A stretch of 64,000 nucleotides of DNA from Xanthostigma xanthostigma. Lineage: Eukaryota > Arthropoda > Insecta > Raphidioptera > Raphidiidae. Positions 1 to 64,000 of this stretch are shown in pieces. Within the stretch, counting starts at the first letter, position 1; every line of letters begins with the position of its first letter. Both the position numbers and the translations under genes were made by a program. A model generated the notes under the pieces. That model searched no databases. It saw only the letters and a list, made by a program, of their open reading frames with translations, and had not been told where the DNA came from. The DNA is taken from NCBI GenBank assembly GCA_963575645.1, contig OY754466.1, positions 16,346,001 through 16,410,000 of the forward strand. Reading direction: 5' to 3'.

Positions 1-54
1 ATGGTGCCAAAGTGTTTAGGAGGCTATGAAACGTCGAGAAATTTTGGTCCGACC

Positions 55-135
55 CCTAGGTCCCGCCATCCGACCGACGCCAATAGTGTAAGTGCCTTAT
101 GGCAAATACACTAAAAATAGCAGGTGTCAGATTTT
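55..135 (+). repeat. Dispersed ~63-bp direct repeat, copy 1
   Basis: Bases 55-117 recur almost unchanged at 1156-1218 in the same orientation, with one clear G/A difference. Both copies run from CCTAGGTCCC to a run of A after ATACACT. Weaker similarity continues into a shared GGCAGATTT-like motif. I do not recognise the family. It may be the conserved end of a larger element spanning the two copies, but no target duplication was found. Confidence 0.75.
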
Positions 136-293
136 ATTTCTGAAAATTACGTAATTTTAATTATTCGTCTAAAATGGGCTTTACAGAAGGCAGACTCTTG
201 AAATATCCCATTAATGCTTTAATTTAAATCACAAACTATATTACCGCACCTAATATAAAAACTGATATTTATGTTAAAAAGAAGCGTTTAGAT

Positions 294-480
294 CAGGGGC
301 GGGCAAATCTTTTGATCGCCGGGCCACATAGCTGATGAAAATTTGACTGCGGGCCGTATGACTATGATAAAAAAAAGGTCCCCACATTCTATTTCGGCAT
401 TTTACTATTTTTATAAAATTTATAAAATGCTTCGCTGGCCAGACAAAATTGCGCTGCGGGCCGCCATTTGCCCAGGCATG
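294..480. mobile_element. hAT-like MITE with 8-bp target duplication GTTTAGAT
   Basis: The element is 187 bp and opens with CAGGGGCGGGCAAA and closes with TTTGCCCAGGCATG, imperfect terminal inverted repeats of hAT type. A perfect 8-bp duplication, GTTTAGAT, flanks it at 286-293 and 481-488. Internal sequence is rich in GCGGGCC motifs and encodes nothing, so it is non-autonomous and needs a hAT transposase in trans. Confidence 0.9.
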
Positions 481-488
481 GTTTAGAT

Positions 489-1155
489 CATTTCTTCATA
501 GCTGGGTGTGTTTAAAATTCAAGCATCTGAGGGAATACTTTATGACTAAGCAACTGTATTATGTGTAATTGTAATTTTTTTCATCTCATCAGAACTAAAA
601 AAATACTTCTAAAAGGAAAACATCGAAGACACATAAAAAGCATCGTATAAAAAAAAACTCGGGTCGCAGTGCGAAACCCTGCCGACAATATAGTGTATTT
701 GCTTTTATAAGCAGTGCGGCTCTATTGTGTGAACTTAATTTTGTTTTTGGAGAAAATAAAAAAATTACCCCTTAAAACAGTTTTTACTTAATTTCAATAC
801 TACATATCAATTCAACATCTGTACCAAATTTATACACCCTTCAGTATGTAAACCCATATCAGTAAACTTGCGTTTTCATAAAATTTGTAAGTCCGGTTCT
901 GTCGGGCCGATTATTTTTAAACTTTAGCAACACATTTTAATAATTACTAAAGGGTTAAATTTTAAATTTGAAACGATTCTGAGAATTTTTTCGGTATTTT
1001 TGGACCCAAACAAAATTTTCAACCTCTAAAACCCACCCTTAAAGTAGCCCGACTGGGCTCATTTTAAATAGGTTTTGTGTTGTGGTAGATTCCAACATGT
1101 AGACCAAATTTACTTTAAGTCGATTAAGTCTGTCGAGAGTTATCGTGCTAACACA
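489..1155. other. AT-rich intergenic sequence, nothing recognised
   Basis: No open frame with recognisable protein similarity, tRNA-like fold or inverted repeat was seen here. Several runs of A and T interrupt it. Confidence 0.5.
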
Positions 1156-1235
1156 CCTAGGTCCCACCATCCGACCGACGCCAATAGTGTAAGTGCCTTA
1201 TGGCAAATACACTAAAAAGTGTAAATCGGGCGCTG
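1156..1235 (+). repeat. Dispersed ~63-bp direct repeat, copy 2
   Basis: This is the partner of 55-117, about 1.1 kb downstream and in the same orientation. The core is near identical, then the flanks diverge. The 667 bases between the hAT MITE and this copy (489-1155) are AT-rich with nothing I can identify. Confidence 0.75.
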
Positions 1236-1806
1236 GCAGATTTTCGGAAGAACACAGCTAGTGTTTTCAATAGATTGTGTTTACGAATTAAAAACACATA
1301 AAAATTACAATTTCTAAGAACAAGAACATGTTGAACAGCACTGTTCTAAAATAGTTTATCTAGTAGTGATTATTTTTACGCAATTGGACAATTTGTACAT
1401 TTATCTTATTTAACCTATAGGCGATGTTAAAACTGGTCAAACGGCAATTGAATTATTTGCTTCATTGGCTTTTATTGGCTGTCTACATTCCAACATTAAC
1501 ATCGTTATGCACAAAATGAACGCTGTGTAGCAGTTTGTTACGCAACTTTTCACATTAAAAAATAATTTAATATCAGGTCAACAGATACAAACGATCAAAA
1601 ATTTCGTTTTCGCAATAAATTCTGCTTATTTTATTTTTACCATACCGTGTACACATTGTTAGGCGTACCAAATTTTAGGTTAGAGTACGATAACTCGATA
1701 TGCAAAATATCCATTGGAAATGCACAATTATTATTTTATATAACATAAATTACAATATTATTAGCTGTTTTGTGCGGATTTTTTTTTATAAATTATTTTT
1801 TTTGTG
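1236..1806. other. AT-rich intergenic sequence, nothing recognised
   Basis: This gene-free stretch leads into the minisatellite. I see only homopolymer runs and short, unsupported frames. Confidence 0.5.
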
Positions 1807-2282
1807 CAGTGAAAAATGGAAGACGTTTGGAGAGAGTTCTTTAAAAAACAATTACGGGGTCATGTCGATGCGATGGTGTTTTTTTTTGCGCAGTTAAAAG
1901 TGGAAGGAGTCTGGGTTGGAGTTCTTTAAAAATTAATTACGGAGTTGAGTCGATGCGATGGTGTGTTTTTTGCGCAGTGAAAAAGGGAAGGTGTCTGGGG
2001 GGAGTTCTTTAAAAATTAATTACAAGGTCGTGTCGATGAGATGGCGTTTTTTTGCGCAGTGAAAAGGGGAAGGAATCTGGGATGGAGTTCTTTAAAAATT
2101 AATTACGGGATCGTGTCGATGCGATGGTGTTTTTTTACGCAGTGAAAAGGGGAAGGAGTCTGGAGGGAGTTCTTTAAAAATTAATTACAAAGTCGTGTCG
2201 ATGAGATGGCGTTTTTTTTGCGCAGTGAAAAGGGAAGGGCGTTTAGGGGGAATTCTTTAAAAACAATTACGGGGTCGTGTGT
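1807..2282 (+). repeat. Minisatellite, ~83-bp unit, about 5.7 copies
   Basis: The anchor GCGCAGTGAAAAGGG recurs with CAGT at 1807, 1891, 1975, 2057, 2140 and 2223, so the period is 82-84 bp. Each unit also carries GAGTTCTTTAAAAA, AATTACGGGGTCGTGTCGA and a T-run. Units differ by point changes and T-run length, so the array is not freshly amplified. A second, shorter array of the same unit lies at 30700-30936. Function unknown. Confidence 0.92.
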
Positions 2283-2811
2283 ACAAAGTGAGATAGTGTA
2301 ATACAGTAATTCTATACACCAGTTGCTATGACGTTTATACGTGATTTCTGATTGGTTAGATTAAAAAAATGACAGTAGAAAACGAAAAGTTCTTACGTAT
2401 TTTTGAGGAAATTTGTGGATAACCCCCAAAGTTTTTTTTTTGTTTGGAACGTCAAAATTTAGCGTTTTCTATGACATAAAAAAATCAAAATTTGGGCACA
2501 TCGAGTTCTCGAACTTGACCCAAATTTTATTTTAATCAGATCGGAGTTTCAAAAGACCACGCATATTAATTGTCATGCACAGACTAGCACGAATCTGTAA
2601 CGATTTCGCACACTCGATCAGGACAAACCAGCACGGGCCATCAGTTTTTAGTGCAGGTTTCGTATGTGGCAGACGTTTTGCAATTTTCAAGGAGATAGTT
2701 TGAAGTATGGACGTGTAGTTCGGTGGAAGAATTTTTTATTTTATTTTTTGTTGTGTAAAAAGGAGGAAGAATAAGAGGAGTCAGCCAAAAAAAAAGAAGT
2801 TTTTGGATTAA
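2283..2811. other. Intergenic sequence, nothing recognised
   Basis: No coding, RNA or mobile-element signature could be supported between the minisatellite and the next foldback. Confidence 0.45.
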
Positions 2812-2819
2812 ACCTATAC

Positions 2820-3027
2820 CATTGAGATATAAGTAACTAGAGTACGCTAGTTATGCTTACCATAAGTGAAAGTGTCCTCAGCAGAAAACCCAGAAAACCA
2901 GATATTTGTTTACTCAAATCAGCATTGTTTTGTATCATTAGTTACCATAGAGATAAGGAACTGTTGTCTGTCTGAATAGCAGACACTTTCGCGGCTCACT
3001 CGCGTACTCTAGTCTAATATCTCTATG
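2820..3027. mobile_element. Foldback MITE (family T), 8-bp target duplication ACCTATAC
   Basis: The termini are inverted: CATTGAGATAT at the left and ATATCTCTATG at the right, followed inward by ACTAGAGTACGC and GCGTACTCTAGT. An 8-bp direct repeat ACCTATAC flanks it (2812-2819 and 3028-3035). Eight-base duplications occur in hAT and P superfamilies; the CATWGAGATAT terminus is not the usual hAT CAGNG. A ~1.1-kb relative with the same ends sits at 58220-59325. It has no coding capacity. Confidence 0.85.
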
Positions 3028-3058
3028 ACCTATACACATCACTAGCACACTAGATTGG

Positions 3059-3101
<43 letters not shown>

Positions 3102-3102
3102 T
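3059..3102. repeat. (TAA)n microsatellite
   Basis: An uninterrupted run of about 14 TAA triplets. It may be an old LINE tail, but no LINE sequence was recognised beside it. Confidence 0.95.
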
Positions 3103-3697
3103 AATTCAGACTTGCATATTACAAAAGTATAAGAATACATGAAAAAGCATAAAAATTTACATACTACCTACCTACCTAATTTTTGATGATTCTTACTTAA
3201 GTTCTAATTATGACTTCTCGCAAAATGTCTAAAAAAAGATAAAAAAATAGTAAAGTTTTATAATTAATATTAATAAATAAAAGTCAGCTCCGGATTATTT
3301 AATCAATTTAAAAGTTATATTTTTTAAAACACTCTCGGATTAGATTTAAGTCGACTCGAATTACGTTGTTCTGATCAGACTTTAACGCAATGTAGGGAAG
3401 GTAATGCTTGCACTGCAAATGGGGCGTTTTATCGATTCAGCAGAAGAATAATGTCCAGATTAGTTCTCTAGGTGATCATTTTTACACCTTTGTTTCCTAC
3501 GTTGAGGTCATTCGACTCAGACTGTAGACTTTCAGTAATTTCTCTTTGTGGACCAATAAAATATACTGATTCATTTGTACACAAGTTAAATTGAACTATA
3601 AGCATCTCACTTGTAAAGCTAACTCCACACGTTGGCAACGTATGCCGAACTTGTGTGAGCATTCGGCGCGTGTCCAACATATTGTTACGCACGCCAG
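3103..3697. other. AT-rich flank, nothing recognised
   Basis: The left part is very AT-rich; the right part (3590-3697) is more GC-balanced and grades into repeat Y. No coding or RNA feature could be supported. Confidence 0.4.
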
Positions 3698-3825
3698 CCG
3701 CTACAGATACTGCGCGCAGGTAGCAGGTAGAGAAGGGTTTTCGAACATTCGAGAAAAATCCCGCAGAATTACGTAAGAAGAATATCGACGCAGGTAGGTT
3801 TTTTCCAGAATGTTCGATCACGCGA
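3698..3825 (-). repeat. Dispersed repeat Y, copy 1, with two heat-shock-element motifs
   Basis: Read on the minus strand, this segment aligns with 22580-22705. Shared landmarks are GATCGAACRTT, CTACCTGCGTCGATATTCTT and CTACCTGCGCGCAG. It contains two perfect three-box heat-shock elements: GAAcaTTCgaGAA at 3743-3755 and TTCcaGAAtgTTC at 3803-3815. HSF trimers bind inverted nGAAn units in metazoans. The repeat looks promoter-like, possibly an LTR-type control region, but no LTR end was identified. It abuts the left arm of the next foldback. Confidence 0.65.
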
Positions 3826-5028
3826 CTGCAGAGGTATACATGTTATTCGCAATAGCCGAAATCGGCCACTGCCCGAAATTTTTGCTCACAACGCGTTGCG
3901 GGTAAGGAAATATACTCACAAAGCGTTTTCTGTTAGTTTTTGCGGGGCATGGGTAAAATTAAACGCCCACAACACATTGTAGGTAAATGTCCGTACCCTC
4001 TACACCAGTGCTCCGCAACCTTTTCTCACTTACGACACACCAAAATTCTTGCTAGATTTCCGCGGCACACCAAAAGCTAAAATATATAGGTATTAAATTG
4101 ATACCCAAATACACGACTGAGGCGACGACCGACTCAGATCGACCGAGGCGACACGACGGCAAACGTGCGTTCTACACAGTGTTTTTCATTCATATTAAAA
4201 TAACAATTGAAAAAATTAGTAACAATGTACCAACAAATAAAAATTTTCAAACAAAAAAATAGTGCTAATTTATTTCAGTTACATTTTAATGATACCAGAA
4301 TTTTTTGAGCGATAACTAAGAAATTAAAAATTAATTCTCCAAATTTTGCAAAATGTAATTGTAAATTGTAAAATGTCAAATACATTGAATTTGACCGCGG
4401 CACACCTGTATCCGGCTCACGGCACACCAGTGTGCCACGGCACACCGGTTGCGGAGCACTGCTCTACACGAATAAAAAGTTTTTGAAGCGTCGCATCGGT
4501 TTGTGGGCATTCCAATCTAGCCACGTCGCGTTGTGGGCGTCTCTTTACACACGATGCGTTATAATAATTATAACAATTTTTCTAATAGCTTTTAATAATA
4601 CCATTAATATCATATATTATAATAATAAAAATAAAGTTTTAACTCCAAAAAACATGTATAGTATCTAAATACCTTATAATCACTGAGTTCATTTAAATAT
4701 GAAAGTATGTATAAAAAAATTCACAACAGCTTTTTGTGGCTCTACTTATTCTTGCACGGATTGCCTTTGAGACGCTCACAACGCGACGTAGGTAGATTGG
4801 AATGCCCACAAACCGATGCGACACTTCAAAAACTTTTAATTCGTGTAGTGGGTACGGGCATTTACCCACAATGTGTTGTGGGCGTTTAATTTTACCCATG
4901 CCCCGCAAAAACTAACAGAAAACGCTTTGTGAGTATATTTCCTTACCCGCAACGCGTTGTGGGCAAAAATTTCGGGCAGTGGCCTATTTCGGCTATTGCG
5001 CATAACATACATACAACCGCGCCTGCAG
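3826..5028. mobile_element. Foldback element X, arms ~255 bp, interrupted by a hAT MITE
   Basis: The left arm is 3826-4005 plus 4470-4541 and the right arm is 4771-5028. Both outer ends carry CTGCAG. When the hAT insertion and one 8-bp duplication are ignored, the two left pieces join into a continuous reverse complement of the right arm. Short palindromes of the form CCCACAACGCGTTGTGGG recur five times inside the arms (near 3889, 3965, 4518, 4863, 4947). Nothing is encoded. Iterated short repeats in long inverted arms are typical of foldback elements. Confidence 0.85.
4006..4461. mobile_element. hAT MITE with perfect 15-bp TIR and 8-bp duplication CTCTACAC
   Basis: This 456-bp element starts with CAGTGCTCCGCAACC and ends with its exact reverse complement. 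CTCTACAC flanks it at 3998-4005 and 4462-4469. Internal GGCACACC motifs near the right end reinforce the hAT assignment. It inserted into the left arm of foldback X, and the right arm shows the uninterrupted sequence, which dates this insertion after X. Confidence 0.95.
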
Positions 5029-5812
5029 TTCACAAGTCGTTGAACATACACAGTTGTATAGTGCTACCATACGCTGGAAGGAGTTTTTCATTTACTGTCG
5101 ATACACATTATTCGACGGCCAACGGTCGTTTAGTTCGCCACATAGTGTGGAGCCGGCATTAGAGCTTTCTATTACTCAAATTCAAAGTGCATTGAACCGT
5201 ACAGGAAGGTTATTGACCTTCGGTTTCCTCACATTCTCTGTGTAAATAAAGGATGTTTATATGGCTCGTCTGAAACCTTTAATTTCCATACTCTGGGAAC
5301 AAATGATCCGAAAGGGCGTGACCATGAAAGGGCTGCTGCCATATACGAAAGCTCAGAACTGACCCCAACAGCAACAAAAGAGAATTTTTTGTAAGCACTA
5401 TAAACTTTCAAAAAACTCTAGAAAAATATGTTTTAGAGTCAAAAGAAAGAGGATAATGTATGTTAAACTTCAAGGTAAAAATAAAACTCTCTCACTTCCG
5501 CTCACTTACTACACTTAAATTTAAAAAATTGACAGCTCTCGTACTCTTGTTATTTTCAGCCGTTCCATCACTATAGAAACGGCTACTTAGTTTTGTCGCT
5601 GGATTCGCTGCTTTATTTCGATGCTAGGTTCCAAGCGTGCTGCGGTGTTGGATTTCGCGACGGTTTGTGTGTTCGCTTCACACGATGCCTGTTTTGAAGC
5701 TGAAACAGAACACATACTATGACGCCACGTTTGTTTATGACGTTTGCCCATGTCGCACACGTGACAAGTTATTGTTTTCTGATTGGTTCTTGCTAAAAAG
5801 TCTGCACAGTAT
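5029..5812. other. Intergenic sequence, nothing recognised
   Basis: Moderately GC-balanced near 5570-5760 but without a supportable exon. Short frames overlap on both strands, as expected by chance. Confidence 0.4.
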
Positions 5813-5825
5813 CAAGTACTGGGGA

Positions 5826-6044
5826 AGATTTAATTTAGTTGAGGAACAATTGGAAGATAAGCTTTACCATAGTATCACTAGAACGTTTCGAAAATTATAT
5901 TTTCATTCTCAGGACCTCAGTGATGAAAATATAATTTTCGAAACGTTGGCCACAAGTGATATTCTGGTAAAGCTTATCTTTCAATTGTTCCTCAGCCAAA
6001 TTTATCTCCTTCAATATATATTTTTGGAACAAAACTACTACTAA
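5826..6044. mobile_element. PLE-like hairpin, family A copy 1
   Basis: Two inverted arms meet near 5915. The arms contain AAGCTTTACCA, AACGTTTCGAAAA and TTTTCATTCTCAGG. A 6-bp repeat CAAGTA lies at both ends (5813-5818 and 6045-6050). It is homologous to 10077-10341 and 42783-42935. The right arm keeps GAAACGTTGGCC and the A/T stem, but the upstream core is altered (AGTGATGA instead of CTGATGA), so this copy is probably inactive. Confidence 0.75.
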
Positions 6045-6051
6045 CAAGTAT

Positions 6052-7308
6052 AAAGTACGAAAAATAGCCCCAGCATTCTAATTTTGAAATTCAGCGGAAT
6101 GACATCATTCCATCCAGCAATTCCAGCAGTAAAACTAGCTTCGTGTACAGCGGCATTTACTTCAAAAATGTGGGAAGGCCATATTGGATTATAATTTATT
6201 AGGAATAGTAAGAAATTGAGGGCGGGTTTAACATTTTGAGAAACAATGTTATTCTGACAACAAAATTATTAAAATTAGGCGTACTGAATTTAATTTTGGT
6301 TACTGGTTTGAAAAGTTAACTTAAGAAATTTCACAGCATCAAGTTCACAAACAGTTATAAGGATAGACAGATGAGAGCAGTTCGGATTAACATGGTTTTA
6401 CACAGTTTCTACTCATATACAGTGTTCGTCAAAATAATCAGTACCGAAAATTAAAATTGTATTTAAATCTTTGTTTAACGTCTGATTATATTCTTTAACT
6501 AGCGGTCCGTCCCGGTTTTACTCCTGATGTATGGAAACCGTAATTATACGATCACAATCTAAGGTCATCGTTAAATCAGATTTTTTGACAACCCTTTCTG
6601 CAACCCATTGTTAGTCTAATAAGAATGACTGGGCTAGATAAAAAACGTAAATTTTATTTTTGCGGCGTTTCAGCATATGCATGTCATTTATGCCCAAAAG
6701 TAAAAAGTTTGTTCAAACGTCCAATAAGGGAACTATATCTTAGAGTACAAGAACTAATTTATCTACGCACTTTACTCGGGAAAATCAAAGTTTATTGTGT
6801 TTTCTAACTTTATCCATAACATGTACGTAGATAAAGCAATTTATTTGCTTGAATAAATAGCGTCAAATGTGTAAAATCACTGAACTTGAATAATAGGGCA
6901 AAGTACTAAATACTACTGCCTGTAATTATTACTATACAGGGTGTATATTTATCTTTGACGCGTTAACATAAGTTGTATATTATTATAGGTACTCTCGACA
7001 ACTGAAGTTACAGGCGCCTAAATTAAAATATAGGAAAAACGACACCTGTAGTTTATTTTCATGTGAATTTTTCAAATATATATTTGTGAGTTTCTAGAAT
7101 TTTCGTCAATCTGTCTGTCTATACGAACATTTCTTGAAAATATATTATAAGCTGATTTTGTTCAAACATAGTACACTGTCGATACTCGAAATTTACCCGA
7201 CTACGCTCGATCTAAGATTATTTACGTCAGAAAAAGTTATCTTAATGTAGGGTTGTAACGATAATCCAAAAATGATGCATTATTTTACCATTTCAACATC
7301 ACAACTGT
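6052..7308. other. Gene-free stretch with one Helitron-like end
   Basis: Apart from the CTAG-type end at 6499 I see no supportable feature. Several short frames lack family resemblance. Confidence 0.4.
6499..6540 (-). mobile_element. Truncated Helitron 3' end
   Basis: The motif A|CTAGCGGTCCGTCCCGGTTTT matches the terminal sequence of the Helitrons at 13001, 25191 and 43296 (all CTAGCGGTCCCGC). Similarity is lost within about 40 bp, so only the terminus remains. Confidence 0.55.
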
Positions 7309-7925
7309 CGGAATGGTATTAATTTAGGTCAAATTCACTTTTCAATATTTTGCAATATTTTTTCGTTTGAGATCACCTGAATCTAAAAAAAAACATATTT
7401 TTGGAAAAAGTCTGCGCGTCTGTTTGTTTGTGAGCACGATACTGGTCCAACGGATGAGCGGATTTAAATTTTGGGAGGATGAAAATCATCCTCTGTTGTT
7501 TTTGGAAAAATTCGGTGCATGCGCAGAAGAGATATATGCTATAACGTTGTTTTTTTTTTATATAATAATGGTGTAATTTTTATAACGGTTTGTTATTCTA
7601 TTTATTTTTACAAGAAAGTTTCTAAACTTTATAGTTTCGGAAATATTTTGAAAATAAAAAAAATCTGTACTTTTGTTCAGTAGATCTGTTAGTTTAGTAG
7701 TTGACAAGGATGCATTGATTAATTTTTACAAGACGTGAAAAATATTATATAGCTAACCATGCACACGAATAGCAATAATTAATATCGTAATATTTAATAG
7801 TAGCCGTTACCTCCGTCACCACAAGGCTTAACAGAAATTTTATTTTCTATATGTCAAATGTTAATATTTTTGGTCTCGTGCCCAGTTGGCTGGAACTTTT
7901 TTATGTATAATTTAAATTATTTGGA
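7309..7925 (+). repeat. Dispersed repeat P, copy 1
   Basis: One of six copies of a ~0.6-0.7-kb element in this window. Shared landmarks in order: GGAATGGTA, TTTCGTTTGAGGTCACC, GTGAGCACGATAC, AACGGATGAGCGGATT, GCGCATGCGCAGAAGAGATA, ATATGCTATAACG, TTATAGTTTCGGAAATAT, GTTACCGCCGTCACC and CCCAGTTGGCTGGAA. It has no long frame. Its left end carries a small GGAATGG/CCATTCC hairpin in better copies. The class is uncertain; I suspect a non-autonomous element. Confidence 0.8.
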
Positions 7926-8670
7926 CTATTAATCTCAGACAATAATACATCATAGAAAATACGGACTTATAAAAAAAATAACTTGAAAATAAATTTAATA
8001 TGTGGTATTAATCATATTTCGGGATTATTATTTTTTTAGTTTAGACGATGTGAAGGAATCTTTGGTGAAAATTGTGAGCTAACATTGTTAATCCTTAACA
8101 CACATTGTTTTGTACACAATTTGTGCAATAAAGGGAGATTTAAAAATGAAACAAAATAAATAATAATCAATGCTTTATTAAAAGTATTGCATTATTTGCA
8201 ACCCTGAATATATAAGTTATTGTTAATAAGTCAAAACCGAGTATATTGATCTTTCAAAAGAGAATCTGCAAACATTCTTTGCAAGATAATTTGCAATCAT
8301 TCCTCGAAGGAATAATTAAGTCAATTAACATTGGAGCACGTCTGAAGCACAGCCGCGGTAAAGGAATCGGTTTACATAGAGTTCTGTATAATATAGGATT
8401 ACGCAATGCCTCTACACGACAGACATACACACAGACAGACATATAATATAGAGATTTAGCTGCAGTACAGCAAACTGCAGTGAAACGGAGTGTTAAATTG
8501 TTTACTGATTCGCACACTGTTCTGATGAGACCAGATTATCCCATCGTCTGAGCGTATTCTCCGCTCTGTTCAAAACTGCACAACTAACTATATTATGAAC
8601 ACCGCACGCAACTGAAGATTAGTGGGCGTAATGTTGGTGCAGTGCCAGGGCCGGAATAGAGTCTTTGAAA
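7926..8670. other. Intergenic sequence, nothing recognised
   Basis: Two overlapping short frames on opposite strands near 8250-8510 have no family resemblance and are treated as chance. Confidence 0.4.
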
Positions 8671-8680
8671 TTAATAGTAA

Positions 8681-8720
8681 CTAGTGTACCCGTGCAAAAC
8701 CTTTTGCTTGTTTCGGGTGT
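8681..8720 (-). mobile_element. Possible Helitron 3' terminus
   Basis: On the minus strand the sequence GCAAAAGGTTTTGC, a 6-bp stem hairpin, is followed after about 10 nt by CTAG and then T. Hairpin plus CTAG|T is the usual 3' signature of animal Helitrons. The matching 5' TC end was not located. If real, the transposase relic at 8826-9059 would lie inside the Helitron. Confidence 0.35.
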
Positions 8721-8825
8721 TTTTTTTAGAGTGATAGAACTTTTGATCGGGATAACTGTGATTGGACGGAAGGTAGAAGCCATGTTGTTTTGACATTTCT
8801 GTTCAGTAAGCATTGACAAATTATC

Positions 8826-9059
8826 ATGGAAAGACAACGTTTAGAAGTTGTTGAAATTTATTTTCAAAATCAGGGTTCTTCTCGCCAAACATACGGAGCA
8901 CTTCGTGAAATTTATAGTTTACATAATAGTCCATCAGAGCAGCTTATTCGTCGAACTATCGATAGATTTCAGACAACATTTTTTCTACTTGATGCAAAAA
9001 CAACAACAAGACAGAGAACTGCAGGTACAGTCTTAAACTATTTGGAAAATAAAATATAA
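8826..9059 (+). pseudogene. DUF4817-type helix-turn-helix transposase N-terminus, truncated
   Basis: The 77-residue frame starts MERQRLEVVEIYFQNQGSS and continues through YGALREIYSLHNSPSE and IRRTIDRFQT. This is the pattern I know from the DUF4817 helix-turn-helix domain found at the start of many arthropod Tc1/mariner-related transposases. The frame is open from its natural ATG, but the catalytic DDE region is absent. The stop is preceded by AATAAA at about 9047, so a short polyadenylated message is conceivable. A dead fragment is the simplest reading. Capture by a Helitron or domestication of the DNA-binding domain are alternatives. Confidence 0.7.
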
Positions 9060-9246
9060 TTTTAATTGTCTATTACTATTTTGAATATTTGCGCTAAAAA
9101 ACTAACTAATTTAAATATACACTTCAATTGTCAATGTCGACTTGTCCAACTGTTCGCATAAACTCAGACATACGTACATATTTGCATTTCTCTCATACAC
9201 CAGTCAATGGGGATCGCTCCCAATGTTAATCTGCCAAAAAATAGTT

Positions 9247-9375
9247 ATGAGGTTTTGCTAAGGACTGCTATGGCGTGTCCTAGTGGGTGGGGGAGTGTCC
9301 AAAATGAAATTTGGCAACTTTGAACCCTCCCCCACCCACTAGGACACGCCATAGCAGTCCTTAGCAAAACCTCAT
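9247..9375. repeat. Perfect 49-bp inverted repeat with 31-bp loop
   Basis: The arms 9247-9295 and 9327-9375 are exact reverse complements (ATGAGGTTTTGCTAAGGACT at the outside, GGGTGGGGGAG at the inside). No mismatch was seen, so the hairpin is recent or held by selection or conversion. No target duplication was recognised. Confidence 0.93.
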
Positions 9376-10065
9376 ATTGTACACACCATCCCCAACAACC
9401 CCCAATAGGTCAATACCTGTAACTAATTTTTTGGTGTAAATTTCCCCATTGACTGGACTATCACACATGTATCCTGAACATCGATGGATTTTCTCTGTTT
9501 ACGTTCCTCTTCACCCCGCGACCCCCTCGTCTTTTTTACTATTATCGCTTGAATTTTTTTTGTGTCGTAGACTGTATTGAAGCCATTAGAACTTGCAAAA
9601 AATTGCCCAAAAGTTTTATTGGACAATTCGATTTGCTATAAAATATTTTAATAAGACTGAAATACTTTGCGTTGCGATAAAATATTATTATTATATTTGT
9701 CATAAAATATGTTTCGCAGAACGTAAATCGTATGTTTACTAAACACTAAATGAAATACATATAATAGAAATATTTCTACTTTCAGATATTCCAATGTTAT
9801 TTATTGAGTCGTAATACGACTGAGATCCGTTCGATCTTCATAAAAAATTTACTGCCTCTTGCTTTTCTTATCTGTACCTATTTACGGTTTCATGTTTACG
9901 TCATACTTTACTTGAAGATATAACTTAACGTTAACTTAACGCTTTCAAGACGCTATTTCCGACTCTAAGTCACAATATGTTCCAGAATAAATACGACAGA
10001 ACTGTAGTGGCAAACGAACTGTTAAAAGTATAGATAGTATAGGAAGCTTGAAGTTATTTTTTTAT
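9376..10065. other. AT-rich intergenic sequence, nothing recognised
   Basis: No supportable gene, RNA or repeat was found between the palindrome and the next PLE-like hairpin. Confidence 0.4.
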
Positions 10066-10076
10066 ATCGATTTTTT

Positions 10077-10341
10077 ATTGAAGGAGATTTATCTGGTTGA
10101 GGAACAATTGAAAAATAAGCTTTACCAGAGTATCGCTTGTGGATAACGTTTCGAGAAATATATTTTCATCATCAGGGCTTCAATGCAAGTTAAGATGGTA
10201 TGGATTGAGGCCCTGATGATGAAAATATATTTTTCGAAACGTTAACCACAAGCGATACTCTGGTAAAGCTTATTTTTCAATTGTTCCTCAACCGAATAAA
10301 TCTCCTTCAATACATATTTTTGGAACAAAACTTCTACTAAC
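10077..10341. mobile_element. PLE-like hairpin, family A copy 2, with 11-bp target duplication
   Basis: The arms run from 10077 to about 10200 and from about 10201 to 10312, followed by a one-sided tail ending ACAAAACTTCTACTAAC. ATCGATTTTTT is duplicated at 10066-10076 and 10342-10352, so the insertion limits are clear. An 11-bp duplication and an inverted head-to-head arrangement fit target-primed reverse transcription as in Penelope-like elements. The right arm carries a hammerhead-like motif. Confidence 0.85.
10209..10247 (+). ncRNA. Hammerhead-ribozyme-like motif, family A
   Basis: In order: GGCC, the core CTGATGA (10213-10219), one extra T, stem II GAAAA/TTTTC around TATAT (10221-10235), GAA, the palindrome ACGT (10239-10242), T, then AACC. 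Stem I is only half paired here (GG with CC), whereas the copy at 42877-42915 pairs fully. The canonical hammerhead consensus has no nucleotide between CUGANGA and stem II. Activity is therefore unproven. Confidence 0.5.
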
Positions 10342-10539
10342 ATCGATTTTTTTAGTTTTCAACAGATCCGGCTTAAACCGGCAAAATTAATATTCTTCTA
10401 ATACACAGGTGGTTAAAAAATATGTTCAGATATTTTGTCCATTTATGCTGGATTATAAGGACTTCAAAACGATTTTTTCTAATATTTCGAAATGTGAATT
10501 TTGACGTCAATTAGTACTATTTCACGTGTAGTGTTGAAA

Positions 10540-11150
10540 AAACATTCCAGCCAATTGGGCGACGGGACCATTCCAGCTTCAAAAATATTAACATTTGATA
10601 TAGTATAATAATAAAGAAATCGCGTACGAAGACGCGGGTAACGGCTAGTATTACATATTATGATATTTTCTATTCATATAATATGGTCCACGTCATGTAC
10701 AAATGAATCAAAGCATGCTTAACTAATTTGTTTCTGACAGATCTACAAAACAAAAGAACAGCTGTTTTTTTTCAAATTATTTCCGAAACTATAAAGTTTA
10801 GAAAACAAATTTCTTTACAAAACTTTCTTGAAAAAATAAATAGAATAATAAACCTTCATTATACCTACAAAAAATCACCGTTATAGCATATATCTCTTTT
10901 GCGCATGCGCTGATTTTCCCCAAAAGCTACAGGGCTCTTCATTTTTGCATATCAAAGATCTTCCCAACATTTGGTTTCAAACCGTTCAACCGTTTGACCT
11001 GTATCGTGTTCACAGTCTAACAAACGCACAGTTTTTCCAAGATATGTTTTTTTGTATTCGGTGACCTCAAAACGAAAAAATATTGTAAAATTTTGAAAAG
11101 TGAATTTTGACCTTAACTAGTACCATTCCCCACTTGTGGATTGAAAAAAA
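10540..11150 (-). repeat. Dispersed repeat P, copy 2
   Basis: This is a near-full copy in reverse orientation, with CCAATTGGGCGACGGGACC at the left and the CCATTCCCCACTTGTGG hairpin remnant at the right. It shows the same internal order of landmarks as the copy at 7309-7925. Confidence 0.85.
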
Positions 11151-11940
11151 AATGAATACTAATATATTATTTCAGAATTTCATGCCATTTATGAATATAT
11201 GGGGTGTATAACTTCAGTAATAATGGAGATATAGACTTGGGGAGTCATGTCTGTGATGCCCTGTATACATGGTTGGAAAGCACAATTTCGAGATAACGAT
11301 AAGTATATGCTTACATAGATTAAACTGAACGTTTATAAATCCTTAAAAATTCATCTAGGTTACGTTTGTATTTACGCCGGTTGCACCTATAACAACACAT
11401 CATCAGACCGCAGGGTAACGTTCAAGCAGCTCGTGGCAAAGTGACATACTTTCGAATAAGCGATATAGTGTTGAGATTCGATGCTATCGCAGCAGCGTGG
11501 ATTATTATTTTGACGAAGGAGTTATCATACAGTGGATTTCGGTTATAGCGACGATGAAGGGACCACATAATTCTGTCGCTTTATCCGGAAGTCGCTATAT
11601 AGAAAGAAAAGTATACTTTAAATTCAAGGGACTTAAGTGCTACATCGCTATAACCGAAAAGTCGTTACAACCGAGGTCGTTATAAATGAAATCAACAGGA
11701 ATATGTAACCGATGAGAAAAATCTACTTAAAATTAATTGTAACCTTTTTTTAACGTTGTCAACAGCCAAGGTGACTTGGACCTTGTACCAATTAATTATT
11801 TTTTATTAATAAATTGAACATAATTAATATTTAATAGTTCCTGGATGTTGGCGGTTTGGAATAACGAAGATACGGAAAAATCTTTTTTATAATTTTTACT
11901 TACTATTATTAATTTCAAATGATACTCTACTTGTCAATAC
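11151..11940. other. Intergenic sequence, nothing recognised
   Basis: A short inverted similarity (TTCGGTTATAGCGA near 11538 and TCGCTATAACCGAA near 11645) suggests a degraded hairpin of about 120 bp. There is no recognisable coding content. Confidence 0.4.
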
Positions 11941-11947
11941 AGATTTA

Positions 11948-12090
11948 TACGATTTTCGCTACCTCCACCATATATACCCGTTCTTCCACCATTAGACAAC
12001 CGAGATTCATTATGCGTAATATAAAAAATTATTGTTGCCGTTACTATTTTGGCACATCTTTCTGGACCTAGTACCTATTAATATTTTAGT
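11948..12090 (+). repeat. Repeat Q, copy 1 (TTCCACCATATATACCCGTT motif)
   Basis: A ~140-bp segment built around CTCCACCATATATACCCGTT and CTTCCACCATT recurs at 12306-12445 in the same orientation. Related motif pairs appear at 29798-29842 and, inverted, at 62580-62625. The class is unknown. Confidence 0.65.
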
Positions 12091-12305
12091 ATTTTTTTAA
12101 TATTGCATTATTTTTGAAGATACATTTATCCATTTGATACCTAATTTTGTTGGTTGACAAATAAGCACCTGGGAAGCTGTGGGCTTGTACTAGCCTATAT
12201 AAATTACCGTGCAGCAGTTAGGCGATATAAATATTAAGATTAGTAATTCCATTCCCATATTACTAATTTACTATAATTAGTGACTTACCTACTTTAACAC
12301 ATTGC

Positions 12306-12445
12306 ATGATATTCGTTACTTCCACCATATATACCCGTTCTTCCACCATTTGGCAGCATGCGTATTATAAATGATTGTTGATATTGTTGTTTTGCCACAG
12401 CTATCTGGGCCCATTTCCCTATTATTTTTTTTAAATGTTTAATTT
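12306..12445 (+). repeat. Repeat Q, copy 2
   Basis: This is a direct repeat of 11948-12090 about 360 bp downstream. It keeps the doubled TTCCACCAT motif and the downstream GCGTA, TTGTTG and CTATCTGGGCC landmarks with many substitutions. Confidence 0.65.
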
Positions 12446-12514
12446 TTTTTATTTTTAACTTGCGGCTCAGATTTATAGATTATGTAATAGATGGTTCTTT
12501 TAATTTATTGTTAC

Positions 12515-12960
12515 ATTTTGGTATGAGAGCCCTATTGTTTTTGGGGAAAATCGGCGCATGTGCAGAAGAGATATATGCTATAACGGTGTTTTTTATATAA
12601 TAATGGTATACTTTTCATAACGGCTTATTATTCCATTTATTTTTTCAAGAAAGTTTCGTTAAACATTTTTTTTCTAAACTTTATAGTTTCGGAAAATAAA
12701 AAAAAAATCAGCCGCTCTTTTGTTTTATGGATTTGTCAGAAATAAACTAGTTCGGCATGCTTTAATTACATGACGTGGAACATATTATGTAGATAACCAT
12801 GGCAACGAATAGGAAATATCATATTGAATACTAGCTATTACCGGCGTCACCTCATACGATATCAGAAATTTTCTTTTCTTTATTATAATCAAATTTAACA
12901 TTTTTGAAGTGGGAATGGTTCCGTCGCCCAGTTGGCTAGAATTTTTATAACTATGTTACT
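12515..12960 (+). repeat. Dispersed repeat P, copy 3 (left-truncated)
   Basis: It begins at the landmark TGAGAGCCCTATTGTTTTTG and runs to CCCAGTTGGCTAGAA, so about the left third of the element is missing. Confidence 0.82.
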
Positions 12961-13000
12961 ATAAACACATTGTTATCGCAAATATTCTTAATATGTTTTA

Positions 13001-13636
13001 CTAGCGGTCCCGCTCGGTTTCACCCGGGTGCAAAAGAACAACTAATGGGGGGGTACATGAGTACGCACATTTATATAGTTTATCGAGATGACTGTTGTGT
13101 CCAAATTTCATGATGATCGGAGTTACAGTTCAAAAGTTTTTGTCGATAAAAAGCAGTATTTATACTTTTTTAACTAATATTTATACTTTTATTAACTAAT
13201 AAATTAATTTTTTAATTAATTAAATAAAATTAAAATAAATTTAAATGTAAGCCTTAAAAAAATCAATGTAGAAAATAAAAAAAAAAATAAAAATATATTC
13301 ACCGAAACGTGGGGCTCGAACCCACGACCCTGATATTGACAGTCGCATGCTCTACAGATTGAGCCACCTGGTGTTGTGTACTCACAACGCTAATATGAGT
13401 ATTTCTATTTAGTGCATTTTACATGAAAAGAAGCTTATTTTTGAGATACATTTTGCAACATTTTTCATTTATGCTCCACTCGTATTGGTCGTAGCGTGAT
13501 ATTATATAGCCTATAGCCTTCCACGATAAATGGGCTATCCAACAAAAAAAATTTTTTTCAGTTTGAACCAGTAGTTCCTGAGATTAGCGCGTTCAAACAA
13601 ACAAACAAACTTATCAGCTTTATATATTAGTATAGA
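13001..13636 (-). mobile_element. Non-autonomous Helitron with internal tRNA-like segment
   Basis: Read on the minus strand it begins TCTATACTAATATATAAAGC and ends in CTAG followed by T, the Lep1-like Helitron ends, without inverted repeats or target duplication. The left coordinate is the CTAG end. A second TTAGTATAGAT follows at 13637-13647, so the 5' limit could be 10 bp further out. It has the same layout as 24590-25191. No Rep/helicase is encoded. Confidence 0.8.
13303..13371 (-). other. tRNA-derived segment inside the Helitron
   Basis: The minus strand contains a box A-like GGCTCAATCTGTAGAG and box B GGGTTCGAGCC, with CCCCACG closing the T arm. The anticodon stem is damaged. The equivalent segment at 24861-24931 is more clearly tRNA-Lys(CUU)-like. 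Confidence 0.6.
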
Positions 13637-13894
13637 TTAGTATAGATTATTCTCGTACAGGTATCTAAATTCGTACGCTAATATTAATGCATGTTAATTT
13701 TCTCAACAATTTTAATGAAAATATCGACCGACATATTATGTAACACAGATCCAATATTTTCAGTTGATTGATCATTATAATTCTATTTATATCAATTGGA
13801 ATGATTGATTAGATCAACACACGTAAAGTGGAGGCACCCGCCTCTGTTTACAAAGACACAGTGCACTCCCAATAGAATGTATTAAAAGCAAATA

Positions 13895-14869
13895 CGATAT
13901 AATATATGTGTCGCATACGAATTGTAAAATTTGCCGTTTCACAAAGCGGCTGATCGTTTCATAAAACGACGCTGTCTTGTAAAAAAACGAACATTAAGAG
14001 TATTCGTCCCTGCAAATACCCCCTGCATCCTTCATCACAAATCTTTTCCCCTCGCCTAAAAACGGTTCGCGCTCTTCCGACGCTATTTTTAAAGCTAGAG
14101 GGTTCTGGTAAACGCCAAATGAAAGACAAAGAATCAGACTACAGATCCTTCAGGCGAATTTAAAAAAAAAAAATTCCTGAAAAACCTTACAACCTTTTGA
14201 AAAAAATAATAAGTTACGTAATATTTTACACGTAGGCGAAACTGTTTTTCAAAAAATTTGCCTGAAGGATCTGTAGTCTGATTCTTTGTCTTTCATTTGG
14301 CGTTTACCAGAACCCTCTAGCTTTAAAAATAGCGTCGGGAGAGCGCGAACCGTTTTTAGGCGAGGGGAAAAGATTTGAGATGAAGGATGCAGGGGGTATT
14401 TGCAGGGACGAATACTTTTAAGTCGGATTGTCATCACAATTGCATTTTTGCAATGCGGCTGGCCACGTGTAGCTGTCTTATAAAGTGGCGGAAATGTTAG
14501 TACTTTTATTACCCGACTGCGGTGAAACAAAAGGAGGGTTATGAGTTTCACCGGTATCTATCTATTGCCTCATAACTTCTCAACTACTTTTCATAACTTG
14601 ACAAATGAGGTATCGTTGGAAGCGTTTTGATCGTCCGATGGTTATAGGCTGTGTGACGTCACATTAAATTAAATATGGTGCCCTCTAGAGAACATAAAAT
14701 CATGAACTAAAAAAAAATATTTAATAATGCCGTGTTTGGTATCAAACGAAAGGGCTTAATTAGCACATTTTAATTATATTTTTTATTAAACGGCGCATTT
14801 TTATTAAACGTCTAGCCGCTTTATAAAGCGGCAAAAATTACAATTCGCCTGTGACATATTATATATCGC
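13895..14869. mobile_element. Long-TIR element Z with nested 168-bp foldback and iterated small hairpins
   Basis: Outer inverted repeats carry CGAATTGTAA then TGCCG..AAAGCGGC at 13915-13960 and mirror them at 14815-14860. Inside, arms 13994-14161 and 14254-14421 form a near-perfect foldback. Short hairpins of one design recur near both ends: GCCGTTTCACAAAGCGGC, TCGTTTCATAAAACGA and CCGCTTTATAAAGCGG. There is no coding region. Superfamily and target duplication are unresolved. Confidence 0.75.
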
Positions 14870-15214
14870 CTTCTAGCTCCTGTGCTTTACAATGCAAACA
14901 TTAACATACGAGGTCTGTTTAAGCAACCCTGCGAGGAGCGTGCAGAGGGAAATCACTTTCGTTATTAATTTGAATGCAAATCCCATAGAGCTAGAGCCTT
15001 TAATTTTTTTAAATTTGTTTGTCAGTAAGAGCTTTCTAAGAATATATACTTATATGTTTTCCGTCTTACATAATGATCAAATATACCTATAACAAATCAG
15101 TTTTTCACATGTACTAACATGAAAAATACGACAATTACATATACCTATTCGTAAAATGCTCATACCAACCAACACATTCATAATAATTAAAAGCTCTCAT
15201 CAAAATGAATACCG
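14870..15214. other. Intergenic sequence, nothing recognised
   Basis: A short methionine-initiated frame at 14892-15092 has no family resemblance. Confidence 0.35.
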
Positions 15215-16190
15215 GAAGTTATGTGTCACCGGTAATTGCTCGTATTCCTCTATCACTTGGGAGTCGAAAATGCGTCATTTTCGAGAAAATCTATATCGGT
15301 TTTCTTTTTGGAAAAATCAGAATTTTGGTTAAAAATTTATAAAGAAGTCTCACTTTTGGTCTGAATTTTTCCATGACCTGATAGCTTACGAAAATTGGCC
15401 AACCTTTCTAAAGCTGAAAACCACGAAATTTACTGTTAGATTAAATGTTGTGTGTTAAAACTTACAATAAATAAAGAAATAAAAATTCTTCACAGAACTG
15501 TTATTATCATAAAAAAATTGGTTGTCTGTAAAGTCGGTTTACGGACGATAGTTTTACGTGATAACGTATTCCGTAATACATAACCTAAACCTCCCAAAAT
15601 TTGGTTTCAATCCGCTTATCCTTGGTGTCGGAATGATAAGAAATGTCAAAAGTGACGTTTGCAACTGTCAAAGTATTATGTTCTAATAATAATTAGTTAT
15701 TCCAATACTTAACTTAGAAGGCGTTGCATTTCACAAAATACTAATGTCAAAAAATTGAATTAAACATTAGAAATTCAGCCGTTTTCATGTTGCATTTATA
15801 CAGCTATTTTTCTATATAAATTTGTATAAAAAAACTGTTTAGGCAAATTCTGTTATACGAAATCTATGTAAAATGTTCTCCTCTTTCGTTTAAGACTGGT
15901 TTCAAACCGATCTGATTTAAATTGAGCGAGAAATTAGCAAAAACCACGCACAGGGTCAGGCGGAACGTTACGCGTTAGGAACGTTACGCGTTACGAACGT
16001 TACACTTTTTTGAACATGCAGCCGGTGTTTTATCAATTTATAAGATTGGTGATTCATCAATTTATAAGACGTTATCACGTCAAAAAAAGTTGCATATCCG
16101 ATCCCCAAGTGATAGAGGTTTAATCATTCCAAATTAGTAAGATTTTCTTCTCAAGAGAGGAATACGGGCAATTACCGGTCACCCCATATA
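15215..16190. repeat. Foldback L, interrupted by repeat H copy 1
   Basis: CACCGGTAATTGCTCGTATT at 15228 is mirrored by AATACGGGCAATTACCGGT near 16160, and CTATCACTTGGG by CCCAAGTGATAG near 16102. The right arm has about 40 extra bases bounded by CCTCT repeats that the left arm lacks, consistent with a slippage deletion in the left arm. Repeat H lies between the arms. Confidence 0.6.
15517..16086 (+). mobile_element. Repeat H, copy 1
   Basis: One end is ATTGGTTGTCTGTAAAGTCG and the other TTATAAGACGTTATCACGTC. ACGTGATAACGT occurs in opposite orientation near each end. The element is flanked by A-runs on both sides, as are the other three copies (31796, 37548, 38105). A tandem of ACGTTACGCGTT lies before the right end. 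It encodes nothing. Confidence 0.8.
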
Positions 16191-16877
16191 TGTTTTATAA
16201 TATTTTAAGTTAGAAGTTAGCTCTGATGATGCGAAAGATAAAAAACATTGAAGCTAATTCTATACCACAAAAAATATATAATTTGTTAAAAGTTGTTTTC
16301 TTGTAACGGACTGACTTATTGAACGCATGATCGTATGCAGAGATTGAAAATAACGAAACTGTTTGGTTTATTTTTGTGACGTAATCGCGATAGAGATTGA
16401 TGATGTTGTGGCAAAATACAAACCACCCACTATCTATCACAAGATATTTCATAATGCGACCTTGATCTGTGCTATCATCTCCTCCATCAGTTGTTCTATT
16501 CGGGCATATGATCGCTATTGATATTTTCTTTTTGTTGTATTTTAGTCACGGCATTGAAATTATTCAATTTATTTATTCTCCTTAATAAAGTGCGGCCTTA
16601 AAGCAAACTGATTTTTTCATGTCATTTTAAAGTATACGATTTTTCCATCTATTTCAGACTTTTGTCAAGGACAAGATTTTTTTGTATTATTTGCTTCAAA
16701 CAGTACGTTATTTACTTTAAGGTTAGGTATTGTTAAACAAATAAGAATTATGTTACTTTTTATTTATTTTGTAATGCTCCATCGAAATCCACTGGAAATG
16801 TTTCAAAATTAAAATGTAAGTATAAAACTCTGTTTTTTGAGTGCAGAAGATCGTGTAGGTACTGAATTTTTTTGAAA

Positions 16878-16880
<3 letters not shown>
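16191..16880. other. Intergenic sequence, nothing recognised
   Basis: AT-rich with no supportable gene or repeat; an 80-codon frame on the minus strand shows no family features. Confidence 0.4.
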
Positions 16881-16884
<4 letters not shown>

Positions 16885-16912
<28 letters not shown>

Positions 16913-17480
16913 TAATTAATCTTTATTTCTAAAATACCTTACAGGCATAAAACAAGTCAATAAAAAATTCAAACGTTAAAAAATTCCTCTGTGCTATAGT
17001 ACGTATTAGTTACCTATTAGATATTTTTTAAAATTTTGTTTAAATAATTTATAATTTAATAATCTAATTTCTGATGGAATTGCATTATAGATTTTCATCA
17101 TTTGAATGTACATGCTTTTCCTAACTACAGAGTATTTCACATGTGGTAGATATGTGAAGATCCGTTTTTGGCCTGATACAATATTCGTGGATCGTCCTCT
17201 CCTGTTCAAATTAATCGTAATTTTTTTTAACAAAACAAGCTGCTTCTAAGATATACAGGGCATCGTCAATATCCCTAGTTGTTTGAAATATGGCTTATGT
17301 TTAATTTTTATTATGTTGCGTAAGCATTTTTTTTGTAAGATAAATAATTGCTTAGTGTGCAGAGGACTACCTCCCCAAAATATTACACCATATCTTAAGA
17401 TTGAATAAACATATGCGTAATATGCTGCCAAAGCCATTTCTTCAGTACACATTGTTGATATATATAGCACAATGTACCGC
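16885..17480 (-). pseudogene. Jockey-like LINE, reverse transcriptase C-terminus, 5'-truncated
   Basis: The minus strand from 17470 encodes ALAAYYAYVYSILRYGVIFW and LQKKCLRNIIKIKHKPYFK, the thumb/C-terminal pattern of Jockey-clade reverse transcriptases. A frameshift at about 17240 follows GILTMPCI; the other frame restores ILEAACFVKKN. A further shift leads to the segment ending SEIRLLNYKLFKQNFKKYLI. After the stop come AATAAAG and a (ATT)n tail at 16882-16916, typical of a non-LTR 3' end. Endonuclease and catalytic FADD motifs are absent, so it is a dead 3' fragment. Confidence 0.85.
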
Positions 17481-17702
17481 TGAATTTTACCTCTTTATAT
17501 AAGTATAAATTTCTGATTGATAAAAAATATCTAAATCATCATATATATTAATACGCTAAGGTTAAAGATGTTTGCCTCCCTTTTTAGAAAAAAACCTCAC
17601 AATTTCTCCACATAAATTATATATCATTTTACAGATAATTGCTTGCTCTATTGACATCGACAACTAAAAAATGTATTATTGCTTTTGTTTTTGTAAATTA
17701 AT

Positions 17703-18015
17703 TAAAATACAGCAACGCTGAACAACGTCTGCCATCTAACGGCTTTAATTTTGAAACAACGTCAACACTTCGATCTGTCATCTGACCTTCATGTTGTAAT
17801 ACAACAGACACAATACTGCATACTGCCATCTGACGGTTTTAATTTTGAAACAGCGAGCAACGCTGAACAACGTCACAGCAATGCTGCATGATGCCATCTG
17901 GCTTAGCTCAACGCTTTTGCTACTTGCGCCTCTATATGACAATTTTAGAAAAATATTTCTTCGATCTGTCATCTGAGCTTCATATTGTAATACAACAAAA
18001 AGAAGAGCGTTATAA
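17703..18015. repeat. Imperfect local tandem repeats
   Basis: GCCATCTRACGGYTTTAATT occurs at about 17733 and 17824. CTTCGATCTGTCATCTGA occurs at about 17768 and 17960, and ACAACGTC and GTTGTAATACAACA motifs also recur. The units are degenerate and irregularly spaced. Confidence 0.6.
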
Positions 18016-18019
18016 GCAG

Positions 18020-19015
18020 TGTGCAAAATTAGAAACAAATTGAATACCTGCAATCATATTTAAAAAATAATTTTGTAAAGTAATAATTATTATACTTATT
18101 TAGTGCGAATAATTCGCACAGGTCACACTAGTAATTGTATACTTTGGAAAGATATTTTATATAAAGTATTTAATTGTATGTGGCGTATTCTGTAGCTTTG
18201 GAGTAAAAACTGTTCCTTATTATCATTATTAATAGAAAACATTTGTAGTTATTTGGATAAAAAAAATAAGACAGATGTTATAATTTATTACATACAATAA
18301 AATTGGTTCACATACCTTCTGAATATTTCCTGTTACTATCAAGACACGACATCTAATATTAAATATCATTATTATTATCGATATTCATTAGTATTGATTC
18401 AATTATTAGGTATTAAAGAAAAAAAATATTCCGAATACACAATTTAATATGGCGAACGAGGTCATTGTATGATAACAGTAATACCAGTTTCGTAGTCACT
18501 GAAGTTACTGAAAAGTGAGAGTGTTTAAATGTTTTAATAATAAACTGCAATGAGAATAATTCATACCCTGAATGCTTCACGTAGTTGAAGCAAAGTTATG
18601 TAGCTACGTGACATTCTTCGCTACGTACGGCTACGAGACTGAATGTTAAGCTAATCCTGTTGGAATTTGATGAACATTGTAACACAGAGTCGGCGTTTCA
18701 TCCCAAGGTCAAATAAGACAAATACTTTTACATAAAAAAACTGGCTAAATATGAACACGTGCTGGAAGTACAGTAATTTTATGGTGGAAGTAGGCCGTAT
18801 GGTGTTTAGATAATAGACTAGTTGCAAATAATACTAAAACCTTCTACATGACATTTATACCTATAAAAATGTATTAAATTACTCGAGCTATTTAATCAAG
18901 CTTGCAAATAAAGCAGTGCAAAAAGTTGATTAGGTACATTACATTCCTGGGACTGACGGTGGACCAAAAGATAACTTGGGAAAAACATATTGAAAATGTG
19001 AAAAGTAAATTAATC
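18020..19015. other. AT-rich intergenic sequence, nothing recognised
   Basis: Nearly 1 kb without a supportable coding, RNA or repeat signature, apart from TATGGTGGAAGTAGG at 18779, which resembles repeat Q. Confidence 0.4.
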
Positions 19016-19021
19016 TTATAG

Positions 19022-19560
19022 ATCGGCCAGAAAACAGAAAACAAAACAGCAGCTGTTTTTTTTTTATTTTCAAAATATTTCCGAAACTATAATGTTTAAA
19101 AAAAAAATTAACGAAACTTTATTGAAAAAATAAATAGAATAATAAGCCGTTATGAAAAGTATCAATCATGAATCAATCAAATCTGCCATGTCTGCTACAG
19201 ACGTCGGCAATCATGGATTTCCACTGTTCGCGGTTATCCGCAATGAAAAGTATACCATCATTAAATAAAAAACACCGTTATAGCATATATCTCTTCTGCG
19301 CATGCGCCGATTTTCTCCAAAAACAATAGGGCTCTTCATATTTGCATACCAAACATTCTCCCAAAATTTGGTTTCAATCCGCTCATCTGTTTGACCTATA
19401 TCGTGTCCACAGACAGACTAACAGACGCACAGAGGTTTTCCAAAAATATGTTTTTGTGGATTCGGGGGACCGCAAAACGGAAAGATATTGTTAAATTTGT
19501 GAAAAGTTATTTTTGACCTAAACTAGTACCATTCCTCTACTTGTGGGTTGGAATGGTAAT
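19022..19560 (-). repeat. Dispersed repeat P, copy 4, split by a LINE insertion
   Basis: The reverse-oriented copy retains GCGCATGCGCCGATTTTCTC, TTGACCTATATCGTGTCCAC and the right-end hairpin CCATTCCTCTACTTGTGGG / GGAATGG. An 80-bp LINE end is inserted at 19163-19242. Confidence 0.85.
19163..19242 (-). mobile_element. 80-bp LINE 3' end with 11-bp target duplication
   Basis: ATGAAAAGTAT is duplicated at 19152-19162 and 19243-19253. The minus strand of the insert reads ADNREQWKSMIADVCSRHG then RFD and a stop, a pattern common at the very C-terminus of RTE/CR1-like LINE proteins. It then ends in TTGATTGATT repeats. Severe 5' truncation plus an 11-bp duplication is the signature of target-primed reverse transcription. 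Confidence 0.85.
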
Positions 19561-19896
19561 AATAACACATATGTAGTACATATTATGTATAACTAGAGAG
19601 AGAGTAATTGAGGATTGTTCATGACAAGCTCGTAGAGGTGAGAGAAGAATTAGGTCATCGGCGCACCGGGCCGTTTCATAGGCCGCTGACCTGATCATTG
19701 TAATAATATGTCATTCAGAGTGTACCTTCTGTACGTGCGCCGTACACGATATTTTATACTGTGTTGATTTTTGTGCGTGCATGCTGAAAGCCACCATAAT
19801 ATATATGTGTATCAAATTGAATTGATATACTTGTAGTGAGAGATCCGGTATTAGAAATATATACCCTCATCTATTATTTGATGATGACAACGATTA

Positions 19897-20175
19897 AGAA
19901 ATATAATAATAATAAATTCCTTTAACTCCAAAGTGGAGCATAGGGCCTCTACGAAAATTTTAAATCTAGTCCTATCTTTTGCCATATTATTGACTTGAAG
20001 CCAGATAGTTCCTTGTTCCATAACTTCTTCACGAACAGTTCTTCTTCACGATGTTTTTGGTCTTCCCCTTTTTCGGTATCCCTGTGGGTTCCAATCCAAG
20101 GCTCTCTTCGCTATGTCGTCAGCTGTTTTTCGTAGCGTGTGTCCTATCCAATTCCATTTCCTACGTATTATAGTT
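19897..20175 (-). pseudogene. 5'-truncated LINE (RTE/CR1-like C-terminus) with 10-bp target duplication
   Basis: The minus strand encodes RKWNWIGHTLRK, ADDIAKRALDWNPQGYRKR and GRPKTS, a stop, then RRTVREEVMEQGTIW and, at the end, ALCSTLELKE. This is the C-terminal tail found in many insect LINE polyproteins. The single in-frame stop fits a TGG to TGA change at the usual TW. A (TAATAA)n tail follows. ACAACGATTA flanks it at 19887-19896 and 20176-20185. It is a dead copy. Confidence 0.88.
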
Positions 20176-20201
20176 ACAACGATTATATGTTAGATAATAT
20201 A

Positions 20202-20854
20202 GAGGCTGTGTCTTAAATACCGGGGCGGTCAATTATTTCGAATACTGTAGAATGAAAAACACAAAACCACGTGTCCAGTATTTTTAAAAGATCTATTCAG
20301 CGACACTAAACTTGACCCCCGCTCCCCTCCTGGGGACGGGGGTAAATTTGGATTTTCAAATGGGTACCCCCAAATTTTATTACAGATTTGTATTCTATGT
20401 TGAAAAATAGGACACTTTTGTCTGAAATATTTTTTCGAATTCTGAGTAGATGACGCTGTAAATGACGGAAAAAAATAGTATCTTGTCAGCTAGGCGACAC
20501 GAACTAACGCCAACAAACCAATATGACGTCATTCTATTCAGACAACAGGCACGTTTGACATTTACACTTGTGCGTGCGTACCGTCATTTACAGCGCCATC
20601 TACCCAGAATTCAAAAACATGTTTTATACAAAAATGTCTTATTATTCAACGTGGAATACAAATCTGTAATAAAAATTGGGGGTACCCATTTAAAATTCCA
20701 AAGTTATATCCGCCCCCAGAAGCGCGGGCGGATTGTAAAATTTACTGTCACTGAATGGATCTTTTAAAAATACTGGACACGTGTTTTTTTGTTATTTAAT
20801 TCAACGCGCAGTATTAGAAATAATTGAGCGCCCCGGTATTTAAGACACAGCCTG
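20202..20854. mobile_element. Tc1/mariner-like foldback MITE, TA target
   Basis: The termini GAGGCTGTGTCTTAAATACC and its inverse GGTATTTAAGACACAGCCTG are flanked by TA on both sides. Inverted similarity continues for about 240 bp in each arm, including GGGGGTACCCATTT-type sequence. The central 120 bp are unique. No transposase frame is present. The mirrored outer arm shows the locus without this insert. Confidence 0.82.
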
Positions 20855-20860
20855 TATACA

Positions 20861-21258
20861 TTGATAATTCGCACATAGGTTGCCTAGCTAAATCTCGTAA
20901 TGATGCCGTTAAATTGGAAAAATTCTAATTAACATTTTTGGATTAACTTCTCCGATTTGTAAACCATAAAAATCGAGCCTAGGATGAGAGAATATGACAA
21001 ATAAAATGTTAACAAAACAAATAAACTCAAAGTACACAGACCACAACTATTTACAAGGTATGTTTATGTGGATGATCTATATTTATGTATAGAATCAATG
21101 ATATATTCCAATTCCTTGTGTCATATTCTTTCATCTTAGGCTCGATTTTTATGATTAACAAATCGGGGAAGTTGATCCAAAAAAGTTAATTAGAATTTAG
21201 AACAGCATCGGTTTGCGATTTAGCTAGGCAACCCATGTGCGATTTATCAATGTATATT
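20861..21258. repeat. Inner palindrome M, ~140-bp arms
   Basis: ATTGATAATTCGCACATAGG and GTTGCCTAGCTAAATC at the left are mirrored by GATTTAGCTAGGCAAC and CATGTGCGATTTATCAAT at the right. AATCGAGCCTA and TAGGCTCGATT close the inner ends. The divergence between arms suggests an old foldback. Confidence 0.8.
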
Positions 21259-21349
21259 GTATATAATATTATCTAACATATACTCTTTGCCATCATCAAA
21301 TAACAGATGAGGTGAAATATTTCTAATACCAGATCGTAGACTATTGTTT

Positions 21350-22579
21350 TCTGGCGGAAAATGAGATAATAAATAATTGAACAAACCTTTTATTAATTAA
21401 TATTATCGCAGGCCTCGTAGGCCAGTAAAATGACGAATTCAGTTTTCACTGATCCGAAAATTAGAAGAACTTTTCTATGGTTACAATATTGAATTTTCAC
21501 AAGACACAAGCAAAAAACTGACCAAACACCGTTTTTTTTTACGCTTTTTTAACGTTTTTTAACAAGTCCCAGTCATCGCACGAAGGTATGTGATGCCTTG
21601 CCCTCAGGCATCATGGTGCGCAGGGCAAGATATCAGACTTTCGTCCCTTGTGGTGTAATTTACTATTGATGTGGCACAGCCATTTTTCAAATAGTCAGTG
21701 AGTGAACATGAACGTTTGGTTTTAATTATACTTCGTCAGATGTGGAGTGTGCTGCCGTACAACTGTACATTACTTGTGTATATGTGTACATAATAATATA
21801 GTAAATGAGGAAATAAGCTTGCAAACAACGTTATTTGATTGGCGCTGAAAAATAAGGAAATCACAATTGGAAATGTATTTTGTTCGTTACGTGAGTTAAT
21901 CGAAAAAATTGTACAATTTGTTTGTTTATTTTATAAAAAAGTATTTACTTTGTTAGTGTCCTATTTTTACATTTGTTTTGAAAAACGCTACGCTTGATGT
22001 ATAGGATTTTTTTGAAGAACGTAGCATTAAAAAAAAAACATTTTAAAACGTATTTTATTGTATGTATCTTTTTTATAAACACAAGCTTTCATTTAACTTT
22101 ACTTGTTAGTTAGAACCAAATTTTGCTATCCGATTTTAACTCACTTCCATCGACTTGTGCCGATGACAGTACAATGTTTTCAAATCTTTGACTTGATGAA
22201 GGAGTCAGGAAAGGAGTCGGAACCTCTTGATGGAGATCAATAGCTTTTTGCTTAACTTTCCATAAGGATTTTATTCATCGTTAATATTGTAACAAAACTG
22301 TTCTGGTCGTTAATATTTTATTTACAACAATAAAATATTAAAACAAATAAACAAACTAACTAAAAGTACTTGTCTTTTATAATGGAAATTAAATAGAAAT
22401 CTAAATAATGAAAAGGCACTATATACACAGACATTTATACAAGATATATTTATCTAAGCGCGTTAGAAAATGTATATATGAACTCAATGATTTATGGCTA
22501 GCTACTGTGTACTTGCACCGACTTACACACACTGTTCAACTGTCCCTACACCATCTCTACTGTGTCTTATATACCTCTG
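21350..22579. other. Gene-free stretch, nothing recognised
   Basis: About 1.2 kb with homopolymer runs near 21530 and 22030. No coding or RNA feature could be supported. Confidence 0.4.
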
Positions 22580-22705
22580 CTGCTCCGTGATCGAACGTTT
22601 TGGAAAAAATCTACCTGCGTCGATATTCTTCTACGCAATTCTAGAAAGTTCGCGATTTCTGCTTCTACAAACTCTTCTACCTGCGCGCAGTTTGCCTCAG
22701 AATAT
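22580..22705 (+). repeat. Dispersed repeat Y, copy 2, with heat-shock-element motifs
   Basis: It aligns with the minus strand of 3698-3825. It has a perfect three-box heat-shock element TTCtaGAAagTTC at 22639-22651. A second with one mismatch lies at the other conserved position (GAAcgTTTtgGAA, 22593-22605). A TATA-like TTATATACC precedes it at about 22567. It may be a promoter region of a retroelement; no protein is encoded. Confidence 0.65.
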
Positions 22706-22727
22706 ATTTTATAAAAATATTGTTTAA

Positions 22728-23715
22728 ATTTTTTTTATTCATAACTTATTTAACAGTCCTTCCAAGTTCTAATAATTTAAATGTCAGAATTTTAAAGTAG
22801 ATTGTTTTATGACTGTTTACTAAAATAAAAAAAACGCAAAGTGCTTTCAGACATTATGAGGTAATAATTACTAATAACACGTTTTTAAGAAAATTTAATT
22901 ACATTTTCTGTTGTCTAAGAAATCATGGAAAGAAAATTGAAGATAATTATATGTCCTGAAAACACTGAACGTTTGACATTTAAAATTTTTTTTTGTTCGC
23001 ATCATTACGTATAGTCATAAATTATGAGGGTCTGTCTACGCATTGATGAGATGGGACCGGATTAATTTTTGTTCTATATCGATATCTTAAAATTTTTGGA
23101 AGTTACCTAGTATAAGCTGAAATCATCACAGACATTTTTCTAACCAAAATAATTAAACCTATTTGGATAACTTTCTGCAACTCAAATTTATTTAATCTTC
23201 TTTCGAAGTCTTTTAAGCATTCTATTGATGATGATGATGATGATGATTAGATCCATATCCCTTAGATGACATTGAAGACAACTTCATTCCATTTAGACCT
23301 ATCCTGGACAGTACAAATGGGGTTGATTTTTAGTGTTCCCTGTAACCGGAATCACTTTGGTGTCAGTCCGTCCGACTGTCACAGGCAATTTTTCTCTTAA
23401 ACAATTTGAACTTTGGCACGGAGATATAGTGTAGTGGCCCAATAACAGACGTGAAGTATAAAAAATTGAATTTTGATTATGAGGGTTAATTTCAGTGGGT
23501 GAAATAGTAAATGAAAAAAAAACTTTATTCAATGACAGTGTGTAGGGTTGTAAATGAAAGCTTATGAAAGCACGAATTCAACAATATATTTGCTATATTT
23601 TCATTATTATATTTTTTTAATAATTGTTGGGGAATCACCTGTCCTCTTGCCTTATCGCTAAAACTGTCGCTCTGAAAAAAACATAAACATTGAAAATTAG
23701 GTGTAGATTGAACGA
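22728..23715. other. Gene-free stretch with a (GAT)n run
   Basis: The only clear feature is a seven-copy GAT microsatellite at 23226-23248. Nothing else could be supported. Confidence 0.45.
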
Positions 23716-24150
23716 AAAATATCAGGATTGAAAAATTCTAGCACGATTAATTGTTATAAACAATTTAATTAGTACTAATTTCAAATTTTTAACTAAATTC
23801 ATATTGCTGTGCTGTAATGTCAAGCCCTGTTCAACACCGATGCGTAGCTCAGTGGTATAGTCTAGATTCGTAGTCTCGGTTCGAGCCTTTTTCGAATTTA
23901 TTTTTTATCGTATTTAATATCTTTTTGTTAAGTTTGTTATAAAAAATTGTTTTTTTTTAATTTTTCAATTTATTCATGAACGCTTATTGAAACATAATTT
24001 CAGCAATATATATACGTATAATATGATGTATTTTTAAATTTTAAATTATTTTTTTGTAAAAAAAAACTCCCAAAAAGAACAAAAAAATATCAGGATGAAA
24101 AATTATAGCGCGATAGTTTATAAACAAATTAATTGTATATTTCTCTATAA
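23716..24150 (+). repeat. Degenerate repeat pair around a tRNA-like SINE head
   Basis: AAAAATATCAGGATTGAAAA at about 23716 recurs with changes at about 24083, followed in both by TTATAAACAA and AATTAATTG. The tRNA-like block at 23838-23892 lies between. It may be two ends of one composite SINE or a local duplication. Confidence 0.5.
23838..23892 (+). other. tRNA-like SINE head (box A and box B)
   Basis: GCGTAGCTCAGTGGTATAG is a good A box and GGTTCGAGCC a good B box at tRNA-like spacing. The acceptor and anticodon stems do not close, so this is a pol III promoter relic, not a functional tRNA. Confidence 0.65.
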
Positions 24151-24589
24151 CTGCAGAAGCGAAATTTTGGTTATAGAACACACAAGTGATGTCATGAAAC
24201 ACTAATTGTGCATGTATATCTTGCACTTGACCGATTTTCTATGTTAATTATTACCTTTGTAAAATACAGTGCCAAAAATGCTTTTAACTATTATTTGACA
24301 AAAACAGTGAGGAATTTTGGAATAACTTATGTATCTTGAATGTGTGGGGAAACCAATTCCACAAAAATTTATCGGAAGTATGTTAAAATACTTTCATTTA
24401 ATGAGCAGCTTTCCTATACATAATACATCATCAGATTAAATCTGTCTACAATCAAAAAAAAAAATTACTACAAATACTTGCCAGGGTTTGATCTAAAATA
24501 CAAAATACAATCAAATTGAAAAAAATGAAGAATTTTTTTTTTACATAGAAAAAATATATTTACAATTTTAACTAAAATCGTACCAAAAA

Positions 24590-25191
24590 TCTATAATAAT
24601 ATATAAAGCTGAAGAGTTTGTTTGTTTGTTTGTTTCAACGCGCTAATCTCAGAAACTACTGGTTCGAATTGAAATTTTTTTTTGTTGGATAGCCCATTTA
24701 TCGAGGAAGGCTATAGGCTATATTATATTACGCTACGACTAATTGGAGAGGAACATAAATGAAAAATGTTGCAAGATGTGTCAAAATTAGTCCGCCCGAC
24801 AAATATTATCAGGTGAAATGCCTTAACTAAATACTGCAATATTAGCGCGTCAAGGTACAAGCCCGGACAATTCAGTCGGTAGAGTGTAAGACTCTTAATG
24901 CCAGGGTCTAGGGTTCGAGCCCCACGTCAGTGAATATATTTATATATATTTCTTTTTATTTTCTACATTGCTTTATTCTAAGGTTTTCAATTAAATATTT
25001 ATTATATTAAAAGAAATTCATTACTTAAAAAAAGTATAAATACTGCTTTTTAACGACAAAAACTTTTGAACGGTAACGCCGATCATTATGAAGTTTGGAC
25101 ACAACATTCATCTCGGTAAACTAAGATGAATGCGCGTACTCCTCCGCCATTCGTTCTTTTGCACCCGGGTAAAACCGGGCGGGACCGCTAG
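24590..25191 (+). mobile_element. Non-autonomous Helitron, complete, with tRNA-Lys-like segment
   Basis: It starts TCTATAATAATATATAAAGC after A24589 and ends GGGACCGCTAG before T25192, so insertion was between A and T as Helitrons do. A GC-rich hairpin (CCCGG..CCGGG) lies about 10 nt from the end. The 602-bp body carries the conserved CGCGCTAATCTCAG and GGCTATAGGCTATAT blocks found in the copies at 13001 and 43296. It has no Rep/helicase. Confidence 0.85.
24861..24931 (+). other. tRNA-Lys(CUU)-like segment inside the Helitron
   Basis: GCCCGGACAATTCAGTCGGT, then GACTCTTAATG (anticodon loop CTCTTAA) and GGGTTCGAGCCCCACG reproduce most of a tRNA-Lys. The 5' GCCCGG is not matched at the 3' end, and the D stem is weakened. 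It is probably a SINE or tRNA pseudogene captured by the Helitron before it spread, since the 13001 copy has a related segment. Confidence 0.7.
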
Positions 25192-25192
25192 T

Positions 25193-25760
25193 CAAGAATA
25201 AATCTACTTTGAAAGTAGAAGTCGCACCATCAATAATTCCCACCATCCATCTATTTGTACGCCGGCTCAACATTGGCTGTGCCTGGGCATGTTTAAATGA
25301 AATTCTGAGTAATACGGGCAACGGTTCACATCTTGTTAGTCAAAGATCTAGCAAACGCACAGTCGGAGCTTCTCTGTCAAGGAATAAACTTAATCTAGAT
25401 TTAATGAATGACATTTCTAATAGCTAATAAGATCTCTGAATGTGACAATATTACAGATGGGACACGGCTTTATGCTTTCGCTAAATCTCAAGCAGGCCAT
25501 TTAACAGTCATTATGTTTTACGCGGCCACATTTCATAATGAGAAGATAGCACGATAAAGTACATTCCTGACATACAAAAACACGGTATTAATAAGAGATG
25601 ACAACACTGCTTGTGCTATTAAGACGATATCGCTGTTCTTTATGCGTATACATCACTTTTATCAAATCTATGCAGATAAATAAAATTGAAGTGTCTGTTT
25701 GTAAAGTCAAAATAACAGCTTTTTACTAAATGCATATGAAAGTATATACGGTACTTAAAA
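25193..25760. other. Intergenic sequence with a short unassigned frame
   Basis: A 72-codon plus-strand frame (25209-25427) is more GC-balanced than its surroundings, but I recognise no domain in it. The rest holds nothing supportable. Confidence 0.3.
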
Positions 25761-25764
25761 CAAC

Positions 25765-26080
25765 GTCCTGACACCCATGTTGATTTTTAAAGTATTTACC
25801 TCTTTTCACCCTCTGAAGGGGTTGTTTTTAAAAAAGCATGAAACACGTGTTTATTTATTTCTTGACAAAAGTAATCCTGCCCTTTTTCATATGATTTCTA
25901 CATGCAAATTTTTGAACCCCCGTTACACCCTTTTAGGGGTTGAATTTTCAAAAATCTCTTCTTACCGGATACCTACGTCATAATAATTATCTGAGTGCCT
26001 AATTTCAGCCCAATCCGTCCAGTGGTTTGATAGATCAGCCAATTAGTCAAGTCAATTACGGTTTCCTTTTGTATATTTAG
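25765..26080 (+). repeat. Dispersed insect repeat with GGGGTTGAATTTTCAAAAAT block
   Basis: Two internal blocks of the form CACCC..AGGGGTTG..TTTTAAAAA are followed by ACCTACGTCATAATA, TTTCAGCCCAATCCGTCCAG and TTTGATAGATCAGCCA. I recall this arrangement from many arthropod genomes as a multicopy repeat. The class is not established here. Confidence 0.5.
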
Positions 26081-27134
26081 ATTTATAAATATATATAAAT
26101 GTATGCATTTTGTTGTGCGTCTGCGCATGCGTAATATAAACCATGTCATCATTTCAGCTGTGGTTAATAATTTCGAAAGAAATTTCACTTTCTCCGTAAA
26201 CTTATGTGCAGGGTGAGGCTCACAGTTTTTTTAAACGGTGCTATATTTTTCTGCCAGCTTGCCTTGAAAATATTTCTGGCAATGAAATTAACACGTTCTT
26301 CAATTTCAAAACATCTCGGCGTATTTTCATCGTTATTTTCCTTTTCATCAGATAATAAAATGACCTGAGCAGCTGACAAGATACGCATCTGCGTTTCTTT
26401 CAAGCATCGTGTGTTGTTGGTAGTTGGTACCTACTCAGTAGTACACAAAACACACAGGACGATAGTAAATAGCGTGGCCCGTTTGTAAAGACTGTAGGGA
26501 GTACTACGTATAGTACTGCCTCTTGAAACGAACGTTCAAAGTCCACATACAGAGTGTTCTGTTCAAAGTACGCTTGCGCAAAATAGCTACAAAGACAACA
26601 CCAATGAAAAATTTCCTTTGTTGAGGCGGACATGTACAAGCAATGATCTCGTTGCCCCTTTGTGATAAAGGAAATAAATGATATTATAGTCGAACTCATG
26701 TATTTTCAACGTAATCTATTTTCAACTGATTTTGCTCACGTATTTTATAGTTTTTAGTTCCTACTTCTCACGCAACGTGTCTCCTCCTACCTGCTCAGAC
26801 AATGAAAAAATCGTTTGGCAATGTTTGCAGTGAGGATGAAGGAGAAGTTGAGAAAATATAAATAGATTGGTGACGAAGGATTGAAAATACATTAGTTTTT
26901 CTGTATGAATGTTTGCAAAATGCGGATCTATTTCATTCCACAGTTCTAAAGTTTAAACGGACAGAAATATACTTCGTATAGTGTAAACCGCTCATGAAGA
27001 AGTCCGGCGCAATGAAAGAGTAGGATACTCTTTCTAGACAAGGGGCCGAACCAGTTTCTGAGCTTTTCTGTGAAAACGTACAACAGACTCTCAAGAGATG
27101 GACCTGTGAATAACATCTCTCCGATTGGAATCTG
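26081..27134. other. Gene-free stretch, nothing recognised
   Basis: Frames of 72-99 codons on the minus strand (26185-26699) contain no recognisable domain and are treated as chance. Confidence 0.35.
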
Positions 27135-27179
27135 ATTTCAGGTATCAAACATGGGAAGAAATTGATCGTAAGTCTTTCC

Positions 27180-27455
27180 TCATGGGTCACTAAGGACGTA
27201 ATTAGACTTAGCAGGTCGACACCCACAGAGGTGATTTGACTTCTGACTGGCCACGCTTCTCTGGAAAAAACAAATACACATGATTCGGGGATACACCAGG
27301 AATTAATGCTATGTGAAATAGAGAATAAAATAGCCACTCATATTGCGTTCGAATGTGAGACTTCAGCTTATAGGAGAATAACTGTCTTTGGTTACGTAGA
27401 TGAAGACGGAAACATTCCGCAGAGAATCTTTTGGTCAATCTTCTTGAATTTATAA
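27180..27455 (+). pseudogene. R1/I-like LINE C-terminus (fragment 1)
   Basis: The frame reads DVIRLSRSTPTEVI, a TGA stop, LLTGHASLEKTNTHDSGIH, then LCEIENKIATHIAFECE and YRRITVFG, ending at TAA. It aligns with fragment 2 at 28480-28816. Together they match the post-RNase-H region of R1/I-type LINEs, with a GH..L.KH.H segment and a C..H....C tail. The first Cys pair is lost here. Only the 3' portion is present. Confidence 0.75.
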
Positions 27456-27529
27456 GAAGATCCAGATTATTTATTTACTAGATCCAGTAAAAAAGGCAAG
27501 CACGAAAATCCTTATTTGATGGTAGTCTA

Positions 27530-28315
27530 GTTTACATGTCCCTTTTGATGATTTCCAGTCCCTCCTTCTCCGAAAATTATAACCATAGTGTCATTCGATT
27601 CGGAATGACATCTAGAAAATTTAAAAAAAAAATTGAAGTTAGGGACGACAACATTGCAAAAGTTTTAAATATTTTAGTAAAAGAAAAAAGAGAGAGGTTT
27701 AGTTTTTTTTCGAATATCTCGAAAACTATTGCAGATATCTGAAATCACAAAATAAATTCTGAAAGAGCAGGAAATTTCCTACAAAAAAATCTCATCTCCA
27801 GAAACTCAACCACCAATATTTCTAACTTTAATTTGGAGGTGAAAAAAGGGCTAAAATTTTTTTTAAATTATATAAAAAATAGAAAAAAAAATTTTAGCAC
27901 TATTTTCACCTCTAAATTATAATCAGAAATATCGGTGGTAGAGTTCCGTGAGATGGGACTTTTTTATCGGAAATTTCCTGTTCTTTCATAATCATTTTTG
28001 TGATTTCAGATATCTGTAATAGTTTTTAAGATATTACTCGAAAAAACCAAACCCCTATTTTTTTTTATTATTATTGTGTTTATAACATATATTAGAAATC
28101 GTGTCCATCGAGACAATTATTAATAAGAATCGCAGTATTGTGGACAAAAAGTTCTTTATTCATTAATAAACAAATAATAAAGAACTTTTTGTCCACAATC
28201 CTGCGATTCTTATTAATAGTGTTTATAACTTTTGCAACTTTTTCGTCCCCCACTTTAATTTTTTTAAAAAGTTCATAATTATAATTTTTAATGAAGGAGG
28301 GCTGCAGTTCATAAG
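27530..28315. repeat. Large foldback between two LINE fragments
   Basis: Arms of about 320-400 bp meet near 27885. Mirrored blocks include GATTTCAGATATCTG, GGAAATTTCCT and CCACCAATATTTCT (inverse ATCGGTGGTAGAG). An additional small hairpin (GAATCGCAGTATTGTGGAC, mirrored by GTCCACAATCCTGCGATTC, 28119-28220) sits in the right arm only, as a later insertion. No protein is encoded. Confidence 0.8.
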
Positions 28316-28479
28316 AAAGGGGCATGGGGTACACTTTTTGAGTCAATCTAGGACGATTCTTATTTGTTCCAATCTTTAGTAGTGTAAATCGTAGCAATCA
28401 GCAAACCACTGACTGGAGCTTAAATTCACGAAACTTACATGAGAACAGGATACTTGTGGGCCCTTCAAACAGACTTATA

Positions 28480-28816
28480 GAGGACTTGACCAAAATCAGT
28501 AAACCTAAACTCAGGAAAGTGGTTGGGCTCTTCACCGGTCATTCACCCCTAGGAAAACATCTACACACAATGGGGATACGTCAAGAATCGACACAGTGTA
28601 CCTAGATTTTGCGAAATGGAGGACGAAACAGCCAACCATTTACTGTTCGAATGCGAGGCCCTAGCCTAAAGGAGAACTACCATCTTTGGCAGAGTAATTC
28701 CTCAGGACAATCTACTAACCAATCTTCTGGAGTTCATGATGAGATCCAAACTATTGAAGGACTAGATCCAGGACAAGGGGGAACACAAAAATTCTTTTAG
28801 GATGAAGTGCTATTAA
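28480..28816 (+). pseudogene. R1/I-like LINE C-terminus (fragment 2)
   Basis: The frame EDLTKISKPKLRKVVGLFTG, then HSPLGKHLHTMGIRQESTQC, is followed by a one-base shift to RFCEMEDETANHLLFECEAL, a stop, then RRTTIFGRVIPQ to the end. The C-x-x-x-C..H....C spacing is the zinc-finger-like tail of R1/I-type LINE polyproteins. At least one frameshift and two stops make it dead. It is paralogous to 27180-27455. Confidence 0.82.
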
Positions 28817-28829
28817 GCCATGGCCCCTA

Positions 28830-29324
28830 ATTCAGTGTAAATCGTAGATTCGATTTACTCGGTAATCTAGTTTGTACTTAGATGAAACGTAACCTTGATA
28901 TTTCATCTCCCGCATTATTTGGCTGTTATCAATAAGTAACGGGTCTCATCCATCACTAAATAGCTGTCAGACGTAGAAATGTGACATTTGTTGTTCCCTT
29001 TTCTTTCCAGACGCAGGTTTCAGTTTACCCGGTAACCCAGTTCGTCTCTTCAGAGCTACTCTATACTATATATACGCTGTCAGACTTTGTCTTATAGTAC
29101 CAACAGTCGCTTTACGTTACGCAGCTTTCCACAACCGTGTCGTAGCTGTCTGTGCGTGCGTCGCTTTTCGTTGCGACGTACGCGCGCACGCACACACACA
29201 CAGACGCGAGGCATCGAAGCGCTTCACTGACTACCTCCAGCATACCGTCTCGCTCATCTCCATTTTGTTTCGCGTCCAGGGCCGGCTCAACCGACGAAAC
29301 AGGCACGGTTTTGTGTGTCGGCAT
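28830..29324. other. Intergenic sequence with a GC-richer, CpG-bearing block
   Basis: From about 29040 the base composition rises. A TATA-like CTATATATACGC (29064) is followed by TGTCAG, and a (CA)n run lies near 29185. It could be a promoter or first exon, or another captured fragment. No coding frame is supported. Confidence 0.3.
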
Positions 29325-29332
29325 GTTTTTAA

Positions 29333-29620
29333 TAGTGATGTGCCGGATCGTCAAAAAAGTATATCCGCAGATACAGATACGAATACGGATCATTAGTGTC
29401 CAGATCCGCGAATACGGATACGGATCTCAATTTTTTTATTCAGGTTTTCTGAAAAAAAATTAATTTAAACGGAATTTAATAGAATTTCATTTCTACCTAT
29501 ATTTAGAATTTCACATATATAATGAAATTTAATAACATAAAAGATCCGTCAAAAAGTAACGGATACAGATCTTTTTTCTCCTTCGAATATCTGCGGATAC
29601 GGACATCCGGCACATCACTA
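29333..29620. mobile_element. hAT MITE with 8-bp target duplication GTTTTTAA
   Basis: It begins TAGTGATGTGCCGGAT and ends ATCCGGCACATCACTA, 14-16-bp inverted ends of the TAGNGNTG hAT type. GTTTTTAA is duplicated at 29325-29332 and 29621-29628. Internal CGGATACGGAT repeats are present. It is 288 bp and non-coding. Confidence 0.95.
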
Positions 29621-29629
29621 GTTTTTAAT

Positions 29630-30050
29630 AACACGACACGTGTGGTATATTGGCGGATATGCAATTTGGATATCCTTTAATTATTATCTACCGTATTACT
29701 AATTTAACTCGGCAACAACACTTCATTAAAGTCTTGCCTCATGGGGCTGCGGCCCGCTCGGCAGCCACAACAGTAGTCAGTTTAGAACAAATTTTTTTAT
29801 ATACCCGTACTTCCACCAAAAAATTACTGTACTTCCACCATGTACTAAAATTTAGCTAGTTTATTTGAGATTTTTTTTCATCAAAATGAAATAAGGTAAT
29901 AATTTTCCAGGCGACTAGCAACTTAAAGGGCCACTAACTACCTATTTGCAACTAAAAAAATAACTTGACAGTGATTAAATATTTTGGCAATAATTATATT
30001 AAAATGAGCTTCAAACGAAAGGTATTATAACAACTAAATAATGGCTGCTA
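29630..30050. other. Intergenic sequence with repeat Q motif
   Basis: TATACCCGTACTTCCACCA and a second CTTCCACCAT at 29798-29842 resemble repeat Q. Nothing else could be supported. Confidence 0.45.
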
Positions 30051-30058
30051 CTTTAAGG

Positions 30059-30583
30059 TAGGGTTGGGTAACTCAGATCTGAACCGGTTCAAAGAGCCGG
30101 CTCCGACAGAAGATCCGTGAGAGCCGGCTCACGTTTTTATGAGCCGACGGCTCAACGGATCCGCATAACTCAGTGAAACACTTAACACATAGAAGCACTG
30201 TCAGCTCAAATGACTCATGTATCATAATATGTCTGGCTATGGTACAAAGACACACTACGCACAGGCGGTTATACAGCTTATTACAATGTTTTACTTAAGG
30301 CACAACTACTTAAGGTATTGTATTGCATATTGTAATATGCTTTCTGTAACATAGCAAGTAGCAGTCTGTAAAACCCCGCCTTATAATATGTGAGTCAGTC
30401 GCTGGCATAATAGGTGATATGATTGACTTGACTCAACTAACTCAGTTGGCTCAGTGGCTCAGTTGACTCGAATAACATATTCAGAACTCGGCTCTTTTTG
30501 AACCGGTTCAGGGAGCCGGCTCACATACGGGATCCAGATGCAAAGATGCAGATCACTAAAAAGACCCGTTTATCACATCTCTA
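30059..30583. mobile_element. hAT MITE with 8-bp target duplication CTTTAAGG
   Basis: It begins TAGGGTTGGGTAACTC and ends TTTATCACATCTCTA. The 8-bp CTTTAAGG lies at 30051-30058 and 30584-30591. Subterminal blocks GAACCGGTTCA and GAGCCGGCTC occur at both sides. The termini are shorter and less perfect than in the 29333 element, so this is a different hAT family. It is non-coding. Confidence 0.9.
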
Positions 30584-30699
30584 CTTTAAGGTAGCGAACA
30601 TATTAAACAAGTCAATTGAAATCATAGGCGAGGTACTATAATTAATGACATGGCGACTAATATTAACAGTGGGGTGACAAAGATTGTATTATAACAACT

Positions 30700-30936
30700 A
30701 GTGAAAAGCAGAGGGCGTTTGGGCGGAGTTCTTTAAAAAACAATTACGGGGCGTGTCGATGCGATGACTTTTTTTCAGCAATGAAAAGGGTAGGGCGTTT
30801 GGGAGAGTTCTTTAACAAACAATAACGGGATCGTGTCGATGTGATGACGTTTTTTTGCGCATTAAAAAGAGGAGGGCGTTTGGGGGAAGCTCTTTAAAAA
30901 ACTGTAAAGTGTCGTGTCGATGCGATGGCGTTTTTA
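30700..30936 (+). repeat. Minisatellite, ~80-bp unit, about 3 copies
   Basis: GTGAAAAGCAGAGGGCGTTT starts units at about 30700, 30780 and 30860, each with AGTTCTTTAAAAAA and GTGTCGATGCGATG. It is the same unit family as 1807-2282 but with its own substitutions. Confidence 0.9.
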
Positions 30937-31685
30937 TATTACGATTCTGAATGTTCTTTCTTTGTTTATTATTTGATTATAATTTTAAAGATATGTCAGC
31001 ATTTAGGAATGCCCATTTTCTATTTTTTATCCGCCGTCAAGTTTCAGTTTAACAATAAATTCAGTTACCAAAATAAAAACAAAGATTACAACTGATTATT
31101 AAGTTGCTAATTTATACTTAATACTATCCTCCTCAGCAGCTGCCAACCTACTATTTTTGCTACCCACCTAAAATTTTTTTAATCCTTAATTCAGATTAAT
31201 TTGTCGCCGCGTTAAATACTGGTCAATGAAATATAGCCTTTATTATTAAGGAATAGTATAGCTTTATATTTGTGAAAGAATTTTTATAATCTATTCAATA
31301 GTTCTATATATTACCCCTTACAAACAAATTTTACCTTTTTTGTAAATATTTTATAGATTACACTTTCAACTACAAACCCGATTTTTTCTTGCTCTCGATC
31401 ATGCGCCTTAAAATACAGTCGCCACTCCATAAAAGGCTTTTAAAAAAAGCGGATCCTAAGCCTAGCCTGCACTCGGTATTGAGAAACGACAAGGAGTTAG
31501 TAGACAGCATGACGGCGGAGACGACGCACGTCTGTTGTACAGAAGACGCATCCAGTGGAGAAAATATAAGAAGCCGGTCTCAGAGAGAATTCATCATACG
31601 CACTACACTATCTGTGCCCTGCGCCTGTGTATTATTATTGTACACTGAGCGTCAAAGTTGCCCCCCACTCCTTGATTGTTTTAAC
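30937..31685. other. Intergenic sequence with a GC-balanced 120-codon frame
   Basis: A plus-strand frame from 31389 runs into repeat K at its 3' end. Its middle (31440-31650) is clearly richer in G and C than the surroundings, but I recognise no domain. It may be an exon or a captured fragment; it is not called as a gene. Confidence 0.3.
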
Positions 31686-31689
31686 GGTA

Positions 31690-32720
31690 TATTCTTAACC
31701 CAAAGAACCCCGCACCAAATACATGGGAAAATGACTTTCGGTGAAATTATTTCTAACTGAAGGGAATTAATTAGTCATTTGATACTGAAAAAAAAATTGG
31801 TTGTCTGTAAAGTCGGTTTACGGACGATAGTTTTACGTGATAACGTATTCCGTAATACATAACCTAAACCTCCCAAAATTTGGTTTCAATCCGCTTATCC
31901 TTGGTGTCGGAATGATAAGAAATGTCAAAAGTGACGTTTGCAACTTACAAAGTATTATGTTCTAATAATAATTAGTTATTCCAATACTTAACTTAGAAGG
32001 CGTTGCATTTCACAATATACTAATGTCAAAAAATTGAATTAAACATTAGAAATGCAGCCGTTTTCATGTTAAGACAAGACATACGTTTGCTTCTAATTTC
32101 CATGTACGGCAAACAAAGACAACCGACCGCGTCGCGCCATGCATTAGACAACATTGCATTTATACAGCTATTTTTCTATATAAATTTGTATAAAATATTT
32201 TTCTATATAAATTTGTATAAAAAAACTGTTTAGGCAAATTCTGTTATACGAAATCTATGTAAAATGTTCTCCTCTTTCGTTTAAGACTGGTTTCAAACCG
32301 ATCTGATTTAAATTGAGCGAGAAATTAGCAAAAAGCACGCACAGGGTCAGGCGGAACGTTACGCGTTATGCGTTATGCGTTACGCGTTACGAACGTTAGG
32401 AACGTTACGTTACACTTTTTCGTACATGCAGCCGGTGTTTTATCAATTTATAATATTGGTGATTCATCAATTTATAAGACGTTATCACGTCAAAAAGTTT
32501 CTAATACAACTTGGGTCTGAAAATCCCGGTGTCCTAAGTTGCAAGCTTATCAAAAACGACTGTTTTGTGGCAATTAACGAACAACGTGGGCATTCGTCGA
32601 GATATATATGTATGTAAGACCCAAGTTGTACAGGAAACTTTTTCCAGCATCAAATCACTGATTTATTCTCCCCAGTTAGAAAGAATTTCAGCGAAATCCA
32701 TTTTCCCATTTATTTGGAGC
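31690..32720. repeat. Foldback K, copy 1, interrupted by repeat H copy 2
   Basis: The left end CCAAATACATGGGAAAATGA is mirrored by CCATTTTCCCATTTATTTGG. CAACTTGGGTCTGAAAATCC is mirrored by GACCCAAGTTGTA. The uninterrupted copy at 61023-61357 shows where H entered the left arm, between CTGAAAAAA and GTTT. Confidence 0.82.
31796..32494 (+). mobile_element. Repeat H, copy 2
   Basis: Collinear with 15517-16086, with an extra ~70-bp block (GACAAGACATACGTTTGCTT onward) and a short duplication of TTTCTATATAAATTTGTATA. Both outer flanks are A-runs. It is nested in foldback K. Confidence 0.85.
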
Positions 32721-32819
32721 TGTATTCTTTGTACTTATTTTTATACGCTTTATATTAGTTTGGGTTGTAAATATGTATGTATGTATGTAACTAACTCCGT
32801 AACGGAATCTTTGAGCATA

Positions 32820-33238
32820 ATTTTCACCAATTTCCCGAAGTCTGATTAATTTGAAACTTTGCATACGTATCAAGGACCGATGACAATGCAATAATTTGAT
32901 AACAGTTTCCCATTATCCTTATTAGGACCCCCAGGATTAATAAATTCTTTTATAGATCCTCTGTAGTAAACGCTTTATTTTCACCTATTTCCCGAAGTCT
33001 GATTAATTTGAAACTTTGCATACGTATCAAGGACCGATGACAATGCAATAATTTGATAACAGTTTCCCATTATCCTTATTAGGACCCCCAGGATTAATAA
33101 ATTCTTTTATAGATCCTCAGATTAATTTGAAACTTTGCATACGTATCAAGGACCGATGACAATGCAATAATTTGATAACAGTTTCCCATTATCCTTATTA
33201 GGACCCCCAGGATTAATAAATTCTTTTATAGATCCTCA
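32820..33238 (+). repeat. Recent tandem triplication, 157- and 119-bp units
   Basis: GATTAATTTGAAACTTTGCA starts at 32844, 33001 and 33120, and 118 bp after each start are essentially identical. The third unit lacks the ~38-bp spacer (CTGTAGTAAACGC onward). A (ATGT)n run precedes the array. The near identity implies very recent duplication or an assembly artefact. Confidence 0.92.
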
Positions 33239-33308
33239 AACTAAAAAGTGAAAAATAAAATATAGTTTAAAAAAAACTAAAAAACACGCTTTATATCGCA
33301 CTAAAAAG

Positions 33309-33424
33309 TAAAAAATAATTGTTTTAAAATAAGCTTAAAAAGCGTGGGGCGCTTTGTTCCACATTTTCGTACATCGAGCGCCCAACGCTTTTTAAGCTTA
33401 TTTTAAAACAATTATTATTTTTTA
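33309..33424. repeat. Hairpin, ~44-bp arms
   Basis: AATAATTGTTTTAAAATAAG and CTTAAAAAGCGTGGGGCGCT are mirrored by GAGCGCCCAACGCTTTTTAA and onward. The loop is about 23 nt. An A-run/T-run lies at the ends. Confidence 0.85.
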
Positions 33425-33619
33425 AGAGAAGTACAATATGATTTATGAGATTAACAAACGAATCAATATTTCAATAAAACTATAGTGGCTTTGAATCTCA
33501 CCTCCGCCCTTGAATGAAAACAATGTAAAACTTAGCCGTAGGTACGCGTAAAAACTGTGCCGCTTATATTGTCAAACTGTAATTAGTATTAGTCACTCCT
33601 TACAACTTCCGAATTAAAC

Positions 33620-33840
33620 AATAGTTCCAAATCTTCTTGATTTCCGGTCTTGTATGCCGTGGTCCATTGATATTCTACCTGACGTTTCGTCTACAACTGC
33701 GGTAGACATTATCAAAGGCGATGTGGTAGCGGGCGAATTTTCCTTCTAGGCTGCTCGTAGGTAAGTGTGTCGACAAGAAGATTTGGATCAACACCGGCCG
33801 TAAAAGCCTACACACATGGATAAACAATAGTTGTCGATCG
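33620..33840 (-). mobile_element. PLE-like terminal repeat, family D copy 1
   Basis: It shares TTGTATGCCGTGGTCCATTG, GGCGATGTGGTAGCGGGCGA and GGTAAGTGTGTCGACAAG with 47740-47890, which is attached to a PLE coding relic. It is therefore assigned to a Penelope-like terminal repeat. CCAAATCTTCTTG and its inverse CAAGAAGATTTGG mark the ends. Confidence 0.75.
33677..33719 (-). ncRNA. Hammerhead-ribozyme-like motif, family D
   Basis: Minus strand, in order: GCCT, the core variant TTGATAA, one nucleotide, stem II GTCTAC/GTAGAC with a 7-nt loop, GAA, ACGT, C, then AGGT. Stem I pairs over four bases (one G-U). The core differs from CTGATGA at two conserved positions, so catalysis is doubtful, but the architecture is complete. 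Confidence 0.5.
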
Positions 33841-34043
33841 TCATTGATATACTATGTGGGGACACACAAACTTTATAACTTTGCTAAATTTTAAGTAGTA
33901 AGTATAGATAGTTCCTGAGAAAATCGACTGTAACAGACAGTCAACCAATAGGTACACACTACACATAGATATGGGTTAATTTTGTAGCTTTCGAGATGCG
34001 GAACCCTGTTACATTTTATTATATTTCTGTATATTCCGTGCGA

Positions 34044-34240
34044 ATCGGGCTTTAGTTTTTTAGGGTTCCGTACCTCAAAAGGAAAAAAAGGAATCCTTAT
34101 AGGATCCCTTTGTTGTCCATCTGCCGGTCTGTCATGACTCTTGGGAATTCAAACTTATAGGGTACTTCCCGTTGACCTAGAATCATGAAATTTGGCAAGA
34201 AGCAACGTCCTATAGCACAAGTAAAGGGAAAAATTCGAAA
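34044..34240 (+). repeat. Dispersed insect repeat (TTAGGGTTCCGTACCTCAAA)
   Basis: TTAGGGTTCCGTACCTCAAA, then AGGAATCCTTATAGGATC, then a TTTGTTGTCCATCTGCC-type block is a sequence order I know as a multicopy repeat of many insect genomes. Class unassigned; no inverted ends seen. Confidence 0.55.
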
Positions 34241-34827
34241 GTAGTAAATTTGTAGTTGCATCACAAAAAAAATAATGTTTTTAAACCGCAACAACATGCT
34301 ACGCACGTACGCAGTAAGTTCTATTCCAATGCAAAACAAGCGTCCGCTATCGCTGCGTTTATACAGCACACTATGAAAACTCTCAAATACAACACGGCAC
34401 TACAACTAGGCTATCAGATATAGCCACGAGATACAATACAGTTCAGTAGTCCATCAGAACTCATTGCAACTACACGCTTGGTTGGCAAACTGACTGCAAC
34501 TTTTGTCGATGCATGGCAAAAACAGTTTTCCAACGGCTAAGCGGAAAAAATCATCCAGACTCGATTCCCGTTATGGACGAACTATTTATATACCTACAAG
34601 TTTGTATGGAAAGCTCAGTGCACGAGCTCGACTCGGACTTCGTCAGTTTTTTTTTATCTTGACACCACTGACTCGAACCGTGAAGAGAGTTGAACGAACG
34701 ATCGTTGCGAGTACACCGGAAAGACCCGGAAAATTTTGTTTTTCATTATCTGGGCTAATACAGAAACATGAATTTGACTCTATTCAATAAATAGAGTAAC
34801 TGTGATCCATTGAAGTTAATGATAAGT

Positions 34828-35366
34828 TTAAAGAATAGCTTCTGTTGCTACATTGTTGAAACACCCATTGTTACATGTCTACATTAGAAAAATTTATTTC
34901 TCAAACAATGTCGTCACCATCGGGATACGAACCCCGAATCTTTCCACTATCGCGGCAGACTGAGTTACATTACTCCACAGTGACACAGTAAGGTCAATTC
35001 ATCATTCCAATATATAGCCATTTGTAACTGTATATTTCACATCATGCGAGAGCTAATTTTTATCTTAGATAACGTCAGATCTAAGATAAAAATTAGCTCT
35101 CGCATGATGTGAAATATACAGTTACAAATGGCTATATATTGGAATGATGAATTGACCTTACTGTGTCACTGTGGAGTAATGTAACTCAGTCTGCCGCGAT
35201 AGTGGAAAGATTCGGGGTTCGTATCCCGATGGTGACATTGTTTGAGAAATAAATTTTTCTAATGTAGACATGTAACAATGGGTGTTTCAACAATGTAGCA
35301 ACAGAAGCTATTCTTTAAAGTTATTAAATAGTAGTACGCACTATACCGTATGAAAAATTCACATTT
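34828..35366. mobile_element. Inverted SINE dimer (243-bp palindrome arms) with 13-bp target duplication
   Basis: The arms 34828-35070 and 35079-35321 are near-perfect reverse complements around an 8-nt spacer AACGTCAG. The only clear difference is a 3-nt indel. Each arm holds a 72-nt tRNA-shaped head. GTTAATGATAAGT is duplicated at 34815-34827 and 35367-35379, which indicates insertion as one unit by target-primed retrotransposition. About 45 bp between the right arm and the duplication are unpaired. Confidence 0.85.
34913..34984 (-). other. tRNA-shaped SINE head, left arm
   Basis: The minus strand reads GTCACTG to TGGTGAC, a fully pairable 7-bp acceptor stem. It has a GAGT/ACTC D-arm and TCGGG/CCCGA T-arm around GTTCGTAT. 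The T loop is one base too long, so it is not a functional tRNA. Its mirror is at about 35165-35236. Confidence 0.65.
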
Positions 35367-35452
35367 GTTAATGATAAGTATTTGGAAAAAATTCCGTGGC
35401 GTAAGGAACTAAAATGAAGCAATACTGAAAATTTTTATACTTGAAATTAATG

Positions 35453-35487
35453 CTGACGTTTCGATACGTTTTGTATCATCTTCAGAG
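35453..35487 (-). ncRNA. Hammerhead-ribozyme-like motif, family B left arm
   Basis: Minus strand: CT, intact core CTGAAGA, T, stem II GATAC/GTATC with loop AAAAC, GAA, ACGT, C, AG. The core fits CUGANGA and the cleavage triplet would be GUC. Stem I is only two base pairs. There is one extra nucleotide before stem II. Confidence 0.55.
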
Positions 35488-35541
35488 TTTTCAAATGCTG
35501 TCAACAATAATATACTGATAACATGTGACAGTATTTGAAAA

Positions 35542-35579
35542 CTCTGAAGATGATACAAAACGTCGTATCGAAACGGCAG
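35542..35579 (+). ncRNA. Hammerhead-ribozyme-like motif, family B right arm
   Basis: Same design on the plus strand: CTGAAGA, T, GATAC/GTATC with an 8-nt loop, GAA. The palindrome is changed to ACGG, which would break the self-complementary stem III, so this copy is probably dead. Confidence 0.45.
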
Positions 35580-35659
35580 CATTAAATTCTTTCAGTATTG
35601 CTTCATTTTCGATCCTTATGCCACGGATTTTTTTCCAAATACCTATCACTAATATAGAA

Positions 35660-36285
35660 ACTCAAAACAAAACAATGTTGTGGTCAACAATGCAAGGTAT
35701 TAATGTCTCAAAAAGACCCAATAATAATGGTGCGGGTAACGTCTGTTAATTCGAAAAACCAAAAATGAAACGCATAATTCATATTTAAATTACCCTCAAA
35801 GTTATGCATAATGTTGTTTTAAAGATAGTAGGGGAACGATGGAATATTTTTGACGCGCAATGTATGCCCGAATATTGTGCGTGTGTTTGTGAATAAGGGA
35901 GCTCCTGGTAGCTTTTTGTCAGCGCATTGAAATTGAAGCTCACGGTAGCACAGGCCACATGCACGTAGATTAAATTTTTATATAAGTGTGAAAGAGAACG
36001 ATGGGCCATTCTGAAAATTATATTGAAAACGACTTCACTGAATAGAAGATTCAGAAACCTGTTAACAAAGATTTATGTTTATGAAGTTTAATAATTTACT
36101 CGGAAGATGAAATGCAGATGAACGCTTTTTTGTCTCTCTCAGTTCCTCTCTCTCAGTCTGTCTTTAATAATATTTTTGAGCTTGAGAATAGCCGAGTTTA
36201 TAGCGATGCCTTTGTTTATATGGTGTTTGTGTAATATAGCTCTTTTATTGTAAACATCCAGTTTCCAAAGAACTGATAGATATTT
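35660..36285. other. Intergenic sequence, nothing recognised
   Basis: No supportable gene, RNA or repeat was found between family B and the next P repeat. Confidence 0.4.
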
Positions 36286-36289
36286 GCTA

Positions 36290-36931
36290 TTACCATTCCA
36301 GCCCACAAGTGGGGAATGGTTCTAGTTTAGGTCAAAAATTACTTTTCTAAATTTTACAAAATCTTTTCGTTTAGAGGTCCCCCGAATCCAAAAAACATAT
36401 TTTTGTAAAAACTCTGTGTCTGTTAGACTGTGAGCACGATACAGATCAAACGGATGAACGGATTGAAACCAAATTTTGGGAGGATGTTTGGTATGCAAAT
36501 ATGAAGAGCCCTATTGGTTTTGGGGAAAATCGGCGTATGCACAGAAGAGATATATGCTAGAACGCTATTTTTTATATAATATACTTTTCATAACGGCTTA
36601 TTATTCTATTTATTGGAAGATTAAAAGGAAGAATCCTGGTGGCATACGATCGATGAACGAAGCAAATACTGAAGGTTTTTTTTATTGCATTTTATTGTCT
36701 GACGTTTTGGCAATCTTTATGTCATCTTCGGAGAATCAATGCTGTCTGTTTTCTCAGAAACGTCACGACAATAAAATGCAATAAAAAAAACCTTCAGTAT
36801 TTGCTTAGTTCATCGATCCTACGCCACCAGGATTCTTTCTTTTAATCTTCCAACATTTAAACAGGATCATCATAACTCTAAATTATTAGAGTTATTTTTC
36901 ACATTCTATTTATTTTTTCAAGAAAGTTCGA
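36290..36931 (+). repeat. Dispersed repeat P, copy 5, split by a PLE-like hairpin
   Basis: The left hairpin ACCATTCCAGCCCACAAGTG / GGGGAATGGT is intact. The landmarks GAGCACGATACAG, GATGAACGGATTGAAACC and AGAGATATATGCTA follow. The copy is interrupted at 36614-36902 and resumes with ATTCTATTTATTTTTTCAAG, then is truncated. Confidence 0.88.
36614..36902. mobile_element. PLE-like hairpin, family C, with 11-bp target duplication
   Basis: ATTCTATTTAT is duplicated at 36603-36613 and 36903-36913. The arms share GAAGATTAAAAGGAAGAATC, ATCCTGGTGGC and TACTGAAGG..TTATTGCAT with their inverses. It is homologous to the tandem units at 52193-53388. The hammerhead-like core is decayed (GAA is AAA on the left arm). 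Confidence 0.88.
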
Positions 36932-37547
36932 GCTGGAAATAAAAACATATATGAGACGTCGACCTTGAATTTTAACAATCTTTCTCTTTTTCGTACCTAA
37001 CTTTTTTTAAGGAGGATCAATTTTTCAAAAAAAAAAATTTTTTTCTAGTAGTTTTTATCTAGTTATGTTCCTCTCGTTAATGGCGCCAAATCCTTCTTTT
37101 ACCAGGGGTGCCAAATCCTTCTTTCGTCAGGGGTCTTTGTCAAGGGCGTCAGGTGTCTTGGATACGGTATTATTAAAAATTTGTATGTGTTGTATAAATA
37201 GTAGAACTGAGAACACGAACATTAATGGAAAGTTGCTTCGTAGCAATTTTCGTGCAACTATGTTGCTCTCGTTTCGATACATTAACGTGTTACGTTTCTA
37301 AATGGCTGTCTACTGCGCGGCGCGGTGTCATATTATACCTTAATGATAATATGTACCTACGGCAAACCGCTCAATCCAGTTTACGGTCCCCCTAGACCCA
37401 TTGATGGAATTATGTCACTATAGCTGTGTCGAGTTTGCAGCGTGATGCTGATAGCCTGATACATGGTGTATAATTTAGAGTAAATAAATTTCATAAAGAG
37501 GCGACGTTTAAACATACAGAATGATTTATTAACTGCGACACGATTTT
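36932..37547. other. Intergenic sequence, nothing recognised
   Basis: A short internal repeat (GCCAAATCCTTCTTT at 37084 and 37110) is visible. Nothing else could be supported. Confidence 0.4.
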
Positions 37548-37738
37548 TTGACGTGATAACGTCTTATAAATTGATGAAACACCGGCTGCATGCACGAAAA
37601 AGTGTAACGTTCCGAAAAGTGTAACGTTCCGAAAAGTGTAACTCATAAAAGTATGCAATTTTTCATCAATGTTTCTTTATGACGTTAGCACGTAAAACTA
37701 TCGTCCGTAAAACGACTTTACAGACAATCAATTTTTTT
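37548..37738 (-). mobile_element. Repeat H, copy 3 (internally deleted)
   Basis: GACGTGATAACGTCTTATAA and CGGCTGCATGCACGAAAAAG at one end, and TCGTCCGTAAAACGACTTTA at the other, match H copies 1 and 2. The middle is reduced to tandem CGAAAAGTGTAACGTTC. T-runs flank both ends. Confidence 0.82.
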
Positions 37739-38055
37739 TTGTTCTTTGAACTAAGGTCTTCGGAATAAAACTTTCTTTTTGTTGTTGTTATGTTTCTTGA
37801 ATTTATTAACACATTTCTTTTTTTTTCAGGTGAGTCTTTTTTCATCTATAAACTTTACTCTACGAAGAAATACAATACTGTCGACTTGTATGTAAGCAAA
37901 CAATAATAATTAATTATTTGACTTATTCCCGTTATTTTGAAAGTTCAGAATGAAAATAAAATTATTTAAGTTATAGTCTAATTTCAAGGTCATATCAGAT
38001 ATCTATTGACATAATGTAGATAATAAATTCTACGTAATATACCTACATAATATTT

Positions 38056-38955
38056 TACTGCGTGTTTCAAAAGTCCCGGAACTCCTGAATATTTCAGAGA
38101 GATTAAGTTTTTGACGTGATAACGTCTTATAAATTGATGAAACACCGGCTGCATGCACGAAAAAGTGTAACGTTCCGAGAGCGCAGTAATGTATTATTAA
38201 ATATGATATTCGAGCGGAATACGTTATCATGTAAAACTATCGTCCGTAAACCGACTTTACAGACAACCAATTTTTTTTTTTAAATTTAATGTTGCGAATG
38301 AAAATTGCTCAATTCGTTATAATGTATTTTTTGGTCACATAAATTCTTTCTAAGGGGGTGATCCCGTGAGGAGGCAGGTGATAACTTCGAAATTTTAAAT
38401 GGTAACCCCATTCTCTTAATGGATGGAGTTCTTCGGGCAAAAAAGACATCTTTTGTCCCAAACTTTTTTTTTGTTCAAGCTACAGATCAACGAGTAGGTA
38501 CGCGGGGTAAAATATACCGTGTTATCCTCACCCCCGCAAATAAAATTTGTTCATTTTGTGCAAATTCCACTTAAAAAACGACAAACATCTTTAAGATTGT
38601 TATCAAGGTCAAGTAAAAGAGTACTATTCCTTGACCTGTTACAAAATGAACAAATTTTATTTGAGGAGGCGAGGATAACACGGTAAATTTTAACTCGCGA
38701 TGATCTGTAGCTTGAACAAAAAAAAGTTTGGGACAAAAGATGTCTTTTTTTGCCCGAAGAACTCCACCCAATAAAAAAAATTGGGGTTGTCATTTAAAAT
38801 TTCGGAGTTATTCCCTGCCCTTTCACTGGGTCACCCACTTGGGAGGAATTTTTGTGACCGAAAATATACGAGCAACTTTCATTCACAAGATTTGTCAGAA
38901 AACCTTAATCTCTCTGAGATATTCAGCCGTTCCGGGATTTTTAAAACACTCTGTA
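38056..38955. mobile_element. Mariner-like foldback U, interrupted by repeat H copy 4
   Basis: Termini TACTGCGTGTTTCAAAAGTC and its near inverse ending AAACACTCTGTA include TA at both ends. Mirrored blocks run inward (CCCGGAAC, CAGAGAGATTAAG, GGTCACA, CCGTGTTATCCTC, ACAAATTTTATTTG). The left arm alone carries an H element, so the right arm is the empty-site record. Confidence 0.78.
38105..38270 (-). mobile_element. Repeat H, copy 4 (internally deleted), nested in U
   Basis: It keeps both H ends (GACGTGATAACGTC and CGACTTTACAGACAACCAAT) with a deleted middle. T-runs border both ends, as with the other copies. Confidence 0.82.
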
Positions 38956-39429
38956 TAATGCCCTAATGTGTCCGGGTGATCGTCTCTCCACGTCTTCCGG
39001 AAGGCTCGTACTATGTACTTAGAGAGCTGAAACTTTGCACATGTTTCGTATAGGACACGGGACACTAGCCGAATTTGAGATTTATGGACCAGAAATTTGA
39101 ATTTTTTTTCCGAAAAAAAATTCATTAAACAAAAAGCAATAAATAATGGGAAAGAAAGGCTAATGGTCTTGAAATATTGATGATATCATAGTTAATTAAT
39201 TTTATTGTATTATTTTTTCTCACATTTATTTATTTAGTGCTGGAATACGTGTGACACTTATAGCAGAGCTTTATTGTGTTGGTACTTGTACAGCGTGACA
39301 TATAATTGCCATAAAATTAAGTTGGCAGCAGTTACGTGCGTGTATGCAATGGTGGTTGTACATTATAATAATATATAGTTGCGTGATCCAGACATACGAG
39401 TTTATGTAACGTTGGAATAAGTTTAGGAT
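38956..39429. other. Intergenic sequence, nothing recognised
   Basis: No supportable gene or RNA between foldback U and repeat W. Confidence 0.4.
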
Positions 39430-39605
39430 AAACTTCTCTCTTTCCCACCAATAGATACATTTATCACGTGAACAGCTCTGTTGTTCTGATTGCGATCTGA
39501 TTGGTTATTCTGCTGTATTGAATTACAAGCGGCCAATCAGATGCTGATCACGCAGTTCACGGGATAGAAAAGAGTTTCCTTAACTTTGTTCCGCGAATAT
39601 GGTCT
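39430..39605 (+). repeat. Repeat W, copy 1
   Basis: CTCTCTTTCCCACC, TTCTGCTGTATTGAATT, CCAATCAGATGCTGATCA and TCCGCGAATATGG recur in inverted orientation at 62965-63100. The class is unknown. Confidence 0.6.
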
Positions 39606-40594
39606 CAAATGATTTAAGTGTGTTAATTCGTACTCACCGTTCTCTTTGTTTTAATGAGAAGAAGTGCATAATATATGTGTCATCACGATGTGTACGAATT
39701 AACATAGGTAAAGTCGATTCAGGAGAAATCCATATAATGACAAAAGAACCTCAATAACGTTCAAATTTAATGAATTACGGTCGAATTACGACCACTTGGC
39801 AAACACTAATTTTTTGTTAATTTAGATTTAAGGTGCTCCTTTAAAAATTCAGGATTTGTTCGTTGATCACAAAAAAAACATTTTCCTCTTCTTCTACCCA
39901 AAAAAAAAAGATTCAAAATACAACTTTTTGTACTTTACGCCTATAATTGGGTGAAATTTCAAATGTGCGTGTGACAATTCCATAATTTTGCCAGTTTTGT
40001 TAAAACGTTTAAATAACTCTGTCAGTTGGCGATCAAAGAAGACAGTTGTTTTTAGTGTCCCGTCCCAAAATCAGTTAGAATGGAACACTTGTGGAATCAC
40101 TTCGGTGTGTGCCTGTCACAGACATATTTTATCCACGTCATGCGCTCTTATTTTGAACTCATTCGTTACGCGCAGTAGGTAATTTACTCTTGAGGCCTAC
40201 GTAGCCAGAGAACATCTGACTTCAGGTACCGGGAACAACCTGGAGACACGGAAATGAGGATAAGGAGCGGCCGATTTGAGTTACAGGAATATAGAGAGAG
40301 ATAGAGGAGTCAAAGATGAAATGTTTCCTTTTTCACTTTTATACAGTTTTCGTTTTTAAATAAATTATATTCAGCACATTCTAATTATAATAATAATAAT
40401 AATAATGCGTTTAACTACCGTTTCTCGACTTTATGTCATAACAGACGCTATTCGCACCGTTACTATTTTCCATCTATCACACTTCCCGTTATTTTCTACA
40501 TTTTTAGACTTCCACTTAATTAATAGCAATGGGCGAATGAAGGAATTTTTAGGAAATTAGGATAAGGTAAGTAAATTTTGAGCATAGGAATTTG
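39606..40594. other. Gene-free stretch with a (TAA)n run
   Basis: A TAA microsatellite lies at about 40388-40406. No coding or RNA feature could be supported. Confidence 0.4.
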
Positions 40595-40850
40595 ACAGGC
40601 AATCGGCCGTAGCCTTGAATAAGAAACCATCTCGATATTTATCTGGATTTATTGAGGAATACCATGGAAAACATTAACAAGATGGCCGGTACAGGAAATA
40701 CCATTTCTCGGCGAGAGGCAGTAGGAAAAACTCCCAGCCTGCAGATCTGCCTTCGCCGGGATTCGAACCCGGTACCTCCCGAATGCGAGTCTAGTACCTA
40801 AAATAGCGCTGTATTGTCTCTCTGTGTTAAGTGATAATGCTTTTTTTTTT
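40595..40850 (-). mobile_element. tRNA-derived SINE
   Basis: The minus strand begins with a tRNA-like promoter: GACTCGCATTCGGGAGGTAC followed by box B GGGTTCGAATCCCGGCGAAG. The body carries GTTTTCCATGGTATTCC and GGATTTTTCCTACTG-type motifs plus ATCCAGATAAATATCGAGAT, an order seen in widespread insect tRNA-SINEs. No target duplication was resolved. A (TTTC)n run follows nearby at 40888-40912. Confidence 0.7.
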
Positions 40851-40912
40851 GTTTATTATTGTATTTTATGAGACAAATATATTATTTCTTTCTTCTTTCT
40901 TTCTTTCTTTCT

Positions 40913-41230
40913 CACCACTACGCTATACCGCTCTAATTATAATGATTATAAAATAATTTTTGCACGACCTCCCTATAAAATAGTTGCTTTCCATGCCTTT
41001 ATAGCGCTAGCACAATGACCCATTTTAACACTAGTACGCAAAGTAATTCAAATTTAATGAAATTTTACTAATTACCGTTTATTTATGTATTTATTTATGA
41101 TATACTCTTAAGCTGGTAATACGTAAAAAATAGGAAAATTAGAAACCGGTATTTTTATATTTTTGAGTTCACAATATTATTAAATAGAAAGTTAAAAATC
41201 ACCATGGAAATAAAGAAGAAATTCAAATAA
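40913..41230. other. AT-rich sequence, nothing recognised
   Basis: No supportable feature. Confidence 0.4.
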
Positions 41231-41323
41231 ACAAATAACATGAACCATTTAAAATGTCTGACACCTCGAATATGTCGAACATATTCGAGGTGTCAGACAT
41301 TTTAAATGGTTCATGTTATTTGT
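41231..41323. repeat. Perfect 45-bp palindrome with 3-nt spacer
   Basis: 41231-41275 and 41279-41323 are exact reverse complements (ACAAATAACATGAACCATTT at the outside, CTCGAATATGT inside) separated only by CGA. Such a structure extrudes as a cruciform and is unstable, so it must be recent or an artefact. Confidence 0.95.
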
Positions 41324-42782
41324 CAGAGAACATTATTTTAGCGTTTTGGTTGAAGTTTTTAAGCTATCCAATTAAGAAAACAAACAGTATCTATAAATTT
41401 TTACATGTCGTCAAAACGACATCTTTCGGAAAATTTAGAGGGAAAACGCCCCAAAATCAAGAAAAGTCATAGAGGAAATAGGTGTCAGACTAGGCTAATG
41501 AAGCCATATACAAAGTTTGGGGAGAGTATTTGTCAGTAAAATTTTTGCCGACGGGCACTCTGACTAATTGATTTAAATCTCAAAAATATGTCATCTTACA
41601 CCATTTGAAATTAATTGAGCGCAAAATAATCGCTTAAACTAACACTTGCAAAATTGTAAAGAATTAAATTTCAAGAAAAAGTATTTGTTTGAATTTTAAT
41701 TATTACGATTCATATATATTCGAGTAGAGTTCATTTTGTTTGGTTGTTTAAAAATATGAATAAGTTATATTATAAAAACAATCGGATATAGCGATGTCTT
41801 TCGTATGGTCCCGAAGCCGTCATTATAACCAATATCTATTCAAAAAATACTAATTGTTACCCATGAAATTTCATTCCAGATGCATGAGATTTACATACAC
41901 TCATTTTTTTTCAAATTTTATGTTAATAATTACCTTGCTTGAATACAGAAAATTACTATAGGTTAAGATTAAACGACTACTTTTTTTAAAATAATAGTTA
42001 TATAATAGGTATATATGTACAGATTGCTCGTACCGGGATAGTGAAACTGAGTTAATAGATAGAGGTATATATGCATATAAATGCATCAAGGTAGGCTGGA
42101 TTGACCTGTGTAGGATTCATACGCATGCGCCATGACCCACAGTGAGGCCGGCTAGTGACCTGATTCCAGGAGAGTTTAGTGACAACCGTCGTACTGGTTC
42201 TACTACCACCGGTGCCGCTATAAGTCCCTTGAACAGGCCTTACAGGGCGTAGTACCAACTGAAAGACAGTTTCTATAATAATATGAAACGAGGTAGGGAA
42301 TGATCATTGCCCACTAATCAATAGAGTCCGACCGACGCGACGGCCAGTTTATTAGCCGAACCCGAAGGCAAGGCCGTACGCAGAACTTTGTCGTGGGGGG
42401 CGGTGGGGGGAGAGGGGCTTGCCAAGAGTTGTGAGAGTAAACAAGGATGTCCGGCTGTCCTACTGCAATTAAATCATAACCGATAGGCTTAATGCTCTAA
42501 GTGCGGGTCGGAGAATTTTCGAGCGCCAAAATTTAATGACGGGAAATAAAAGATGTTTCATGAATATTTACAATGATGACCCTGATGAGCGGAACGGTTG
42601 ACCCCCACGACTCGTTGATGTCTTAAGGTCAAAAATTAGATATTAAAAAAACTAAAATCCGGCAACATGAAAACGGAAAACAAGCACATGAAAACGTGAG
42701 ACAGGTCGGGTTTTAGTATTTAAACATTTTTTTTTTTTATTTTTGAAGTAAAAATTTTTTAGGCGCGCTAAGGGAGTAAATT
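41324..42782. other. Gene-free stretch with a possible hAT-type end
   Basis: CAAGGCCGTACGCAGAACTT followed by a G-rich block (42372-42420) resembles the 5' end of a common arthropod hAT family, but no matching 3' end or duplication was found. The rest holds nothing supportable. Confidence 0.35.
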
Positions 42783-42935
42783 AATAGTAGAAGTTTTGTT
42801 ACAAAAATATGTATTGAAGGATATTTATTTGGTTGAGGAGCAATTAAAAAATAAGCTTTACCAGAGTATCGCTTCTGGCCAACGTTTCGAAAAATATATT
42901 TTCATCATCAGGGCCTCATGTTGCAAGTTGAGATG
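42783..42935 (-). mobile_element. PLE-like terminal fragment, family A copy 3 (single arm)
   Basis: Only one arm is present, from AGTAGAAGTTTTGTTAC to CATGTTGCAAGTTGAGATGG. It is collinear with the right arm and tail of 10077-10341. It preserves the best hammerhead-like motif of the window. Confidence 0.8.
42877..42915 (-). ncRNA. Hammerhead-ribozyme-like motif, family A, best preserved
   Basis: Minus strand: GGCC, CTGATGA (intact core), T, GAAAA-TATAT-TTTTC (stem II, 5 bp), GAA, ACGT, T, GGCC. Stem I pairs GGCC with GGCC over four bases. The palindrome ACGT could form stem III only between two RNA copies, so a dimeric hammerhead is predicted. The single T after the core departs from the canonical consensus. 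Confidence 0.6.
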
Positions 42936-43295
42936 GTAAATTGTGCAAATAATTGTAATATACATGATCATTTATTATGAATTTCGACAGCGTAAATTGA
43001 CTTGGATCAGACAAAAAGTGAAACGCTTCCCCTTCTCCAATTTCAACCGGCAGTTGAGAGGAGAGAGTGAGAGAAACGTTTCTACATTCTCTGTCAAACC
43101 GTCATGCGCAGTGCGTTCTGTGTGCATTTTGTCTAAGCACAACACCATTTGCTAATCTTGAAATAATAAAATCTTCAACAAATGCTATAACCTAAAAAGT
43201 TTCACTTCTAACGCGTCAGAGTCTCACGTTTACTTATTTTTATTTATTTGTTATAGATAAGGTATTTCTAGATAAGAATGTTCACTTATAACTAA

Positions 43296-43647
43296 CTAGC
43301 GGTCCCGCCCGGTTTCACTCGGGTGCAAAAGAACGAATGGTGGGAGAGACATGAGTACGCACGTTCATCTTCGTTTACCGAGATGAATGTTGTGTCCAAA
43401 TTTCACGATGATCGGAGTTACCGTTCAAAAGTTTTTGTCGGACGGACAAATTTTGAGTTATATTTTGCAACATGTTTCATTAATGCTTCGCTCCTATTGG
43501 TCGTAGTGTGATATTATATAGCCTATAGCCTTCCTCGATAAATGGACTATTCAAAAAAAAAAAAAACAATTTTTTCCAATTGAAACCAATAATTCCTGAG
43601 ATTAGCGCGTTCAACCAAACAATTATCTATACTAATATTAGTATAGA
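43296..43647 (-). mobile_element. Non-autonomous Helitron, internally deleted
   Basis: It has the same ends as the other two copies (CTAGCGGTCCCGCCCGG; TTAGTATAGA) but lacks the ~250-bp centre with the tRNA-like segment. The 5' end is a local palindrome TCTATACTAATATTAGTATA, perhaps from two juxtaposed ends. Confidence 0.78.
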
Positions 43648-44384
43648 TAATAACAAAACATATTTTAAACCCCAAAGCATCGTAATTTTTGTATCGTCCA
43701 AGACAATATGGCGGATAATGGACGCCATATTTAACTTTTTTATAATCTACGACAGTCTTGACATTGAGACACCTTATTTATCAAAGTCGATCTACTTTAA
43801 TCATAACCCTCCCTTTTCGCTTTGCCTTAGTCGGGTAAAAAACATTATTGCGATCGTATACATAAACTGCAATATAATAGTTTCAGATTACATTTTCGAC
43901 CGTAATCTATAATCTACAAACTCTCTTTCACAGACGCTAATAACCTCAATTGTTGAACGTCTATAATCTACAATCTCCTCTCTCTCTTTAACTTTCTCAC
44001 TCAGTGCAAGCTGTGCCATCTGGCAATCTCGTACGAACTATACGAAGTCTTTGAACTTGTTTATTTTGTAATAGTCTATGGGTTCGGCTTAGAGATCCAC
44101 AAAAGTAAATCCGTCAACACTGAATGCCGCCTTGCCATCTAATAGATCGCGTGCCGGATTATTGTTGTGCTACACGCTATTTACACTAGGTTATCACCGA
44201 AAACAACTGACTGACGGTTCGGTTTCCAAGCCTTCTTTGATCAATATTTGTCAATAATAACTATTATTCGTCATTTTCTGTAGACAGGTTTTAAGGGTCA
44301 GAAGCCGACGTTGAGACGGCGTTTTTTGGGAATACGTTATGTTTGCGTGCGCTGGTCACTAGTGTTTTTTTAGTTTTAAATAAA
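43648..44384. other. Intergenic sequence, nothing recognised
   Basis: A 110-codon frame at 43580-43912 overlaps the Helitron end and has no recognisable domain. Confidence 0.35.
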
Positions 44385-44655
44385 TATTAATAATCAATGT
44401 TACAATCAGCGACCCCAAAATACTTCCCATATTAATTTTGGGCAAAATATATAAATATTTTGATAATCAGGTTTACCATATTGGATCCGCCATCTCGAAT
44501 TTCGCAATTCTGAATTCAGATTCGAAATCAGCAACTCCGAAAACCTTCTCATATCAATTTTGGGCAAAATATATAATCATTTGAGAATCATGTTCGCCAT
44601 ATTGGATCCGTCATCTTGAATATTGCAATTCTGAGTTCAGATTCTCCTGAGCCAT
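44385..44655 (+). repeat. Imperfect tandem repeat, ~122-bp unit, about 2 copies
   Basis: AATTTTGGGCAAAATATATA and CCATATTGGATCCG occur twice at 122-bp spacing, each followed by GAATTTCGCAATTCTGA-type sequence. A related CCGCCAT..TTGG tandem lies at 50865-51150. Confidence 0.8.
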
Positions 44656-45320
44656 TAATCTTAAGACGATTGAAAATGATTATTTGTCTTTTTGGACTCC
44701 GGGTTTTTTCGATTTGGCTCCACTGTGGCCGGAGAGCTTTGATGATGCTAAAAAAAATCGGGATTACCCCCTATTGAATTTAACGGTTTGAATATTCATT
44801 TGCAATTCCCTAGTATATTATGGAGGAAGACATGTGCATTGATTTATATATTTTTTTCCACGCTGGCACGTGAATCGCGTGAAGTTGTACGGGAGCAATC
44901 AACTCTAGGTATCTACTATGCCGACTATATGTTCTACAACCTGACTTACTACGTACCACCGTCGTCGTAACGATCGTAACAAGAACACGCTGAATATCTG
45001 GGTTACATAGAATCACAATATCCGCATAGCAAAGTGGCTCACGGAATCGAATTTATTCATTTTGCGCCACACGACGTGTAGTTTTCGAGCACTATTTCGG
45101 TTTTTGATGTGAAACATTCTCAGCCACGATGCGAGTAATGTCGTTTAACAGCGTAACGAAGAAAAAACTAACGAAAAACGACACCCTTAAGAATCTGAGA
45201 AATAAACTGCTAGCGAAGTACCGGAACCGATTGGCTGACGGATAGTATAAACTCGATCGACACGCCCCTTTCTGTTTAGTGTCTCACTTCAGACGTATAA
45301 GGTTTCCACGCATCCAGTTT
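44656..45320. other. Intergenic sequence, nothing recognised
   Basis: A TATA-like AGTATAAACTC at 45244 with downstream TTTAGT is the only promoter-like hint. No gene is supported. Confidence 0.3.
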
Positions 45321-45324
45321 TACC

Positions 45325-46045
45325 ATTCCAACACCATATCTAAGTGGGGAATGTTACTAATTAAGATCAAAATTCCCTTTTCAAAATTCTACAATATTTT
45401 TTCACATTGAGGTCACCCGAATCCCAAAAACATATTTTTAGAAAAAGTCTGTGCGTATATGTTTGTCTGTCTTCACGATACAAACGGATGAGCGGATTGA
45501 AACCAAATTTGGGAGAACGTTTAATATGCAAATATATGAAGAACCTGTTGTTTTAGGAGAAAATCGGCGCATGCGGAAAAGAGATATATGCTATAAAGTG
45601 TTTTTTTATATAAAAGAATGGTATACTTTTCATAACAGTTTATTATTCTGTTTATTTTTTTATATCGGTTTTTTTATATAATAATGGCATATGTTTCATA
45701 ATGGCTTATTATTCTATCCATTTTTTTAAGAAAGTTTTGTTAAAAAAAATTTTTCCTGAACATTATAGTTTCGGAAATATTTTGAAAACAAAAAGTCAGC
45801 TGTTCTTTTGCTCTGCAGATCGGTCAGAAAGAAATTAGTTAGTTTGGTTATTTTTTACATGTTGTAAAACATATTATGTAGGTAACCGCATGAAAACTAA
45901 TAGCAAATAGCATAATATTTTATACTAACCGTTAGCCGCGTCACCGCAGTCAATAACAGCAATATTTATTTTCTTTAATATACTTACTATATCAAATGTC
46001 AATATTTTTTAAGTTGAAATGGTCTCGTCGCTCATTTTTTCATTT
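45325..46045 (+). repeat. Dispersed repeat P, copy 6, with internal duplication
   Basis: The left hairpin CCATTCCAACACC / GGGGAATG and the landmarks through GCGCATGCGGAAAAGAGATA are present. A ~65-bp segment TTTTTTATATAAAAGAATGG to TTATTCTGTTTATTT is repeated once, then the copy runs to GTTGAAATGGTCTCGTCG. Confidence 0.85.
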
Positions 46046-46844
46046 TTTTATAGGGTAACTCGAAAACTTGAGAAGAGCCGAGCGTGTAGCGATATCCCTG
46101 TTTATATGGTATCTTCATGACTCGTCTATTACAAGCCCTCAGCTCATAAGTTTTAATCTGTATACCTATCCTTTTTAAGGTTACTAACGACTACGATTAA
46201 ATGAGCCTATAACCCATTTAGACCCTCAATTTGCTATTTTTTTAAAGAATAAATTAAAAATCCAATTGGATACTTTTACAAGTTCTCAGAGTAGAGTCTT
46301 CACACTGGAGATTTGCAAGAGAGGAGTCATGGAATTTATTATTTAACCTTATGTTACTAAATAGCGGACATAAGCCGTTCCACTTTGTGACCATAGATAG
46401 TTTCTTCTATAAACTTGTATAATATGTCAAAATGTTGCAGTATGAATACTTATTTAAATATTTTGAAAATGATATTTGTTACGTCATGTCATTGTTAAAC
46501 TTGTTGAACTATTTCCGAATAGCTAGTTTTAGATGCTTCGCAAATATTTATACCGTCATTTATAAAAGGTTTCGCGTCATTTTATCCATACAAATATATA
46601 TTCGTTCTCTATAGAAAATTCTAATATTTGCGAAGCATTCGCGGGTTTTTATGTGTAAATAACATCATTTAAAATATGCGAGTGGTTCTGACCTTATTTG
46701 GTTGCAATTTAATTTGAGTCTTGTCTAAGAGATGGCACCGTAGTTAGTAGTCGATCCAATATCATAAGAATAAATAAAAGATGGAAGCATAACTCGAAGG
46801 CGATGCTTTTGATGTGTCTACCGACGGATTCGTGAACTTGGTTC
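46046..46844. other. Intergenic sequence, nothing recognised
   Basis: No supportable gene, RNA or repeat. Confidence 0.4.
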
Positions 46845-47225
46845 CAAGAAAGTTTAATTAAATTTTTAAATTGTATTTAATTAATTCATAAGCCCGGTTA
46901 ACACACGCGAAGAAATGATAGCACGAATTGGAAATTCATATCCCAAATAATTCGCGGAAGGTGATCCTTATCGCTACTACAAGTATAGCTACGACGCACG
47001 CATCTTTGTCTCCAATAAAACAGGGACAACTGCAAACAATTTCAGTGAATACTTGATAATGACATAACATATTTCCATAGTGACATAACATAATGCCAGG
47101 ACTTATCTCGAAATTCGATTAAATTTAATACAACTTTGAACGTACGGTTCTCTTTCATTTTTGAGTTTTGATAAAAAAGTTTCTGGAAATATTTGTTCGT
47201 TCATTTGATTTCTACACGCTGTGAA
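46845..47225 (+). repeat. Repeat R, copy 1 (left end missing)
   Basis: It is collinear with 49735-50110: AAGCCCGGTTAAC, GCACGAATTGGAAA, CCCAAATAATTCG, TGATAATGACATAACATATT and ATTTGATTTCTACACGCTGT. The left inverted end of copy 2 is absent here. Confidence 0.8.
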
Positions 47226-47234
47226 TCAATTTAA

Positions 47235-47735
47235 ATATATGTCTCATTATTAATTTATTCTTATGGCAATACGTTGACTGGACTGATCATTAAAAGTTAA
47301 TACGCGACGACTTGAGAAACTCCTGTTTTTGTAGTCGGTTAAAACATAAATTCTCAAATTTTCAAACCGAGTGTAATGTATGCATCTGCCTTTAATTCTC
47401 TATTTTTCCCAATACAAATGTCTTCAATTTCCGGTGCCCTAAATAATTTTGTAAGAAAGGCGTTTTGATGATGAAAATCAGTGCGAAAACTAGTTTCCGC
47501 GTCGAGGATATAAGCAGCGGTTGTGAGTTTCGTGTTTATATAGGTTTAACATACAACTTTCAACCGTGATAGTTATCACTAATTATATTGCAATCAGAAA
47601 TCTATTAGCTATGTTTGTTTACAGTTAATTCATGTAATGACACCTACAAATCCGTGCATGCGCATTAATGAAACAGGAAGTAGCTGTTATACATGCTGCG
47701 ACAGAATAAACTGTGTATGTTATTCTCAACTGATT
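47235..47735. other. Intergenic sequence, nothing recognised
   Basis: No supportable feature before the PLE relic. Confidence 0.4.
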
Positions 47736-47890
47736 TGTAACCCCAAATCTTCTTGGTTTCCGGGCTTGTATGCCGTGGTCCATTGGTATTTCTACCTGAA
47801 GTTTCATCTACAACTGAGGTAGACGTTATTAAAGGCGATGTGGTAGCGGGCGAAGTGTCCTTCTAGGCTACTCACAGGTAAGTGTGTCGA
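47736..47890 (-). mobile_element. PLE terminal repeat, family D copy 2
   Basis: It is homologous to 33620-33840 and lies immediately 3' of the PLE coding relic on the minus strand. A decayed hammerhead-like motif occupies 47794-47836: stem II ATCTAC/GTAGAC survives with an A/C mismatch, but ACGT has become ACTT and the core is TTAATAA. Confidence 0.75.
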
Positions 47891-48146
47891 CAAGTGTGGT
47901 ACTTCCGTCTTTTATGGTCAGCGTGATTGTGTTCTCTACTCGGTCGTAGTATGCTCTTCTGTGATTAGTCGTTCCATTCAGTGGGCTGATATTGCACATT
48001 GCTGGTGTTCAGGTTTTACTTAGATCCAAACCTTCATCTTTGCGGTTGAAATTATTTGTGTGTTTGTGTATTTCTATTGCCTCTCGTCTGCGTTCGCTTA
48101 TTTCTTCAAAACTATACACAAACGATTTTGATGCGGTTTTCACCAT
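47868..48146 (-). pseudogene. Penelope-like element, C-terminal GIY-YIG-region fragment
   Basis: The minus strand encodes MVKTASKSFVYSFEEISERR, then REAIEIHKHTNNFNRKDEGL and DLSKT, then a TGA. The REAIEI.KH..NFNR pattern is that of the end of the GIY-YIG endonuclease domain in Penelope-like reverse transcriptases. Reading on past TGA (expected TGG of SKTW) the frame continues to TAG at 47868. The reverse transcriptase and the GIY-YIG catalytic N-part are missing. The terminal repeat follows within about 30 nt. Confidence 0.75.
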
Positions 48147-48154
48147 CATTTAGA

Positions 48155-48232
48155 GAATTTCTTCTGGGAGGTTTATATATTAAATTTAGTACTATCTCTA
48201 AATTTAATATATAAACCATTCAGAAGAAATCT
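48155..48232. repeat. Hairpin at the truncated PLE end
   Basis: AATTTCTTCTGGGAGGTTTA and TATATTAAATTTAG are mirrored by CTAAATTTAATATA and AAACCATTCAGAAGAAAT. The PLE 5' end thus turns into an inverted copy, a join often seen in PLE insertions. Confidence 0.75.
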
Positions 48233-48234
48233 CA

Positions 48235-49126
48235 GTATTTTGTAATCAAGTTGCAAAAAGACACTTTTAAGGCGCTTACATGGCTTACACTGACTAAACC
48301 ATAAAAGATGCGTCAATCTAATGTACTACGAAATTGTAGGTCTTTGAAAGGCCTACAAAAAAGTCTCCGATAGAAATTGTCTATCTTCTAAGGATGACAT
48401 ACAGTAACCATTTTTATTTTTCAAAAATTTGATCAAAAATAATGAGTTATTTTAACCTACATAGTATGAATCCTTATCCAATTAAACTTATCTTTAACAG
48501 GCAATCTTCAAATCCGGCTGGTTTTTATGTCACTAATCAAGGAAATAATGTAAATGAGTTTTAGGGCCTAAAATTTTGTATATCGATTTTGTTTTAAGAA
48601 ATCGCTGCCAATTTGTTCTAAATTATGATAAGGAGGTGACGTGGGTAGAAAAGCTAGGCTACCTCGTAGGTATTTACTATAATATTCTAAACGTATGACC
48701 AATTCATAGCCAAAGGCACTTCGACGCTTACGTGCGAAAGAGGCCATCTTAGGCAAGTGACCAAGTTGAAAAAGTGATCAACCTAAAAGGTTTTACTGTA
48801 TTCATGTTGTGATATTAAGTAACATCTTATATTGCAATAAGTCTAATGTATTTGCACGGTATGTATTATGTAAAAACTTTGTCCCGGTTTTATGTAAATA
48901 TGGAACACACCGATTAGACTTATTAACTGTCATGCCAATGGTTTGTAGCCTTAATATTACCCCGCCAGGGCGTACGGAAAATTTTGTTCAGAGGGGGAGA
49001 GAGCAAGAGTTAACATCGGCATCCGGTTATCAGACTGCAATTTTCAGACACCAAAAGATCGATAACGAGAAATAAAATGAATTGTTATCAAATAAGCTTC
49101 ATCAATTTTCACGCTTTATTCCATTA
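48235..49126. other. Gene-free stretch, nothing recognised
   Basis: No supportable gene or RNA; short frames only. Confidence 0.4.
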
Positions 49127-49200
49127 CTAGTGTCCCGGTCCGGCTTCGCCCGAATTTGTAGATGGCTACTGTTTATTCGTCGACTTAATTTGCAAAATCC
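49127..49200 (-). mobile_element. Helitron 3' end, second family
   Basis: CTAGTGTCCCGGTCCGGCTT and CGCCCGAATTTGTAGAT are shared with 57276-57350, followed by TTCGTCGACTTA and TCTCCA in both. The CTAG terminus and GC-rich hairpin-forming sequence suggest a Helitron end on the minus strand. A (CA)n run follows. Confidence 0.55.
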
Positions 49201-49254
49201 GTCTCCACATACACACACACACAAACACAAAATTCGCACTCTCTAAATATTTAT

Positions 49255-49480
49255 TTCTGCCTTGGATCGTTTGTAATTTATTTGGGTCAAAGAAAATTTC
49301 TTTAAGGCCAAGAAATATTTGTGCCTATTGGATCGTATAATTCATTTGGATTAAACAAAATTTTCTGAGGTGAACAAATATTCTTTGAGGTAAAAAACTA
49401 TTGTGCGGTCCAAATCCATTATACGATCCAATAGACAGAAGCAAATATTTATTTGTCTCAAATTTTTCAGTGAGTACTTA
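49255..49480. repeat. Repeat S with local inverted copy
   Basis: TTGGATCGTATAATTCATTT is mirrored by AATCCATTATACGATCCAAT about 90 bp away. A third relative (TGGATCGTTTGTAATTTATT) precedes it, and another copy lies at 51870-51975. Confidence 0.65.
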
Positions 49481-49619
49481 TAGTTTAGGAGATCGGGACA
49501 CAAACAGAGAGAGAAGAGAGATCGTGTGTTATAGATGCTCAACAGCTAAGTAAATTAGCGTCTAGCTTCGGTACAAAACCCTATAAAGAAAGTGATTACG
49601 AACCTTATTGGGTTATACA

Positions 49620-50147
49620 AAATGATTTTTAAGTTGATTCTTCTTTTTTAACAGCGTGTAGAAATCAAATAGACGAACAAATATTTTAAATAGCTTTTTT
49701 ATCTAAACTCAAAAATAAGAGAGAAACAGCCTTCTAAAGTTTGATTAAAATTTTAAACTCTATTTAATTAATTCAAAAGCCCGGTTAACCGACGCGAAAA
49801 AGTAATAGCAAGAATTGGAAACGCATCCCAAATAATTCGTGGAAGGCCCTTATTGCTACTACAAGCATGTACAGAAGCATGGCTGTGACGTACGCATCTT
49901 TGTGTCCAGCAAAACGGGTTAACATCTAACAATTTCTGTGAATAGGTACTTGATAATGACATAACATATTTACATAGTGACATAACATAAGGCTAGGACC
50001 GACCTCATAATTTGTTAAAAATTAATAATACTTTTAAATCTCGTTCCCCTTTCATTTTTGAGTTTTGATAAAATTGTTACTTGAAATATTTGTTCGTCTA
50101 TTTGATTTCTACACGCTGTTAAAAAAAGGAATCAACTTAAAAATCAA
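49620..50147. mobile_element. Repeat R, copy 2, with ~110-bp inverted ends
   Basis: The left end GATTTTTAAGTTGATTC, AACAGCGTGTAGAAATCAAA and CAAAAATAAGAG is mirrored at the right by TTTGATTTCTACACGCTGTT and GAATCAACTTAAAAATC. The middle matches copy 1. It is a non-autonomous TIR element with no transposase; the target duplication is unresolved. Confidence 0.75.
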
Positions 50148-50497
50148 CCTGTATTATATCGACCGTTAGATACAGTGATGACTGATTGATACGTGTTTTG
50201 TCCCAATAAATTTGATATAATATCTATGCATGCTTAAACAGGGGAACAATACAAGCTGTTCGTGTATTGGGATGACACATAAAACAGAATGATAACAGGA
50301 ACGTTAGCTTCTAAAGCCTCGAGCACACTGTACCGGACTGTGTTACCAAAAGATAGAATTGCAACGAATTCGACATCATACCAATTTTCGTAGTAGATTG
50401 TGTATCTAGTGTCGCAATGAGATGATGGAATGACATGTATGAGCACCGGCGAGTTTTAACAGTCACATGAGTCGTAATACTATTACGCACGAGGTTT

Positions 50498-50587
50498 ATC
50501 GTATATTATATTTTTTATCCGTATCTCGTATATTATATTTTTTATCCGTATCTCGTATATTATATTTTTTATCCGTATTTCGTATAA
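50498..50587 (+). repeat. 27-bp tandem repeat, about 3 copies
   Basis: CGTATATTATATTTTTTATC then CGTATCT recurs at 50500, 50527 and 50554 almost without change. Confidence 0.93.
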
Positions 50588-50864
50588 AATAGTTGTTTTT
50601 CATTTAAATTAGTTAACAGTGACAAATTCTGGTTTATTATAAACCAGAAAATCAAGAAATGAAACACGGAAAATTTTCAAATTACTTCTAATTTCTCCAA
50701 GTTCAAACTGATTTATTGCACCTCTGCTTCAATTAATTAATTTATTTAATGTAAGATAGACATCCATTCTGCCATAAATACTATTAAAATATTAATTTAT
50801 AAAAAGCAATTAATTATTGAATTCTAAAAACGAATGAATAATGTATTGTCTAATTTGTACAAAA

Positions 50865-51150
50865 TTTCAAACCGATCGGATATGTGACTTCCGCCATTTT
50901 GTGTTTATAATGACGCCACATACTATATCGTATTCCGCTTGTCAAACTCTTTCAGTTGATACCTATGTCGAGAGGTTTCAGAAGAAAAAGGTAAGTCGCC
51001 ATTTTGGGGAGTCCGCCATATTGTTTTTACTAAAACGTCACTTCGCTTATCTCCTGTTTCACTCGTCAAACTCTGTCATTTGAGACCCATGTTAAGAGGG
51101 TTGCAAAAAAAAGTAATCCGCCATCTTGGGACGTTCGCCATATTGGATTT
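50865..51150 (+). repeat. Imperfect tandem repeat, ~124-bp unit
   Basis: GTCAAACTCT at 50941 and 51065 and the blocks GTCGCCATTTTGGGGAGTCC and ATCCGCCATCTTGGGACGTT mark two units. It resembles the tandem at 44385-44655 in its CCGCCATNTTGG motifs. Confidence 0.7.
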
Positions 51151-51414
51151 ATACATTGTCAACAGGTTTATGCACGTGTGCAGTATTTTTAAACTCTAGC
51201 TTAATTAGATCTAGATGAAATTTTGATAGCATGATTCGGCCCCAACTGAGTGACTGACTGACACACTGACAAACATCTGAAGTTAAATAAAAGCTTAAAT
51301 TCTCAGAAAACGTTTCTCGATCATAAACTCTCCCAAATGACCAGGCAGCAACGAGTGTGTTGTCAAATCGAGTGTAATTTCACTTTTTCAGTCGTGTAGA
51401 GACAAAGAGTATAG

Positions 51415-51720
51415 CGACGATGTTAGAACGCAGGTCTGGTAGCGAGCACGATTCAGCTGTTTTGTGCCGACGGAAAACCCGGCAGGTGGTTTTGTTGTGG
51501 TCGGTCGATCAAGTATTCCGTGCGTGGGGCGGCACGAAGCGGGCCCCGTCGTCGGTCGGTCCGACGCAGGGAGCACTGTGGGGAGAGGTGCGAGACGCGC
51601 GAGGTACCGAGAGCTATGTCAATTCTGCAACAAGGGGTTATGTTTTGCGCGAAAAGCCTTAACTTCGCCTGTTCCACTGTTTTCCCGTCGGTCGGTTGTA
51701 TTCTTCCCTATGTAGTACCG
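51415..51720. other. GC-rich island of unknown origin
   Basis: This 300-bp block is conspicuously GC- and CpG-rich against the AT-rich surroundings, and several frames stay open on both strands as a result. TCAGTCGTG at 51389 resembles an arthropod initiator. GAGAGGTGCGAG could be a splice donor. It may be a first exon/promoter of an unannotated gene or a captured fragment. I recognise no protein. Confidence 0.35.
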
Positions 51721-51869
51721 ATGGACAAAACAGTTCTTAACCAGTAGCAAGTTTTGCTGTTTTGCTCAAGCAAACGTTTGTAGCTTTTTTAGTTTACAGA
51801 TTGTATGCGTTTAAAGTTTTTTAAAAAATCACTATAAGCGCTTGAAATGTGCAGAGAGATAGCAAATTG

Positions 51870-51980
51870 TTTGAAGCAAACAAATATTTGTTTGCGCCTA
51901 TCGGATCGTATAATCTATTTGGATCGAACAATATTTTCTTGTCTCAAACAATTTTTGAAGTGAATACTTCTTTAAAAACG
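51870..51980 (+). repeat. Repeat S, copy 2
   Basis: CGGATCGTATAATCTATTTG and ACAATATTTTCTTGTCTCAA match the S repeat at 49255-49480. Confidence 0.6.
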
Positions 51981-52068
51981 GGGGTTAACTCGTTTCCTTA
52001 TGTAACGGATTTTGTCACGAAATTGTACTATTAGTAACCCTATATAAACAGTGATTCTTTGTAAGCAT

Positions 52069-52134
52069 TGGTAGCTCACTGGTAGAATGCTGGCATACCA
52101 CGCGGCCGGCCCGGGTTCGATTACCGTCAGGTCC
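52069..52134 (+). other. tRNA-Gly-derived pseudogene or SINE head
   Basis: GCATTGGTAGCTCACTGGTA, GAATGCTGGCATACCACGCG and GGCCCGGGTTCGATTACCG follow tRNA-Gly closely in box A, anticodon region and box B. The acceptor stem does not close (GCATTGG has no 3' partner) and the anticodon stem has mismatches, so it is not a functional tRNA. A T-run follows. Confidence 0.75.
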
Positions 52135-52331
52135 GCGCAACAATTTGTTTTTTTTTTCTTTTTTTTTATTATTTTTAAGTATGTCTATTATGATTGTGAA
52201 AAAAAAAGACTCTAAAAATTTATAGAGATGATGATCCTGTTCAAATGTTAGAAGATTAAGAAGGACGAATCCTGGTGGCATAGGATCGATGAATAAAGCA
52301 AATACTGAAGGTTTTTATTGCATTTTTATTA

Positions 52332-52368
52332 TCTGACGTTTCGGCACACTTTATGCCATCTTCGGAGA
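52332..52368 (-). ncRNA. Hammerhead-ribozyme-like motif, family C unit 1
   Basis: Minus strand: TCT, core CCGAAGA, T, stem II GGCAT/GTGCC with loop AAAGT, GAA, ACGT, C, AGA. Stem I pairs three bases. The core has C instead of the conserved U at position 4 in all three units, so either the unit family is inactive or the array descends from a mutated copy. Confidence 0.5.
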
Positions 52369-52780
52369 ATCAATGCTGTCAATTTTTTCAGTATTATTGT
52401 TATGTATAAAGTAAATTAAAATAAAAACTGTCATCAAAGGTATTAAATTACTATTATCTTGAAAGAACGAATAAATTTTTTACTGAAAACTATATAAATG
52501 TGTCTGTTACTTGTATAAAATTATACTGTTGGAAAAAGATTTTAAATCACTTGACACATTTTTATTAAATTTACTAGATATGTAATTGAAGAAACCCATG
52601 ATGAAAGAAAAATGGAGGTCGTTTAAGCCAATATTTATGATTGTGAAAAAAAAAAAGACTCTAATAATTTATAGAGATGATGATCCTGTTCAAATGTTAG
52701 AAGATTAAGAAGGACGAATCCTGGTGGCATAGGATCGATGAATAAAGCAAATACTGAAGGTTTTTATTGCATTTTTATTA

Positions 52781-52817
52781 TCTGACGTTTCGGCACACTT
52801 TATGCCATCTTCGGAGA
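52781..52817 (-). ncRNA. Hammerhead-ribozyme-like motif, family C unit 2
   Basis: Identical in sequence to the motif of unit 1, one tandem period downstream. Confidence 0.5.
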
Positions 52818-53234
52818 ATCAATGCTGTCAATTTTTTCAGTATTATTGTTATGTATAAAGTAAATTAAAATAAAAACTGTCATCAAAGGTATTAAATTAC
52901 TATTATCTTGAAAGAACGAATAAATTTTTTACTGAAAACTATATAAATGTGTCTGTTACTTGTATAAAATTATACTGATTGGAAAAAGATTTTAAATCAC
53001 TTGACACATTTTTATTAAATTTACTAGATATGTAATTGAAGAAACCCATGATGAAAGAAAAATGGAGGTCGTTTAAGCCAATATTTATGATTGTGAAAAA
53101 AAAAAAAAAAGACTCTAATAATTTATAGAGATGATGATCCTGTTCAAATGTTAGAAGATTAAGAAGGACGAATCCTGGTGGCATAGGATCGATGAATAAA
53201 GCAAATACTGAAGGTTTTTATTGCATTTTTATTA

Positions 53235-53271
53235 TCTGACGTTTCGGCACACTTTATGCCATCTTCGGAGA
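53235..53271 (-). ncRNA. Hammerhead-ribozyme-like motif, family C unit 3
   Basis: Identical in sequence to the motifs of units 1 and 2. In a transcript of the array, the three motifs could pair through their ACGU palindromes. Confidence 0.5.
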
Positions 53272-53559
53272 ATCAATGCTGTCAATTTTTTCAGTATTAT
53301 TGTTATGTATAAAGTAAATTAAAATAAAAACTGTCATCAAAGGTATTAAATTACTATTATCTTGAAAGAACGAATAAATTTTTTACTCTATTATATATAC
53401 TCTATTATATATAACATTTTCGACTAATTTATCCGAATAATACTCGAGCTAAAAAAACAATATTTGCAGTAAATCTACGAAAATAAAAAACAATATTTGC
53501 AGTAAACCTGCTAAACTTTTGTTGTCTGCTTGTGTTTTCTTACTTATTATTTGCAAAAA

Positions 53560-53815
53560 AATTAAAAATGTGTTACGAGAACGCATTACAGAAGTGAAAC
53601 TTCTAGTTGCAAATTATACGATTGCATTTGGATAAGTGGAAAAAATGTGTTATGAGATAGTTTCACGTTCAGATTAACTTGTACATACGAAATATCTTAA
53701 CGTGAAACTATCTCGTAACACATTTTTTCCACTTGTCCAAATGCCTTCGTATGATTTGCAACTAGAAGTTTCACTTCTGTAATACGTTCTCGTAACACAT
53801 TTTAAATTTTTTCTT
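53560..53815. repeat. Foldback, ~110-bp arms
   Basis: AATGTGTTACGAGAACGCAT, GAAGTGAAACTTCTAGTTGC and TGGAAAAAATGTGTTATGAG at the left are mirrored at the right with few changes. The spacer is about 30 nt. Confidence 0.9.
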
Positions 53816-54057
53816 TTCTATGTTTTCTAAAGTCTAAACTAAAAGAAGATAAAGACGACGGCTTGTGGTCATTGAAATCAGCTGTAATTTGTTTTATAAA
53901 CATTTTCATTTTCAAAAATCTAGACTCGTGGCTGCCTGTCAAGCCACGTTCAACCCAAGAAAAAGGCATTTGTTTCGTATTTAATTTAATTTAACAAATC
54001 ACTTTTGAATGTTAATAATAATTTCTTTACAAGAAGTAGTGATATCCCATCAAATAC

Positions 54058-54275
54058 ATAAATGTGAAAAAGAGAGCCAAGTTCAATATTCAATACAAAA
54101 AGAATTGAGATCTAAAAGGGTGCCAAGTTTTCACACATATAAACATGAAGCTTAGGTATAAATCATAATATAAAACACGAAAACTTGCCAAGTGAAAACT
54201 TGGCAATCTTTTAGATCTCAATTATTTTTGTATTGAATATTAAACTTGGTTCCTTTTTTCACATTTATGTTTTTG
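54058..54275. repeat. Foldback, ~88-bp arms
   Basis: TTCAATATTCAATACAAAAA and GAGATCTAAAAGGGTGCCAA are mirrored by TTGGCAATCTTTTAGATCTC and TTTTTGTATTGAATATTAAA. A small GCCAAGTGAAAACTTGGC hairpin lies at the inner right edge. Confidence 0.88.
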
Positions 54276-54289
54276 ATGGAATATATTAT

Positions 54290-54810
54290 ATCGACTTTGA
54301 TTTTTGCTAAGGCTACCTTAAAAAGCCAAATTTATTGACAAAAATAAAAATCTTTAAAAACATTCCCAAACTTACAATGCCTGTAGCAAAAGATACGCTG
54401 ATTCCGATGAGTATACCAAACTTCTGCGTCTTTTCTCGTTTAGAAATTGCATCCATTTAAGTATCACATAAAAACGATTTCAATGGTCGTATCTTCTAAA
54501 GTAAAAGAGATACAGACTTGTCCTCATTGTAATCAGCGTGATTTGTTTTATAATGATAGGTGTGTTCGGTATCATGCTCCAATTTAAAAAAAAGTGTTGA
54601 TATATTTTTTATAGTATTGATTTGTTATACAAAAGTATATGAATTATATGCCTAGCGTATACTTTTCAGTTCAGATTTCACTTAACTACACTGATATATC
54701 AAACACAAGAAAGATTTCAATTTTTGCCATTTTTTTAATCAAAGAGATATAGCGGCAAGAGATTGTGATTGTTATATTTATATCAAAGAAAAAAATATAA
54801 AAATCTATAC
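54290..54810. other. Intergenic sequence, nothing recognised
   Basis: No supportable feature between the two foldbacks. Confidence 0.4.
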
Positions 54811-54814
54811 AGGG

Positions 54815-55555
54815 TGTCCCATTAAGAATGGGACATAGAACAACCGCAGATTCTCCAATTCAAAATAAAACGATTAAGCGAAATATGTTTAGATAAAATG
54901 TTACTCGTTTCCGAAATACGGGGTGTTGAAGTTGAAAACTGAAAAATTATTAATGTCCATAATTTTTTTAATACACCGTATAATTTTACTCAAATCGGCA
55001 CACTTGTTAAATATCATAAAATGCACCTAACAATAAAAAAATTAGTTCAGTACGCTCTACCAGTGGCGTACGGCAGGAGTAAGTAATGCTTGTACCCCTT
55101 CTAAATGTTACGCCGCTGTCTAAATTTTAATTTTGACTATAATTTTAATTTTTTTGATATTTTCTATGTCAATAATGTACACTTGTTAGTTTGTTGTAAA
55201 GTCATTGGTTTTCGAGATATTCGCAGTTTTTTTAAGACAAAATTGTAAAAATGAATATTATTAATAATAATAGGTACAAATAAAAAGTACATGTCTATCT
55301 ATCTTTAACTGCGAATATCTCGAAAACCAATGACTTTACAACAAACTAACAAGTGTACATTATTGACTTAAAAAATATCAAAAAAATTAAAATTATAGCC
55401 AAAATTAAAATTTAGACAGCGGCGTAACATTTAGAAGGGGTACAAGCATTACTTACTCCTGCCGTACGCCACTGGTAGAGCGAGTAACATTTTATCTAAT
55501 AATCGTTTTATTTTGAATTGGAGAATCTGCGGTTGTTCTATGTCCCATTCACATG
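54815..55555. mobile_element. Large foldback element beginning ACAGGGTGTCCCATT
   Basis: Outer blocks ACCGCAGATTCTCCAATTCA and TGTCCCATTC and inner blocks CAGTGGCGTACGGCAGGAGT, GTTACGCCGCTGTC and GAATATCTCGAAAACCAATG are mirrored. About 150 bp between outer and inner blocks of the left arm (CGTTTCCGAAATACGGGG onward) are missing from the right arm. The ACAGGGTGTCCCA start is common to several insect foldback elements. Confidence 0.82.
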
Positions 55556-55559
55556 CCAA

Positions 55560-56811
55560 GGTTAATCGCGAGTCCCAGTCCATAGTACGGTTTTTTAACT
55601 GAATTATTCGTTAAATATTAGTTAACTAACTATTTAATACATTTTATTTATAATTATATAATTTATATTTATGTGGACCGGGATTCGCGATTGAAATTGC
55701 GCTATGGCATTATGGCTATCTCAAAAACAGTTAAACGTATAAAAAATTGGTTAAGACGAAAAGAGAATATTATACTCTATAACTTTTATAGTAAATAAAA
55801 ATACGATTTGAGGCAAAGGAAGCGAGATATTTCCAAAAAACTGATTTTCGCAACCTTTGACCTTGAATATCTAAAGACGCCCACACGTGCCCTTATGAGA
55901 CTTTTGAGACAACATTAAGAATGCCAAAATAAAGGTTTATACACATATTCAACTTTTTCCGTTTTAGTCCGAGGTGAAACCCTAAAGTGACTGGACTAGG
56001 TATATTATGGTTAGTAATTAACGTTGATTGTCATAATTATTTTTTTTTTAATTTTCTTGTACTTACTTGAAAAGGTTTAAATCTATATACAAAACGTGAT
56101 ACATTAAATAAATCTATTATTTTTGTCCACAGTCTGCGACTTTTCTTATTATAACAATCACAGCATCAATCATATTTCCATCTCTTTTCTGGAATCTTGT
56201 CAAGTCTTGTCATATATAGGATCTAAAAATATACAATGTTAAATTTGAAACGTTATTCGTTACCCCAAAGCCAACTAAGATACGTAGTATGTGCATAGAG
56301 TTAAAATATCATGTCTGTTTGTACTTCAAGAAGTTTATTATTTAAAACTTATGTCTGCGAGTTAAGTATCTTGATGTTTTAGCACGAAGTGTACATAAAT
56401 CTTTGGCAACAGATTTTACGATGTCTGTAAAATAAATAATGAAAATATTGTTGTATACTATGTTATATAATATCTAGTTACAATATTATTAATGCTATTC
56501 ACAATACATTTATAAAAACGTAACAGCTTTATGAAATTGATATTTATATGTTATTTCGATAACACAAATCCAATTACATTTATATGTAGAGTATTGTGTC
56601 GTTGTTTCAATTTTTCCTGGATAATAAATCATTTTGTGTTAAGAGGATTTCAAATCGGAATCCATTTTGGAAATAACGGCCGTGATACAGAGGCATAGAC
56701 ATAAATAATGTAAAATAAGAGATTTGAGTTACAGTAATAAATGATTAACAACTTCAATTCCACAAATGAAATTATTTATATAGTGACAGATTGAAAACAA
56801 GTTTTGAGGCT
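55560..56811. other. AT-rich gene-free stretch, nothing recognised
   Basis: About 1.25 kb without a supportable feature. Confidence 0.4.
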
Positions 56812-57042
56812 ATTCGGAACCCAAAGGAATGGTGAGACCTGTGGTGAGAAATGCGCCGAACTGTTCTAAGGGGGGTTTTTGACAGGTAAACATTGATTTA
56901 GAAAAGCATGATGGAGGCTAACCTAGCCTTACCTTATGTTTACCTTATGCCTCCATAGTTTACCTGTCAAAAACCCCCCTTAGGACAGTTCGGTGCATTT
57001 CTGACCAGAGGTCTCACCATTTCTTTGGGTTCCGAATAAAAT
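56812..57042. repeat. Foldback, ~88-bp arms
   Basis: CGGAACCCAAAGGAATGGTG and GGGGGGTTTTTGACAGGTAA are mirrored by TTACCTGTCAAAAACCCCCC and CACCATTTCTTTGGGTTCCG. The spacer is about 50 nt and contains TTATGTTTACCTTATG. Confidence 0.9.
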
Positions 57043-57275
57043 CCAATTAATGGGTAGATTCCGACCTGAATAATTGTGGAAGTTTTGAAACTTTGGGAAT
57101 TTGCAGATTTATATGCCCTGAACGAAATCAGAGAAAATGCATATTTATGATCGCAACCGCCGGAGGTGTCATGTTAGAAGTATGGAATAAAAAAACAGTT
57201 TCTTTGAAATATTTCGCTTCGAATGCCCTAAATGTTTTTATGAAAATAAAATAGAATTAAAATTTCTCTAATGCT

Positions 57276-57350
57276 CTAGAAGCGGCCCGGTGCGGCTTCG
57301 CCCGAATTTGTAGATTGTCATTATTTTTTCGTCGACTTACGTTGCAAAAT
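57276..57350 (-). mobile_element. Helitron 3' end, second family, copy 2
   Basis: CTAGAAGCGGCCCGGTGCGG and CTTCGCCCGAATTTGTAGAT match 49127-49200. Only about 75 bp of shared sequence is clear. Confidence 0.5.
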
Positions 57351-57547
57351 TGGTCTCCATTAAAAGAGCTTTTATTTTTACCCGATCATATATAACGCTA
57401 TGTCCATCCTGATGGTTCATTCTAAATATTGGTGAAAAAAATTTTGAAATCCGGTGAGTAGTTTCAAAGATTACCTCCGAAATCCAAACTTACAACCTTT
57501 ACCTCTTTGTTCAGATCTTTGATTAACGTCTGATTGGAACTCGACGA

Positions 57548-57755
57548 TAAATAAAATTATCGACCAGTTTTTCAGACAAATATTTTAACAAAAAATATAA
57601 AAATTAATACATTAACGTTTCGGTCCGGATTTGGATCTTCTTCAGAACTGATCTAAAAACTATTAAGTTCTTAATTATCAAATATTGAAAAAATAATAAT
57701 TATTGTTAATATATTTGTCTGAAAAAATTGGTCGATAATTTTATTTATTGAAGTT
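57548..57755. mobile_element. PLE-like hairpin, family E
   Basis: Outer arms ATAAAATTATCGACC and TTTCAGACAAATAT (57550-57590) are mirrored by ATATTTGTCTGAAA and GGTCGATAATTTTAT (57707-57745). A single hammerhead-like motif lies between them. Confidence 0.65.
57611..57648 (-). ncRNA. Hammerhead-ribozyme-like motif, family E
   Basis: Minus strand: GTT, intact core CTGAAGA, A, stem II GATCC/GGACC with a 6-nt loop (one A-C mismatch), GAA, ACGT, T, AAT. Stem I pairs three bases including one G-U. There is the same single extra nucleotide after the core as in families A-D. Confidence 0.5.
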
Positions 57756-58219
57756 TACTTCTTTATAATACCTAGTAGTATAGATAATTAATATAATCGA
57801 ATATATATCTCGTTAACTATAGAATAATTAACGATATATATTTGATTTTTGTGAATTATGCTTTTTTGAGAATATAAAATCCATGAGATCAAAAAGGTAC
57901 CTCTTACTCTCGAAGTTGAATAAAATTGAACAATATTTATTATATTTTAGGCCATAGAAAACCGAAAAATGAATTTGTCTGTCCATATTTTATGTCTGAA
58001 CGCGAATCCTTCAAGCGTATTCACTTTTCCCTATTATTGTAATACGCTTTAATATATTCAGCTATTCAATATATGTAGCTGCAAGATAAAACCGTTCATG
58101 TCAAATTATTTATATATAAACATTAGAGTTTTAATGTCAGCATTGATTGGCAATGGTCGATATTTAAATTTTTCTTATGAAACTTATTTGTCGCTGTAAT
58201 CGTAAAGACATATTTCAGG
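57756..58219. other. AT-rich sequence, nothing recognised
   Basis: No supportable feature. Confidence 0.4.
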
Positions 58220-59325
58220 TTTCTAATTAACTAGAGTACGCTAGTGCGTATGCGTACCATAAGTGAAAGTGAAAGAGAGAGAACCGCGCAGAAATTCAGT
58301 ATTATTCTCTCCAACTCTCTCATGAGAACTCGTTGGCTGATGGCTGTTTTGAAATTAATTTCAGTTGTCAGTTTAAGGACATCGAGCCATTTTTGTCTAA
58401 ACTGCTGGTCTGTAGAAAACCTATTTACATGTAAATATTACTAATCGTATCTTCTTTTGATATGGCCATTCATGATGGGTACTTCAGATAAATTAAAACA
58501 AACTTGTGAAAAATTTTTACCATTTTGCATTTAAAGTGTTATTGAAAAGAATTAAGCGAAATAAGAATTAATACTTAACACACACAACTTTATAACCTCA
58601 CAGAAAACACCTAAGCCAGACCATCAAGGAGACATAAGTAATCTAATAACACCTATGGGCTATGTGCAAGGAGGCGGAGTTACAAATTTTTCGAAGCGAG
58701 CGTGTGTGGTGAGCACTAGGGGAAACTTTAAGCTCAAATTTTCCGTATGTCAATGAGTAATGTTTATTGAAAGTGAAAATAGTTATAATTTTATGAAGTT
58801 TTTTAATTACAAAGAAAACATGTAAAAACTAAGCGATTTGGAAATGCTTGCTGTGTTCCGGGCTGTTGCGCTGGTGATGATTTAAGTAAAATAAAAACCA
58901 TCGGCGCCCCAATTTGACGTTCTGCTGTCAGTGTAAACAAATTAACATCAATTATTGTATTTTTTTTTTTGACAAATCATGGTCATCTAAAATTTTTGAC
59001 TTATCACCATAGAAACTTGTCACGATTTCCATAAAAAGTGAGTTCAATAATTCTCTATTACCCACTAATAGCGCTAGTAGGCTTTGTGCACACAGCCTAT
59101 ACCTAAACGCAACTTCAACCACTTAGGAAATACTAAGCACGAATATCAAGAAGACAGCATTCTAATTCAATAATATAGCTTTTATAAACGAAAACCATAA
59201 ATTTGTTTACTCAAATCAGCATTGTTTTGCATCATTAGTTACTATAGAGATAAGGGACTTTTCTCTCTCTTAATTGCAGACACTTTCACTGCTTACTCGC
59301 GTACTCTATTGTAATATCTCTATGG
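58220..59325. mobile_element. Longer family T element (1.1 kb)
   Basis: The left end ACTAGAGTACGCTAGT and TACCATAAGTGAAAGTG and the right end TTTACTCAAATCAGCATTG, CACTTTC, CGCGTACTCTA and AATATCTCTATG correspond to the 208-bp MITE at 2820-3027. The extra ~0.9 kb in the middle encodes no recognisable transposase. Either this is a larger non-autonomous relative or the decayed parent. The 8-bp duplication is not visible because the left tip is eroded. Confidence 0.65.
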
Positions 59326-59775
59326 TGTCCACAGAGCCCTAAAAATTTGCGTAGGCCATTTTGTCTTGTAACCATAAATAGATGAAAGTTTTCAACATAC
59401 GAAAAATTAAACATCGATTTGCAACCGGCATCACAAAGAAATTGTTGAAAGATTAATAGATTCACGTAGTATATATTGAACAGAGTGTTACGGTGGATGG
59501 GCTTATGATGCGCGGGGGATGGAGGGTAAAACACGCGGATAAGAAAATAGAATAAAAAAAAAACTGGCAAATAAAAGATTGATGATATATATGAGATAGA
59601 GCTACTGATGCTCGCGGAGGACTTTCGACGTTTAAACCACAAATGCAATCTTTTTACGCGGACACGTTTGTGTTTGCCAGTGTTATGACATTATAATATT
59701 TATTACGAGCTGCTAAGCCCAGACCCGGCCCTGCCCACGCCCCCATGATTCTCAAAAAACATTTAGATTGTAAAC
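59326..59775. other. Intergenic sequence, nothing recognised
   Basis: A 120-codon minus-strand frame (59286-59648) shows no domain and overlaps the T end. Confidence 0.35.
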
Positions 59776-59779
59776 TTAA

Positions 59780-60613
59780 GGGGGTCACCCCGTGTGATAG
59801 GTTGAAAGAAACAAATTTTTGTTTTGCATAAATTGATTACTAGAAATGTTTAGAATATGTTGGTGAAATGATTTTATAATATTCGAAGTTGTTGATACAG
59901 CTGTTAGAAGAGGAGGTGTTCGGAGCGCTTACTTGAAACCTTCTAAAACAAATGAGGAGCAAACAAGCAAAACCCGATAAATAAATTTTTTTCGTTTTTG
60001 TGTTATATATGTCAATTTTAGTTAATTTTGGTGAGCTTTTTTCAGATTAATGGCGAGTTAAGGTTTCATAGTTTAAATCGTACTTGAATCTTTAAAGGCG
60101 TTTTTCTAATTGGTTTCTACGATATCTCAAAAACGGTTCGACCGATTGCTTTGAAATTTTAATGGTAGATTCGGCACATGTACAGTCGTAGGATAAAATA
60201 GAATCTTTTGGAAATTCCGAGTGGTCTTATTTTTTTTGAAGCAAGATTTTCGAAAAAATTATAAAATTTACGAAGTCTGTCAATTATTCAATTTTCAATA
60301 TTTTAGATTAATCCTAGTTCATCTTATTGCCACAGACTTACAGATTAAAATTCCGCTTAATTTTTCTATTTGAGATAAGCTAATCAGTCGAAATCATGGA
60401 GACCGTCAACAACTTTTTTCTCAAGATGGGTGTCTTCGGAGTGGTACAACTCATGTTTTTGTGGACATGTATGCTTGAACATTTTTTTATAGGCTACTGA
60501 AATATTAATAAACATATAGGTATCATAATTTGTTCAAGTTCTATCTTTTTATTGGTCGTCAAAAAATTCCTAAAAAATGTCTAAAAAACGGGCCGGCATT
60601 TGGGGTGACCCCC
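59780..60613. mobile_element. TTAA-target non-autonomous element (piggyBac-like)
   Basis: TTAA flanks it at 59776-59779 and 60614-60617. The ends are perfect 12-bp inverted repeats GGGGGTCACCCC. TTAA targets with short GC-rich ends are characteristic of piggyBac-type elements. The 834 bp contain no transposase frame. Confidence 0.78.
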
Positions 60614-60617
60614 TTAA

Positions 60618-61020
60618 AGTTCGTGAGTGCAACAAAAATAACTATCAAGTTTCAAAAGTGTAGTAAGAATAAAATTAATAGAACGAACTGATTGACGTCG
60701 AAAAATAAAAGCATTGTTTTATAAAGTATTTATTACTTTGTGTCGTCGAATCAATTAATGTCGTTGTCAAACTTCCTTTCATGTAGAACATTAGATCGTA
60801 CTCACACAAAAACAAGTGATTGATCTGCATAGAAAAATATCACATTCAACCTGAACATTTTACAAAAAACTATGTTAAAAAAAATATTGTTTTCATCGTT
60901 CGATTATTTTTCGAGCAGAATCGATTTTAAATTCTACAATCATTTTCTTATTAAAAAAAAGTGTTGTCACTATCTAAGGTCATTGTTAAATCGGGTTTTC
61001 TCTTCGCAAAAGTGACTGAA
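60618..61020. other. AT-rich sequence, nothing recognised
   Basis: No supportable feature. Confidence 0.4.
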
Positions 61021-61022
61021 GG

Positions 61023-61357
61023 ACCCCGAACCAAATACATGGGAAAGTAGATCTAGGTAATTTTTTTCTGACTGGGAGAAATGAATTAGTCCTTTGATGC
61101 TGAAAAAAGTTTAAAATACAATTTGGGTCTGAAAATCCCATTACATATATCATATATATCTCTAGGGTGCCTACATATTGCACGTTGTTCGTTACTTTCC
61201 ACAAAACAGCCGTTTTTGATAAGCTTACATCTTTGGACACCGGGATTTTCAGACCCAAGTTGTATTGGAAACTTTTTTCAGCATCAAATGACTCATTAAT
61301 TCTCTTTAGCTAGAAGAATTTCACCGAGATCCATTTTCCCATGTATTTGATGCGGGA
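61023..61357. repeat. Foldback K, copy 2 (uninterrupted)
   Basis: The arms mirror CCAAATACATGGGAAA, TGAATTAGTCCTTTGATGCT and CAATTTGGGTCTGAAAATCC. It serves as the intact reference for K copy 1, which carries an H insertion. Confidence 0.88.
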
Positions 61358-61359
61358 TT

Positions 61360-62405
61360 AATAATAAAATTATTAGTCACTTATTATAAAATTCGCGTTT
61401 CTGTTTATACGAGCCGCCACTGGTTCGGCGTCGTTTATTTGAATGCCTATGCTCGCAGCGCGATCAATTTGAGATTAGAATCACTTTGGGAGCTTCATTC
61501 GCCGTCTTCTGCTTAGAGCCACTTCTTCAAAGGCTTTATATTCTTTCTTGTAAGGTGGGATCAAACATTATATTCATTTCACAATATTATTTTTAAGATG
61601 TTTTATAAACGGACAGGTATTTATCATTCAGATATTTGATTGATGACACAGCCTCAGAACTCATCGTACTAATGGCTTATTTCCACCAGTCTTATATCGA
61701 CTGCCTACTGTAGCCTGTGACGACGCCTTTGCTCGCGTTGACGTCAATCTTGACAGAAACGTTCTCTTAACCCGTTCGGACCTGAATTTTATATTTTTGA
61801 AACGCAAAATATTTTTTGGGGTGTTGGGTTTATTTAGAGTGTAATTAAGATATATTCAGTGAAAAACTAAATTTAACATTTACCTACATAATTTTGGAAA
61901 ATCATATTATGTCCATTGAAATCGACAACAGGTTAAAAAAAAAAATTTTTACGGTAATCACTAGCATAGGATGTGTAATTAATTTGTAGGTATAATTAGT
62001 AAAGTTAATTTCAAAAAATTAAAATAACTATACGGACAAGAAAAATAGATTACATCATGACAATATGTAAGTTATACTAAATAATATACAATCAGAATGT
62101 ACACTTTTACCAGCTTTGCGTGAATCCATGACTTGCGGTCAACACTTGACTCGATATTTATACCTACTCACTTGGTATTTCTTTGTTTTGTTTGGCACAT
62201 ACCTACATCTCAAATAAGCCTCAAGTTTAATGAAATGTTTATATTTGATATTTAATTACGCTGACTTAAATTACACCCGTTAGTATGTCTATTTAAATGA
62301 CTGCCAGGAGCGAAGGGGTTAACCTTATCATAGCGTTGACATTCAACAGACTGCCTTTAAGGTATAGAATTTCAATATTTTGCCACCTCTCAAACCCAAT
62401 CGAGG
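61360..62405. other. Gene-free stretch, nothing recognised
   Basis: GC is a little higher around 61400-61550 but no exon could be supported. Confidence 0.35.
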
Positions 62406-62407
62406 AC

Positions 62408-62465
62408 AGCTTGATGTAAAAGTTTAGATCAAACTGTAGTGGGTTCGAATCCACCTTCCCTCATG
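62408..62465 (+). other. tRNA-like relic
   Basis: GTGGGTTCGAATCCACC forms a perfect T arm, and AGTTT/AAACT could be the anticodon stem but closes a 5-nt loop. The GAGG start and CCCTC end may be the acceptor. This is not a valid tRNA; it is probably a SINE head or decayed tRNA. Confidence 0.5.
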
Positions 62466-62579
62466 AATGTTTTGTAGTGTTGTTTAATTTAATTTGACGT
62501 AATTAGACGCAAATGATTTTCATTGTCGCGTGTCTCTAATCTACAGTAAGTAAACAAATCAAATCTACAAAATTTAAAA

Positions 62580-62625
62580 TGTGGTGGTGGGAGAACGGGT
62601 ATTTATGGTGGAAGTACGGATCCGT
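62580..62625 (-). repeat. Repeat Q motif, inverted copy
   Basis: GGTGGTGGGAGAACGGGTAT followed by TATGGTGGAAGTACGG is the inverse of the Q motif at 11957 and 12316. Confidence 0.55.
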
Positions 62626-62964
62626 GTGGCAATGCAGTAGGTAGGTATTATTTTAACGGAAATCTTATATAAACCAAAGTGCTTCCAGATAAAATTTAAT
62701 GTATATTTCAAGATAAGGTACCTTTGATAGTAACATCTAACAAACGAATTTCAAAGTAGTATATAAATATTTAAGTATTTTAAGTAATCACTGCTAGAAG
62801 GAAACAACTGGATACTTCGTTTATAATCGTTGACTCGTCTTAATGCCAGAAATATTAATCTGTTCGTAGTCGGATAAAAAATACTCGACAATTTAAGTTT
62901 ACGAATTTTCATCAAAATCGGTACAGCCGTTCTCGAGTATAGCTAGATAGACCTAGATCTCGTT

Positions 62965-63100
62965 ATAATCATATTCCTTGAACCGACATAGCGCGGATAA
63001 AATTCCATGATCAACATCTGATTGGTTGCTTGAAACTCAACACAGCAGAACAATTATTCGGACGGTTTCTGTCGGTGGGAAAGAGGATTTCTGAGGTTAA
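62965..63100 (-). repeat. Repeat W, copy 2
   Basis: Inverse of 39430-39605: CATGATCAACATCTGATTGG, CTCAACACAGCAGAA and GGTGGGAAAGAGGATTT align. Confidence 0.6.
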
Positions 63101-63109
63101 ATATTTAAG

Positions 63110-64000
63110 GATCCATACACTTTTAAAAATGTTTCATTTAAAAAAATCACTACATGAATTGTAAGTAAATTTTGTTACGTTTAAAATAATTTGGTAGTTT
63201 TGGAACACACTGTGTATCTTGAACGATGTTTTTGACAAAAAATATATTGATATCGGTTGTTTTTATGATGTTATAAACTTTTTTTGATGTGTCCAAAATT
63301 ATTTTATAGACTTTTTATCAACTAGTATTTTCCTGTACACACTATAGAAGAGGATCGTAATATTAGCTTAGAATTACGACGTGGTTTATGTCCAAAATTT
63401 ACACCTAGTGCTTACAGGGCTAAATAATTTTAAAAATAAAAAATCACATAAAAAATTTATCGCAGAAAGAGTTCCTATGTGAATAATGAATTTTTCTCTT
63501 TTTTGAATGTGTAAACAATAAACATCGTATACGACGGCCTAGGATTAATTCGATACATTCGCAACGGAAGTGTTTAGGGGGAAATCAACATTGTGCACCC
63601 GTCATGCGCAGGCGCAGTTGCTTGGCTGTCATCAGTGAATCCTGTACACACTAACTGGACACGATTTCAGGTTATTAACTACTTTCATGACAAATATGTA
63701 TTAATTAAGTTAATAAAAAATAAATAAGTAGAAGACGATTGATAAACAATGAAATAAATAATAAGAATAATAATAATTAAGTAACTTAATGAATGAATAG
63801 ATAGGAAAGGAAAAAACAATCTCTCGCTCACTTACGTTTACTTTCAGAGATCTTTTATTATGTTTGCACATCAATGTCCCGTGTATTAGAAGAGTTCACC
63901 ATTTTTCCACTTAGAGTTATTTGGGCTTAATTACTTCTGAGGAGTTTCATCACACGTCGATCTTATACTACGAAAACAAAAACTTATTAGCTCTTAGAAT
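63110..64000. other. Gene-free window end, nothing recognised
   Basis: AT-rich with an (AATAAT)n-like patch near 63755. No coding, RNA or mobile element could be supported. Confidence 0.4.

Follow-up and report, generated by a model that had tools for sequence, protein, structure and literature searches.

Penelope-like elements (PLEs) carry hammerhead ribozymes, which Cervera & De la Pena 2014 (msu232) reportedly described as minimal motifs and which are also said to be the subject of Lunse, Weinberg & Breaker 2017. In the hammerhead core, nucleotides C3 and G8 form a pair.

In reviews, PLE hammerheads are said to be arranged in tandem and to have no helix III; their stem III loop is palindromic and they form double hammerheads, and one review calls their role unknown (PMC7761336, PMC6155905, PMC6466107). 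In Poseidon PAc of Anolis carolinensis, the start codon is located at stem II and the cut site lies 26 bp downstream. Cleavage by the PAc hammerhead requires protein, insertion in vitro is independent of cleavage, and a C3G/G8C double change results in partial rescue, which fits a C3-G8 pair (PMC11167929). The Penelope of the rotifer Adineta vaga is built of head-to-head, inverted pseudo-LTRs (pLTRs), one of which can carry a tail of about 31 bp. The TSD of this element is 8-10 bp and its junction palindromes have been ascribed to self-priming (PMC3846280). Animal retrozymes consist of repeated units of roughly 150-300 bp and coexist with PLEs (PMC7229834).

The window, that is, the whole 64-kb stretch of DNA that was analysed, contains five hairpin families, A to E, with a hammerhead-like motif. 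It is one stretch of the host genome that was also searched (623 Mb, 28 contigs). The motifs are read as minimal type I hammerheads of PLEs, located in 3' pseudo-LTRs and in the repeats between tandem copies, a reading to which we assign a probability of about 0.88. This reading explains what the hairpins are and why one core recurs with different stems. The motif class, minimal hammerheads in the pseudo-LTRs of PLEs, is already published and the families are not unrelated.

Architecture, covariation and core of the motif

Both strands were read, and the minus strand carries all five of the motifs first noted. Each has the order that was originally predicted: the core, an extra nucleotide, stem II, GAA, ACGU and stem I. 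Both stems differ by family and pair with their own partners, also as predicted. Stem II is paired at 5 of 5 positions in A, B, C and D and at 4 in E, a total of 24/25 that is the top of 120 family permutations. For stem I, the values are 4, 2, 3, 4 and 3 of 4 in A to E, respectively (16/20; rank 6 of 120). Stem II pairing is far better within families than between them, and the tests support compensatory change across families. The single mismatch is an A-C in the E copy of the window, where the extra nucleotide is A. An E-type copy elsewhere in the host genome has an extra T and a full stem II.

The original prediction had proposed a search with the Rfam hammerhead models and with a model of all five families. 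The Rfam models gave no hammerhead match in the window, even at E up to 10. A pattern scan of the window for the core, stem II and GAAAC picked up further copies in A2, A3, the B right arm and the C array. The window was also searched with a covariance model built only from A1, the B left arm and C1 (the A/B/C model). This model found 13 places at E < 0.001, so that the motif is present in all five families as claimed, in 13 scoring copies instead of five. These include D (22.9 bits, E-value 1.6e-4) and E (21.9 bits, E-value 3.5e-4), both absent from the model and not preselected by core for it, though named in the prediction beforehand. The next-best place in the window has 12.2 bits (E-value 0.44). 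Rfam microRNA families matched only below their gathering scores, and these matches resemble generic hairpins. One long MITE-like hairpin (14076-14339) has a microRNA-family score far below the cut-off on both strands, and does not match the A/B/C model.

Covariation above background is present: in the 13-copy alignment (11 distinct rows) the score is 0.521 versus a shuffled mean of 0.160, with 0/500 shuffles as high, and structures slid along this alignment score only 0.018 to 0.160. Two weaker measures, pairs changed on both sides and further pair types, were matched by 39/500 and 9/500 shuffles, respectively. Because the structure guided the alignment and the copies are related, covariation is support and not proof.

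Chance was evaluated using 40 first-order shuffles of the window. Cores with at most one mismatch, ACGU and a stem I of at least 2 bp number 5, versus a mean of 0.0 in shuffles, and exact cores number 5 versus 0.075; an exact core at 33120, without ACGU, looks like chance. When the spacing is fixed, the pattern occurs at two places in the window, both with 5/5 stem II pairs, at 16 places in prokaryote contigs (257 Gb; best stem II 4/5) and at none in viral contigs. The IMG/VR pattern scan produced at least 120 stretches; among those listed, 28 have a stem II of at least 4 bp, and 3 of these have a stem I of at least 3 bp. The A/B/C model reached 25.5 bits at best on these core-preselected loci (31 of 120 listed loci scored), so that a score of 22-25 bits is not proof by itself once loci have been chosen for their core. 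The viral-contig stretch L001:3006-3045, with 25.5 bits, has the extra T.

In the host genome, CTGAWGATG-N8-30-CGAAACGT has 4,823 exact matches (2,380 + 2,443 by strand) and the reversed pattern has 0. The 22 stem II sequences taken from the first 100 of these places form 99/110 pairs, versus a shuffled mean of 78.1 and with 0/10,000 shuffles as high. The motif is a real, abundant, structured RNA in the host genome.

A hammerhead has the core CUGANGA ... GAAA, with C3-G8 and stems I and II; the cores of A1, A2, B and E are intact. The cores of the A3 copies are decayed, and in C the core is CCGAAGA (U4 -> C) in all four scoring copies of the window. In D, U3-A8 replaces C3-G8, both positions having changed together, and the resulting TTGATAA is found in 17/17 distinct D-type places in host PLE loci (19 rows, with L163, L164 and L193 being one). 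Either C or T was accepted at position 3 in this search, and either A or G at position 8, so CTGANGA could pass. The recurrence of TTGATAA identifies D as a conserved variant and rules out that it is simply a decayed core. The elements that carry this natural U3-A8 core number in the hundreds.

Stem III is ACGU in A1, the B left arm, C1, D and E. It is palindromic, which makes dimer pairing possible, and it fits the published dimer model, in which stem III is palindromic too. The dimer structure is nested and has a negative energy in four of five units, with E at +1.5. In all five units, taken singly or as dimers, the lowest-energy structure given by ViennaRNA is a fold other than the hammerhead.

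These energies bear on the question of whether the motif is a relic, needed by a PLE protein for the RT start, endonuclease recognition or the start/stop overlap discussed below. Pairing would then be kept for protein binding, with no role for self-cleavage in vivo. Such a relic would be in keeping with the U4 -> C change in C and with the hammerhead fold not being the energy minimum. It is also in keeping with the Anolis PLE, where mutants with an inactive ribozyme still insert normally in vitro and no reads end at the cut site (PMC11167929). However, lineages whose stems differ have retained an otherwise unchanged core (A, B and E are intact) and the joint change of C3 -> U and G8 -> A in D is expected if the core pair matters. 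A relic is considered unlikely.

Element anatomy and the link to Penelope-like elements

The minimal-hammerhead reading is strengthened by the elements in which the motifs reside. The A1 motif (42877..42915, minus strand; core CUGAUGA, extra U, stem I GGCC/GGCC; 53.7 bits) is part of a solo arm at 42785..42938 (minus), a single pseudo-LTR with a tail end that was delimited by blastn and alignment to A2. Its flanks have a weak, 7-bp TSD that is equalled by 37/400 control placements. The remaining elements of this section are head-to-head and without strand, unless stated. A2 (10077..10341) consists of two arms (about 10076-10187 and 10201-10312) around a 13-nt centre, with a 29-nt tail on the right arm (10313-10341). 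Its left-arm motif (10141..10179, minus, 34.0 bits) and right-arm motif (10209..10247, plus, 41.3 bits) both have a broken stem I, and its 11-bp TSD is identical (10066..10076 / 10342-10352; 1/400 control placements as good). A3 (5820..6046) has decayed motifs, placed by the covariance model, in the left arm (5881..5916, minus) and the right arm (5913..5950, plus, decayed core), and a 12-bp TSD with one mismatch (5808-5819 / 6047-6058; 2/400 controls as good).

In B (35368..35652), the left-arm motif (35452..35489, minus, 50.0 bits) has an intact core and an extra U, and the right-arm motif found by the covariance model (35540..35580, plus) has ACGG and a 3-nt loop insertion. A TSD was sought at the flanks of B and none was found. 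Beside this family, at 34822-35324, there is an inverted repeat (34822-34896 / 35250-35324, 98.7%) with a palindrome at about 34990-35170 inside it. Family C is represented by a head-to-tail array on the minus strand (52188..53387; 449-bp unit x 2.7), in which the covariance model places three minus-strand motifs: 52331..52369 (copy 1, core CCGAAGA), 52780..52818 and 53234..53272. A further C copy, C2 (36615..36902), carries one model-detected motif (36697..36735, minus), a tail of about 49 nt (about 36854-36902) and an identical, 12-bp TSD (36603-36614 / 36903-36914; 0/400 controls as good). The E element (57547..57748) has a single remaining motif (57610..57649, minus; extra A, one stem II mismatch; 21.9 bits) and a weak TSD, with 12/400 controls as good. 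The inverted pairs A2, A3 and C2 have arms of different length: the left one is short and the right one is extended by the tail.

Families B and C are 71.6% identical over 95 nt, beyond the motif. As they share flanks, there are at most four independent lineages. The claim that the five families are unrelated does not hold, because of these common flanks and because all five look like PLE ends.

Similar arrangements occur elsewhere in the host genome. Within 1 kb of the first 100 of the 4,823 places, neighbours are divergent in 19 cases, convergent in 0 and head-to-tail in 3. One B-type head-to-tail array (216 bp x 3.0), which lies within C1:10655500-10658500 of the host genome, has an exact core in each of its three units. 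Five divergent pairs elsewhere have flanking repeats, uncontrolled, of 13 (1 mismatch), 17, 13 (1 mismatch), 8 and 8 bp. The window also contains repeats of other kinds: related minisatellites at 1797-2280 and 30704-30935, with 83- and 81-bp units, and a dispersed repeat at 15538, 31817, 37711(-) and 38250(-), where a short peptide context is common to all.

The D motif (33677..33719, minus; core UUGAUAA, extra U; covariance model) is contained in an insertion at 33627..33820, without strand, that comprises an inverted pseudo-LTR and the last 14 nt of the direct one. The insertion ends in a 33-nt tail (33788-33820) and is flanked by an identical, 12-bp TSD (33615-33626 / 33821-33832; 3/400 controls as good). 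A second D pseudo-LTR, D2 (47743..47894, minus; 90.8% over 152 nt), has a decayed motif, TTAATAA, and no convincing TSD at its flanks. Upstream of D2 is a C-terminal remnant of a PLE ORF (48012..48110, minus) that matches a host PLE ORF at 92% across 25 aa. The D tail has 835 matches in the host genome at up to 3 mismatches, versus 0 for the control, and it ends sharply, since the sequence beyond differs in 20/20 fetched copies. A TSD of 9 bp or more flanks seven of these 20 tail-bearing copies (23/400 control positions), and 12 of the 20 have an inverted copy of the pLTR 3' end upstream. Beside family D, at 32820-33238, are tandem repeats of 157 and 119 bp with 99-100% matches.

A PLE RT/EN query sequence gave at least 152 matches in the host genome (best E 8e-25, 55% identity). 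Thirty loci were fetched, and in 14 of them (13 elements, as L163 and L164 are one) a D-type motif lies downstream of the PLE ORF in the sense orientation. Four loci (L174, L178, L181, L191) have an antisense D-type copy upstream of an ORF piece. In L181, about 450 nt (L181:1456-1905) separate the antisense and sense motifs; this interval holds a C-terminal PLE ORF piece only and is thus a short, head-to-head copy. In a more fully read PLE locus, two frames show YVDD and GIY..YIG motifs, and the two copies that were followed further upstream are both 5'-truncated. For the PLE ORF pieces, Pfam (two pieces) gave no family above cut-off and none fitting, PDB sequences gave none at E 0.05 (best E 0.068), and NCBIfam gave a weak RT match only, far below cut-off. 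As no curated library matched above cut-off, the assignment to PLEs depends on the RT/EN query, the visible motifs and the anatomy. PLE proteins in viral and prokaryote contigs were looked for and none was confirmed. A second group of matches, dozens among those listed, has a uniform 34% identity to the query over residues 85-167, and some of its places have open frames over 560 aa.

Thus, an ORF with RT and GIY-YIG stands beside the motif in family D only, and a pLTR with an inverted copy, a tail and a short TSD is present in A2, A3, C2 and D. The predicted Penelope link is borne out by the position of D at the 3' end of PLE ORFs and by this anatomy. No ORF link was found for A, B, C or E in the 30 fetched loci. 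Five of these loci have an A-, C- or E-like motif nearby; the A-like motif of L173 is sense and upstream and the other four are antisense or ambiguous. A, B, C and E look like PLE ends, the direct ORF link being that of D.

The short head-to-tail arrays (C, 449 bp x 2.7; B-type, 216 bp x 3.0) are also what would be expected of non-autonomous, retrozyme-like units (metazoan, non-LTR), moved in trans via circular RNA and not PLE ends. The published animal retrozymes are of comparable kind in that they are short and coexist with PLEs, as noted above. Set against this are the tails, head-to-head pairs and TSDs, which are PLE hallmarks (PMC3846280), and D, which is physically part of PLE copies. 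In addition, stem III is only ACGU, which is PLE-minimal, whereas the retrozyme hammerheads are canonical type I (PMC7229834). Retrozyme-like units are judged quite improbable. MITE-like DNA transposons, with long inverted repeats and a chance hammerhead-like arm, would account for palindromic, short, dispersed elements without a long ORF, but are ruled out for practical purposes by the unequal arms with a one-sided tail, TSDs that vary in sequence, the solo arms and tandem arrays and the tie of D to PLE ORFs.

The extra nucleotide and a proposed mechanism

For PLE hammerheads of this kind, the nucleotide before stem II requires explanation. It is present in 13/13 window copies, as T in 12 and A in E, so that A9 does not directly precede stem II as it does in a hammerhead. 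The extra-U form dominates in the host genome, with 4,823 matches versus 222 for CTGAWGAG. Of 50 CTGAWGAG places, 24 have one extra nucleotide (G), 9 have none and 17 are ambiguous. That the extra nucleotide is always U is ruled out, since a minority have G.

When the extra nucleotide is U, A9-U-G10.1 reads AUG; some copies with G have no AUG at the motif. In D, the stop codon of the ORF, UGA, is U4-G5-A6 of the core in 6/7 rows (5/6 elements) where the ORF ends in HRL. The AUG frame is open to the end of the tail in 4/5 tail-bearing D copies that were translated. It closes at codon 16 in A1 and in the A2 left arm, at codon 9 in the A2 right arm, at codon 11 in the B left arm and at codon 3 in C. 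The AUG at the motif may be used as a start codon, and in autonomous elements it would be, by analogy with the Anolis PLE, the start of the next ORF.

In the proposed mechanism, tandem transcripts would pair two motifs via ACGU/ACGU and the stem I strands, and cleavage is predicted 25 nt downstream of the first base of the AUG in A, B and C and 29 nt downstream of it in D. Cleavage at this site would separate the ORF from its start codon and so must be conditional; it could be protein-assisted, as has been published. Head-to-head copies may arise by self-priming during reverse transcription, as proposed for the rotifer Penelope. In such a copy, each strand has one sense motif that faces its own complement, so that a poor ribozyme is predicted even when the core is intact; the A2 strand self-folds at -178.9 kcal/mol. 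According to these models, head-to-head copies can hardly cleave and tandem arrays could.

Combining these observations, the extra nucleotide might be a coding constraint. The core of a tandem PLE would hold both an upstream stop and a downstream start, and an RNA of 40 nt would choose between translation and cleavage, with D providing its natural U3-A8 core in hundreds of copies. We advance this tentatively, at less than even odds. It would account in concrete terms for the core insertion, which Rfam models missed here. More generally, thousands of natural variants in one genome, a compensated core pair included, can be used to probe the role of PLE hammerheads.

Comparison with known systems

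The motifs resemble the published PLE minimal hammerheads in being minimal, type I and without helix III, and in being dispersed by the thousands in animal genomes. Also alike are the location in pseudo-LTRs, the dimer model, the palindromic stem III and the tandem arrangement. With metazoan retrozymes they share short tandem units with type I hammerheads and differ in that the motif here is minimal (PMC7229834).

The resemblance to Adineta vaga Penelope is in the inverted, head-to-head pLTRs, the one-sided tail and the TSDs. Here, however, TSDs are 11-12 bp and tails are 29, 33 and about 49 nt, and the window elements are pLTR pairs or solo and tandem pLTRs without an ORF, D2 having an ORF scrap.

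PAc is similar in its tail and AT-rich targets (PMC11167929). In the portions of the literature available on start/stop overlap or inverted hammerhead elements, a start codon at this position was found in PAc only. In contrast to the 26 bp of PAc, the predicted cut would lie, by count, 25 nt (A-C) or 29 nt (D) beyond the first base of the AUG, and D differs further in having the stop codon of an upstream ORF in its core, together with U3-A8.
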